Both the position numbers and the translations under genes were made by a program. From Cavia porcellus (lineage: Eukaryota > Chordata > Mammalia > Rodentia > Caviidae), in the NCBI RefSeq assembly GCF_034190915.1, contig NW_026947485.1:51133019-51197018 (forward strand): DNA of 64,000 nt, given 5' to 3'. The notes beneath the pieces are model-generated. The model made no database searches, had not been told where the DNA came from, and was given only the letters and a program-made list of their open reading frames with translations. Numbering within the stretch: position 1 is the stretch's first letter; every line of letters begins with the position of its first letter. Shown here piece after piece: positions 1-64,000 of this stretch.

Positions 1-650
1 CCAGACAGACTCCAGCCCCTTCTGGTGTGTCGGCTGGCAAACAAGAAGTACCAACACCCACCCTGCCCCTGCGCTGTAAGTGACAGGCTTATCTGGAGAC
101 ACACAGGCTGTGATGATTGCTATGGAGGTGAGATTCAGTTGGATGCCTGTGGTGCTTTAGTGTTTCACTAACATTACAGGTCTATGGCCAGTGGTCTGAT
201 CATAGTTTCAGAGGACAGCAGTAGGCAGCGTGACATCTAGAAGGCTCTCTTTCTGAGAGGAGCAGCCATTGTTGATTCCCTGTGATCTTGTTTTGAAAGT
301 CCTATATCGTTTCCACTGTTTTGTTGGGTTGGGTTTTATTTTGTTTTGCTTTGTTTGATTATGTCAAATCCAATGGCAGGAGCAGCTGTTTTTATGGTAG
401 CAATTTTGGATTTACTATAGGCTTGTTTTGAAGTCCTTTATTGCATTCATTATTTTGTTTTTATTGTTTCTATTCTATTCTGTTTGATTTTTATTATGTC
501 CAAAGATATCTGCAGCTATTTTGAAGACATCAAAAGGCATTATGGTAGCTACTGTTGATTTCATAAGATTTTGAAGTCCTGTATTATTTACACTGGTTTG
601 TTTTGATTGGTTTTGTACTCTTTAAAATAAAAAAAAAAAAGAAAAGAAAA
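1..650 (+). mobile_element. Composite L1-related retroelement, copy A (5' end outside window)
   Basis: The sequence aligns by eye along its whole length with copy B at 38,744-39,547. It shares the motif 'caagaagtaccaacacc', a linker around 90-240, and then an AT-rich, T/G-biased module made of similar units starting at 265, 400 and 548 (135 bp, 148 bp and a shorter last unit). Each unit begins like 'gccattgttgatt' and contains 'ttttgaagtcct'. The element ends in an A-rich tail at about 624-650, which argues for a non-LTR, target-primed mechanism. The 5' part lies outside the window, so neither the head nor a target-site duplication can be assessed. It has no coding capacity. Family membership is seen in the sequence; the origin of the family is inferred. 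Confidence 0.75.
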
Positions 651-1320
651 CGTCAAATGAATGCCCATAGCAGCATTCTTTCTGATTTTTGGCATTATGT
701 AGGCCAGTTAAATATGAAATGCAATAAAATTGAATTTTTCCATCTCTATTTTTAATATGAGGTTATGGATGGCCAAAAAAATGAGACATTTCATTTGTCA
801 TTCTTGTCCTATTTTGAGTGGTGGAGAAGACAGGAACTCATAGTATTCTAGAAGAAAATTTAGAAATGCTGCCTTAGTTACCTGCAAGAGTGAACAATTT
901 TTTCAAAGGATATTTTTCAATAAGGAAAAAATTTATTCCTCTCCTGTAGAATTTTCTCTTATACTTTATATTTGAAGGTGAAATGTACATCATCCATATT
1001 ATCATCAAATGTTAAACATCCTTTAAAAAAGTCTTTAGAAAAGCTGCTCTTCATTCTCCGAATTTAAACAATGCTTTTTGTAAATATCTTTCTGTGAAGG
1101 AAATGTTAGCTTAGAAAAGCCTGCTTTCAAGGTTGGTCAGTGGCTGGTGTTTAAGAGGTGATTATGGGGAATGAATGTTCCTTCCACTTTCTTACTGATG
1201 GAGTGGGTTCATTGCACTTAGGCTGGAATGTGATGCGGTTTGATGACAAAAATGTGCTTGCTTCTGGGGGTCTGGAATTTTGGTACATGCTAAGCAAGGA
1301 TGACTGAAGGATAAGCTGCA

Positions 1321-1358
<38 letters not shown>

Positions 1359-3539
1359 TCTGAAGTCAAGTTTCGCAGCATTTCCACAGACAGAAGCAGT
1401 CCTCACACGGATCTGTATTCTGTTTAGTATAAAGAACATGCTCTGTGTGACCTCTTATTGGAGGGGGTGAGCCTGAGGAAGGCTGCATATAGATTCCCCA
1501 GGGCTTATGATTCTCTGGATAGCCTGATTTCATTGCTATTGCATGTCTTCACTATGAGAACAACTACATGCTGCATCCCATGAATCTTAAGTGGCTCTTC
1601 ATAGATAAGAAGGTCTTGGGGACAATAATACATCTTTGCAATATATTATAATTTTTGATAGAAATGACAAATTTGATATAAAAATAGAAGAGTGCAAATG
1701 TGCCATTACTGGGATTTATAGGTTTTTTTTATGACAAAGATTGATTAAATTTTATCTCATCATTCTGATAGGTAAATAGGTCAAACTCTTCCTCCAGGGT
1801 TACAATAATAACCTTTCAATCTCAAAATGCAATAGGCCATCAGAGATACTGGGTTTCAATATAAATGTTGAATTTAAAAAACGAACATATAAAATTTTAA
1901 ACGAAGTCCTATTGTGTGTGGATGGTATAAATTTTAATCCAAATAAGGTTAAGATTGGCCCTTTATAACTATTCGGCCCAGAGGGAGGAAAAAATGTAGC
2001 TGGGCTGATAAATGCGTAACAGCTGGCAGGCTTCTGTTGCCAGCTCTTATTTTAGATTACTCACAGTCCTGACTCTAGGACGTGCGGCCCAGAATCTCAA
2101 AGACTCTTCAGAGGGGATTTTTGAAACTTCATTTCTTTTTCATTTTCTTGGGCTCATTAAGTTAGTAAATGCGAAAGAGAGTGAGGCTTGAAAGAACCTA
2201 TGTAGGTACGATGATGAATAACAAGTTGGAGAGGCAGACAGCTGTGACTCTTGGAGTAACGAGTTTTAAACTGATATTTTAAAGTCACCAGTTAAACTAT
2301 TGTGAAAACTTGCCATTGACTAATTGAATGCTGGCTTATTTAGAAGGAAAACACAAAAGCCAGTTAAATAAACCCAAAATGGTTATAGTCCCTGAGCTAT
2401 CTCAAAGTACATGTTTATAAGGATGCTGGGACTTGGGCTATGTACTTTTTAAATGTTAGAAACATTTCAAAATCCTAAGATTTGATAGTTATTTCATAAA
2501 GGAGATAAAATGCATAATATATTTCACAAAATAAAAATAGAAATTGATAATAAAAACTGAGTTTGTGTAATTCAAAGTGTTGTCTCTGGTCACAGATGAT
2601 TTGCTCTCTCAGATTTAGGCTGCTGGGCTTTACTCTGCCTTGTGCTTATATTCATTAGTATTTTATCAGAGGTCTAGAATGATAATCCTTGACTAATGTA
2701 ACCTGACGAGATGAATGGGAAATTTATTGTCATGTTTATTATAAATCCTTCATCTGTTATCTTTGTTTAGTATTTTGAAGGGTTATATATGTCAGTAAGA
2801 ACCGGCTTTTTTCATCCTTGTTGTACAATTTATTCAATCAACTAAAGTGTGCTCATTGGCTATTATGTGGAGAAAAAGGGCTTGTGCTTTTTCATGTAAG
2901 GTATGTTTCCTTCTGTTGCTTAGAAGCTTCCTGTTTAATAAATAGAGCAATGCAGCATTTTTGAAGATAACAAAATAATATAATTTCTACATGTTCTATT
3001 CCACTTATAACTTTTTTTCTGTAAGTTTTTAAAGCTCCCGTAACTAAGTCTTTTTTTTATAGGTTGTTTCAAGATATAGCAGGGCTGTGTGTATCTAAAA
3101 TATGATTTTTCAATAAAACATAATTTAAGAACAAATCTTGCTTATTTCAATTTGGAATGTTGCAATATAAAAAACTGAAAGTGAACACATTGATGTAAAG
3201 ACTTTTCACAAGTTGAATCCTTTATTTTTTTCTTCCTTTATCTTCTAATGAAAGCACTTATGTAATTCAGCATTGAATTATATAATCACATTCTTGTTTC
3301 CAGACACTCATGAGAAAGATGAGTGCTCACGCCCATAGTTTGGTCACATTCCGTGGAAGGTGGCGGTCATCAGGTGTAAAACCTCTCCTCCTTTCTTTTA
3401 TTCTCACATCCTTTCCAGAAGTCTCTGGACCAGTAACTTCTTCCTCAGTGACGAGGATTCCATATATTTTTCTCTGACCAATGAAAATTTGTACTACTAT
3501 GAGGTTTCAAATTTTATGGGTCAGCTCAGCTGGGGTAAG
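651..3539. other. AT-rich non-coding stretch, no gene seen
   Basis: There is no recognisable exon or RNA gene. A short AAAAC-type simple repeat sits at 1,320-1,357. The block at about 1,955-2,110 is more GC-rich than its surroundings, with an E-box-like 'cagctg' and several CpGs. It could be a conserved non-coding element, but only cross-species comparison could show this. Confidence 0.5.
1320..1357. repeat. (AAAAC)n simple repeat
   Basis: Five-base A4C units are repeated inside an A-rich run. It may be the decayed tail of a retroposon, but no SINE body was recognised beside it. Confidence 0.85.
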
Positions 3540-3980
3540 GCCTGGTAAAATATTGTTTCTGGGTAGAGTGTGTTTCTAGATGAGAACAGCGTTTGACTTG
3601 TAAGACTGAGTCAAGAAGATCACCTTTCTCAGGGTGGTTGGGTGTTATAACTCTGTTGAGGGCCCAAATAGCACAAAAGAGACAGGCATCAGGAATTAGA
3701 TTCTCTTTCTTTTGCTGCACCACGGAGCCATAATGTCTCATTACCTGTTCTCACACTGAGTTTTATGCCACTGGCTCCCTGGTTCTCCCTGTTCAAGGCT
3801 TTTGCACTTGAACTGAATTACACCGTCAGGTGTCCTGGATCAGAGATCCCAGACAGTGTACTGTAAACCTCTCAGTCCCCGTATTTATATGAACGTTCTG
3901 TCTTTCTTTCTCCCCCTCCCTCATTAGCTCCATTTCCCTGGAGAATCTTGACGAATATACGTGCCTTCCTGAATTAAAAT
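3540..3980 (+). mobile_element. ERVL LTR, MLT2-like
   Basis: The order of landmarks matches the MLT2 family as I know it. There is a 'gactgagt' block, then a segment ending 'atagcacaaaaga', then a CT-rich segment with 'ggctccctggttctcc', and a terminal 'tccctggagaatcttgac' that corresponds to the family's typical 3' end. It is a solo LTR or fragment without internal region and is strongly diverged. The exact 5' edge is uncertain. Confidence 0.65.
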
Positions 3981-5366
3981 TTCTTTCTCTCTTCCATGAA
4001 TTCCTCCTTAAACTTTTTTCTCTCCATGATTTCCAACTAGGTCTCATACTATGATTTTCCCAGTGGTTCCCAGAAGAGTTTTGTGGATATCTTGATTGAA
4101 TATCTGTATTTTAATGAAACAATAATATTCTCTTGAATACTCCTCCTCCTTAATTTCCTGACTAGTCTGAGTAGAAGCATTATGATGTAAGACCTTTGGC
4201 CACTACTCTATTTTATGTTTTGTGACTCTCTGCCATGTTGATTTCTCTTCTTTCTGTTCAGTTACAGAGGAATGTCCTTTATGTTTTCAGCGGCACCATG
4301 AAAATATTTCACCTGGCTTTTTTCTTATCAATTGATTATATGTCCACACTGCAAGAATTAACGCACATAAAAATGCATTGTAATTTTTCCTATTCAAAAG
4401 CAGGATTTCAAGAGCATCCTACTTCTGCTGGACCTCATCTTAGTGAATAATAAATGCAAAGACACTACTTCCAAATGAGGTCACATCCTAAGGTCCTGGG
4501 TGGACATGAACTTGGTGGTGGTGGGGACACAATTCAACCCCCAACAGCCATCAACTAAGCATGTACAGTAAATACTATGAAAGATTCTGATGCCTGTAAT
4601 CCAGATTCCACTAGCAGAAACACTGAGGCTACTTTTGATGTGAAGATGGGAGTGACCTCAAGAAGGTGGGCAGAGGGATCCCTGAAACTTTCAGTTCTCC
4701 CATGACTGAGCTTAATGGCCAGGACTAGTAAAAGTGTCATTTAATTGGATTTTAAGACTGAATTAGCTCTTTAATCTCAAGGAATCTTAAGTAAAGAAAG
4801 ATTTCAACCTGATTTAGAGCTCAACATTATTACCAGAACTGAAAATTGATAGGAATAAAACAGACCTTCATTGTCCTGGGCCTTGCGAAGGCATCTGGAC
4901 CATCAGGAAAGACAGCAAGCACATGCAAGCCCTTTGGTGAGAACCTGAAAGACAACATTATTAGAAAATGAAGCTGAAAACGAGATTGAGCCTACTGTGC
5001 CAGTCCAGTCAGGAAGCTCTGATAATCAGGGAGATATATCTCTATTGGAAATTTTGTCTTATTTGCAAGATATATGCCAAAATATTTCTAAGAAAGCACT
5101 ACACTTACAAAAAAGGGGAAACTATTGAATTTTGCTATTGTAGTATTGTGCAAGCCATTTAACAGCAAATGTAATAACAAAGAAAAAAGTGGTGTAGATG
5201 TTTATTTAGAAACTGAGTTATTAAAAAAGACAAAACCAGAAAGGCTATCTTTCAAAGATAAGTGAAGATAGGTTGATTAAAAATAGTCTCTAATTTTCCT
5301 GGTATAATGTTTCAAACCAAGGCTTTATTTGGTAAATACACTGAAAATTCTCTCTTCTATTTTGAT
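3981..5366. other. Non-coding stretch with one old LTR fragment
   Basis: Apart from the MLT1-like fragment at 4,456-4,548, no feature was recognised. Short open frames here (60-73 codons) have no recognisable domain and no exon context. Confidence 0.45.
4456..4548 (-). mobile_element. MaLR LTR fragment, MLT1-like
   Basis: The segment resembles the antisense 5' end of MLT-type LTRs. It has 'ccaaatgaggtcacatcct' followed by 'ggggacacaattcaaccc' and a final 'aacag'. Only about 90 bp is left, so the subfamily is not determined. Confidence 0.55.
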
Positions 5367-5510
5367 TCTTTTTTTTTGAATTGGGGTTTTGCTATGTAGT
5401 TCAGATTGGCCTTGAACTTACATGCAGCTCAGACTGGCCTCAAATTTGACAATCCTTTTGCTTCAGTCTCTCAAATGCTGGGATCACAGCTATTTGCCAT
5501 CATCTCTGGA
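5367..5510 (-). mobile_element. B1 SINE
   Basis: A T-run (antisense A-tail) at about 5,369-5,378 is followed by the antisense B1 body, with 'tatgtagttcagattggcc' and 'tgctgggatcacag'. The segment around 'gcctcaaa' occurs in two diverged copies, which corresponds to the internal duplication of rodent B1. It is 7SL-derived and non-coding. Confidence 0.85.
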
Positions 5511-7139
5511 TTTTCCAACTATTTTGAGAGATATAGTGAATTATTATTAACTATATTCATGTTACTGTGCCATAGACTATCAGAAGTTATTCCTCCTATA
5601 TAACTGTAACATTGTACCAGAAGCAAAATATCACATTTTAAATCATAAATATTTATAAATATTATGTTTTAATCAAAAGTAAATTAAGTTACAAGGAGTG
5701 TCTTTATTTGGAAAGAATTTACAATAAGTCTGTGGCTTTTGCAAAAATCTTGCTTCATAAATTGCATTTTTTGAACTACATACAATTGTAACTTTTATTA
5801 GTCATATACACAGATATACAGACAGATTATGTGGACTTTTAAGTTCTTTCCTAGACAGAGGGATCTGTGGTATTTTAGAAGATAATTTTATTTATTCCTC
5901 CAGCGCAAAGTTAAAGCAGGCAAAGCTGAGAGAGGAAGGTGGAGAAGGAAGATGCTGGAAGTGATGCTATTGTTTGTGTCTGTAGCATCCTATCCTTGAC
6001 CATGTGGTCTGACAATGCGGAGCACACAAGGCTGAAGCCAGGGACAAAGGAAGCCTCTGGAAGCCAGCAGCACAAGGGCAAAGATAGCTGTGACCTTTCC
6101 AACGATGGAATCAAAAAGGTGCTCCTGCTGTATCCCTTTTTGCCTAAAAAGTAGCTAATAGCCTTGCACTCATAATAGCCAAGAACAATGCTATTTTGCG
6201 TGCAGGTTTATAGCATCTCAGTATTAGGCTTTGAAATTACCACATGATTAAACTATTGAATCGTTTAAAAAATGATAATTAATGTTTTATTAAATAAAAT
6301 CTTAAAAAATGATCAAGTCACCCAGGAAAATACAAATCATTGAACTGCTTTTATGGTATTAATTACTTTAAATTGCCCAGTATCTTAATATACCAGTAAG
6401 TACAAAAGATAAAACAGTCTTATGAGCATAATGAAAATTCATAATTTAGACATTTCTTTAATACTGTGCCCATGAATTTCTTCATATTGTATTTAATATG
6501 CCACATAAAGCTTTTATAAGAAATTTTCTGTTGCCACTTTCCAAAGATCTCAAATTGAAACTTTGAAAAAATACCAATAAATAATTCAGCTGCATTCAAG
6601 TATTATTAAAATTATTTATATAATGTGTATTTAAATTGAAACAAATGAGAGATTAATGCTCCCTTCCTTCTTCCATATATCTCCTGGCATTATTACTCTG
6701 TGTTTGGAATTTCTGAATTCCCTTGTTAGTCTACTCCAGGAAGACCAAGAGACACATTGTTCATATCTAGCACTGTACATAGAGTAGGTTCTCAGTACAT
6801 ATTTAATAAATGAATGAGATGTGTGGGAAAGAAAGTGTAAGGTAAGAAGGCTAACATTACAGACAATATGCTGTAGTCAAACACCATCACACACTGAATA
6901 ATTCAGTTTTTAAAAATAATAATGTAAAGGAAAAGCTCAAAAGGCAATAATTTGAATACATTTGCTCTTAGGATAAAATAAGAAAAGGCCATCATAAAAC
7001 AAAGTTAATGAAGAAAGAACAGATATGATTCTTTTGGGAGCATGATTGGCTTAAATTTATATAATTTTATGATTTTTTAGACTGAAAAACTCGCATTTTT
7101 TAGTTTCTGCATTTACCTTTCACAATTTGAGATCTTACT
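5511..7139. other. Mostly unique AT-rich sequence
   Basis: No gene was recognised. The block at 5,890-6,155 is less AT-rich and opens short frames on both strands (67 and 71 codons). Overlapping frames on both strands without any domain are what base composition alone would give. An L2-like fragment is listed separately. Confidence 0.45.
6640..6822 (+). mobile_element. L2 LINE 3'-end fragment
   Basis: The 3' part has the typical L2 terminus. 'tagcactgtacatagagtag' is followed by 'atatttaataaatgaatgag', matching the family pattern of an 'agcacagtgcctggcac' core and an 'aataaat..gaatga' end. It is an old, diverged, non-coding remnant. Confidence 0.5.
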
Positions 7140-7585
7140 AGGAGAAGCTTCCTGGAGACAGATGGCAGACAGGTGAGTTATGCCATCTGTAAACCAGAGT
7201 GGTCTCATACACAAGCCAACCAATCAGAGTTCACCCAATTAGCTGCTTCATTGTGCTGCCACACTAACTGGCTGAATCTACTCATATAACCACCCAGGGC
7301 CAGGTGCCAGACAAGTAAAGAAGTTTCAAAGCCCACTGAAGTTATTCAAACTGGCCAGCTCAAAGCCTGTTGATTGGGCTTTTCCTATTTCTTTCCACAG
7401 AAACTACAGCCAAGGGTCTGGCCCAACTTTCCCCTTGCTAACCTCTGCCGTCCAGAGATGCTGGTCCTTCCCTCTTGTGTGACATGTCTCTCCCACTCTG
7501 AACTGCGAGTAATAAACCATCTTTTCAGTGGTGACCATTTCCTCATTTGCTGTCCTTATATCCCTAAATACCAACAAAACCTACT
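7140..7585 (+). mobile_element. Solo LTR, ERV1-type
   Basis: The layout of a class I retroviral LTR is visible. CCAAT boxes lie near 7,220 and in the following 30 bp, a TATA-like 'catataa' near 7,283, and an AATAAA signal at 7,511-7,516. A C/T-rich segment just before the signal ('gtgacatgtctctcccact') is common in such LTRs. No second LTR or internal gag-pol region is nearby, so it is a solo LTR formed by LTR-LTR recombination. The boundaries are approximate because no target-site duplication was found. Confidence 0.65.
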
Positions 7586-7910
7586 TTTTAAAACAGATTC
7601 ACTTAAAAAAATTGTAAGTATTGAAAACAAACAGATGGGTTCTAATATAGTTGATACATTGGCCTTGTGAATCAGTTGAAATTTTCTGAATAATTACAGA
7701 GAAAACCTTATTATTTTTAGATTTCATTTAGTGAAATTATATCCATACTTTTTAATAATTTGATTTTTTATCAGTTTTTATTCTTTCAACCAATATAATT
7801 CATTAACAAGATAAATGAAAGCAAATTAATTTACATTTTTATGGGAGTAGACACCTCCATAGTAGACTAAAATTCAAAAGGCATACACAAAGAATAGTTT
7901 GTTTTGTTAG

Positions 7911-8000
7911 TTTTTTTTTTTTTTTTTTTGTACCCGGGATCAAACTCACGACCTCTATTGCTAGGCAGGCACTTATGCCACTGAGCTAAACCCCTGGCCC
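7911..8000 (-). mobile_element. ID-type SINE
   Basis: A T-run is followed by the antisense of an ID body. Read on the minus strand it has the tRNA-like box A region 'tttagctcagtgg' and a box B-like 'gagtttgatcccgg'. The 19-base homopolymer tail suggests a fairly young insertion. Confidence 0.88.
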
Positions 8001-8476
8001 TGTTACAGTATTTTGTAAGCACAATATAATAGCTTCTTGTTCCAAATCCAGTTTTTTTGTTCCAATTCCACTGAATTCAAAAAGGCAAACCAAGTGAAAC
8101 ACTAAATAGACTTTGTTATACAACTTCTTTATTAGCAAATAGTTTTCATAAGTTAGTAGCAAACACATTTAATGACAAAGCTGAATAAAATGTCTTTCTT
8201 TGAACTGATGACAATATTTATGTTACAAAATATTTATATTATAAAAATATTAATGCATTTTAATAATTGGAGTGTTGATCCAGATCATGGCAGGAATATT
8301 AAATAAAGAACAGTTTATAATTGATCCTACCCAAAAGCCTGAGAAACAATAAATACTATACAGTTTAAAGCTCTATTATCTAAAATTCATTAGAAATTCT
8401 GAATATTGAAATATAGCCTTCAAGAGTTTCAAGATGAAACACTGTAGATTCAATTTAGAATGTGCATGCGTGCGTG

Positions 8477-8511
<35 letters not shown>

Positions 8512-10348
8512 CAGGGGAGTTGCTTATATATTTTGATTGTAGGAGCGGAAATTGTTGCTCTCTTCATTTAATATTTAATTTTATTTACTATTTAGATGAT
8601 TGTATTTAATTTTTCTTTAATTTGAAAGAATACAATAAGGCTATTGGACTAGCAGTTCAAGACAGTTCTTGCTAATCCCCTGTGATGAAGGACACAAAGA
8701 CAAGTAAGACCTGCTTACTATATTTTAATAGGGATAGGGAAAATAAAACATGATGACTCAGCAAGACAAATAATAATGGCAGTGTGAGAAATGCTGCTCA
8801 GTTGATATTCAGTGTGCTTCTGGATCATTGAGAAAGCAATTACTAACTTCCGGGAGAAACTAGAAAAGAGGAATTATTTTTTGATAAGGGAAAGATGTTT
8901 ACCAGGTAATGAAATGAAAGGCCACTCAATTCCAGTACCACTTACTTTCAAAACAAAAGAGAATATTAATTGGGGTAATTAAATAACCTGATACACTGTT
9001 ACTCTTGCCATCATTCAGACCTTCTCATTAGTAATGTTTTGTAAATGGCATTTTTTAGATTTTTGGCATCAGTAGAAATTTCTCAGAAAAAGCAGCCTGG
9101 CTTTTGGTATGTCACTGTACTGATACAGAATATAATGCCGTTTGCAGAAATACCAGCGCCATTTGGATTATCTTGAGAGCTATGTCATTCAAATATCAAA
9201 CATCCCTGTCCCACAAGACAGACTCTTGGGCAGAATGACAGTTAAGACACTGGATTCATCTCACCCATCCATAAAACCACATTAACAACATAAATAGAGG
9301 AAGCACTTTTTCTAAATGTATTCCATTTGCTTGAAGTGATGTGATATTTAAAACAGGTTAGAACTGACAGTGCTGAAGTTCAACCTGGTATTTTCAAATA
9401 CCCACCTTCAAGAAGCACTAACAGCAATGACATGATCCACTGGGTCCCTTTCAAAGATGGAAGATGACAATGCAGCAACCAAAAAGGAAAAGGTTACAGG
9501 CCAAAAAAAAAAAAAAGCCTGCTTCCATTTCCATTTTGTTGGGCTTTTATGGGAGAAATTTTAATGTCATTACTAATGGCTTCTCTAATTTAGCAGCTGA
9601 GCTCTTTTTCACTTTTGTATCCTGGCTGACACAAATCATTGAGAATGTCTGTACAATAAATCATTTGAAAAATGCATAAAGGTGATCAGCCAAAAGAAGA
9701 TACTTAACATTTTATCAGAAGTGACCTAATATTTTTCACCTACCATGTGTAAAATAAAACATATCATTCATTTTAATTACTGAGCAATCTTAATTCACAG
9801 GGCAAAAAATTTGAACTTTGCAACAAAGAAGTGGTTTGGCATAGTTTGAGAGAAAACTACTGGACAGAGAGTTTAGGGGTTTAATTTCTTGTGGAAGCTC
9901 ATCACTGGTGCCCTGTAATTGATTTCCCCTCAGTCTCTGGGAATTCCAGATTACTTAATGTAAAATCATGGAAGTTAGTGTACATAGATTCTAAGTCTCT
10001 CTTTCATGGTTAAAGTTCTATGTCATTTTCACTATGGGCTAAGGTTAGATTGTAATCTTATACTATTGATAATTGGCATTAAAGCTGGATTATTTTTTAC
10101 AAAGGCTTTATTCTTTATGTAATTGTTAATAATATAACAATAGCTAATGTTTCATAAATAATGCCATTTAATGCAAATGACATAAAGATAATTTTAACTG
10201 TTTATAATTTCTGCAGAATATAAGCTTAGTTTTCTGCCAGGCTTAATTATTTAAGGATAAACAAATAGTATATTGTATAAAAATATAGTACATACAAACA
10301 TATCACTATATGTGATTAAAAAATTAAAGTCCATATATTTTATATCTA
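8001..10348. other. Non-coding stretch with a TG microsatellite
   Basis: No gene was recognised. The 71-codon frame at 9,464-9,679 runs through an A-homopolymer and has no recognisable domain. The segment near 9,720-9,800 is faintly MIR-like but too diverged to call. Confidence 0.45.
8461..8510. repeat. (TG)n microsatellite
   Basis: A TGCG-interrupted start is followed by about 15 uninterrupted TG units. The histidine/threonine-rich frame read through it on the minus strand is an artefact of the repeat. Confidence 0.95.
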
Positions 10349-11075
10349 TGTTAGTCAGCTTTTCCATTGCCAAAATACAACTTAAAGGAGGACAGATCCA
10401 GAGGTCAAAAGCAGAAATGACATAGTGAAAGGATATGAGGCTGGACTTTGCTGTGTGCATTGTTATCAGCATTCTGGTCTTCTGAACTGTAAAGAGAATC
10501 TCCTACCCAGGAACGGTGACATATGTCTGTAATCCTAACACTCACAAGTTCAAGGCCAACCTGGGTTGCACTGTATATTCAAAGCTAGCCTGAACTACAT
10601 GGCAATACACTGTCTCAAAAAAATGTCTCCTATCAAGTGTTGCTTGCTTATAACATTTTGTATCTCCCAATTTTTCAAACTCCTACCATAAAACAATTTC
10701 AAAAGTTTCTGAAACACATAGTTACATAAATTCACAGCAATGACCCCACTCCTGGTACCAAAATCTATATTAGGCAGTTTTTCCATCACTAAAACACATT
10801 AATACCCATAATTTAAAGGAGGAGAGTGCTTTTGGCTCATTCTTTCAATGGGTTCAGTCCCTGGTTAGTAGTCTCCAAGATAAAAGCAACAAGGTGAAAG
10901 AGCCTGAAAGGGGAAAGCTACTCACTCCATGGCATTCAGGAAGCAGAGAGAGAAGGGAGGAGCCAAGAAAGTCATGCCATCAGTGACACTTCTCCTTTGA
11001 CCAATTCTTATCTCTGAACATGTGACTTTTGGGGGACATTTTAAATCTAAACTATAATCATGTGTTATTTGAAAA
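10349..11075 (-). mobile_element. Miniature MaLR (ERVL) provirus with deleted interior
   Basis: Two related LTR-like segments flank a short internal piece. Read on the minus strand, the 5' LTR is about 11,075-10,768. It is followed at once by 'ggtaccaggagtggggtcat', the usual start of MaLR internal regions just after the LTR, then about 140 bp of interior (10,767-10,624). A second LTR piece ends near 10,349 with 'gctgactaacata'. Both LTR pieces share the antisense start with 'ttttccat' and 'aaaggagga'. A B1 has inserted at 10,506-10,623 at the interior/LTR junction. It is non-coding. Confidence 0.7.
10506..10623 (+). mobile_element. B1 SINE inserted in the MaLR element
   Basis: The B1 body shows 'tgtctgtaatcctaacact', 'tcaaggccaacctggg', then a second related copy 'caaagctagcctgaac' (the internal duplication) and 'ctgtctcaaaaaaa'. 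It splits the provirus described above and so is younger than it. Confidence 0.85.
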
Positions 11076-13659
11076 ACTATCACAATAGTTGAAAAATAGC
11101 CTTTGATAATAGTCATTTGTCATCCAGACTCCATCCCATGGCAACACTTATTAGATAATCTTGTAAAAAATGAATAGGCATGAAAATCTGGGATAGAATG
11201 TGATTCAAGACATTACTGTGTAAAAGATCAGTTTAAACTGGGGACTGTCAACATTGCACTGATCCTTATACTGTTTTCAGTTTTAGGAAATAGAATCTAT
11301 TGCTTTATTATTTCTTCATGCCAATAAGTATAACTGCCTATTCACCAAACCCTATAACATCATGTTTTCTTCCCAATTCTTCACTTATGGTCACTATGAT
11401 TACCTTCACTTCATATATGAAGGAACTCAGATCAGACATTTGTAAGTAACTTTTTCTGGGACATATAACTAGGAAGTTGTGTTGAAATTCAAGCATTGGG
11501 CATAAAGAAGATAATTTCATAAATTTAACCTGAATGGTATACTCGTGATTAAAAAGAGCTGCTCAAGCATATTTCTATCTTGTTTTCAATGTCTCATGCA
11601 TAAATAAAGAACTATCCTCAGTTTCCCACATAAGTCATGCCTTTGCCTATAGATTATTTTAGAGTTCTGCATATTTTAAAAATAAAAATGGTAGCCAAAT
11701 GGAATTAAAGAATTTAAAACTAGTTTTTAAGCCCTTTGATAAGGTCTTGTGGAATGTGTTGGAGATCAAATGAAGTATAAGTTAAAAGAAGCATTGATTT
11801 TCCTAGTTACCCCATAGAACTTTCTTCCATTGGATAAGTAGTACATTTGTATAGTCATAACATCAGAACACTATATCAACTTCAAAGCATTTCTAATATT
11901 TTTGAATGATAGTTTACTTTACGGACATAGTAAAATAACAGGTATGGCTAAGCATATAACTGGCCCAAAGAAATATAATGAAACTGTCAGTCTTCTATAA
12001 ATATTTTGTGAAAAGATATTAGAAAATTATTTCTTATAAATCTTTGAATATACTTGCTGATCTAAGCAGAAATGTTTTTTGTAGAATCAATGAGTTAGAG
12101 ATGTGAGTCTCAATGAACAAGTTACAGAGTCTAAAACTCATATCCAATACAATTTTATTTACAAAGGCCATGTTAAGTATTTTTGGAAAGCAAGAATAGG
12201 TATATTACTGTAGAAGGAAATGCCATTGAATTTTGTGGAAAAACATTTTCCAAATGGATGTTCTACATAATTTTTAAAACTGGAAAATTAATAAAAACAC
12301 ATTAATCTAAAATTTTGTCTCATAAATAAGTTCCAGTGTGAATGTCTGTTAAAGGTACTTTCAGATGTGTCATAATGTTTATGAATGGAAATAGGATGGT
12401 GAGATGATTGTTAGCTAATTTTCTTAGCCAATCCTCTCCTCCTCCTTTGTTTAAACAGTACTTATAATATAATATACATAGTCATTCATAGTAATGAGTG
12501 ATTTAAAAGAATGACTTCTTGTCTGTAAAGAAAAAAGTAAACTATCACTATGGAAAAAAGTGGCTTCAGTTTTTATGATGTAAGGTCTAAAACCACAGCT
12601 GAACATGTTTTTTCTTCAAACTTCAGTCTTTGCCAACCAATCTTTGAGATAATTCTATCCTGAAGTGCAAATTTGTAAGCTCTACTGTGCTTTGTAAGCT
12701 CTAACTGTGCTCATCATTATTTTCTTGATAAGCTCTCAGATCTTTTGCAAAGCCTCTTCTAGGTTGTGATACTCATTCAATTATACAAAACAGAAAACTG
12801 TCTTTGATAAATATCAATAGCATTCATATTATTTCCTCAGTGCATAGACAGCTGGCATGTTTGCACTGTAAAAAATGAAGGGCTCTATCTTGATGTGAAG
12901 ATATCTGGCTTATATTTTATTAACAATCTTATGTGCCACATTATTCCAAGTTGACTTTGAGTTTGCTTATTAACAACGCTACTATTCCTATTGCTATTAG
13001 TTAGAAGGAAGAAATCAGAATTGTAATAGAAAGTTCTAAATACATACAGTATAGTAAACTGGCTTAACCTTTACTTAGGATATGCATGTATGTATTCAGT
13101 GTTTATCATTAAGTATTTTTTACTTTAGAGCACTTGGCTTTTAAAGCCTCTTTATTGAAGTAATTTTAAAATTTTTTCTTTTATTTGTCTGCATCTACAA
13201 ATGAACAAAGTTTGTAAGATTATATAAACAAACTCAGAAAAAAATCCAATTATATTCACTGATGGTGAATGCTGGTTAACCACACTGCCACTTTTTTTCC
13301 CATGATTGTGGGGATCTTGACATAATATGGCCAGAGGCAACCTCAGACTTTCCCTCGAATAGGGTTCTAGAAAGCCACAAACAGCCAGACAGGAATGGTG
13401 AGGAGAGAAAAGCAATCCAAGATGAATAGGTCCAAACAGATAGAACAAAGCCTCTCATGATCCAGCAGTTCCTCATTGTATCTATATCTCTAGCCAAAAC
13501 AGATATACTCTTAAATTAAGTTGAAGTAAATGAGTCCTTTGCTTGTAAAAGTAAATAGATAAGATCCCCCAGAAATTATGTTCATTTTTCTAAATTTTCT
13601 TGTACTCCCAGAATCAGAGAAATTATATCCTCATATTATGCAATAATTTTTGGAAAGGG
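11076..13659. other. AT-rich non-coding stretch
   Basis: Apart from an MIR fragment, nothing was recognised. Two overlapping minus-strand frames at 13,152-13,497 (98 and 73 codons) share the same bases in different frames. They resemble no protein I know and are probably chance. Confidence 0.45.
11385..11505 (+). mobile_element. MIR SINE fragment
   Basis: It follows the MIR core order: 'atgaaggaactcagatcag' (for the family's 'gaggaaactgaggctcag'), then 'gtaagtaact', then 'ggacatataactaggaagt' and 'gaaattcaagc'. It is ancient and diverged. Confidence 0.55.
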
Positions 13660-13956
13660 AAGTTAGCAAGGGCTCTGCCCTCAGGAATTCCCTCCCACAA
13701 GAAGTGTGACCTTGCAGCTGAAGGACAGGGTCATCAGAGGAAATCTGTGGCAACTTTTCAATAGGTCAGGGAAGCTCAACCTGACCTACTGGGTACTTTT
13801 CTGTGGAAGAACTGGGCTGGTTAAGAATAGATATGAACTGTGTGGCAGCCAAGCCACAAATGAGTTCTTCATGACATACTAATTCATTTTAGGTGCTTTT
13901 TCTCTGTAACTTACATATCCTTGGTTGTAAATTTCACTGGTGGCCCCAACAGTTGA
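13660..13956 (+). mobile_element. Putative LTR-like repeat
   Basis: The segment is more GC-rich than its flanks. It has an LTR-like end, with 'tttttctctgtaacttac', 'ccttggttgtaaattt' and a terminal 'ggtggccccaaca'. I cannot place it in a named family and saw no terminal duplication, so the call rests on general LTR appearance. Confidence 0.35.
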
Positions 13957-14229
13957 CAATACCTATTAAGTCTGAGAGTTATTTATTTGTATGCATGTGA
14001 AAGGAGTAAGAAAAAGACTACAGTACCTGACTAGAGTACCTTTTTTGACTATAATACCTGACCTACACCAAAACATCCAATCCAGCCTAGTATACCATAT
14101 GCAAGTGTTAGGCCTATAATTTTCACCAAGAGTAAAATGTTTCCTATTGGGTGCCATAGTATTTTCAACCCAACTAGTATGATGTAAACTCTCAAGGGAT
14201 GGCTATAGGTTGATTGATCTTAAAAACTT

Positions 14230-14900
14230 TCACAATTGAAGTTTTATTAAAATGTCCACAAGTAGTATGAGAAATATATGAGGTTTTCTACATAGAATAT
14301 CAAAAGATAAAAACAATCAGAATTTGAGGATATCTTAAAAATAAAGTGAGTAGATGTAGGTATATAAAAACAATTTCTTAGCAATTGCAACAATTAGAAA
14401 ACATAATAGCAAGAGATATCATTCATAAAAGCAACAAAACATGTTTTATACTTAGGATTAAACAGAAAATGTACAAGACTTTTCTGAGAGGTATTTAAAA
14501 CCTATATAAATAAATTTCTACCCCATATTGTAGTAGAAAAATTCAATATTGTAAAGGTGTTGACAAACATGATTCTCATGTTTCTCAGGTGATTCTCAAA
14601 CATGAGGAAGAAAATATAGCAATGATTAAAAAATTTTTAAAAAATGACGAGGTTCAAAGGTTTGGCCTACTAATAACCAGATGATATATATCTATTAAAA
14701 GAGTGTATTTTGATATAAATGTAGACAACAAAAAATAGAAGAAAAAACTGAAAGCATATAAGAATACAGTTTATAATAAGGGAAGCATCTCCAATTAGTA
14801 AAGGATTTCTCAATAAGTTGTGTTAGGACCAATGGCTAATCTTTTAGGGGGAAATTTAAACTCAGAATTTATATCAGAAGCAAAAAATATATATATATAC
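14230..14900 (+). mobile_element. Old L1 ORF2 fragment
   Basis: The A-rich sense strand contains landmarks of the L1 ORF2 3' half in the right order. 'agcaattgcaacaattaga'-type sequence comes first, then 'attcaatattgtaaaggtg' (family 'caatatcgtgaaaatgg'). 'ttctcaataagttgtgtt' followed by 'ccaatggctaatc' corresponds to the family's 'aataaatggtgctgggaaaactggcta'. It is broken by many stops. The GAS8 retrocopy has landed just downstream. L1-like sequence may resume after it at about 16,270-16,340. Confidence 0.55.
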
Positions 14901-14923
14901 ATAAGACATAATACAGAGAATAA

Positions 14924-15018
14924 CTGTTAAAAACAAGTTATTGGCACGTTGATCTCAGGTCTCAGCTGGTAAACCCAAAGATACCTGGATCAACGCGCCA
15001 ATAACTTGTTTTTAACAG
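14924..15018. repeat. Long near-perfect hairpin (37/36-bp arms, 22-nt loop)
   Basis: The left arm at 14,924-14,960 is the reverse complement of the right arm at 14,983-15,018, except for one A/C mismatch and one single-base bulge. The outer 24 bp, from 'ctgttaaaaacaag' inwards, pair without interruption. The loop is 14,961-14,982. The hairpin abuts the 5' side of the GAS8 retrocopy. It matches no MITE or known miRNA that I can recall. It may be a fold-back scar of the retrocopy insertion. Confidence 0.9.
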
Positions 15019-16088
15019 AGGTGTGGGCTTGCTGCAGGGACGTGAGCAGGGTGCATCCTGCGAATCCAGAAGGACTGGCCTGGGTGTCCAGGAGCGCCAA
15101 GGAAGTCACCAAGATGCGAGAGGGGCAAGTTCGAGAAACTGAGGCCAAGTATAAAAAAGATGATGAAGGTGCCTAGCTTGATCCGCGAAGGAAGACTGAC
15201 ATCCATGAGAAAAAACGACCAGATCAGCAGCACACTGATGCAGCGCCACCGAGAGGCCTCCAATGATGTCGAGAACCGCTACAGCGACATTTCGCTCAAC
15301 AAACGGCCCTCATCAGCTCCCTCAGGAACAAAGGAGGACGCGTACCTGCAGAACAGAGCCAGGCAGGGCCTCTCCAGAAGGCCCGAGATGGCCCATACGC
15401 AAAGGAAGCTCGGGAACAATGAAAGGGAAAATCGTATGCTGGTGGGCACGACAGAACATTTAAAGGTTACCGAGAAGGAGCTGAAGGACCTGCAGTGGGA
15501 GCAGGAGGTGCCGGAGGAGCACTTCAGCAAGGCGAACCGAGCAGGATGAACTGCGCCCCCCGAGGTTCCTGGCGGCTGTCAGGGACCTGTACTGTGGAGG
15601 AAGGTCGGTTTGGGGAAGCTGCTGCGGGAGCGCTGGCCCTGAGCGCTGCGGTGGGGAAGGGGAAGTGCAGCGCAGGGAGGTCCTGGCAGCCTCCAACCGG
15701 GACCCTGTAGAGTGTCTCACAAGGTGTTTTGGCATCCAAGAACATCACCATCAAGGACCTACAGTGTGAGATGGCCTGGTCTGCAAGGGCCTCAACCAAC
15801 GACCTGCTGGGCCCATCAGGCAAATCTGCTGGCCTTAGGACCCCTTCTGATGGGGTAGATATCAGGCAAATCTGCTGGCCTTGAGGACCCCTTCTGATGG
15901 GGTAGATGCTGGGCCAGGGCCCCGCAGGACCTGTTAAGACACCAAAAAAGCCTCCAAGCCTGCCTAGCATCACTGTCCAACTGATAACCCTTTTACACCA
16001 AGGCTGCAAGTTTTTGTTTTTCAGGGTTAATCATCAGCAAGTAAAGTTTTCCATGGTTTGCTAAAATCAATCAATCAATAAATAAATG
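15019..16088 (+). pseudogene. GAS8: Processed pseudogene of GAS8 / DRC4, 5'-truncated
   Basis: GAS8 (DRC4) is a coiled-coil subunit of the nexin-dynein regulatory complex of motile cilia. Several conserved stretches are recognisable in different frames: a QVRETEAKY-like stretch near 15,125-15,155, ISSTLMQRH near 15,225, LKVTEKELKDLQWEQEV at 15,460-15,510, EVLAASNRDP near 15,677, KNITIKDLQ at 15,738 and a GQGPAGPV-like end near 15,912. They follow the order of the parent protein without introns, as in an mRNA copy. The frame is broken by shifts, stops and deletions. A 46/47-bp tandem duplication at 15,815-15,907 repeats the segment matching KLLAFGIPLDNV. The 5' part of the coding sequence is missing; 15,019-15,094 I could not align. 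The 3' end is an impure A-rich tail at 16,064-16,088. GC content is well above that of the flanks. It cannot encode a functional protein. The identification rests on remembered GAS8 motifs; the assignment is fairly secure, the exact ends are not. Confidence 0.82.
15815..15907 (+). repeat. 46/47-bp tandem duplication inside the GAS8 pseudogene
   Basis: Two adjacent copies (15,815-15,860 and 15,861-15,907) differ only by one inserted G ('ccttaggacc' against 'ccttgaggacc'). This near-identity shows the duplication is recent relative to the decay of the pseudogene. Confidence 0.95.
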
Positions 16089-16833
16089 ACGTATTTTAAG
16101 AAAATATAGAAATAATTTTATGACTAGAGATGAGGAACTATTTTTTATGAAATATGCAAAACATAAATCATATAAGAAAATATTTTTGTATGTAAAACCT
16201 TGGCCTCAAAATGTTTTTTGTGAGGCAATTGTAAAATTTAAAATGATGAATTACAGACTACAAATTATTTATAACATACCTTAAAGAATCACAGTAATCA
16301 AAGGGTGTATACATAGGCATAAATGAAACACACGGCCAATTAAAAGAAAAAGGAAGATAAAAAGGACTATTTACAGAAGAAGTACATTTGACTAAAATGT
16401 ATTTAAATAGTATTATTTACCAAATTGTAAAGCAAGCATAATCTTTGACCTTCAATCTACTTTTAAGAATCTGTTCTATCACTAGCACTAACATATGTTT
16501 ACAGTGATAACCTGTGTGATAAGTAGAAACAAACGGAGAGAGTAAACCAACTAGCGAATATTCCATTATTATAACCAGATCTCTCCATACATTGTTAGAA
16601 AGTTCAAACTAAGTAAAAAGGAGTTATAACATGGTAGAATCCTATGTAGATTATATGTATGTATATATATGCATACATGTATATAATTGGTTATTATTTT
16701 ACACCATTGCTGTTGGATGAATAGTCTTTTCCTTAAAAATAAAAATTGTGTTTATTTAAGGTATACAACACACTACTCCTTGAATGGGTCAGTCAAGCAA
16801 ATTAATATATCCATCTTCTCACATTTTTTAGCA

Positions 16834-16877
<44 letters not shown>

Positions 16878-19099
16878 CACGTGCGAGCAGTGAGGGGACC
16901 AGAAGTCTATTCTGTTTAGTATAAAGGGTAAGTCTAGAGACCTTGTGGATCGACTCTACTATGAGAAAACATTCGTGTTTCATGTTGAACTGAAATACTA
17001 TCAGTGCATTCAGGGAAGGCTAGAATAATGGCTCAGATTTTTCCTTACATGATAAAGAATTGTGTCAAGACAGGAGTGAGAAACACATGTCCATGCTAAC
17101 TTGGTTTGGACCCCTCTGTACCTTCATATATCTTGACTGTAGGCTCTGCAGACAATTTTTCTTCTGTCAGAGGTGTCAAATGGGTATAAGGGAAATTCCG
17201 TAATATTATTCAGATCTTTGTTATGTGAAAACCACATTGTTGAAAAAGATCATAGATATGATCTGTTCGAACTCCCATACTTCACATAGAATCCTGATTT
17301 TTGAGATGACAGGGAAACTTTAATGGGAATTCCATATTTCTCTTGCTTGAGTCATATCCCTGCACCTAGAAACCTGGCATAACTATATCACTGAGAAATC
17401 AAATAGGACAATACTACTTTCTCAGTTTTTAAATCAACAATATCATAAAATGAAGATAACTGTATTTTAAAAAGTAATAAACATTTTGCATTTTATAGCA
17501 AATATTATCTGATGATCCACAAAAAATAATTTCCAATTTCACTTTGATTCTCTGTTTTGAGACTTCTGCCCAATTTTTAACTGCACACTTTATCTCTGTT
17601 GGTCCTACCACTATAAGAGTAGTAGATGCACTTAAGCTATGATCTAGTCTGTTAATCAGACTCTGTGTCCCTGGGCCCTTCAAAAGTTCACAGATCTCCC
17701 AAGACATTGACAGGGACAAGTCAGAAATCTTGCTTTGCTATTTGGTGACTTTTGTCCTGATAGACTACTTTGCATTGCAAAATACCTTTGGTTAGAGTCT
17801 TATTTGCATTTAGCTAAACTATATCTTCATTCTTGGATATGAGTCCACATAAGGAGACTGCTTTCCCACTTCTAGGACTCCACTGTCCCCTGGCCTATTG
17901 TGGAATGAACTCTTGAGTGTCTAAACTCTGCAGTGTCTTTCACTTGGTTTTCAGCTGAGAAGTTGACACAGTGCCAAGCTGTGACTTTGCTCTTTGTAGC
18001 TCCAAGCTAGCTGCTCCTGGGCACAGTGTTGCATTCTTCTCCCTGAGTTTAGTAAGCTGCAGATCTCCACCAGGCCTCTTGTGATATGAGAAAATTAGAC
18101 AAATGACTACTTCAAGGTCTCACATCATTCTAATATCTGCAAGAGTCCACATGAAAACAAGGTCAGTGGAGTCTAGGATCCAATACCAGTGTTATAACTT
18201 TCAATTTCTAAAACTTCATGTACAAACGGAACTAACATGATGGAAATGATGTGTACCTTTCTAAAGTTACATTATTTTTGTGTCTTTGTAAGGAGAGGAA
18301 ACACTCCCCTACTGATTGCCAGTGAATGAGGGAGCAGAGCGGATCTGAAGTCAGAGGTGCCACTGAGCACCAGCATCTATAGCCTTGTTTGTTGTATGTG
18401 GCCCAGAGAAATACACCTTTTGTTTATGTTTCTAAATGTTCCTTTTATCTCTAGACAAAAGTGTACAGAGGAAGTTGCCAAAATTAGTACACATTTTGGG
18501 CCTGGGCCATGGTTAAACTTAGTTGTAAAAGAGATCAAAGACTTTCCATTCTGATCCAAATAGCTGCAGCCCAGCAGCAGAATTGTGGCAACATGAAGCG
18601 AGTGAACACTTTCTTACTTGGGACGTCTAAGCCACGCCTTGCAGGGTGAAAGACACTGAAAGAAGCAGCACGCATGTCCACTTTTGAGATGACCACGTGC
18701 CTCCTAGGATTTGATGGAAAGATGCTTAGTTAGTGGGAAACTCCAAGCAGACAGCCTCCAGGAAGGGTTGAACAATATTTCTCCTCTTCCAGGACAAGCA
18801 GGACTTAACTTTTCCATGATGTTGCCATGCTTCTTTTAGGTGAAAGCAAAGAGTTGAAGAGTCCTTTTTGCAGCTCCCTTTTCTTCCCTTTTTAATACTG
18901 CTTTCGGATTCTGAGCTTTCCAGAGCCTAAGGCCAGCGTCCTTATGGAAAGTAGCTAAGACAGAAGCAGAAGACCTTTGGGCTCTGGGCATGAATAGGGT
19001 TGGTTCCTGAAATTGTTCATGATCCAAACCAAAACACTGGTGAGTGAAAGCTCACATTTAGTAACTAAACCAGATAACTGACAAATTGGAATTTATGGT
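16089..19099. other. Non-coding stretch, no gene seen
   Basis: AT-rich, possibly L1-derived sequence lies at 16,100-16,650, with an L1-like 'acagtaatcaaagg' near 16,290. There are AT-dinucleotide patches at 16,650-16,690 and a TG microsatellite at 16,835-16,876. From 17,000 onward the sequence looks unique, with no recognisable exon. Confidence 0.45.
16835..16876. repeat. (TG)n microsatellite
   Basis: About 20 uninterrupted TG units. The short frame that spans it is an artefact. Confidence 0.95.
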
Positions 19100-20450
19100 T
19101 ATCCTACACGTTAGGGATCATTTGATTTCTGCCACCCAAATCTATTAATTTTTTGCTGTACATCCTGGATATTTTCTAATAATTTCCTTACATTATTACA
19201 GATAATCATTTTCTTCTCCTGAAAGCAAACCTAGTAATAAGGAAAAAAAAATGTTCTTACTGCTTAGAACACGGGCCTCTTGTCAAATAATATAGCTCCA
19301 GAATAGATTTTGTTTCAAAGAAATGTTCTGTACAAATTTTTTAAAGAAGTCTTTCAAATGGACAATTTTTTAGGATGCCACCACCCATTACTTACAAAGA
19401 ACGCCTTGAAAGGAGAGCAGCAACACCTCAGGCCATTTCAGCAAAGACATGTACATTCAGTACCCTCAGCACAAAACGCGCCATTGTAGCCACACTCAAT
19501 TATTTTTTGCATCTAATGTAATTTTGTCTGTAAACTGTAGTTGCATTGCCGTGTTTCCTTTCTGTTTGTTTTGCTACTTCCTTTCTAAATATTTTGCATC
19601 ATTCTGGAGATTTTCCCAGGTTGTGGTCTGCTTGCTGAAAGGTTGCATTCCTCTGATTTGTGGCATTAAACTGTTGCCATGGCAGGGGATGTTTACCATG
19701 GGGAACACTCTACAAGATGGCAATTCCAACCTCCTTTTCTCCTCTCTTCCACATGCCCAGCTATTCTGAGACAGCAGCCCAGATATGGCTTTCTTTACTC
19801 ATGAACTACATTCCTGGAGCATGAACTTTACTTTGCTCTGCTTTCAAGATAGGGAAATATTTGGTTCTGTTTATTTCTTTCAAACTGGGCAGTACCCTCT
19901 TGACTGTTATGACTCATTCATTTGTCAGGGCTGGAATCTCCGAACAGTTTAGCTCCAGGTAAATCACATAGCTCAAATTTGCAAAATAAAAACGCCACAG
20001 AGGACAAATCGTGACCCGCAAGGCCATCCACTTGACAGAGGCCTCTGTGGACCATGAGAATTATTTTCCAGGAGAAGAAAAGCTTAGTCAGAACCTGACA
20101 AGTCTTCCTCCCTCACATTCCTGCAGAGGAACCAGCCTGGGGAAAGATAAGAGCACAGGGTAGACACCCTGATTATGCCCACCTTTTTATTTGTTAAACA
20201 TGGAAATTGACTTCATTCAATTAATAAGCGCAGGAAACAGTTTTTGTTTTCTCTTTGTAGGAAAACATGAAGTAATGGTTTTATCTTAATTTGTCAGGCA
20301 TTGCCCAAGAGACTACAGCCGTGTGGGCTGGTGGCCAAAAACTTGCTCTAAGGCCCAAGTATTAACACCCAGATATAAAAAGAATGCTAATTGATTTTCC
20401 AGCTGAAAAATAATAAGGGAGGTGTGCCAGAAATTTTTTGTGCCATGGAA
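19100..20450. other. Repeat-poor block, candidate conserved non-coding sequence
   Basis: This stretch carries no repeat I can recognise, which is unusual in this window. It contains many compact mixed-composition motifs, such as 'gttgccatggcag' near 19,674, 'aattaataagcg' near 20,219 and scattered CpGs. A 106-codon frame at 19,449-19,769 has no recognisable domain and no clear coding signature. It may be a regulatory element, but I have only the absence of repeats as evidence. Confidence 0.35.
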
Positions 20451-23400
20451 ACCCCAAGTTTATACAATAGTACCTGATTGCAATCTGGGGGCTCCATTTG
20501 TGCTCATACTAGAGCTAAACAAAGGAAGGTGTTTCGCTCGTCTGCCTTTGTAGAAGGCTCCTGCGCCAGATCTCAGCTTGGTGTTGCAGCAGGCTTCCCA
20601 CAGTCTTCCTGCCAAATCTCCAAGTTTTTTCCTGGCTTCCATTCAGGAAAGTACAGCTCCGTCCAAAGCATGGAAAGTTAAAAAGGCCTCGCTTGGATAC
20701 ACTGAAATATATACAAACACTGCTTGACGTATGGAGAGGACTGGTTCTGCACGGGCTGCTGCTGCTGCCGGCATCCTGAGGAAACAGAACACAAGATTTT
20801 TAAAAGACACTTTGGTTAAGAGCTTGAGATATTAGCTGGAGGAAGAAAATCATTCAAATTTTTTGAAAAAGCAAATTCAGCATTCTTTTTAATTTTAATC
20901 ATTGCCTCTTCATTGTCTTATTAGTAAAATGTTAACCAACATTCAAGATATAAATCAGGTGAGGAGACTGGACTGGGTCATCTCGGGCCATCTCTAATGG
21001 CAGCCTGTGTTTGGCATTTCTAGAGTATATGAGAGAGAGCTACAGGTTTTTATTATCCTTAACTCCCTGGGAGTTAGCTGGGGTGAGACTCAGGCTGTGG
21101 AGCCATTGGTGCAGTGAGGTGCAGGGTTCGTGCACCGCTGCATAATTGCTCACTGGCAGCTTTTTCTGTAGCTTGCTTCTGTGACTGTAGGACCACCTCA
21201 CTCATGGGAATGTGTCTGCAGTGAAAGGATTCTCTAACAGTTGCAACCCTGTTCTTGATAGTTATGGTTAATATCACTGAAGAATATACAGTATTTAAAT
21301 AATTTTACTTGTAATGCTTTTTGAATTGTGGATAATATTAAAATACATTAACTAACCTGACACCAACCATGTTCACAGGCAATGGCTATACCGTGTGTGT
21401 ATAACTAAGTCAAAAGTTTTTATAAAAAAAAGAACGATGTTGGTAAGTAAAATAGAACATATTCTGAAAACAACTGCTTCTGTTTCATTTGGGAAGCCTT
21501 TCAAATCACTCCAGAGCCCTTTGGTTTCTCAGGGTCATTTGCACTGCTCTTACTATGTTCATGAAATAAAATAGACATAAAGGTTCAGAAGCTAGGTGAT
21601 GACTGAACTGGAATCAGAAAAGGAGGTACTCTTTTTTTGTCCTTTGTCTTTTTTTTTTTTTTTAATTTCAGGAAGCAGAGACCCACTCAGTGCATTCAAA
21701 ATAAAAATAATGTATGGTAAATCTGGGGACCAAGAAAAAGCCTTGATGTGAACTACAAACCTATCAGACTCTCGGCAGATCTCTCTGACTCTTAGGGCCA
21801 TATACAGTTCCTTTGACTCTTTCCCAGGAATATCTGCTTTCATGCTTCCCTTTTCTTTCTGCTTTACCAGTTTAGCTTAACTATCCCCAAACTACCGAAT
21901 TAGACATAAGAAAGTGTTACCAAATTTCAAGTGCATTACCCATTGCTTCTAGTACTTGATATCACCTCTCTTTCCATTTACCCAGGGTGGTTGGGTGGTG
22001 TACAGCTATCCAAGTCCACTCACACTGCAGAATGTAGGTGGAGACAGTGCAGAGGAAGGCAATGGGGGTAAGCAGGCACTCCAGAAGAGTCCCCACATGC
22101 AATTATGCTCTGCCTCAGAAAGTCCCTGAGGACATGGAATAGGCTTTGTTTAACCCACCTCCATCACAGTGTTTCAGACTGCTGTTCAGCTACCATGGTG
22201 ATTCTGAACCTTGACCCACATTAGAAAAATTTTGATAGAACTTCTGTATCTAGTTCTCTGCCTCACCACCACTACTAGTGATTCTGAATTTCACAGGTGG
22301 GTGTATGGACCAGACAGAAAGATCTGCTAGGCTTTCCAGGACAAGATTCGTCATACTGAGGTCACTGAGTACACAGAGTCACTGAGAGCATGATCGCTGT
22401 GGGTAAAGAAGCGATCACCCTTGAAACTGAAAACATCATGGATATGGAAGAGCTGTGGAAAAAGCTTGGAATATTTGCTTAGTGTTTTATCTATGCAAGA
22501 TTTTCTTTTATTAGTCAATACATCTTCAAAATATTGTCTTGCTCCTGGATTCTATAAAACCAGGAACTTTTCAGATTTAGGAACATTCAAGAAATGAGAG
22601 TAAATTTTGCTGCAGGCAATTCAGAGGGCCGTTAGGATGACAGTTTCAGTGTTTGATAAATCTGAACTGGGTCAATTTTGTCTGCAGAATGGCAGAGAGC
22701 TGACTCACTGCAGCATTATTCAGAGCTGCTCATTCCATGTGTTTTTTACACTAATCTTTGTTGTCACCACACTTTGTCTTAGGTGTTAAAACCGCCAGAC
22801 ATCATTCATTGGTTGGTGCATCGCTTGGTGGAATAGTTTCTGGAGTTCTTTAATATGGTCAGTGAATCCAAGTGGATTATTTCAAGCTTTTGAACAAATT
22901 GGCTTAACTTCTGGTTCCTGAAAGAATAGCACTGCCTTGCCTGTCTCTGAGACACTCTTGAGATATTTCTTAACGATCTTTGCGTGACCAGCCATCCTAA
23001 TCTTTTGAACATATTTGACACTAATTTAATTCTTGTGTAGACTGTAGAGCATGGATTTTTATATCTACAGTATTATGTCAATTTTGTTTCTCTAAGAGGG
23101 TATTTTGTTAAGACACCTGCAATAAAACAAGTAGCACTGACCTCTTTGGCATAGGATCTTGAGGGAGAGCAGAGTGAAAGATATCTTTACCAATTTTTGA
23201 TACAGAATAATCAAACTGAATTTCCTTTTTCTGTGGCACTGACCACATTCAGTACTGATACTTTGTTATCTTATCCTGGACTCTGGATAGGAGGACTCTT
23301 GTTTGGATTTTCCACCATGTGTCAAATCAGCACCTGAGATCAAAATGTAAATTGCAATGCTAGTTCTTAAGATTCCTCTCGATAGTAAGTTATCAGCTTT

Positions 23401-24739
23401 GCCTGGCCAGAAAAGCAGAGATACCATGCTTGCAGGCTGAACTAGTGTTGGCAGAGTGGCAAGTACTTAAGTATGCCATTCCTTTGCAGCCAACCATGGT
23501 GACAGTTGAAGAGCTTAGCAGTTAAAAATGAACTCATGTCCTACACACTCATCACATTCAGCAAAGATGATCCTAGAACCTTTGCATATTTCAGATGGAA
23601 CCCAAATCATTGCCTCAAAAGGAAATGGTAACACCTATTATAATTCTACTCTGTTAAACATCACCGAAGTCCCTAAAGTTGCCAAGGTCACAGATAGCAA
23701 CAACTCAGCACGGTAGACATTTTGCTAGTTCTGCATTGAAAATCTAACTGTGAAAAATATGAACATTATTAATGAGTGCTTCTCTTCTCTTATCCCACAA
23801 GACTTTCAGATATGCTTATAAAGCAGGAATAAAGTAACTAAATGAAAGATCCATTGTGAGCTTCACAAACTTTCAAAAAGAATAACATACATTTTCTTTC
23901 AAAGACTTTTGATTTTGATGCCTTAAGGCATAAAATACTTTTTATCACATGAATCAGAGGGAGCCAATGTCTTGGCAAATTTTCATAATGCCCCCATAAT
24001 AACAGCAGCTATAAATATAAGGTCTACTTGGGAATTAAGATAGATAATGTTCTCAATTAGTTTCTAAAATGTTTCATTATTATCCAGTTTAACTTTGAAG
24101 AAACTCTGATTCAAAACTCACTTTTGAGTTTTGAGTTTAAAACCTCACTTTGAGCTATCTATTTATGATGGACTTCTGATAACGATGTAAGTATTAAGTA
24201 TGGTCTTGACTCTCAGAACACTTTCGTCTTGCAGAGAAAAAGTAGAAAAGTATACATATATAAATCATGCTAGCTGGTAAGAATTATCATCAGAATGTTG
24301 TGGGGAAAATATTGGATCCTCAGCCTATTCTGTACAGAGTGGATAGTCCAGGGTAGGGCAGTATAGTGTTGGGAAAAGTATCTGGAAGAGATGATGCTGT
24401 CTTCTGAGAGAGAGGAAAGAGCCTGCTTACAGCTGTGGGCTGAAGAACAAAGAAAGACAAGCCATGGACACACAGCCAAGAGTGTATGGGCCACAAGGAA
24501 GTGGCAAATATTTTTGTGTCCTGAAATATTCACGAAGTAGAGGGTTAAGGTAGGAAACAAGAAGTGATTAGAGGCCTAGGTCAAAAATTATGTTATAGTG
24601 CTATCAAGGATATTAGAGTTTTCCTTTGTAAATACGGAGATATTAAAGAATTTTAATGTTCCTATTTTCCTGTGACCCAGGTCACACTAGTGATGGGCGG
24701 AGTACACAGAGTGGAAAGTCTGGAGATAAGGAAATGTAT
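20451..24739. other. Largely unique non-coding sequence
   Basis: This region is poor in recognisable repeats, apart from a MER5-like fragment and short homopolymers. The minus-strand segment at 22,800-23,030 reads as a short lysine-rich open stretch in one frame and a 71-codon frame in another. I recognise neither. A 10-bp-arm hairpin lies at 24,111-24,134. I see no exon with splice sites that I would defend. Confidence 0.4.
22190..22310 (+). mobile_element. MER5-like hAT-Charlie fragment
   Basis: The order 'tggtgattctgaaccttgac', 'cacattagaaaaa', 'ctctgcctcaccaccac' and 'tgattctgaattt' resembles the MER5 family of non-autonomous hAT transposons. Divergence is high and the ends are not defined. 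Confidence 0.4.
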
Positions 24740-26335
24740 TAGAAAGCTGTTGACCAGTGGAACATAACAGAAGATACAGAAACAACTCTAGGAACATGTA
24801 GTTAGATGATGTTTTTACAAAGAGACCAAATCTATTTGCTGGAGAAAAGATAGCTTCTTTAACAAATAGTGCTGAGAACACTGACAATCTGCATGCCAAA
24901 CACTGAACTTAGACCCATGTCTCTCACTATGTACTAAACTAAAATCAAAATGAGCCAAGCAATCTGCTGGAAGACAAAATAAGCAAAACTCTCAGTGACA
25001 TAGATATAGGCAAAGAGTTTCTGAGCGAAACTCCATTTGCACAAAAAATAATACTAAAACTAAACAAATATGATATTGCTGAATTAAAAAGCCTTTACAC
25101 AGCCAAGTGAATCATCAACAAAGTGAAGAGACAACCTAGAAAATGAAAAAAAATTTTTTCTAGCTACTTCCCAGACAAAGGATTAATATCTAGAAGATAC
25201 AAAGAACTCAAAAAAGTAAACCACCTTTCTGGTGAATTAACTAATGAGCAACCTTGACATAACAGTTGAACTGAATCAGCATGATTCTGGGTATAGAAGG
25301 CCCACCTGAGCATTGTTGCCAACAGCATGAAAGGAGACCTGGACGGGAAGACGATGTGCTGTTGTTTCTCCTAGAGAAACTTACCATGCTAACTTTCCTG
25401 ATAAGAACGCAGCTGTTTTTATCGCAGAAGGAGTTCAGATCCTTGCTGTTGCTGAGGATGGCTGCGGTTCTTTAGGGGAGCTTTGGTCCTTATTTTGAGT
25501 GTCGCTTCTTGGATGCAGTGCAGATTCCTCAGCCTTCTGGCACAGATCCTTCATCCCATTGGCACAGACATTCTAGCTTCCACCACAGCTTTTGGGCCTT
25601 CCCAGTGCAGATTCTTGATACAGACTTGCATGAGACGTTATCGTGGAATTGATTTAGGCCTCCAGCTGGACTCATGCATTGCCACGGGACCCAGGCCCTC
25701 AGCTGGTTTCTTTGTGTCTCTAGTGTGTGGAAAGTTTGCTTGAACTCTTTTGCATTTGACTCTCAGGGTGAATATTATAAGATAGTTCCATAAATTATGT
25801 GTCCTATATTAAATCTATTTCTTATAAACCTTGACCATAACAAAATATTAAAAGACTCAGCATCTGAAATGAATAGACACTTCTCAGATGAAGACTACAA
25901 CTGGCAAATACAGGAAACCATGTCTGACATCACTGGCCATTTGAGAAGGACAAATTAGAACACATTAATTAGAGCAAATCTCACCTTAGAACAAATAGTT
26001 ACCATCAAGGGATAAACCAATTATAAATGCTGGCAAGGCTGTGAGGAGAGAGGAACCATTCATTGTTGGTGGGAAGGTAAACTGTTACAACCACTATAGA
26101 AATCAATATGGAGATACCTCAAAAACTTATAAACAAAAATCTATCTGACCCAGCTATTCCTCTTTTGGGAATTTTCCGCAGAGTTAAAAACATCATACTA
26201 AGGTGGTATTTGTGGACCTAGTTTATAACAGCATAGTTCAGAATTACTAAATATTGGAACCAGTCTGTATGCTCATCAATAATGAACAGTACAAGAAAAT
26301 GCTAAATACTATTTATAGCAGTATGCATCACTATA
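24740..26335 (+). mobile_element. L1 ORF2 C-terminal remnant, split by an LTR
   Basis: The sense strand follows the 3' third of L1 ORF2. 'gaattaaaaagcctttacac' and 'gacaaaggattaatatctag' lie before the break. After it come 'aatagacacttctcagatga', 'atgctggcaaggctgtgagg', 'cattgttggtgggaaggtaa' and 'gacccagctattcctctttt'. The L1 runs at 24,740-25,227 and resumes at about 25,840, split by an ERVL-type LTR. Stops and indels are frequent. The order of insertion is clear: L1 first, LTR later. Confidence 0.85.
25228..25838 (+). mobile_element. ERVL LTR (MLT2-like) inserted in the L1
   Basis: The non-L1 segment between the two L1 halves has reiterated short blocks of the type 'gcagattcctcagccttctg', 'ggcacagatccttcatccca' and 'cttcccagtgcagattcttg'. 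This pattern is also seen in the LTR-like element at 29,059-29,518. Its 3' part ends near 'aatctatttcttataaacc', like an LTR polyadenylation region. The 86-codon frame inside it is not a gene. Confidence 0.6.
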
Positions 26336-27082
26336 GTATTTCTGAATTTTTGATGTTATACATTAATCTTTCTTGCTCAAAATTTTGTTAAAGATGGTGT
26401 ATATTTATGGCTTGCAAAGTTCTGTATTTTAAAAATTACCTACAATATTTAATTTAATTTTAAAAAGAAAACTATTGATATTGTCTAATGGAGAATAATG
26501 ACCTAAGACAATGACAGCACAACAGTGAATAGTGGATGGAACGGAAAATTTGGAAAGGTTTGAATGACAAGACTCGTGCCAAAATGGATTTTGCCGTTGT
26601 CAGAGAGGTTTTCATTGCTGTGAAGACCACCTGTCCTGATCACGTTTAAACGCACTGGAGAGCCAAATGGAAGAAATCAAAGAACAGCTCTGACAGTGTG
26701 ACCACTGAACTTATAGCCCAATGGCACATGTGCCACACACCTCTGCTCTGTCCATACAGAGTACATGTTCAAAATTACTCCTAAGTTAACATTTAATTTA
26801 ACTTAACTTTAGAGAGGATTTTCATTAAACATCCTCTCTAAACAACTATTGCAGATAATACTACAATCTATTTTTCTAGCTTTAAGCTCCAGTATTGACC
26901 TATGTTTACTTTTCCCTCTAAATGTAATTTTTTCCAACCTCTCAACCATAATTTTTGCATGACCATCTCCATAGTAAAGACCCTTACTTAGTGCTTTCAC
27001 CCACTCACAAAAGTTTTCCTGTTTATGGTCCTTAAATCAATTTAAATTAATATTAAAATATTGTTTTCATTTCTATATTGCT
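26336..27082. other. Non-coding stretch, no feature recognised
   Basis: An AT-rich start, possibly the decayed L1 3' end, is followed by a mixed unique segment at 26,480-26,800. I recognise no gene or repeat there. Confidence 0.4.
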
Positions 27083-27447
27083 TTTGTGGCTTATATCTAA
27101 ATGTTCCCCCAAAGCCTCACACACTCATAGGTGGGGTTTTGGGGAGGGACTGGATCATACCTGTGTGACAGTGGACTAGTCCGTTAATGACTTCATCAGT
27201 GGGTATGATGTTTGGAGCTGAATCCTGGTGGGAAAGAAGTAGGTCACTGTGAATGAGACCTCGAAAGTATATATTTCTCCTCCCTTGATCTTGGTCTTGT
27301 TTCCTGCCTGCCCTGCCATGGCATGGTGCTTTAGAAGCAGTTGGCTGTGGACTGAAACCTCTACAAACTGTGACCCAAAATAAACCTTTTCTCTTTTAAA
27401 TTGTGGATTTCTGGTGTTGTGTCTTAATAATGAGAAGTAACTAAGAC
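27083..27447 (+). mobile_element. MaLR LTR (ORR1/MLT1-like)
   Basis: Typical MaLR LTR order: 'aatgttcccccaaagcctca', 'ggtggggttttggggaggga', a promoter-distal part with 'gactgaaacctctacaaact', an AATAAA-type signal in 'cccaaaataaacc', and an end at 'agtaactaagaca'. It is a solo LTR. A 178-codon minus-strand frame at 27,176-27,712 overlaps it and is an LTR artefact. Confidence 0.8.
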
Positions 27448-28547
27448 AGCTGCCATCTACATTTAATGATTTTCCTCTTATAATGCAAGAACAGACATCT
27501 ACATGTTGTAGAGAAGGCTGTCGTGAACTGTTGGCTATTTCTTCCTTTGAGCCTGGAAAATTTCTATGCTCAGGGTGAGCAGCTCTGGTGAGCAGGAGGT
27601 AAGACACAATGTGATTGGTTGAAAAGACACAAGGTAATTGGTTGAAAAGACTGCCTGTAGAGAAGCCAGTCAAAACCGCAAGTCTTGCCTTTTGTACACG
27701 GAATGGTAACAATGACTTTTTATCTTGATTCTAAAACTCAAGTTGTAGGTATCTAAAGGAAGAAACACATCAGCCTGAGAAGCACTATGACTTCCTGTAC
27801 ATTTATGGAAAAGACAGATTTTACACAAATTCGATGTAGCTTTCAATGTGGATGCACACCAGAATAACTGTAGGTAGCTCAAAGGCTAAGGCTACACCCT
27901 GTTCTAAATTTTGCTACCTCATATTTACCATTTCTCACATGTAACTGTCACCCAGCTTAGCTATCTGCTTTCTAAGCCTAGGAAAGATTAGAAGCAAGCA
28001 TTCTGGCAATAGCAGACAAATTTGAGAACTGACAACTTGATGGCAAAGGGAAAAGCATAAAAATAGTATTAGATGCAAAATTATGTAGTTTTATCACATC
28101 ATGCAAGAAAAAATAGATAAAGTTGTTGGTCAGGGTTATCTAAAAAGATTAAATTATGATTCATTTTTCAAAAAAATTTAAATCACAGCCCAGAACATTG
28201 CCATCAAAATTGTTAAAATAAATAGAGCTTAAGAATTCAAAGATTTTCATTGTTTGGAAAATATAGAACATAAAGATATGTTTCATTCTCCTATAGTTTT
28301 GACACTAAGCCTCTCAGAGAAGTCATAATCTTTGCTTTTCCTTTTGTAGAGATGGATGAGGGATGGTGAAAAATAGTAAAGGAAATCATTACTGTCCTTT
28401 ATAACTACTTTTAAACTCTGCAGTATTAAATGAGACAGGATGATCTTTACAAGAAAGCAAAACAATGAAAAACAGAGCAAAAAAATCTTAAACATTTACA
28501 GTCTTTGTATAGAAGATTAAGATACATAAATTTAAAATGCTACAGTA

Positions 28548-28628
28548 GGGCTGGGGATACAGCTCAGTGACAGAGTGCAAGTCTAGAAAATGTGAGGTCT
28601 TGAGTTCAATTCTTAGTACCAAAAAAAA
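28548..28628 (+). mobile_element. ID-type SINE
   Basis: It starts 'ggctggggatacagctcagt', has 'gagttcaattcttagtacc' at its 3' side and an A-run at 28,621-28,628. This is the tRNA-related ID layout with box A- and box B-like motifs. Confidence 0.85.
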
Positions 28629-28910
28629 GCTACAATAATTAATAATAAGTTGGCAAACTACTCTGTTGGGATGTATCTATTCTCATTATTATGTCTTATT
28701 TATTAGTGCATATTGATTATAAATATTAATGGGTTTCATTCATACAAGCACATACCATAGAGGACTTGGATCATTTTCACCTCAAAACCTCCCTTGCTTC
28801 CTATAAAACTTCATTATAATGGATGCTTTAAGGTGCAGTTCCCCCTTTCAAGTTATTATAAGTTGTATCTCCCCATTTTTGTAGGAGACATTTCCACTAT
28901 AAAAATGTGT

Positions 28911-28955
28911 TGCCTGGGGATTTAGCTCAGCAATGTAAAAAGTGTGGCTGAATTT
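28911..28955 (+). mobile_element. ID-like SINE 5' fragment
   Basis: The motif 'cctggggatttagctcagca' matches the first 20 bases of the ID body. The remainder is lost or too diverged. It is a partial element only. Confidence 0.45.
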
Positions 28956-29058
28956 TAAGTTAAATATATTATACCAATTTACTCAGAAGTCATAACAAAG
29001 GGCTTTTTAATATACTTTTGGAAATGGGTTCTTTGTCATGCAAGAAGTGTTTCCATGC

Positions 29059-29518
29059 TGTGATGGTTGATTGATTGTGTCCGTTTGAGAAGTATATTTA
29101 AGAGAAGCTTAACTAAGTCAGCTCAGCAATTCCACACCTTAAGGCTGTTATCAGCTTTGAACGATTTAAAGGGGGGGCATGAAGAAGAATGGAGCTGCTT
29201 CTGCTTCTTTGGAAGGGCTCTAGTCTTCACCTTCACCTTAGATGTCACTTCCTGGCTTCCAACACAGACTACGGCTTCCAGTGCAGATCCTTTGGCAATC
29301 TGGCATAGACTCTTCAGTCTTCCACTGCAGACCCATTAGCATTCTTATATGGAGTTGCATGGGACACTGCAGTGAGCTCCAGAGCTTGGACTGAATCTTG
29401 TGGTCTCCACTGTGCAGACACCCACTGCACACTTCCTCCTCTGACTCTGTGAGTGGCCATTGTAAGGCCAGTCCTGTAAGTTCTTATAACATTTGTTTAT
29501 CTAATTTCTCTAAAAAGA
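29059..29518 (+). mobile_element. ERVL LTR (MLT2-like)
   Basis: The start 'tgtgatggttgattgattgt' resembles the MLT2-type 5' end ('tgatggttgatttt..gtgtc'). Inside are repeated blocks 'cttccagtgcagatcctttg' and 'cttcagtcttccactgcaga', shared in style with the LTR at 25,228-25,838. No internal region is attached. Confidence 0.65.
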
Positions 29519-29651
29519 TGACTGATGCATAACTATTTTGTTGGTGATTTCTGAAGTAGACATTGTGATCAATTTATATGGGCATCACATTTTTATTGGG
29601 TTGTGTTTCTACTTAATCATTGATTATTCCCTAGTGACATGTTCAATACCC

Positions 29652-30100
29652 CTGTCTTAGTTACTTTTCTTGTTACTGAGATGAAATATCTGACACCTAA
29701 ATTTAAGGGAAGAAAGCTTTATTTCAGTTCACAGTTTGTAGAAGTTTCTTTCCATAGTCAGCTGGCTTCGGCGCAGAATGACATGGCAGGGGAGAATCAC
29801 AGAGGAGAAAAAACATTCATGGCACGGAAAGAGCAAGGCAGAAGGCAGCAAAGGCATCAAATGATGACAGCAGTCCTCTTTCTGTCCCTATATTCTGTAC
29901 AGGCTAAGCACCCTTAAGACAAGTAGCATCACAGTCAGAGTGGACCTTCCCATTATCCACACCCAGAACTATGCCAGCCCAATCAGTGAACTAATTTAGT
30001 AATCACATACCCTCAATCCCAGCATCACACCCTTAACACCCTAGAGTTCCACACTATAGATTCGGCCACCTCTGAAAAGTTACACCTACACTATGTGAGG
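29652..30100 (-). mobile_element. MaLR LTR (MT/ORR1-like)
   Basis: The antisense of a MaLR LTR: 'cttagttacttttcttgtta', 'aagctttatttcagttcaca', 'gacatggcagggga' and 'aatcacataccctcaatccc'. The plus-strand frame at 29,639-29,917 crosses it. Its peptide resembles frames over the LTRs at 27 kb and 38 kb only because all three are antisense reads of the same LTR family. Confidence 0.7.
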
Positions 30101-31879
30101 CTTTGAGGGAATAGGGAGTCATAAGCCATGGCAGGCTTTGAAAGGTTTATCCAAATGATTTTCTCAAATTTTCTTGATTTGGATAGTAAATCACTGTGCC
30201 ACTCTGAAATAAAAGGTAAATTCTTTAAATTGTGGTGAGAAAAAGCATAAAATAAGACTCAGTTGAAAGCATTTATCTCTCTCCTTTCGCAAGTCTCCAT
30301 TAAGCTGAAGAGAAAAATCAGAATGCAAGACTACTCAAGAAGAGACTGGAGGTTTGAACGTGTTCCTGGAAGGCAGAAGCGGTTGAACAGTCCTTAACAG
30401 ATGGACCAGAACTGAGTGGGGAGAAAATTCAAACTGGGGATAGAGAACATTGCCTCAGGACTGCCCTTCTTTCTGGTTTTTCTCTGTAGAGTTTCCATGC
30501 TGTTTTAGCATGTCTATCAAATAGAACTTTGAATAGGTTTAAAAATTGAAAGACTACGTATAATTCAATTGAAATCTTGCTAAGTGAAGAGTTACTTGTG
30601 GCTTTTGATTCACCTTTACTAATCCCTATCAAAACCAGAGGACTGATCCTTAAAGGAACTAAGAAATCTTTCCAGAGTGCTACAACTTCTTGTAAGGTGC
30701 CAGTATGAGAAAAACAGGCTGAAAGGGTACCAATTTCTATCACTTTCTCCTCCACTTCTTCCTAAAGTGAAGCCCACTCTGCATAATGACAAAACAATTT
30801 TAGAATAAACTCACACTACCTACAAATACTAATGAAGGACATCCTTTATTGACCATTATGAATGCCCACACAAGAACCATCACTTATTGAAGATAATTGA
30901 TAATGCAACAACATAATCAAAATAAAGAGAACAAATAACTTCAAAGAAAACAGGAAACAAAGGAAAAACATTTGAAATATTATTAGTGTCTTCAGAAAGA
31001 TAGTACTAGATGTTGCATCCTAAAGTAAGCATGGTCAGATAGACCATGAACATTAAGAAAAAAGAATTTATAGTTGCCTAAAATAAATAATAGCAAACAA
31101 AAATAATAAGTTAAATATTTCAGAATACAGAGAAAAATGTATAAATGTTAACTATGGAGAATTAATTCAAGATAGTGAACATCTTGCCATGAAAAGGTTT
31201 CAGAAAAGAAGATTCTGGGAAAATAAGAGTTGGAGACACAGGAACATCTCTGCACCTAAGCAAGAATTGCACTGATAGATTGTAGCTAGGATTGCTGTTT
31301 TGGAACTTTGGAAACTATTGAGGAGTTGCAACTTTCAGTAAATTGCAGAAATTCCAGTGATTTTAGGTCCTAGCACAGTATCACTTGCTCCCTCCTCACA
31401 TCCCCAACTCTTGACAGGCAGCTGTGCTTGTGTTCCTGGAACAGCCTACACACAGCTGGCAGAATCCAGCTGGTAGAAACAAACCTAGACTTCAAATCCT
31501 GGAGGTGTGTGCTTTCATTATTGCTTCTGATCACACAGACAGAAAGCCACCAGCCATTCTTATTGTCTCTCCATATTATTGTAAGACTTCACCCTTTACC
31601 ATTTGCCCTTTACTTTGACTTTATGTCAAAGTAACCTCAAAGAGATTTAAGGGCATAAAGTTCTTATTTCTCCCTCCTTCATTTTTCTCTCTTTCCTTTG
31701 AAATCCAGGCATTAAAGACTAAGAAATTCAAAAGCATTTACATATACATCAGATACATATACATATACATGTACGTATACTCCTGGTATATACATATACA
31801 GGGAAAAATCACAAAATGATTACATACTCAGGCAAAGGAATTGGCTCAGAAAAAAACCTGAAAAAACCTTAAGTTTACA
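30101..31879. other. Non-coding stretch with an ACATAT-type repeat
   Basis: A-rich plus-strand sequence at 30,830-31,330 may be very old L1. A CATATA-type simple repeat lies at 31,738-31,803. Frames at 30,429-30,755 (108 codons) and 31,424-31,634 (64 and 68 codons) have no recognisable domain. Confidence 0.4.
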
Positions 31880-32900
31880 TCTCAAGATCGACTGGACACA
31901 GAGGATGTATATATCGAAACCCAACAAATCCTGTAGAAAGAGGAGAAACTGATTTGCAACAACCCAGTACAGACTGCCAAAATATATGAAGCAAAAAATA
32001 ATAAAATGAAAGGAAGAAATTCAGTGATACAAAATAGCTGCAGACGAATATTGTCATCTCACAAATGGATAAAACAATGAAGTAGAAGGTAAGTAAAGAA
32101 ATAGGTGACAGCATAATAAAGCAACTTGGTTTAACAGATATATACAGAACATTTACTTAGCAACAGCATACATTCTTCTCAGTGGCACCTGGGACATTTT
32201 TCAGGTTGAATAATATATTAGGCTACAAATTAAGTCTCAATAGAGACTTAATGTGGAGTTAAATATCATGCTAAGTTCTCTAATTGCTACAGATGAAGTT
32301 AAAAATCAACAACAGCATTAAAATTGAAGAATATACAACATTGTGGAAATTAAGCAACAAATACTTATAAAGGCCAATGGATCAAAAATTAAACTACAAA
32401 GATTTTAAAACACACTTAGAAATGATTGTAACTAAAAATATAGCACACCAAAATTTATGGGATTTCATATCATAAGTGAAATAAATCAGACTCCCCTGTG
32501 TAAACACTGTATGGTCTCTTTAGTGTAAGAAACTGCAAGAGTAAATAATATCCAAAATATATAAAAAATATTGTGAAAAGAGAAGAAACTGCTCAAAAGG
32601 AAAGAACAACTGGGATGGGTGAAAGCAGAAAAGAAGAAAGGAAAAAAAGTATATACATATATATATAATATATATATAGTATATATATATATTGTATATA
32701 TGGTAGCTAAGATAATTATACTACTAATTTCTATTAGTTCATTGAAAAGAAAGGTTTGTGCTTATATTATTTGATCAATTTTTCATGTCTATAAAATAAT
32801 CTGAGCAACTGCTCTGAAGATAACAATTTGCAATATATTAACCATTGTTAATCTCTTAAGAAAAGAATTTTTGGAATTAAAATATTTTTAATAAAAAAAT
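31880..32900 (+). mobile_element. L1 with interior deletion: endonuclease region joined to 3' end (family member F)
   Basis: 32,100-32,460 follows the end of the L1 ORF2 endonuclease region: 'aacagatatatacagaacat', 'catacattcttctcagtggc', 'aagtctcaatag', and 'accaaaatttatgggat' at about 32,449. The next bases belong to the extreme 3' end of ORF2 ('gtgaaataaatcagactccc', 'actgtatggtctc'), so the reverse transcriptase region is absent. An A/G-rich segment, an AT-dinucleotide patch (32,649-32,701) and a segment to 32,900 follow. That last segment resembles G at 58,785-59,030 and, in 'accattgttaatctc', the 3' module of the composite family. This suggests the module derives from this L1 3' UTR. 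Confidence 0.65.
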
Positions 32901-33015
32901 TATGGGATACAGAAAAAGGTAATGCTGGAAAAATTATAATTCTATATAGTTACACTTAAACAAACAAAGATTTCAAATTGACAACCTAAATTTCTATCTT
33001 AAGAAATTAGAAAAA

Positions 33016-33120
33016 GTCAAGCATCTTTGCACATGCCAGTAATCACAGCATGCTAAAAGGCTGAGGCAGAAGAATCACCATTTCAAGTCTGGCTCACATA
33101 ACTTAGTGAGATTCTGTCCA
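33016..33120 (+). mobile_element. B1 SINE, diverged
   Basis: 'catgccagtaatcacagcat', 'aggctgaggcagaagaatca' and 'agtgagattctgtcc' keep the B1 order. It is older than the other B1 copies here and has no clean tail. Confidence 0.7.
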
Positions 33121-33219
33121 GTAGGAACATCTTTTTCAAATGGGAAGGGGACAAACATGCAATGAGTCAGTCTTTTCATCAAATATTGGCTATCCATGAG
33201 CAAAAAAACGGAGTCAGAC

Positions 33220-34470
33220 CTTATCTAAGACCTTATACTAAAACTGACTTAGAGTAGTTCAACAAACTAAAAATAAAACCTAAATCTGTAAAACACCTAG
33301 AAGAAAACAGAGCAAAAGCTTTTGACACTGGATTTGACAATGATTTCTTGCATATAACACAAAAGGCACAGGCAACAAAACTAAGAAGATAATTGACTTC
33401 ATAATTTTTTTTAAAAATCTGTGCATGAAAAAAGCTAACTACAACAGAATAAAAAGACAACTTAAAGAATTGGAAGAAATATGTGTCTGCTAAGAGACTA
33501 TCACCCAGAATGTATGGAGAACTTGTAAAACTCAGCAACAAAACTTGATTCAAAAATTGGCAAAATACTTAATCATTTATCCAAGAAAGATACAAAAATT
33601 TCCAGTAAGCACATGAACAGATGCTCAGTATTTCTAATCATTAGGGAAATGAAAATCAAAGCTACAATGAAATATTCATTAGAGTGATGATCATTAAATA
33701 AAAATCAAAAGCTAACAAAGGGTGAGAAAGAAGCAGAGAGACTGGAACCCCTGGGTACTACTTGTGGGACTGTTAAATGGTGTAGCTACTGCCGAAAGTG
33801 TGCTTCAAAAATTAAAAATTGAATTGTCATATGATCAACAGGTTCATGTGATCCCTGAATGTAGCCAAAAATATTGAAAGCAGAACCTCAAAGACATATT
33901 TGTACCCAATGTTCATAATACATGGAAATAACTTTTTATCAGTTCACGTGCCCATCAACAGATAAGTGGGTAAGAAATGTGTTATGTTCATAAAACTGAA
34001 TATTTGGCCTTAAAAAGGAAAAAATATTTTGATAAATGCTAAAATAACCATAAACCTCAGATCACTGTGCTAACTAAAATAATCCAATCACAAAAGGACA
34101 ATTACTATATGATTCCATTGTATGAGGTATTAGAGCACTCAGAATCATACAATCTGGGTATAGTGGTACAAACCTGTAATCTGAGGATTTAAGAGGCTGA
34201 GGTAGGAGTATCGAGTCCTAGGCCAGCCTGGGCTACATAGTAGTTCAAGACTAGCCTGACTTACATAGTGAGACCCTATCTCAAAAAAAAAGAAAAAGTC
34301 ATAAATACAAAAAGTAGAGTGGTGATTGCCAGGGATTTGGGGAAGGGAGAAACAAAATACAAAATACTGGCTGAGATGAATGAGAAAAGGCTTTGCCTGT
34401 CATGGCCTCATCCTAGTTTATTTCAGAACTTTAAAGACTTAAAAATGGTATGAAAATGTACATGTTTCTA
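33220..34470 (+). mobile_element. Old L1 ORF2 3' part and 3' UTR, split by a B1
   Basis: L1 ORF2 landmarks in order: 'taaaacacctagaagaaaac', 'catgaacagatgctcagtat', 'aatcattagggaaatgaaaa', 'tgcccatcaacagataagtg' and 'tgaatatttggcctt'. After a B1 at 34,152-34,291 the element continues with the 3'-UTR hallmark 'gtggtgattgccagggattt' and 'cttaaaaatggtatg'. It carries numerous stops and frameshifts. It belongs to an older L1M-type lineage than the endonuclease-containing copy just upstream. Confidence 0.8.
34152..34291 (+). mobile_element. B1 SINE with internal duplication
   Basis: The body is nearly complete: 'ctgggtatagtggtacaaac', 'aggctgaggtaggag', 'ggccagcctgggctacatag' and then a second copy 'agactagcctgacttacata'. 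This is the internal duplication of rodent B1. It ends in 'ctatctcaaaaaaaaa'. Confidence 0.92.
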
Positions 34471-37034
34471 TAGTAAATAACACTGCTAAATGAATGACAT
34501 TATAGATGTTTATCTTCCAGCATCAATGAATCATCTTAGACAAGATTTTAGGAGTAATTATAAGTGAACAACATAAAATGAAGACAATCTGTGCACTTGC
34601 ATTAATCATAGAGCTGTGTGTTGCTCAATTCAGGAGACATGTGTATTAAAAGGCAGCAGTTCACTGGTTCTGAATGTTTAAAACCTTGCTGATAGGAAAC
34701 TAGGGCTGCTCCAAAGACAGGATGGTGGGAGGAGGGATGGAGGTGTGGTCACACTGACAAAACACACAGGGACTAAAGTTGAAACAAGAAATAAAAATGT
34801 GGTTTGTTATTGAACAAGTAATACAATAGTGTCTAGAAGAGCTGAAAGATTGTCAGTGCCTGTGTATATGTGCTGTGAGCTTAGAAGGGAGGAAACAGGG
34901 CTAGCAGTGTGAGTATACCAAATTGAACATCAAAAGATACTATTCACAATTAATCAGAAAATAGAGGCATCAATGCATCAGTGTGGAAAACCAAGAGGAA
35001 AGCACTGGTACCAGGGACAGAAAGTGGAAAAGGGGTCTGTAGCATGGACAGGAAACGTTCTTTTTAAAATATCACTCAACTTTGTTAAATCTGTGCGCTG
35101 AACTTTTGTAGCAATAACGTAATAGGAGGTCCTCCTGTTTTTTTCACTACTTCATAATTGTGCTGTACTCAATTGTTTTGAGATTCTCCATGTAAATCAT
35201 GCACAGAGGAAACACCGCAGACCAGTTCAGGACTACTTATGCCTCATGCTTATCTTTGACTTGAGAAAACATTGACACAGAGTGTGATATTTTGTGGAGT
35301 GGACTGCACTTCTCATGAAATATGAGCTCTCGTTTTTCTCTTTGAAAATTAGTGAAATTGTTTATCTCAGAATTAAATGTCAACATCAAGATCTTCATCC
35401 CACTTTGATTCCTTAAGTATAAAACATACCATTTTACTTAAGAATTTGGTAACAATTCAGGCAGGAATTACTCTATTTTATAAACTTAAGGTTAATTTAT
35501 TTTAGGTCACTGAGAAACAGTAAGAGGCAATCCTTCTTTCTTCTACCCTACATGGTTTTTTAAGGTTGGAAGAACCAATGATACGAACAGACAGCTTTTT
35601 TAAAATGTTAAAAACACATTACCCAGGAGGAAAAAGGAGCCACCACAAACAGGAAATCCTTATGAATGCCTCGGCTATAACCTTCCTCACCCTGAACTCT
35701 TGTTAAAATTGAACAATATAGTCATTAAAAACACTGTACCATAGAAAATTATATTGAAAGGCACAGTAAAAATAAAAAGAAAGAGAACAAAAAGCACAAA
35801 ATGCTCCTTAAAAACATAGAAATTGCATTTAATTGCTGTGCTTGGCTGTGCTCTATACCGCATCCTATATTCTAAATACTGTATTTTATATGCTTGCTTA
35901 TGTCCTTTAAAGTATTTGCTGACTTAAAATTAAAAAATGGTTAGGAACAGAGAATTTTTTAAAAATGTTCAATTAATCCACCCACTGTACCCTGACAATG
36001 ATTAGCTTGTTTTGTTATGCTCAGTTTGAGATGGGCTATGAATGGGAGGGAGTAAAATAGAAAATGTAGCTTTTCTTTTTAATGTCATTTGAATTTGTTT
36101 ACTGTATGTATAAATGGAGAGATTAGCTTATTGATTGGTGAGAAATTGATGACAATTGTCCTTTTTCACAATATTGTCTGATTTATTAAGAATTAAAGTT
36201 GTATGAAAGGATCACAAATCTAAGAAGATATTTCAAAGCACATTTTTGCAAAGCTCTACCCTAACAAAACAAAAATCATTACTTAAGTTGAACATAATTT
36301 TTTTTAGCAATTCTGGTTTCAAGGTATTCACTTTTTCTTGTTTACTTGATATTAGTTTGACTGTTTAATGAAATTTATCCAAATTTTAGCTCTTCTAGTT
36401 CAAACACTAGAACAAGGTGACCAGCCAAACTGGGATGGACAAGAAGTGGTGACTCACAGAATTTGTTTTTCAATTATTTCTAAACAAGTTAAGTGCAAAG
36501 ACCATCGATAAGAGTGATTTAGCAATTTTGTTATCAGTTTATAGTGAGGCAGTCCCTCTTCCTTCCTCCCCTCCCCACCCACCCTCTATCATAAAACCTT
36601 CACCCAAGACAAACAATCTACAAAAACTTTAAAAATATATTTTCTATTTGAAGTTGATAGTTAATCTTGGCTTAACTGGAAATTCAGAACATTTAGTCAA
36701 GTTGTTACTTATTTTTTTTCTTGAAAATTGCCATTGAAAACAATGTAAAAATGTTTCTTTTTGGGGTATCTAGGCATAAATGATTCAGATGTAATTTAAT
36801 TTAAAGCTTTGGAGGGTTGTTTTAATCTCAGTGACAAAAAGAAGGATCAGGAGCCAAGTTGTGTCACTGGCATTTAGCTGGCTTGATAAAACATGTAATA
36901 AAAATTATATAACTTTAGTTGCATCTACATTTACAAAATTCAAATAAAACTAGTGAAATTATTGGGTACAGTGCTTTTTAAAAAGTGGAGCATCAGTAAC
37001 TGCTGGTAATAGAGTAGTAAAGTTCTATTATCTT
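34471..37034. other. AT-rich non-coding stretch, no gene seen
   Basis: No repeat family was recognised with confidence and no exon was seen. A C-rich tract lies at 36,548-36,590. Confidence 0.45.
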
Positions 37035-37204
37035 GTTTTTTGTTTGTTTGCTTGCTTGCTTGTTTTGAAGCAAGGTCTCAAGCTGTATAGTTTAGGCTGC
37101 CCCTGAATTTACTACATAGCCCAGACTGGCCTCAAACGTGCATCAATATTCCTGCCTCAACCTCCTAAGTGCTGGGATTACAGGCATGCACCATCACATG
37201 CCAC
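37035..37204 (-). mobile_element. B1 SINE
   Basis: A TTTG/CTTG-rich tail is followed by the antisense B1: 'caaggtctcaagctgtatag', 'tacatagcccagactggcct' and 'tgctgggattacaggcatgc'. The internal duplication is visible. It is well preserved at its 5' end. Confidence 0.9.
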
Positions 37205-37540
37205 TCAAAACTTCTTATGGGATTAATGATACTATTTTTAAAATTCTGAATGTGATTTCATTAAAGTTTAGAAGAATATAAATTTAAGGAAGCTATAAGA
37301 ATATAACAGTCTTTCAGATTATTCTTCTCCGAATATTTTGGCAAATTTGAAATAAGTATTTGAATCAGTCAAGTTCATATCAAACTCATATTGTTCTAGT
37401 TAATTTCCATGATAATGTGTTTCTGCAAAGATTTTTTAGAAAGATAAAAATTTCATTGATATATGCTTACAAGTGAGATGGCAAACAATACAAAGTTAGT
37501 GCTACACATAAGATAGTAATTCTCCCTTGCAGCTGCCCTA

Positions 37541-38372
37541 TTGTCTTAGTGTATTTTATGTTGATATAACAAACTATTTGAGGTTATGTGATTTATAAAC
37601 AAGAGAAGTATATTGGCTCACAGCTCTAATATTAAGCAGGCATATTTGATGGTCTTCCAGTGAGAGCCTCATGCCACAGGTATGGTTTTTGTCTAGATGT
37701 CCCCCCAAGACCCATGCAGTCACAAGTGGGGTTTTTTCAGAGGTGGCTGGATCTACAGTGTGTGACTCTGAAATTGATTTATGATTCAATGCTGGATCAA
37801 GGGCACTAGGATTAAGGGAATGAGTACTACCTGAACTATGCAGCCTGGATAAGATACAAGAGATAGAAAGAGCTATGATCAACTTTTGTTACATTGTTAT
37901 CTTCTCCCCACCATAAATTATTTCTCCTTTATGATGCTTGTGTGCCATCCACTCTGCTTTGGAGCTGACAGATGATAGATTGAAACCTCTATAAATTGTA
38001 TTGAATAAATGTTTCCCACTTTAACTTTGAGTGATGGGTATTTTATCTTAGCAACAAGAGAAAAATAACTAAGACTCAATATGACAGAGAAGTGGAAAGA
38101 GGAAGCAGGCAAATGCAGAAACATGTGTTTGAGAGCTACTGGGATAAGTAACAGGCTTACTTTCTGATGATCGACTTGTGCAGCAAATAATGTTGTCCTG
38201 AAAGACCTAAACCATTCCTGGGATATATAATGTAGTTTTTAAAGAACTAACCCATTCGCTTCAGAAAGGCTACTCTATTAATGAGTGTGGTGCCCCATTC
38301 ACCTCCCAACATCACCACACATGGAATCAAATCTCAATATGACTGTTGGTGGGGGCAAACCATATTGAAACT
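37541..38372 (-). mobile_element. MaLR LTR (outer copy of a nested pair)
   Basis: The left part 'gtcttagtgtattttatgtt' to about 37,678 and the right part from about 38,078 to 'gggggcaaaccatattgaaa' fit the two halves of one antisense MaLR LTR. The right terminus matches the common antisense start of such LTRs. The middle is occupied by a plus-strand LTR. Confidence 0.65.
37679..38074 (+). mobile_element. MaLR LTR (inner, nested copy)
   Basis: It runs from 'ggtatggtttttgtctagat' and 'gtccccccaagacccatgca' to 'gattgaaacctctataaatt', an AATAAA in 'attgaataaatgtttccc', and the end 'ataactaagac'. The order parallels the LTR at 27,083-27,447. It splits the outer antisense LTR and is therefore the later insertion. 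Confidence 0.75.
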
Positions 38373-38731
38373 TTAGCACCAGCCCATACCAGCTCTTTCA
38401 TATCTGCTAGCAGCTAGAACAGGGAATGTCAGAGAATAAGTAACATTTGTCACATCTGGGCCAAGGAATCAAAGAGTTGGTGTGACTTTATATCTTCGCT
38501 CTTGCTTTTTCCTTCAACTGAACATTGATGTCCATAGTAATCTGGAAAATAATGCACAATGAAGACAACATTGTCACTGACCTAGTCTTTGTATGATTGC
38601 ATAAAACAGATATGTACTAGTTCCATCAACAGATTGTGAGCATCAAAGTGAATTGTAAATGAGCAAAAAACAAAATTCTATTGCACTAGCCACAGAAATG
38701 TTGAAATTGTTGTTCAAATAGCTAACATAAG

Positions 38732-38743
38732 ACAGCTAATATG
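38732..38743 (+). repeat. Left target-site duplication of composite copy B
   Basis: The 12 bases 'acagctaatatg' recur exactly at 39,548-39,559, immediately after the A-rich tail of the element. They define the insertion boundaries of copy B. Confidence 0.9.
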
Positions 38744-39547
38744 GGCTGCCGGACTGGGAACAGTTAGACCCAAGCCTTGCCCCTTGAGTCAGTACCATTG
38801 TGGACTGGCAGAAAGAGAAGAAGGCCACACCAGCAAACAAGCACAGTCTGGAAACTAGCATCGTGCACAGGCCACCTCTGGACTGGTAAAAGCCCGACCT
38901 CAGTCCCTTCCAGCAAGTGGGCTGGCAATACAAGAAGTACCAACACCTCCCCCATCACCCTCCTGTAAGCAACCAGCTCATCCAGAGAAACACAGGCTGT
39001 GATGATAGCTATGGAGGTGAAATGCAATTGGATGCCTGTGGTGCTTTGGTGTTTTACTAGCATTGCAGGTCAAAGGCCAGTGGTCTGATCTTAGGTTCAG
39101 AGGATAGTGGTACATAGTGTGACATCTAGGGCCATCTTCTGAGAGTTGCAGCCATTGTTGATTCCCTATGGTCTTATTTTGAGGTCCTATATCATTTCAA
39201 TTGTTTTGCTGGGATGAGTTTTATTCTCTCGTTTTATTTGATTATGTTGAGACCCGTAGCAGGAACAACTATTTCAAAGATACCAAGATATATTATGGTA
39301 GCAATTTTGAATTTACTATTTGTATGTTTTGAAATCTTTTATTGTATTCATTGTTTTGTTTTTATTGTTTCTGTTTTATTCTGTTTTGTTTGATTTTTTA
39401 TATCCAAAGGGTATCTGCAGCTATTTTGAAGACATCAAAAAGCATTATGCTAACTATGGTTGATTTCACGTTTTTGAAGTCCTGTATCTCTTACACTGGT
39501 TTGTTTTGACTTGTTTATTGTTTTATTATCTTTAAAATTAAGAAAAA
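38744..39547 (+). mobile_element. Composite L1-related retroelement, copy B (complete insertion with TSDs)
   Basis: The 804-bp element is bounded by a perfect 12-bp target-site duplication. The 5' part is GC-rich and contains a roughly 78-bp repeated unit ('tggactgg' at 38,801 and 38,879). The linker is at 38,960-39,150. The AT-rich 3' module has units starting at about 39,151, 39,301 and 39,450. The end is 'ctttaaaattaagaaaaaa'. It aligns with copy A over its 3' 650 bp. The features are those of L1-type target-primed insertion. It has no coding capacity. The 5' end differs from that of copy D, so B is either 5'-truncated or a different subfamily. Confidence 0.85.
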
Positions 39548-39559
39548 ACAGCTAATATG
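39548..39559 (+). repeat. Right target-site duplication of composite copy B
   Basis: A 12-bp exact copy of 38,732-38,743, placed directly after the A-rich tail. Confidence 0.9.
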
Positions 39560-42500
39560 ATATAATAGCATATGCCTCATGTCATCATTTTTCTCAGGCT
39601 ATTTTAAACAATGTGTTAAATCTTGTATTCTCAATGTTGCCTGTTAAGTTAGTCACAGAAAAATTTGACTATATGTTACACTAGTGTATGTACTCTAATA
39701 TCTGCATAGTATGTGTTGCACTACAAATGTTCAAATGAATGAAAACAGTAATACAACAACAGATATTTGAAAGGAAAATTAAAGAAAATCAAAATGTAGA
39801 TGAGAGTTTTATACATTTAGTTTTAGATACTATGAAAAATGTCAGTGTCAAGTTTGTAGTGCTTTACTTTTGTATCAATAAATTACCATTTTATCTTTGT
39901 CACACACAAGCACTGAATCCTTTTACCACTCTTTCAAGAATGAATGTGAAGTAAATGGTATATCTCACACTGACTCAAGGCGATAAGCACATAAACTTGC
40001 ACTGAAATCTTGTTGAGATAGTCTGTATGTTTACTTATTAATAGAATTCATGAGACTTATCCTTAAAATAGAGGCCTTCTTAAACTTCTCTCATCACATT
40101 TACCTCAAATACTTTAATCAATAAAACTAAAACTAAACCTATGGCTGATATTCAAAGCAGTAAGTTTTCCATATTAATGATAGATTCTTGATTCTTCACA
40201 GTCAATAAAATAGACATTTTCATTCATTTTTAAAAATTTTAAGGAGTTAATGAAAATGTTACTAATATTCTTCTTTTATTATTTCTTAGTAATAAATATT
40301 ACTTATTTAATACTGGACCCTGTCATTGAATAGAATTTTGACCGCTGTGGATCATGACCTTTCACAATAAGATACATGTGTTTTTCATCCAGGAAGAGCT
40401 AATTTTCAGGACCAATGAAGGGTTCGAGACTTTAATTGCAAGTTAACAAGTTAGCCTAGCACTGTTTCATAGAGGTGGATTTAAGACACAAAGCTGTTAG
40501 TTCAGAGACATAGGAAAGGCTTATGGCACAGATAGGATAAGCTTCATGTCTACATTAATTCTCATATGCCTGAAATGCCCAGAGAATATATGGAGAGATC
40601 CTCATGGATAAGGTACACTTGGTGGTTTTCTCTCACAGAGAAACCCTGAGCCTGATGGATATGAATCTTTTAATGGGAAATAAGCATACTTGCCCAATGT
40701 TTGCATTGGAGGGAGCCACTTAATTTGTTGTAATAGACAGTAAGCAAAGGTGCTCTCTGACGTAAAGGGATTTCTATCTTTATCTTTCAAAGTTGTTCAC
40801 TATACAAACTTCCTTAAAAAGACAATGTCATTCGGTGCTTCTGCTTTATATAAAAAGATTTTAAAAGCCTCTGAGAATTGTCTTCAGTTATGATAGCCAC
40901 TGAAGCGGTCTGATTTCAGGAGACTGGCTGACATATCAGCTATTCATCTTCATTTCATCCTTTTAGAAGATAATTTTTTGTGCACTCCACCTTTTTCCTT
41001 GTAACACCCTTTTTCAACTAACTAGCCTAAATTGAATTTCAGTATCCTCCAAATCACTGACCCCAGAAACCATGGTGACTTCATGCACTACAAATTTTTA
41101 TTCTTGCCCTTTTCTATTATCTATTATCCTCAAGCTCCAGAATACACTAGATAATGAGCTTTAGAAACATTGTGAACTTACTTTCTGTCATATAGTTTGA
41201 GATAGTCGGGGACTGAGGCAGGTTAGTGCTCATATTTATTTTTCTTTTTTTTTAAATTCAACTCAACACATTTCATTTTCACTTTCTTCTATACCATGAA
41301 TGGGAGGACACAAAGGACTATGCGACACCAATACTCCCATGGGTCATATGAGGCTGGCTATTGTTCTCAGAGGAGTGAGTGCATAAAGTGGGAAAACAAG
41401 CTAAAACTATCTGTGCCAGACTATGACAGTATCATAATTTGTTTTACCAGTCCTCTAGCATTCAATATTCTTTCACTTTTCATTGTCCCCTATTACAAGT
41501 AAATTGTAATTTTAAAAAACCTTAAAACAAAATCACATTTTCCCTCTTATGATTATCCCTAGAAGCAGAATTCCTAGTGCAAAAGAGTGGTTGTATTGTA
41601 GAAATTTTGATGTTCGTTAAAGTTGTCTTCCAGAAAAATTTATGCCATTATAGGCACATATGAGAACACTAACTTTCCTGCACTGTCACTAGTGTCTTTT
41701 ACTTAGGTATTATTAAAATAATTTATTGCTCCAATTTACATGTCTTTAATTCCAAGTAAATTTCTGTCATTGTTAATAATGTGTTAGCCATTGTATCTCC
41801 TCATTATGTGCTCCATATTATTCTGCTGTTATTGTATTCATCTTCATCATTGGTTTTAAAGACTCTTCAGTTACAAAAAAAAAAAACAATCCTTTATCAT
41901 TTGTGTGATAAATATTTCCTTAAATGATGGTTTGTCTTTCAAGGTATCATAACCATATTTGTAAACATGGCTATGAAGTAGTTTTAAAAGCCCATGATTA
42001 TATAATGTAACTATATGGTGAAGGGGGCATTCTTCTTTATAAAATTCAGATTTATTTTCTCTATGTGGAATACGGTGAATCATTATTTTACCTTATCCTT
42101 TTAGGAAATGGAGTGCTTGCTGTCCAAAGCCATGAGAAGTAAAATACAGGCAGAGCAAGGCTATAAATGTATGAACTAATGATGTTATTAGTTTATCAAC
42201 AAACTTAGTCACATAACCCTGGGTGTAGCTGGTTTGCACTTATTTTATTTTGCCAATCAGGAGTAAAATAAGAAAACAAAGGCTGGTAAGGCAGCATCAG
42301 TTGTTAGCATATTTTCTGTGGGCCTCCGCCTCTGAACCTGCCTTCAGTTTTCCAAAGGATATGCAAAGGCCACAGTTTTGTTGAGAGCTGATGAGAATTA
42401 ACTTCCGTGTGTTAGATGGAAATTGGCTTAGAAGCTAATGTGTAGTGGGAGGTATTACTTCTTTTTCCAAGAAAGAGGGGGTTGAAAGTCTGCCAATTTA

Positions 42501-42719
42501 TGTTCTATGAAACTTTTCAGAAAAGCAAATTAAACTACTTTATCTTTGCTTCTAAAAGATTAACATCTATCTCCAAGCTTTATAGCCCTATCAGAGGGAT
42601 GCTGCTGTATATATCTTCCAAGCTTTATTTTCATCAACACAATGATCAATATTATTTCATTTTTTAATGTTCAATGTGACTTTAATTCTAATATGTCAAT
42701 CTCATTGGATTGGAAATGC
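39560..42719. other. AT-rich non-coding stretch
   Basis: One old L1 fragment is listed separately. No exon was recognised. Short frames of 60-71 codons lack domains. Confidence 0.45.
41540..41840 (-). mobile_element. Ancient L1 3'-region fragment
   Basis: The plus strand reads like the antisense of an old L1M 3' region: 'ccctagaagcagaattccta', 'gttgtcttccagaaaaattt', 'cctgcactgtcactagtgtc'. The order matches the family's 'ggaattgctgggtca', 'ccttccagaaaggttgtacc' and the downstream 'accagcagtg' motif. It is strongly diverged. Confidence 0.5.
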
Positions 42720-43950
42720 CTAGCAGATTAATAGAGTGTGCTTCTGAATGTGTGTAGGTGTGTCTTGGAGGCATGGTACTGGGTACTATATATGGTTCCT
42801 CACACATTCCTCTCTGGCATTGTTGCCCTGTTTTGCATGCCAGCTACCTTGAACTGAGCATCTTTGTTCTGCTATGTACTATGGCCATGCTATTTCTAGC
42901 TTGGAACCAGCTGATCATGGCCCACTAAACAGTAAGTCAAACTAAAATTCTTATATTTTAATTTCTGGGTGTTGAGTATTATGTCCCATGATAGAAAAGC
43001 TGACTAATACAGAAAATTGCTACTGTTGAGATGGGATCATTGCTGTGTCTGTATGTGATCCTGTGGTTTAGAAGCCCTGGACCTTGTTTTATAAGAGAAA
43101 CTTGGAAAGATTTGGAGATGTAGGTTACAAAAGGGCCATAATGCTGGTAGGAGATTCTGGTCAGAGCTCATACCAGGATGCTGATAAGGAATGGACAGTA
43201 AAGTAGGCTCAAGAAGTTTCAGTAGGAAACAAGGACTCTATTTCTTTTGGACAAGAGACCATGTGTATTATACTCTGGCAGAAAATTTGCCTATGTTTTG
43301 TTCATTTCCTGAGACTTTAAAGGATGCTGAGATTAAGGTGAGTGGACTAATTAATCTAGCAGAGGAAATTTCCAGACAGCTCAATATTCAGGCTGTGGCA
43401 TGGGTACTTCTGGGTGTGTTAGCGAGATTTATAATGAGAATTGGGGCAGAAAGTAGAGCAGAAAGCATTGAAAAAATTTAAGACTAGAAATAGGCAGGTG
43501 TAGAAGGGGAAGGAGAGTCCACAGGTTCAAGAGGAAGTGTGACTGATAAAAAGATTAGCACAATTAAAAAGAAATGACTTTTTTGTACAAAGGATAAGAA
43601 GAAAGATATCTTGAGCACATCTAAGAAATCAGCAACATCTCATCCATGGCAGTCCCAAGATGCAAATGTGTCAATCTTTCATAAGAGAATATAGCCTCTG
43701 GGATCATTTCTCAAAAAAGATTTCCTAGGGAATTCATGTCACAGTACTCAGTCATCCAGAAACTCATGTCACAGTGCTTAGTCATCCAGAAACTCTGAAG
43801 CTGCTTAAACAGTGGTCTAAGTGGGCCTTGCTACTTCTTGTATCAGTAGACCTTGGTATGTCCATGTGGTGCTGGTTTTACTGACATGCAAAGTGTAAAA
43901 GTGGAAGAAGGCTTATAGGAAGACCTGGAAGGCCAAACAGGGAGCCCTTG
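42720..43950 (+). mobile_element. MaLR LTR plus internal-region remnant
   Basis: The LTR part ends at about 43,011 with 'gaaaagctgactaatacaga'. It is followed directly by 'gctactgttgagatgggatc', the position where MaLR internal regions begin. Downstream blocks keep the order of the MaLR gag-like interior: 'gcagaggaaatttccagaca', 'ttcaggctgtggcatgggta', 'agaaagcattgaaaaaattt' and 'catggcagtcccaagatgca'. The 96-codon frame at 43,191-43,481 is a residue of this interior and is interrupted on both sides. No 3' LTR was recognised, so the element is truncated. Confidence 0.7.
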
Positions 43951-46359
43951 AGTGGACAATGCACTAGTTGTGCCCAGACAGGTTGTGTTTGGTCCAGAGC
44001 TGTTGCATTTGTCTGAGCATAGTGACAAATTTCATGAGTGTTGAGTACAATGATTTAAAATTGTGAAATGAAAACTGACTTATGAATTGAACCCAGGATA
44101 CCGTACGTCTAGAATCTGAACTTATGTGCCTCAGTTCACAACCCTGTGACCCTGCTTTAACTGCCTAAATTGAGCACCTCTTAATCAGGAACACAGGACT
44201 GCATCACCATCATAGCAGAATTAATTCGTAAAGGAATTCATGCTCAGCGCAACTAGGTTGTGCCAAGATTTCACAGAACATACTGGATTCCTTTGGGAAG
44301 CATGTTTATTTTTGGGTTTCTGAGCAGATGCATTTCTGCAGTTGAAAAGCAGCTTGCCAGTAAGCTGGATTCTGAAATCTAGCCATTTTAATAAGAAAAT
44401 CTAAAGGACTGGTACAAATTCTTGACCATCTGTTAGCACTTTTATGGAGAACATTATTGCCTGTGATGAAAGTAAAGAATACAATGAATTCTCAGGTGCC
44501 ATCCACTTTTAAAATGCTGTTAGTTAAGTATCTCAGATTTATTTACTACTTAATGCAATTTAATACAGTTTGTTTGGGGACTAGTCACACATAGTATTCA
44601 TAGATTTGTGTTATTTGACCTACATAACTAGTCCCCTCATAGTCACTCTTATGACTTCATTAATACCTTTTCTACTTGATCCCTGGTACTGAAAATACAC
44701 TCGAAGGACGTATGTGAGGGGACAGGGGGTGATGCTTTTCATGTGATGTTGTAAACAAGGATTAAAATTAAGAACCTTTAAGGAGAGAATACAGAGGAGT
44801 TCTACTTTTTACTAATGTGAAAATGATTGATGTCAGAGGATATGGAATAAGCAAACTGTGATAGCAGACGCTGGACCCTCCTAAAGCTGTGAGGAAGGCT
44901 TCTTTGAAAGGAAATGGAAGGCAGCCATGGAAAACAGAAGGTGAGGATGTTCACCCTTGGTTTGAAAGGCGGCCTGTCTAGTTATACCACTTACAAGTGG
45001 AAAGCTGTCACATTCACCCCGCTAAATTCAGATTTGATAGCTAAGTACCCTCAAATGTAGTATACTCCCCATAAGCAGTTTGGAGGCTACTATATTCCTC
45101 TCTCCATTTCATTATTTTAAATCTGACAACAGATATTTAAATTTAGTACTTAATTACATGCTCTCTGAAATACAGCAAAGTATAAGGGGTACAACCAATT
45201 TTAAGTAACATAAAAGGAAAGGAAGAGTTGATCTTAGAAATAAATTACCATCCTAATTAAGATAAAACTGTAATTCTTAACAAATTTATTTTTATAATAT
45301 TTGTATTTATCAATGCAAGGTAGACTAGTGTTATTTTGAACAAAATGAATAGTAGTAAATGCTAATTTGTCACCTACCATGACACTATCAGAGGCGAGGG
45401 GCAAAATGGTTTCTGTTCTTTTCAACAGACCATGTATGACCCTATTAGGAGATGTTTTAAAGGCGTTTCTTAGCATTTTGAAGAAAATATTTGTGCTCCC
45501 TACTGAAAATAGCTTGATATGAAGTCCCAAAGGAATCCTGCCTGCCTCATAAAGTTGCTTTTAGAGTTTTCAGTTTTTGGCCTTTCCCTTCCAACTGCAC
45601 GGTGAGTGGAGAGTCTCTCCAAATGCAAAACAGGAGTGATAATGTATTTATCTTCCTAAATAGTGACTGTTTACCTAATTCTTTCAATAGAGAGCATTTT
45701 GCTATGTTGAAACAATTAGAAATTCTTAACTTTTAGTGGTGATTATGGATTAACAATTTACCCTAAGATATCTAAGGCAATCAGTGTAACTTTCTTTTGT
45801 ACACTCTCTTGGTACCATTTGTATTCTAGTCTGACAGGTTGTGTGTTTTTGAGTGACCTCAAATTACAGTGACACACTTAGAGCTGTGTACCCTTCAGCT
45901 ATTCACTTAGCCTGTGTAACAATTCAATACTTGTCTGGTAAAATACAATCACTGGAGCAACCACCAGACAGAGTTGCTGTGGGGAATGAATTAGGGACTG
46001 CATGTAGAGTGTGTAGCATTGTGTTCCGCATGTGGAATGTATCCAAAAGCTGTCAGTGATATTTTCTTCTTTTTCGTTAAATATTTCTCTGGAGTTTGTT
46101 AGTCAAATATTTTCCTAAAAGGAACTTAAGTTTTTACCTAATATAACATAAATCTTGGGTAAGCAATATTTAGCAAGAATCAATTTATGATTAAGTAAAG
46201 ATACACTGAGGCCACTGACTGGCGAATGCAGTATTTTGGTAGCCAATCTAAACACTTAGAATCCAAAATAATTATTTCAAACATATTACTCATAAGGCAT
46301 CAAATTTTGCAAATCAAAAGAAAATGCAAAACTAGAAATCATCAGTTTTTCAGTCCCTA
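43951..46359. other. Non-coding stretch, no gene seen
   Basis: A small inverted repeat lies at 44,576-44,636. No exon, SINE or LTR was recognised with confidence. The 98-codon minus frame at 45,234-45,530 has no recognisable domain. Confidence 0.45.
44576..44636. repeat. Short inverted repeat (10-bp arms, 41-bp spacer)
   Basis: 'ggggactagt' at 44,576-44,585 is the reverse complement of 'actagtcccc' at 44,627-44,636. Pairing does not clearly extend beyond the arms. It could be a tiny palindromic transposon remnant or chance. Confidence 0.7.
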
Positions 46360-47250
46360 CTGGGCCATTTCCATTATCATACAACATGCACTGTTATCCT
46401 CTATCTCAAACATACACACAAATAAACAAACCTATCTGCTACCTCATTACTGTTTTCTTTTATGTCTAATTTCCTGCTTAGGACTGTCTTGTCCTAATAA
46501 TTCCACTGAAAGCTCCAACAAGGTCACTATGTCTCCTACATTGCCAAATCCAGATGTCACCGTTTATTCCTCCTCTTTGACTTGGTGCATTACTTGGCCC
46601 CCAGTTTACCACTCTGTCTTATTTTTCTGATCATTATGCACAGAAATGTGGCAGGGTCAATCTTTACGCAGTCTCTCTTCATTTTCTACCTTTGCTCTCT
46701 TGGGATCTTCATTCAGGCCCCTCCCTTGAAGTATCTCTCTATATGGATGACCCTAAACTAGATCTCCAACACTGATCAGTTCCATGAATTCCAAGTTTGT
46801 ATATTCAATTATTGACTTCCTACCTCCACCTAAATGAAATACAGGACCTTGAAATTTACTTTGTTTGTAACAGGACTTCTGGTTCCCTTCAAACTCCTTT
46901 TCCTAATGTTTTCTCCAACTCAAAAAATGGATTATGTGTTTCTGATCTTCTGTCAAAAAATGGATTATGTGTTTCTGATCCTTTTGTTGAAAAATAAAAC
47001 CAACCAAACAAAATGAACAACTTTGGAGTTATCTTTGTATTTTGCTTTTCTCTCATGTTCCACATCTGGCTCATTGGCAAATCATTTGGCTCTATGTACT
47101 ATGTATATCCAGAATTAATTCTCACCACCTTCACCATTAGTGCTGGAGTCCATGTCACCATTTTTCACCTAGATTACAAAAATAGCCTTCTATTCATCTT
47201 CTCTGAGTCTGTGATTGATCTAAATAGTATTAAGATACCTGCCATCCAAG
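46360..47250 (+). mobile_element. L2 LINE fragment (3' part of the ORF region)
   Basis: A C/T-rich sense strand has L2 landmarks in order: 'atggatgaccctaaactaga', 'gagttatctttgtattttgc', 'tctcatgttccacatctggc', 'tctcaccaccttcaccatta' and 'cacctagattacaaaaatag'. In L2 these lie before the final 3'-end block. It contains a recent 33-bp tandem duplication at 46,920-46,980. It is decayed and encodes nothing intact. Confidence 0.7.
46920..46980 (+). repeat. 33-bp-period tandem duplication
   Basis: A 28-bp segment starting 'tcaaaaaatggattatgtgt' occurs identically at 46,920-46,947 and 46,953-46,980. Identity inside an otherwise ancient L2 shows a recent local duplication. Confidence 0.95.
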
Positions 47251-47532
47251 TATTTGGCATCTGAATACAAGAAATCTAGATTATTGTACTTTCAGGAGAA
47301 AATAGAGGGAGGGTTAGAAATGAATCCCACACACAGATAAAAAGATGAGTTCATCAGAGTAGCGAAAGTCTTATTTTATGATTGCTCAGTGAGAGCTAAC
47401 TATGCCCCACTATCAAGGCTAAATTTTCCTGAACATTCTGCCAATGAGCTGGAATTAACTTTCCAGTCTTGCTGGTAGGAGGAAGAACTGTTCTGGGTTC
47501 TGTGTGAGTATAACTTTCTTTTAGCAGCGCAT

Positions 47533-47592
47533 TAGTGCTGAAGATTGAATCTGTGGTCTCATCCATTGGGTTAAGCACACAGTATTCTACCC
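47533..47592 (-). mobile_element. ID-like SINE, diverged
   Basis: Antisense ID-like order: 'agtgctgaagattgaatctg', 'gttaagcacacagtattcta', 'cccagccc'. Divergence is high and there is no clear tail. Confidence 0.4.
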
Positions 47593-48149
47593 AGCCCAAC
47601 AGTCAATCTTTCCTTGGATATGTATTCTTTAATGTCTATCAATAAAGTTTTATATACTCTTTTATTGGATTTATCCCTTGAGATTTTATTATTCTACTTT
47701 TTCATATGCTTTCATATTTTGTTACCTTTATACCTAAGAACTTTATGTTATTAAATGTTTTAAGTGTAAAGGATGTCATTTTAATTTCTAATTTTTCATT
47801 ATAAAATACCAGATTATAAAAGTATGGCTGATATTTATGTATTAATCTTGAACTGTACAAGCTTGCTTAGCTCCTTAATTATTTCTAGTGACTTCTTTGT
47901 AGAGTCTTTGGGATTTTTTTAATCTAGGACCTCTGACACACTGAATAAGAATGATGAGATTTTGTTCCTGATCTTAGAGGGAGGTGTTTAGTTCTTCAGC
48001 ATTAAATATAGTGCTATCAATGGTTAGTCTTTTTGTTTGTTTGTTGAAGATAACTTTACCAGGCTGAGGAAATTTCCTTCTACTCTTAGATTGTTGAGAG
48101 TTATTTCTATCATAAATAGAGAATTTTGCCAATATTTTATGCACTCTTT

Positions 48150-48322
48150 TTATTCTGGGGTGGAGAATGAACCCAGAACCACAACACTGAGCAACAATCC
48201 ATTCCTTTTTTGTTTTTTATTTTGAGGCAGAGTCTTCCCTAGGCTGGGCTTCAATTTGTGATCATCCTAACCTCAGCCTTCCAGAGTGTTGGCATTATAG
48301 CTGTATACCACCAAGCCTGGCT
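48150..48322 (-). mobile_element. B1 SINE next to an ID-like fragment
   Basis: 48,205-48,322 is antisense B1 ('gaggcagagtcttccctagg', 'cagcctt', 'gcattatagctgtataccac', 'caagcctggc'). Just before it, about 48,155-48,204, is a deleted antisense ID-like piece ('gagaatgaacccagaacc', 'cactgagcaacaatcc'). Both interrupt the L1. Confidence 0.75.
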
Positions 48323-48447
48323 GTTTTGTGTACCCACTATGTCATCTATTTTTAAAAATATGTGTTACACTGTGTGATTTTTAAATGTTTAGTTATCTCT
48401 GCATTTCCACAATGAATCTCATTTCTACAATATATCATTCTTTTTAT

Positions 48448-49462
48448 TTTATTTTAAAGGGAATAAGACAGAACAGTAAAATGAAACAAAACAAAACAAT
48501 AATAGGACAATAGGAAATCCACAATTGTTCCTATATTACATATAGGAATCCTCTAAATAGTTACCCAGACTGCTGGCCCCAGGCCTGCAACTTCAATCAA
48601 ACAACATAATGTAAGTTTACTTCCCTATTTCAGTTACTTCAGTTAGTATCTCAGCCTGTGTCACATCCTGTTGCTTATGGGTGGGGGTGGCTGGATGTGG
48701 AGGAGGCTTACATGCTGTTTCTCCCCAGCCAACCCGGCTTCTTCCAGCACACAGGGAGGACGCAAGGTTTCCTTGCTGCTTTCCCTAGCCGGCAGAGCCT
48801 GCACCAGTGAAGGAGGCGGTGAAGGGTGCATGGCTTCTGTGCTGCTTCTCCCCAGTGCCTGGCAGCTCCTCTGTTGATGCACGGTGGGTGGGGACTGCAT
48901 TGCTTCCTCAGTCCTTCTCCCCTGTGGCCGTAGGGCCTCCAGCAGCACTCAGCGGATGGGCCCGCACTCCTTTCTTACTGTTTCTCCTAGGCGGCCAGTA
49001 GGGCCTCCACCCAGAGCGCCAGGGCTGGGGCTGGACTGCTTCTTTGCAGCTTCTCCCCGTTGGCTGGCAGGACCTCTGCTGGGGCACAGGAGGTGGGGCT
49101 GCACTGCTACTTTGCCTGTCTCCCCAGCAGCCCCAGGACTTCCATTGGTGCACAGGGCCTGGAGGCCACACTGCTTCCCTACCAGTTCTCCCCAGAGTCT
49201 GACAGTGCCTGAGGGGCGGGGCCACACTGCTTCCTTATCAGTTCTCTCTAACAGGTCTACCAGCCCTGGGTTTTTGATTTTTGTGAAATTTCTGAACTAT
49301 CTCTCTCCATGGACTTCAAGTCTCAATTCAGATCCTTCCTGTGGGACCCCTTCTCTCCTCCTCTTCCTCACGTTGCTTTATCCCAGGGTCTAGATACCAA
49401 AAGTTGGAGAGGCTGTTTCTTGGTTGCTCCCTGCTCTGCCATTTTCCCAGAAGCCCATACAG
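48448..49462 (-). mobile_element. Composite L1-related retroelement, copy D (VNTR-bearing, complete insertion)
   Basis: The 1,015-bp element lies inside an L1 and is flanked by a perfect 10-bp duplication 'ttctttttat' (48,438-48,447 and 49,463-49,472). On the minus strand it starts with an L1-5'UTR-like head containing 'aaaatggcagagcaggga'. A GC-rich VNTR of nine units follows (49,253-48,715), then a linker with 'gcaggcctggggccagcag', one AT-rich unit with 'tgtggatttcctattgtcct', and an end 'ccctttaaaataaaataaa'. Frames of up to 169 codons cross the VNTR in several registers on both strands and are not genes. The linker and 3' unit match copy C; the head is not present in B or C. Confidence 0.85.
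48715..49253 (-). repeat. GC-rich VNTR of nine ~56-69 bp units
   Basis: Units start on the plus strand at 48,715, 48,776, 48,842, 48,909, 48,978, 49,047, 49,115, 49,182 and 49,238. Each starts like 'ctgcttctccccag' and continues with a 'ggcagggcct'-like segment and a 'gggctgcactgcttc'-like end. Units are clearly related but diverged. Composition contrasts sharply with the AT-rich L1 around it. Confidence 0.92.
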
Positions 49463-49800
49463 TTCTTTTTATATATTTTTGGGCTTACTAAACTTATAGT
49501 GTTGTCCATGCAACATTATTGCTGTGTAGTATCCTTCCTTGTGATGTCTGGATTATGGATTAGAATAATACAAGATCATAGATGAGATAGGAATCATAGA
49601 CAAACTGTTCATTTTCTTAAATTTTCTCAAAGAATATGGGTAGAATTGATATTCTTTCTTAAATGGTTTGTACAATTTAATGGCAAAGTCTTTGGAGCCT
49701 TGAATTTTCTTTGTACCAAGTTTTAAACTATAAATTTTATTTCCTTAGTACATATAGGCCTGTCTGTCTGGCTTATTTTTCCTTTATCTGGATTTCCTCT

Positions 49801-52411
49801 ATTTAACACCTCAGCTTTCTCTCTCTCCTCCTTCACAAGGTTAAATGCTAAGAAATCTTGAAGATCAACTCATTTCTCATATGTCCCAAGCTTTCCCTGA
49901 AATAGTCTTTTCCTTAAAAATTTTCTCCCTCATGTCACAATGCCCTGGGCATCACCATTATTTATTGTATTACACTATATTAGAAATTTCTCTTTATGTA
50001 TTTTTCCCTCAATAGACATATAGTTGAAGATACAAATCATGTGTTTCATAATGTAAGAATTTATATCACATTTATAAAATTAACATGTATGTATTTGTGT
50101 GTACATTACACACACACATATACATTTATATACATATATATGCATATTTTACATGTATACTCATGTGTAAAAGTCAGTGTATTCTTATTAGTTCTTTAAA
50201 ATAGAAATTGTCAGCATCATTATTGAAATCACTTTCTATGCCTAACCTTATGAGATTTAGAAAACATTTGGAAACTTTTGAGCCCATGAGGAACTTTTTG
50301 ATTTCTGTCTTAACACTTGTGAGAAAATCCAAGTTGACAGCAAAGCCAGTTTACATTTTCTAGGTCTTAACTGAAAGGGAAATATATTGAGAGTTATTAA
50401 GCCTGTTGTGATTATTGGGCTACAGTATATATTCAAGCACAAATGTCTAATTTACTTTCATATTTATTTGGTCTTTTTTAGCGTTTTCCTTTTTGAAAAA
50501 TAGGCTACATTACCAGGCACATTTGAACACCAGCATTAGTCATGGACGTGGTGATTCATCAGGTTGGCTTATAAAGTGAAAGCAGCCTTGCCCTTCCTAA
50601 ACGTCGACGGTTGGCAACTCTTTTCCCCCCTCTGAATCAGGCGTGTATTTGAGTAATCAAGAAAGAACTGTCTGTCTTGTGACCTTAGAGGCTGGTGAAA
50701 GGGAACAACTGAGTGTTTTTGGCATAGGAAAGTTAGCAGAACAATGCAAATCTGTAGACCAGAGGGCCTCTCTGCTTGGCTGCTTCCTCTGGGCAGACTT
50801 GAATGTCACAGGATCTGCTAATTGCCAGCAGGATTTTTCATACTTGGTGAAAAACTATTTTAATATAATCAAAATGGATTTCAGGTCTTTAAAAAAAACA
50901 TGTTTAAACTCTCTCTGTGCTCATTTTGCTAAATTCTTTACCTTTGGTTAAGATCTGCAGTCTTTCTCAATTGGGTGTTTTTTTAACCCTACTGAGATCA
51001 GAACCAGTAAGAGACAGTTTTACAACACGGACACATTGGGAGAATAACCAGACTGGGGAGTGAAGGAATGAGCCTAATGCAAATTAGGTGAGGCAATTAG
51101 ACCACACAGAGAGAATGTGGAAACCATCTCAAAGATAAGTGAGAGGGATAATAGCCAGGGAGCCCAAGAACTTTGAATGAAATGACAGATCCGAAGACAA
51201 TAAAGCCAAAAGGATCTGGCAGAGAAAAAGGATTCATTTATATTAAATTCACACATCCTGTTTGACTGTGAATCAATGAGCATTTTTAAAATACTCATTG
51301 AAGAAAGTGCAAATATTTGATTTTTAAGAATCTGTCTCTCTCTTGTTTGTCTCTGTCTCCCCCTCTCAGATTTTTTTCTCATTAAGAATATGTGGGGTGT
51401 CATTAGAAAACCAGAGAGTTGCAAACCACTACATTGAAAAACATCTGTGTAGATTCCTCTCTGCCCTATGTTTGACATCTTTCAAATCTATGCGGCTTAT
51501 CTTGAAATCTCTAAACAATCTACAACATTCACTCCTTTGCCTCAGGAACTCAGGAGAGCTGGGCTGGTTTTAGATCTTTGACTCATGTTCCAAAGTCATC
51601 TTATTTCAAGTACAATTTGGGGACAGTTATGTGTGCTGTTCTTGTATCTTCCTAAACGGAAATTATTTTGAAAGTAAAGTTATATATAAAATCAACTCAG
51701 GAAATGTACTTTGCAAATATGAGCATTATTAGAAGCCATGCCACAAAAAATACTTTGATTGTTTTTACCAGAGAATAGTATTAACTAAAACTTATGGGAA
51801 GACATTCTTTTGGATTAAGCTTCTGCTCTAGGCCCAACAGATTAGACCTAACCAGAAAACAGAATGGATTGCTTTGGCTAGGTGCAGTGAAATCAAACTA
51901 GTTCAAAGAGGTTCGGTTTTCCAAACAAAAACAAACAAAAATCCAGGAGATCCATACCAATTAATCAGAAAAGTCCTAGACAGCATCCAGCATGATAAGA
52001 AAAGTCCCCCCTGCTTTCAGGAAAGTACTTGGAAATGATCAGTCTGCTTTTTGTTATTTATTGCCTTTTTTCTACCCAGAAAGCTCCTCTCCCCTGCTCG
52101 GTTCATTGGAATTTATTTCTATTTCATAGATAGATTTATGCTTGAATTGCTAATAAGAAACAAATAGATCACTCAATGAATTTGTTGAATTTTGTCTTTT
52201 GATAATCATTACAATAGAATAATGATATATCTCTACAGAGAGACTTTGAGAAATGTGAAGCTCAAAATTTTAAATAATTGTATTTAAGAGTGTTACCTAA
52301 GTGGTTACCTAAAGGATAATTCCCTAAATACAATAAAACATGAAAAGCTAATTTGAAGGGAGCAAGAGTTGATATCACAAAAGGAGACAAACAAAAATCA
52401 AGTTTCTTTCC
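49801..52411. other. Non-coding stretch with a candidate regulatory block
   Basis: 49,800-50,060 has an L2-like flavour ('caatgccctgggcatc', 'tattgtattacactatatta') but too little for a call. A TATG/ACAC-type simple repeat is at 50,083-50,165. 50,520-50,960 is repeat-free and mixed in composition, with a CpG cluster at 'aaacgtcgacgg' near 50,600 and an octamer ATGCAAAT at 50,744-50,751. No exon was recognised. Confidence 0.4.
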
Positions 52412-52800
52412 ATATTAGTCCTAGTCACATTAGTTGTCCCTGAGAAACAATACTTGACACCTGCAACTTAAGGGAGGAGAAGTTTGTCACCGAGGTACAA
52501 AGCATGGTTAGCCTGCTCCAGAGCAGAAGGCATGGTGGAAACCATGGGCAGAGGAAATCTGCTCACATCATGCTGACCAGTAAACAAGGAGAGAATGGAG
52601 GAGCCTGTGAGGGGATATAGTCTCCTAGATCACACCAGAGGGACTGGCCTCTTCCAGTCAGGCCCTGACTCCTAGGAGCAAGTCAAGTCAGCTATCATGC
52701 CCACATGATTGTACCGCCTTCCAGATACTCTACCTATCAACTCATAAGGCCTTTATGTGGGGTGAGATGTGGGATATGCATTCAACATGGAAAACACAGC
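52412..52800 (-). mobile_element. MaLR LTR
   Basis: Antisense MaLR order: 'tattagtcctagtcacatta', 'gagaaacaatacttgacacc', 'cttaagggaggagaagttt', 'agcagaaggcatggtggaaa', and an end near 'tgcattcaacatggaaaaca'. It is a solo LTR without interior. Confidence 0.7.
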
Positions 52801-55084
52801 AGTATCTCAACAAGGAAGACTCTTTTCCCCAGATCCTCTTTCTGTGAGGCGAAACTCGCCTGAATAGGCCAGTTCAAGCTGTGGCTATTTTGACTCGATG
52901 CTTCTTGGAGGGATGGGCCAATCAGGAAAGGCTTCGTGGGAACCCCCTGGAGGAAAATCCATGCCTTTCCAGTTCTGACTTGGACCCACTATTGTGAATA
53001 TCTTGTTCAGGGTTTCAGTGCTGATGGCAATCAATTAGGACTGCAGATCTAAAACCCCATTCTTCTGTGCATCTTTAATGGGGCTCCTAGCCTGCCTCCC
53101 CTTCTTTCAGTTGGTTCTGAATTCAGATAGGAAATGGAAAGGCTGTTACAGATTCTATTGAAGCTCTTAACAGTCATTTGAAAACTAAAATCTCCTGAGA
53201 TGTAAGCAATATATTAAGTATCAGTCAGAAAAATTTAATAGGACCTATTTTCTGAAGAATAAACAAAATCAGAAAAAAGCACAGCCAACTCTTCATCCTT
53301 GTTTGTTTATACCGATGTACAACATCTGAAAAATAGATGCAGAATAAAAGGCCCAGCACAAAGAGAACACAAGCTTTCACTTGAGAATTAACTGGGTATA
53401 GAAGAACTAGAACTTTAAAAAAAAAAAAGCCTAAAAGAAGCAAAAAATTATGAACGATGGCCACTTTGTTCTCCTTCCAAAAGAAAGTTTGAGGGAAAGA
53501 GATATGGTTGTAGACATAGTGAGGCTAGTCGTGAAATCAGATTCAGACAATGGATAACTGATTTTAGGGTTTAAATAAGGAGCAGTCACAGCAGTGCGTG
53601 TGAGATGCCTTGTGGCTGTGCTTGGAAAACTTCCCAAGGGCTGGTTGAAGAGGTTCTCTGTTGGAGGAGCTTCCCTTTGGAGAACAGGAAGTATGAATGA
53701 GGAAGAGGTTATGAGAGAGTTAGACATTCAGGAAGAAGACAGTGATAACTGGAATGGAAATGCAGATCACTGATGGGTACTATTTTTACTTAGAGTAGGC
53801 AGTGATAACTCCATCCTTGTCGACTGAGCACTCTGCACTAAGAACGTTGCTTTCAAAGTAAATCACTGAACACTTCAGCAGTCTTTAAAAACAAGTAACT
53901 GAGGCTCTTCGTTGGCTGCTTTCTCCACAAGTATGGCTTTTTCACCACCACCCATGGATCTGCCCAATTCCTGCTCGATTCCTGCTGAAGCCTTTCCTCA
54001 ACCCTCCACTTCCCATTCCTCAGCAGCCTTATGCTGTATCCTCTCAGAATTACACTGGCTGGTCCAGTGTTTATGAACTTTGAAAGATGTTTTTGGAAAC
54101 AATCTCTATAAATTGTTGTCTGATATGATCATGGGCAGATTATGAAATATTTCCTTAGTTTCTTTATGCATAAACATCTATTAAATTATAGCATATATTC
54201 TATGAAGTTGTTGAATTAGATCAAATAATATACACAGAGCTCTTAACCCAGTGCCTGATAGACTGAAAGAAATTATCAAGCATGATCATGATTGCTGAGC
54301 TAGTCCTTATTTAATACCAACCATGCTGCATTTCAACTGCCTGCCCACAAGTTTACTGACAGGTCTATGTACATGCATATTATGAACCAAAGTTGAAGCT
54401 CCAATGCTTGTGGCATCATGAATCCCCATAAATGCTTGCTAATGAATTCGGTGAGTAAGCTCATCCCGTGTTCTAGCATGAATGATGCTGATGTCTGCAG
54501 TCATAATTTTAAAAGAGCATGGCTATAGAATAATCTGCCCAAGTTAAATGATATATTTTCTATTCTTTAAAAATATCCTAAAAAGGAGTCTTTAGTCTCT
54601 TTGGAAATATTCCCTAATAAATATTTTCTTGAAGTCCTGTTTAAAATGAAAATCTATCACTTAACATTTAAAATTGGTAAAAAAAAAAAAAAACCTTCAT
54701 TCTCGATAAAACATACTCTCATATGTATAAACATTCACACTGACCTCCTATATAAACCTTTTTAGGCATTTTAAAAGTCTTCAAGCAATTTGGTAATTGA
54801 AATCCTGAGAAATAATCAGTTACAAATCATAGAAATAGTAATAAAAATTTGAACCCTCAAACTGCTTAGTTTATACTCAAAGAAAGGAAAACCATTTAAA
54901 ACAGCCTAATTCTTGGAACAGCTACATTTATTCAGAAATGGTGGTTTTCAAAATATTATATCAATGAGCAAAATCTTAATATTTCCATTTAGCTGTACTA
55001 GTTAGTCCTTCTTACTTTTATAAAAATAGATTTCCAAGTGGTTAAAATATTAACTGAGAATACTAAGAAACTTAAAATATTTTC
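52801..55084. other. Non-coding stretch
   Basis: Mixed composition to 54,100, then AT-rich with an MIR-like fragment. Frames at 53,225-53,727 (79 and 98 codons, minus) lack domains. No exon was recognised. Confidence 0.4.
54190..54285 (+). mobile_element. MIR SINE 3' fragment
   Basis: 'tagatcaaataatatacaca' and 'gagctcttaacccagtgcct' then 'gatagactgaaagaaattat' parallel the MIR 3' part, in which 'agcgcttagcacagtgcctgg' follows a 'gataat' stretch. Confidence 0.45.
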
Positions 55085-55222
55085 CAGGTATAGTAGTACA
55101 CATGTGTAATCTCAGAACTAGTCAGACTGAGGCAGGAGGATTCCCATGAGTTTAGGGTCAGTCTAGGCTGCATAGTGAGCTGAAGGCTAGTCTGAGGTAC
55201 AAGGCAAGACAGTCTCAAAAAG
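55085..55222 (+). mobile_element. B1 SINE
   Basis: 'ccaggtatagtagtacacat', 'actgaggcaggaggattc', 'ggtcagtctaggctgcatag', the second copy 'aaggctagtctgaggtacaa', and 'acagtctcaaaaag'. The internal duplication is present. Confidence 0.88.
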
Positions 55223-58200
55223 ACCTTTATCCTTTAATGCATTAACATGATTTAAAGCAACGAAAAGCTAAAGAAAACTAAATTCGAATAAGATAGTTTG
55301 TTTTAGAAAAATTCTTGTACAACACAGCCTCTCCTAAAAACAACGTCTATAAATTGTAGGTACACATTTAAAATAATATTTCAAATACTGTCTTTGATGT
55401 TAGAAAGTGCTCTTGATACAATAGAGAATTTTTAAGTAGTATATTAAATTGAACATTAAATATAAAAAATTTTAAAATAAGATTTAAATAAATATGCTGC
55501 AGTTGGCATTTGTCATGCATATGATCTTCTATGCATGATACTAAGATTCAACAGTATTTGCTGTCTTGATATTCTTTAAAATTAGGAGGTGTTGAATGGT
55601 CTAACTACAAATTCTGTACCTTACTCTGCTCCCACAGATAAGGTCCCACATCTGAATGACTTCTTAATCACAAGCACGTGGCACAGCTCCTGCTTCTCTC
55701 TAAACACTGAGCTTCAGTTCTCTGACAGCCCTTAGGGCTGGGCAGTGAGGCTGATCACTTTCTCTTGTGGAAGCTGGGTCACTGTGTCTCCTGAGACTAC
55801 AGAGCTTTCCTCCCAAAGCCCCTGCTCGGTCACTGCTCCATAGTGTAGCCCTCATGTGGCTCAACATGGAATGCTGGATCTTTCTCCAGTCGTGATTAAC
55901 AGCTGTGAAAATTATCTGCCTAATATGTTCAGCATCTCCCATTGCCATCGATCAAGAATCCTTCCATCACCAATGGCATAAACAGAAGGTGGTCAAACAC
56001 TACCCCAAAACTATTTAGTGTTCATTTTATGCTTGGTGACATTATCACCGTAATACAAAGTATCACAGCCAGGAGACATTTTCCTAAACTTCAAAGGCGA
56101 CAAAGTTTCCATCAGTGCATCAACAGGGGTTGGGCATGGATAGACATGGATTAGTCAAGAAACCACTGCTCTTGTGAGGTCAGTGCTGGTATCTGACAGC
56201 TGCATGAAGCTGTGGTGGTGGTTCTTTTATTCAGTCCCAAGCATCTTCATGGAAAAATCACATATTTGTGAAGATTACCATGTTGGAGTCAAAATGTGGT
56301 AAGTGTGCCCCGATTAGACCTTATTCGAGCCTGAGTGTTTTCTCACATTGTATCTTTGATCCCCAAATGCTGTTATCTACTCCTCTCCTTATTTTAGATA
56401 GAATGAGTTAATCCTTTTAGTTACAATTTAGTAACCTAGGCCACATAACAAATGGTATCACTCTCTTATGGTCCTGGAAATCTGAGATTATTTGATCTGC
56501 ATATATCTGAAGCCCTTGAAAATAAAACTTTCACCTGATAAAGGACTTTGCAAGCCCATGACTAGCGGTGGAAAAATGCTGAAATGAATTTTCAGTGTTT
56601 ACATGGAGCGACAGACTTTAAGAACTGAATACATTTCCAGTGTTCTAGGATATTAGGATGTGTGTGAAGAATCCAAGGATTGTTGGTAGAAGCTGGTTAT
56701 TTCTAGGTAGGCTGGAGAAGTTATGGAAAGACAATATGCTCCATGTCCAAAGGTCTTGGCTCCAGGCATATTAGAGTAGCTTATTTCCTTAATCTTATGA
56801 AGTGGTCTTTGAGTATTTACAGTGCTGTAACAGTAATAACTGAAAATAAAGTACAAAGTTTAATCTCTGGGGCCATGAAATTCTAAAATCAGGAGGACAT
56901 GAAGATAGATTTTACCCATTTCTAAAGGCAGACCAGTTTTTGAAAAAATAACTGATAAGACAGTTATAATAGAATTACAAAGGCTGTTTTGTGATTTCTA
57001 AGAAGTGAATGTTCAATCAGGGGTAATAATATAGGTAGACTAAAAATGAGAATGTGACTTCTGGGACCAAGCTACTGGCCTCATGCAAAATTATTATGTT
57101 GAATAGGCAGAAATATTTCCTTGGCTCTGTTAGTCTTCAATGAGAGAAGATCATTTTCAATTTCTTCACAACTGTGTTGTATGCATAGTACATGCCCTTA
57201 TACAATAAGAGAAATATAATAATGTGACTGCAGCAAGAAACCAAATGGAATGTGTAGAGCCATTTTCCTTCCTGGGGCAGCATGTGTTCCATAAAAGCCA
57301 CTTTGTGATTCTAAGAAACTCATGTTAATTCAGTGGATATTATATAGGTGGGCTGCCCCATTCTCTCTACTGTTTTGAATGGAAAAGGGTTTGGTGCACA
57401 CTAATGCACTACTCGCCCTAGTGGTTAGTGTATAGCTTACAAAATATTGAGACAGAATGATGGAACTAGAGAAGGAACGAATCACTAAAAGATCCTGACT
57501 TAGAATTGGCTGTGGTGACTGAAATTGTAGCTATCCCATTCAACATAGAATAAATGTGTTTTATGCATATGATAAATAGTTGCATAAAGTTATATGAACT
57601 CTGTATTGGAGATACAATTCTATGTGAGCTTAATTCTTTTCATTTCTTTTTTACTTCTTTATTCCTATACAGAAGAATTTATTTCAAAAACATTAGCTTG
57701 CTTTAGCTTTTTCTATATAGCAGCAATAGAAAAGACTTTGTACTATAACCATGTAGTAAAAAGTTAGGAGCTAGTAGTGTTGGCAGCAATCAACATATAG
57801 TGGACTTTCAAGATGAGGGAAGGACCCAGGAAAAGAGCGAAAGGCTGCTTACATAACTGGAGCTCTTTTGGAACTATCCTCAAACCTTGAAAGGAATTGC
57901 TTCGCTTTAATTAGGGAAGCCAGCACCTATAAAAGGAGATGAATTTGATTAATGTTTGCCAGAAGGTATTCGGACACTGTATGTGTATAAAAGGCAAATC
58001 CAAATGTGACTGGGAAGCAATCTGCAGAATGAAAACCAAGATGAAAGCTTTAGTTAAATCAGTAGAATATTTATATTTGATTGAACACCAAGTATATGAT
58101 GCTATATATCAAATGCAGTTTTATTGATTTTTGACGTCTTTATATAAAATATACATAAATGAAAGAGTATATATAATAAATGAAGAGATCAATGAGTTTT

Positions 58201-58329
58201 CACAAAATGAAGACATGAAACAGACTTGAAATAAGCAACAGCACTGACTATGTGCCAGAGAGATCTTATTTCCTTTTCACTTCACTACCCAGCCCTCGTC
58301 CATACCCTTAATCTCCATGTCTAATATGC
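55223..58329. other. Mostly unique non-coding stretch
   Basis: 55,600-56,170 is more GC-rich than its flanks and has overlapping short frames on both strands (82 and 70 codons) with no recognisable domain. Two TATAAAA motifs lie near 57,930 and 57,990 without any recognisable transcript. No exon was recognised. Confidence 0.4.
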
Positions 58330-58774
58330 TACAACATCATATATTATAATAATCATTTGTTCATTTTGACTTTTTGGACTATATATGAAAGGAACCATAT
58401 AGTATGTATTTTTGTACCTGCCTTCTTTTTTTAAAATTTTATTTTAAAGAGAGAAAAATAAAAATTTCAAAATAAGATAATAGGAGAGTAACAATGATTA
58501 AACTGGCTTCTTTATCTCAGTAAAACTTACAAAATTCATCTATAATGTTAGATGAGATTAAATCATTTATTCTTATTTCAATAAAATTTTGAAATGTACA
58601 TTATTGAATTGTGCATTCTACTGCTGATAACCGTTTGAGTTATCTTTAATCTGTTATATTATGGATTAGGTTGCCATTAATTTTCACATGTGTTTTGGTG
58701 ATTATGTAAACACATTTCTTTTGGATAAATGTGTAAAATTGGTGGGTCATAGGGTATGCATAAGACTGAAGGGA
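58330..58774 (-). mobile_element. Ancient L1 3'-region, invaded by copy E
   Basis: The plus strand reads as the antisense of an old L1 3' region: 'tgaaaggaaccatatagtat', 'ttttgtacctgccttc', 'gataaatgtgtaaaattggt' and 'ggtgggtcatagggtatgca'. The block is interrupted at 58,429-58,502 by a 74-bp remnant of the composite family. Confidence 0.7.
58429..58502 (-). mobile_element. Composite family, copy E (5'-truncated to one partial 3' unit)
   Basis: On the minus strand it reads 'aatcattgttactctcctat', 'tatcttattttgaaa' and an A-rich end, matching the last unit of copy C. The flanks 'ctgccttcttt' (58,418-58,428) and 'ctggcttcttt' (58,503-58,513) form an 11-bp target-site duplication with one mismatch. 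Confidence 0.65.
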
Positions 58775-58784
58775 AAAAGAAAAA

Positions 58785-59030
58785 AATATGTATATGATAG
58801 TTAAGGTAGTTATACTATTAATTACTAATTTATATTAGTTCACTGAAAAGAAAGGTTTGTGTTTATACTGTTTAATGAACTTTTCATGCCTGTATTTATA
58901 ACATGAAAATAACAGTTTCCTACATGTTAACTGTTGTTGCTCTCTACTATCTTTTGAAATTTTCTATCAGTGTTTTTACTGTTTCTTCTCTTTAAAATAA
59001 AATTTAAAAAATAATTTAAAAATAAAAACA
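58785..59030 (+). mobile_element. L1 3'-UTR segment G, related to the composite 3' module
   Basis: It aligns with F at 32,690-32,900 through 'tagttcactgaaaagaaagg' and 'tttgtgtttatactgtttaa'. Its last 80 bp ('gttaactgttgttgctctct', 'actatcttttgaaat', 'tttaaaataaaattt') match the final unit of copies A-C. It ends in an A-rich run. No ORF2 sequence precedes it, so this is a strongly 5'-truncated insertion. Confidence 0.6.
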
Positions 59031-59032
59031 TA

Positions 59033-59130
59033 GGGGCTGGGGATTTAGCTCGGTGGCATAAGTGCCTGGCTGGCAAGCATGAGTTCAATCTCCATTACCA
59101 AAATACATACATACATATATACATACATAA
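59033..59130 (+). mobile_element. ID-type SINE with ATAC tail
   Basis: 'ggggctggggatttagctcg' opens the element; 'gagttcaatctccattacc' closes the body. The tail has become an ATAC-type microsatellite at about 59,101-59,130. It lies directly after the A-rich end of segment G, suggesting insertion into its tail. Confidence 0.9.
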
Positions 59131-59439
59131 TTAAATTAAAACATTAATTTTAACAATTTTCAATTTTCATATATTATATTTTAAACAAGATATGTGTACA
59201 TCAATGTTCTTTCAACTTATTTGTTATAGTTGTGTTTTGCAAATCACAATGTGATGTTATCTAATTAATAAAATTATATTTATCCAACTTATCTCTTATG
59301 ATCAATTTAAAAATATTTTTCTTTAATTTTCAATTTGCATCAGTTTGATAACCTCATTACCCTAAGGTAACATTTAGTTCTTTGCATTATTAGTGGACAT
59401 GAGAAGTGTTCTTTTGAAAAACATATTTGCCCAATAATT

Positions 59440-60030
59440 GAATAATTAGATGTCATACATTTGCTTGACAAATATTATTGCGTACCTGTTGTGTGCCAGC
59501 TACTGCACTACTGTAACATCAAACAAGAGCGAGTTTGTACTTTCACGGAGGTCCCACCTTGGTAGAGGAAAACAGATACTACATAATGTGTCAAGTTGCA
59601 ATATGAAGGAAAATGAAATGGGACTGTGTGACCAGCACCAACATTAATGACCCCAGTCTTAAAAGGGTGAACACTGACAGGAGTGGAGAAAAGTGAAATC
59701 TGGAAGGAAGTCAAGAGCAGAAAGAACAGCACATTTTAGAAACAAAGTATCCAATGTGAGTGGAGCTAAAAAAAAAAAAAAAAAAGTCAGGATTGACATC
59801 AGAATAGTAGCCAAGCATAAAATTGTGTCAGGCCTTATAAGGTAAGATCTGAACTGGATTTCACTGAGATGGGTCATCCCTGGATGATTTTATGCTGATT
59901 TGTAACATGATTTAATTTATGTCTCAGAACGAATTTTCTGCATTCTGTATGAAGAATAGACAGAAAAGAGCAAGGGCAAAACAAGGAAATCAGCTAGGAA
60001 AGCTTTTGAAAATGATTCAGGTTAGCAGTG
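59440..60030 (+). mobile_element. Ancient mammalian interspersed repeat, family not named
   Basis: The order 'cttgacaaatattattgcgt', 'acctgttgtgtgccagctac', later 'ggccttataaggtaagatct' and 'gaatagacagaaaagagcaa' follows a widespread old mammalian repeat ('tttattgagcacctactatgtgccaggcac' type, given here only as a family pattern). An A-run at about 59,769-59,785 interrupts it. I cannot assign the family safely. Confidence 0.45.
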
Positions 60031-60439
60031 ATCTGTAAGAATTAAATGATAGTAACATATTTCAGAAATATATAGTTGGTAAATATAACAGAATTTGCTT
60101 ACAAATATATGTGAAATATAAGAGAAAGCTAAAGTTACTAATTTTTATTTATTTTAAAAAATCTGTATATGTTTGGGATACATAATAAAAATATCCAAAA
60201 TAAGGTATTGATACATATACATATCACACGTTGGTGTTTTTTACTTTAAATTATAGGTTCATTCAATGTCAAACATTGGTGAATCTTGGAAATCATAATT
60301 CAAAGACATCTCTTATTGTTGAAGAAAGAGAACCTGATAGAAAAATTTTATATATGGCTGTGTTCAGTGTCAGGGACTTATTGGTGCTGACCAAAATTCA
60401 TTTCTTTTCTTATATGCAATTAAACTACCTTTGCTGGGC

Positions 60440-60805
60440 TTGCTGACCACGTGACTAACTTCTAGCCAATGGAATCTGAGAGACTCTGAGATTATCTAAG
60501 TGGCTTCTAAATTCAATGACAAATGTTTTTATAAGAGAAAATGTGAGAGATTTAAATGCTATGAGACCATGTAAAATCAGAAGACACAAGAAAAGTTACA
60601 CAGCAGTAAACCAAGGAATATCTGGAGCCACCATAAACTTAAAGAAGTAAGAAATAATTTTCTTGTAGAATCTTCAGCAAGAGTACAACCTTGTCAACAC
60701 TTAAACTGTGGATTTCTGTCTTTCAGAACTGTCAGATAATGAATTTTCATCGTTATTAACCACCTACTTTGTAGTAGTTTGTTATAGCAGCCTCAGGATC
60801 CTAGA
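60440..60805 (+). mobile_element. MaLR LTR, MLT1-like
   Basis: 'gccaatggaatctgaga' near 60,464, 'tctttcagaactgtcagata', 'accacctactttgtagtagt' and 'ttgttatagcagcctcagga' follow the 3' half of MLT1 LTRs. Read in the sense direction, the element is complete enough to orient but old. Confidence 0.7.
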
Positions 60806-61079
60806 GTTATTACCTAAGCACTATTTTTTAGAAGCGCATTCTCCGAAAGAACTTGGTTTGACAATATCATTTAAATAATTTGGTTTTTCTTCAATTTTTT
60901 TCACCAATCTCACTTATCTTGGGTCCAAACTGTCATGATCTCTTTTCTTATCTCCTGTAATAGATACCTAGTCACCCTCCTTTTTCTACCCTGACTTTCC
61001 AATTTATTGTCCACATTATACCCAATTTTAAAATTATAAAACTAAAACGTACATTTTAACAGTATAAAATGTATATTCT

Positions 61080-61460
61080 CGTATCCCTGCTTAAACATTT
61101 TGATGGGTTCCTATCACAACTGGATTAAAGCCAGGTTTCCGCGTGGTCTCCAAGCTCACATTATCCGTTCCATCTGCCTCCTCAAACTCAGCTCCTTCCT
61201 CACACCTCCTTTTCTGTGACTCAATCACCACATTCTGTTCCTTCAAACTAATCATTTTTTGTCTGTTACAAAGATTCATTCCTAACACTTCAGTGACTTA
61301 CAATATGTTTTCCTCTATTCTTTGCCTGGCAAATTTATACTATTCTTTCAGTGTAAATGTTGTTTGCTAAGAGAGTTATTCCCCAGTCTACAAATATGTC
61401 CTCAATATACAAGTTAAAGTTTCCCACAGAACCTACACAATTTTTTATCAGAGCTTATAA
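61080..61460 (+). mobile_element. L2 LINE 3'-region fragment
   Basis: 'cctatcacaactggattaaa', 'cgtggtctccaagctcacat', 'cctcctcaaactcagctcct' and 'tctgttccttcaaactaatc' follow the L2 3' region order ('..taaaatccaaactcctt..', '..tgctcc..', '..gttcctcgaac..'). Diverged. Confidence 0.55.
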
Positions 61461-62767
61461 TTTCTAGTTCTGTAGATACACTAGAGATTATTTGCCTAAT
61501 TTTCATCTCTCCCTCTGAACTTCTCAATAATGTGTCAGACTTCTATCAGCTTTGGTGTCTGCCACATCTAGACCATTAGTCCTAATTTTTTCCCTTCCTT
61601 CTTGTCTGCCATCCTCGGCTTCCAAATGTACTATTCTGTTTGCAAATTTTATCTTTCTCATGAATTCACCAACTCTCAACTGAAATTCATCAATCTGCAA
61701 GAAAGAGTAATTCAGTTTCTCCATTGGGCTCTTGATTTGTCCATTATATTCTTATTCCTCAGCGACCCAGAAGATAATTCCCATATGAACTATAACATTT
61801 GTTCTTTTCCTCTTCAATGAGAGCCATTATCAAATTTTTATATCTATCCTTTGTCTTATCTCTATTTTTAGTTTTTAATTTTTACTGCCGGTCATCTCAA
61901 CCTTGGCACAATCAATATTTTTGGGCTGGATGATTAACAGGATCCCTACCAGACACCAGCAACATCTTGAATTGCCAAAACCAAAGCTTTGCAGATATTG
62001 CCAAAACTCGCTTGACTAAACCACCCCCAGAGCCACTGTGCTAGAACATTGGTTTATTTCCTTTGGTCCAAAAAAAAATTATGTGACTCCTCGCTTAGTC
62101 TTACTTCCTTTAGACATTTCCTATTCATTTTCAATCACTCAAAATATTTTTATTAAAGATGCCCTATTTACTGTGAGATTTCATGGGAAGCATGACTGTA
62201 AGCCCCTGCTTTTGAGGAGTAATAGAGTGTGAATATTGGCAGAAGGGTTCACACGAGTAGTACAGTCTTACTAGAGTCTCTTGTATTAACCATGTCACTT
62301 AACTCCTCAGAATTTTTCACTGTTAGTACATCTCCTCAAATCTTATTTTGTAATTCTCAGTGTGCCCTCCATAGACTGAACTCAGCATTAACATTCCAGA
62401 CTAATGCCCCAAACTTTTCCTAGCACATGCTTTATCAACCAGTGTGTTTATTCATTGCTCCTATAAATTTGTGCATGGTCTTCCATCTCCATTCCACTTT
62501 TTTTTTACCTGACTTTGTTGACTCAAGTCAAAACCTCTCCTTCTTTTCTTTCTCTCTGTGGAAACTGTTACTATTTGTTCATTCTGTTAGCATTAACTGG
62601 TCACCATACTGACTTGGCACTCAGCTCAACTTTCTTACACTCTGTATTAGTGATTTATATACAGATATCATCCCAACCAATCATAAATGTAGTTAGACTA
62701 AAATATGTTTCCATGTGCCCCATAATAGTTACCGCGTTAGAAGTAGTATAAGCTCTGTGAGGACTTT
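61461..62767. other. C/T-rich non-coding stretch
   Basis: The pyrimidine-rich plus strand at 61,461-62,750 may be further old LINE sequence but lacks diagnostic motifs. Several frames of 61-78 codons are by-products of this composition. Confidence 0.4.
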
Positions 62768-63585
62768 AAAAAAATTTAGAGAGAATAAAGCCTAACAAAA
62801 TAAAGCAGAATAAAGCCAATCAAAATAAGACAGGAGAGGTGACACAGAATTGCAAAACAAGATAATAAGAAATCAACAATGGTTACCATAATGCCTCTTG
62901 TGGTCTTCAAAATAGCTGCCCATATCTTCAGACATAGTAAAATCAAACAAAACAGAAATAGAATAGAACCAACGAAAACAAAACAATGAATGCAATACAA
63001 GACTTCAAAACAAGATAATAGGAAATCCAAAGTGGCTACCGTAATATACCTTGTTATCTTTGAAATAGCTGCCCATGTCATCAAATACAACAAAATTAAA
63101 CAAGATAAAACAGAATGAAACCCACAAACAAACCAATGAGAATGATACAGGACTTTGAGACAAGATAATAGGGAATTAACAATGGCCACCACCCTTAGCA
63201 GGAGATCTCCCATATATACTACCCTGTGTATTGTTATCCTCTGAATAGTTAAACAAACTGCCAGTTCTAGGCCTGCAAAGTCAGTGAAACACCAAGCATT
63301 AAACTGTATTTTACATCATTAGCTATTATCACAGTCTGTGTTTCTCTGGATCAGCCTGTTGCTTATGGTGAGTGAAGGGGGCTCTTGTCTCCCTGCCCGT
63401 GCACCAGCAGGGGCTGATGACTGTCTCTCTCTCAGCCATCCTGCACATGACACTGACTTGCAGGAGGTCTTAGCTTTTTGACCTCTTGTTCTCCTCCCCC
63501 TCAGTCTGCAAATGGTGCCAACTCACAGGAGGTCTTAGCTTCTTGTTGACTTCTTGTTCTCCTCCTCCTAAGTTCATGAATACCC
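62768..63585 (-). mobile_element. Composite L1-related retroelement, copy C
   Basis: On the minus strand: a GC-rich tandem repeat with a 65-bp period ('caggaggtcttagct' on the plus strand at 63,461 and 63,526), then a linker with 'cagagaaacacagactgtga' shared with A and B. An AT-rich module of units follows at 63,186-63,037 (150 bp), 63,036-62,884 (153 bp) and 62,883-62,768 (116 bp). A possible 8-bp duplication 'aggacttt' lies at 62,760-62,767 and 63,586-63,593. The pure A-tail is lost. The 145-codon frame at 62,776-63,213 is a translation of the repeat units and not a gene. Confidence 0.75.
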
Positions 63586-64000
63586 AGGACTTTTATATTC
63601 TTGTTTGTAAAAATGACTCAGGTATATCAGCAGATATTCTATGTCAATATCACATATTTTAAGAGATTTAGTAGCATTTGTAGTTTTAATTTTGTAGTAC
63701 TGAAATAGGGAGAGGGAACACAGGGGAAAGAAAATCCCACCCTAGGACTGGGAAATATTTTGAGTCTGACATCACAATTAATATGAAGGAAAAGTGACAT
63801 TTCCCTAAAACGTGAATTCAAAATTCCACAGGCTTTTGCCAGGCAAGGAAGACTTTGACTCAGCAGCAACAGTTGTGTTAGAGCCAAACCTTATATTCAA
63901 AGAGATAACAGTTACACAGAGCCTAAATATATAAGTTAGCAAAGGAGAGTATTTCCTGGCTTTTTTGTAGTGTTAGACCCAACTAAGCTGCATCCTCTTC
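63586..64000. other. Unique sequence, no gene seen
   Basis: Two AP-1-type TGACTCA motifs lie at 63,614-63,620 and 63,856-63,862, with a CRE-like 'tgacatcac' between them near 63,767. Nothing else shows that it is regulatory. Confidence 0.35.

What the first reader, a model, noticed from the sequence alone, without database searches (positions are those of the whole stretch)
48448..49462. SVA-like composite retroelement (copy D): L1-5'UTR-like head, GC-rich VNTR, AT-rich 3' module, A-tail, TSD
Seen: a 1,015-bp insertion inside a minus-strand L1, with a perfect 10-bp target-site duplication. Read on its own strand it has an L1-like head, nine GC-rich tandem units, a linker, an AT-rich unit and an A-rich tail. 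Known: hominoid SVA elements have a comparable head / VNTR / 3' module / tail plan and are moved by L1. Inferred: this may be an independently assembled, L1-mobilised composite family in rodents. The main alternative is an L1 subfamily that lost both ORFs. I do not recall a described rodent family with this plan.
Basis: partly seen in the sequence, partly recalled or inferred. Interest (0 to 1): 0.85.

Follow-up and report, generated by a model that had tools for sequence, protein, structure and literature searches.

The report
Old gene-less composite retroposon inside L1
A roughly 1,000-base copied-and-pasted DNA element with no detectable genes, made of a head, a GC-rich tandem repeat, a linker, an AT-rich block and a short A-rich tail, sits inside an older L1 element and shares its linker with three other insertions nearby; its plan resembles the SVA elements of apes, but whether it is a separate family or the ends of an ordinary L1 could not be settled here.

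Summary
D (48448-49462, minus strand) has a perfect 10-bp target-site duplication, nine GC-rich units of period ~68, a linker, an AT-rich module and a short A-rich tail. It interrupts an old L1 ORF2: a frame-shift-tolerant alignment of the joined flanks to ORF2p crosses the joint, score 131 against at most 50 in 60 shuffles. Three related insertions lie in the window (A 1-640, cut by the edge; C 38744-39547; B 62768-63585); a profile of their linkers finds D at E=2e-9. B and C have their own target-site duplications. No ORF2 signal was found in any of the four copies; ORF1 is inconclusive. So the linker and 3' module belong to an old (pairwise distances 0.2-0.6) L1-type retroposon family. Against the reading: D's VNTR is not demonstrably homologous to the GC-rich 5' parts of A, B or C; the head occurs in D only and its L1-likeness rests on one short recalled motif. 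It works like SVA/LAVA in plan but is no member (no CT hexamer, other unit length). The rival, UTRs of an ordinary L1, stays open: no mammalian genome, Dfam or Repbase could be searched. Catalogue novelty is untested.

The parts
48438..48447 (.). target-site duplication of D, copy at the element's 3' side
   Evidence: sequence; family D4
49463..49472 (.). target-site duplication of D, copy at the element's 5' side
49251..49462 (-). D head (D 1-212), GC 48%, with a YY1-like ANATGGC core at D 19 (motif recalled); putative L1-5'UTR-like start
   Evidence: L1-likeness weak
48679..49250 (-). D GC-rich VNTR (D 213-784), nine units of 48-70 bp, period ~68, GC 62%, CpG 12 observed vs 55.7 expected
48545..48678 (-). 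D linker (~134 bp), shared with A, B and C
   Evidence: nhmmer with a profile of A, B, C only: 48677-48548, E=2e-9
48456..48544 (-). D AT-rich module, one unit; boundary with the linker approximate
   Evidence: alignment; profile of the last units of A, B, C hits 48570-48508 at only E=0.0012
48448..48455 (-). D A-rich tail AAAATAAA, with AATAAA at the very end
49473..49911 (-). host L1 ORF2 remnant upstream of D (minus strand)
   Evidence: frame-shift-tolerant alignment of joined flanks
47613..48447 (-). host L1 ORF2 remnant downstream of D, itself holding a B1/ID-like SINE (~48150-48330, label recalled)
   Evidence: sequence
1..640 (+). copy A: GC-rich end (GC 62%), linker ~77-221, three AT-rich units, poly-A; 5' end cut by the window
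38744..39547 (+). copy C: 5' part of 222 bp (GC 56%), linker 38966-39110, three AT-rich units, A-rich tail; TSD ACAGCTAATATG at 38732-38743 and 39548-39559
62768..63585 (-). copy B: 5' part of 220 bp (GC 53%, period 65), linker 63365-63232, three AT-rich units, end not A-rich; TSD (AGGACTTT on +) at 62760-62767 and 63586-63593

Best explanation
D is a full-length or nearly full-length copy in an old family of ORF-less, non-autonomous retroposons with the plan head, ~68-bp GC-rich VNTR, linker (~135-150 bp), AT-rich module (one or three units), A-tail. Shown: the linker is shared by four insertions; a GC-richer stretch lies directly upstream of it in all four; TSDs flank the three copies with both ends visible; D interrupts an L1; no ORF2 is detectable. 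Inferred: the head carried an RNA polymerase II start (YY1-like site near +19), the RNA ended at the 3'-terminal AATAAA, and L1 proteins acting in trans nicked a T-rich strand (TTTTT/AT at D if the TSD is read as AAAAAGAA), primed on the A-tail and copied it; B and C would be 5'-truncated copies or members of a sister subfamily with another 5' part. The copies are long dead.
For: Self-comparison finds A, B, C as relatives of each other and links B and C to D; the linker profile of A, B, C finds D at E=2e-9; TSDs of 10, 12 and 8 bp, reached in 0.1%, 0.025% and 0.925% of 4,000 random placements each; ORF2p not above the maximum of 15 shuffles in 4 of 4 copies (B equals it), positive control 280 vs max 45; D lies in a host L1. 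The 5' parts upstream of the linker have GC 53-62% against 36% for the window, and B's has a period of 65 beyond 500 of 500 shuffles.
Against: D's VNTR is not demonstrably homologous to the 5' parts of the others: scores reached by 77 (B), 36 (C) and 5 (A) of 300 shuffles, and its unit profile finds nothing outside D below E 0.6. C's 5' part shows no period (89 of 500 shuffles reach it). The head is in one copy only. D's AT-rich unit alone is a weak match (E=0.0012), weaker than a place outside any copy, 32801-32874 (E=3.8e-5). ORF1p: D's 44 equals its shuffle maximum of 44 and C's 41 exceeds its maximum of 35. B lacks an A-rich tail, B and C lack AATAAA there, and B's 8-bp TSD word occurs once more inside B. 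No mammalian genome or repeat library was searched.
Confidence: 0.52

Rival explanations
1. These are the ends of an ordinary L1 subfamily: linker and AT-rich units are its 3' UTR, head and GC-rich VNTR its 5' UTR (or the GC-rich part also lies in the 3' UTR); A, B and C are 5'-truncated L1s, and D is an L1 copy that lost its ORFs by splicing or deletion.
For: L1 copies are commonly 5'-truncated near the 3' end (established knowledge); B (818 bp) and C (804 bp) fit that. D has a motif recalled from L1 5' ends at +18. AATAAA lies at the 3' end of D and A. D's VNTR and the 5' parts of A, B, C are not demonstrably the same sequence, as expected if D's is 5' UTR and theirs is not. ORF1p signal of C exceeds its 15 shuffles. 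Spliced L1 RNAs are known to retrotranspose (PMC5860796, abstract).
Against: No ORF2 signal in any of the four copies, in 1,000 bases 5' of C or in 407 bases 5' of B, though truncation explains that too. It needs a GC-richer stretch inside the L1 3' UTR for A, B and C, and a separate ORF loss for D.
Confidence: 0.34
2. It is an L1-dependent rodent retroposon already in Dfam or Repbase under a non-descriptive name (RMER1A/B/C come to mind). Not exclusive of the other readings.
For: Four copies in 64 kb suggest an abundant family, which repeat finders would catch (inference); I recall that RMER1 is classed as L1-dependent or 'Other' by RepeatMasker (memory, no call).
Against: No RMER1 sequence could be compared; the one passage seen with RMER1B says nothing of its structure.
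Confidence: 0.4
3. The four copies are parts of segmental duplications or chance similarity, not transposition.
For: All four lie in one 64-kb window; the A-C match runs 47 bases past the end of C at the lax scoring used.
Against: Separate TSDs at B, C, D, both orientations, no similarity of the 3' flanks of A and C (score 10, shuffle mean 10.0), E=2e-9 for the most distant copy.
Confidence: 0.02

Closest known systems
VNTR composite retrotransposons of hominoids (SVA, LAVA, PVA, FVA)
   Same: Non-autonomous, central GC-rich tandem repeat, distinct 3' part, TSD, L1 as mobiliser (PMC4432496, part 1 of 7 of the text read); A-tail recalled.
   Different: No CCCTCT hexamer in D; no similarity of D to the window's B1-type copies (labels recalled); unit ~68 bp against 30-50 bp; AT-rich 3' module of one or three units; old copies; host apparently not a primate (inferred).
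L1 and its spliced derivatives (SpIREs)
   Same: Possible L1-like 5' motif, 3'-terminal AATAAA in D and A, TSD, T-rich nick site at D.
   Different: SpIREs come from L1 RNAs spliced within the 5' UTR or from 5' UTR into ORF1 (PMC5860796 abstract), so ORF2 should remain (inference); none is detected here.
RMER1A/B/C of mouse (recalled)
   Same: Recalled as rodent, non-autonomous, L1-dependent.
   Different: Not compared; no sequence at hand.

Membership tests
VNTR composites (SVA/LAVA/PVA/FVA) | 5' CT-hexameric repeat | tested here: not met
   CCCTCT and AGAGGG: 0 occurrences in D
VNTR composites (SVA/LAVA/PVA/FVA) | Alu-like (7SL-derived) 5' region | tested here: inconclusive
   D matches none of the window's own B1-type copies at E<=1e-3; Alu itself was not compared
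VNTR composites (SVA/LAVA/PVA/FVA) | central VNTR of 30-50 bp GC-rich units | tested here: not met
   GC-rich tandem present in D (GC 62%) but period ~68, units 48-70 bp
VNTR composites (SVA/LAVA/PVA/FVA) | mobilised by L1 in trans | not testable with these tools
   hallmarks only: TSDs, A-rich tails in 3 of 4 copies
VNTR composites (SVA/LAVA/PVA/FVA) | hominoid host | tested here: inconclusive
   B1/ID-like SINEs read in the window; labels recalled, species not identified
L1 | ORF1 and ORF2 | tested here: inconclusive
   ORF2p not above the shuffle maximum in 4 of 4 copies; ORF1p weak: C 41 vs max 35, D 44 vs max 44, A 26 vs 36, B 31 vs 36, 15 shuffles each
L1 | L1-type 5' end | tested here: inconclusive
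   recalled motif AANATGGCNGANNAGG exact at 49430-49445; expected 0.40 per shuffled window at up to 1 mismatch; a related 21-base pattern also matches 34 bacterial contigs
L1-mobilised non-LTR retroposon (general) | target-site duplication and A-rich 3' tail | tested here: met
   TSD in 3 of 3 copies with both ends in the window; A-rich tail in A, C, D, not in B
SpIRE | rest of L1, with ORF2, kept after the splice (inferred from the abstract) | tested here: not met
   no ORF2 signal in D (score 35, 15 shuffles mean 38.9)

The most novel reading that the evidence does not exclude
A VNTR-bearing composite retroposon family arose independently outside hominoids, in an apparently rodent lineage, tens of millions of years before SVA, with a GC-rich tandem 5' part that was replaced between subfamilies (D against A-C) on a kept linker and AT-rich 3' module, and spread by using L1 in trans.
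Probability: 0.27. Interest if true: 0.62.

Novelty: new variant of a known kind. Interest (0 to 1): 0.4.

Why it matters
VNTR composites are described as specific to hominoid primates (PMC4432496, abstract; PMC7353768, start of abstract in a search listing). If an unrelated lineage built the same plan from other parts, the plan itself (GC-rich tandem between a promoter-like head and an AT-rich 3' end) is a repeatable way of being copied by L1, and the role of the VNTR becomes testable by comparison. A different GC-rich 5' part on a common 3' end would parallel, in mirror image, the hominoid composites, which share the 5' part and differ in the 3' part. If the pieces prove to be L1 UTRs, the finding is ordinary.

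Tried and rejected
Shared VNTR: in drafting I took the GC-rich parts of A, B, C and D for one homologous VNTR. The check does not bear this out (D against B, C, A reached by 77, 36 and 5 of 300 shuffles), so the argument from VNTR contiguity was withdrawn and the confidence lowered from 0.60 to 0.52, the L1 rival raised from 0.27 to 0.34, the novel case lowered from 0.30 to 0.27 and the interest from 0.42 to 0.40.

Coding function of the AT-rich module: copy B has a 179-codon stop-free frame (longest of 1,000 composition shuffles 161), but over the AT-rich part A and C carry 5-10 stops in every frame (B 1 in its best frame), it has no Pfam match and no protein hit at E<=0.01; rejected. The 115-codon frame in D's VNTR likewise has none.

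Relatives elsewhere: four degenerate patterns in viral contigs gave 0 matches each. Of two in bacterial and archaeal contigs, one gave 0 and one 34. Of those 34 loci, 29 have a D match at E<=1, 19-27 bases long; all but one row of 30 lie at the pattern; A, B and C give 9 rows at E 0.18-0.63; no L1 ORF2 at E<=1e-3. Chance. G-quadruplex motifs (runs of 3 or more, loops up to 12): none in D on either strand. One 41-residue piece of the host L1 against the PDB: no match. Rfam at gathering threshold: no match in the window.

Papers: ten searches (listings capped, two of them empty) showed no title or abstract start on a rodent VNTR composite. This is word matching in an open-licence library and does not show that none is in print. 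Dfam and Repbase were not available.

Full report
What is there. D occupies 48448-49462 and reads on the minus strand. It is flanked by TTCTTTTTAT on both sides (48438-48447, 49463-49472). Read 5' to 3' it has a 212-bp head, a 572-bp GC-rich tandem array (GC 62%), a linker of ~134 bp, an AT-rich stretch of ~89 bp and the tail AAAATAAA. The array has a real period: lags 205, 69 and 136 exceed the highest value of 300 shuffles, and it splits by hand into nine units of 48-70 bp with mean identity 0.58. CpG is strongly depleted (12 against 55.7 expected), as in an old, once methylated sequence (inference).

Where it sits. With D removed and one TSD kept, the flanks align to human L1 ORF2p residues 416-798 across the joint with score 131; with D in place the best alignment ends before D at 97; 60 shuffles gave at most 50, the plus strand 35 and the reversed sequence 50. 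Ordinary BLAST sees this only weakly (joined flanks 0.056 by tblastn, 0.010 by blastx), in my view because the L1 is old and also carries a SINE. Read with the TSD as AAAAAGAA, the nick site is TTTTT/AT, close to the L1 endonuclease preference (recalled).

It has relatives. A self-comparison of the window finds copy A (1-640, +, cut by the window edge), copy C (38744-39547, +) and copy B (62768-63585, -). C has a 12-bp and B an 8-bp TSD, reached in 0.025% and 0.925% of 4,000 random placements against 0.1% for D's 10 bp (boundaries chosen by eye first; B's word occurs once more inside B). A profile made from the linkers of A, B and C, without D, finds D at E=2e-9, and the next place in the window has E=0.42. 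Over linker and 3' module Kimura distances are 0.20 (A-C), 0.34-0.36 (B with A, C), 0.41 (D-B) and 0.56-0.59 (D with C, A). A profile of the last AT-rich unit finds three units each in A, B and C and one in D, the latter at only E=0.0012; a place outside any copy, 32801-32874, scores better (E=3.8e-5). D's kinship thus rests mainly on the linker.

The 5' parts. Upstream of the linker all four copies are GC-richer (53-62%) than the window (36%). The 5' parts of A and C, and of A and B, are related (0 of 300 shuffles reach their scores), B-C less clearly (10 of 300). B's has a period of 65 (0 of 500 shuffles), C's shows none (89 of 500). D's VNTR is not demonstrably related to them: 77, 36 and 5 of 300 shuffles reach its scores with B, C and A, and a profile of its units finds nothing outside D below E 0.6. 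Either the arrays diverged beyond recognition or D has another 5' part.

What it is not. A frame-shift-tolerant comparison of the sense strand finds no L1 ORF2 in any of the four copies (scores 34-39; B equals, none exceeds, the highest of 15 shuffles), while a known L1 stretch of the window scores 280 against at most 45. For ORF1 the result is less clean: C scores 41 against at most 35 and D 44 against at most 44, with alignments that end at ORF1p residues 55 and 28. The one stop-free frame tested in D and the one in B have no Pfam match and no protein hit at E<=0.01.

How it most likely worked. A linker with an AT-rich 3' end recurs in separate insertions with their own TSDs, without ORF2, each with a GC-richer stretch directly upstream. 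The reading I prefer is an ORF-less family copied by L1 proteins in trans, with D the only copy here that keeps a head. Its weak points are that head and VNTR are seen in D alone and that the head's L1-likeness rests on a recalled motif that a shuffled window yields 0.40 times at up to one mismatch. If linker and AT units are an L1 3' UTR and D's head and VNTR an L1 5' UTR, then A, B and C are plain truncated L1s and D an L1 without ORFs. That rival is not excluded, and the lack of VNTR homology makes it stronger than I first thought.

Comparison with what is known. VNTR composites are described as non-autonomous, L1-mobilised and specific to hominoids, sharing a CT-hexamer/Alu-like 5' region and a central VNTR, in SVA of 30-50 bp GC-rich units (PMC4432496, part 1 of 7 of the text; a passage of PMC5753468, gives 35-50 bp and humans and apes only for SVA). 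D has no CCCTCT, matches no B1-type copy of the window and has ~68-bp units. It works like them in plan; it is not one of them. SpIREs are spliced within the 5' UTR or into ORF1 (PMC5860796, abstract); D shows no ORF2. Mouse RMER1 is recalled as L1-dependent and may be the nearest catalogued kin; it could not be compared.

What could not be done. The window's own assembly did not answer in 11 attempts, no mammalian genome, Dfam or Repbase is at hand, and scans of viral and bacterial contigs gave nothing but chance. Four copies in 64 kb hint at an abundant family, which makes it likely that some catalogue holds it, at least in pieces. 'New variant of a known kind' is therefore my reading of the architecture, not a tested statement about catalogues.

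Noticed in passing
window ~15004-16030 (+): GC-rich island with a 166-codon frame matching Pfam GAS (PF13851, E 1.5e-6, below its curated cut-off), perhaps a processed pseudogene of a GAS8/DRC4-type gene (gene name and extent inferred).
   Followed up: partly
window 14926-14963 and 14980-15016: Inverted repeat, about 35 of 38 aligned columns identical, at the 5' side of that island; perhaps an inversion during its insertion.
   Followed up: partly
window 62779-63315 (-): 179-codon stop-free frame through the AT-rich units of copy B, longer than in any of 1,000 composition shuffles, but broken in A and C.
   Followed up: yes
window 32801-32874 (+): Matches the AT-rich unit profile at E=3.8e-5 outside any copy; it overlaps a stretch (32683-32856) that also resembles 58786-58945. 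A further fragment of the family or another AT-rich repeat.
   Followed up: no
window 15815-15907: Two 47-bp tandem copies, 97% matches, inside the GC-rich island.
   Followed up: no
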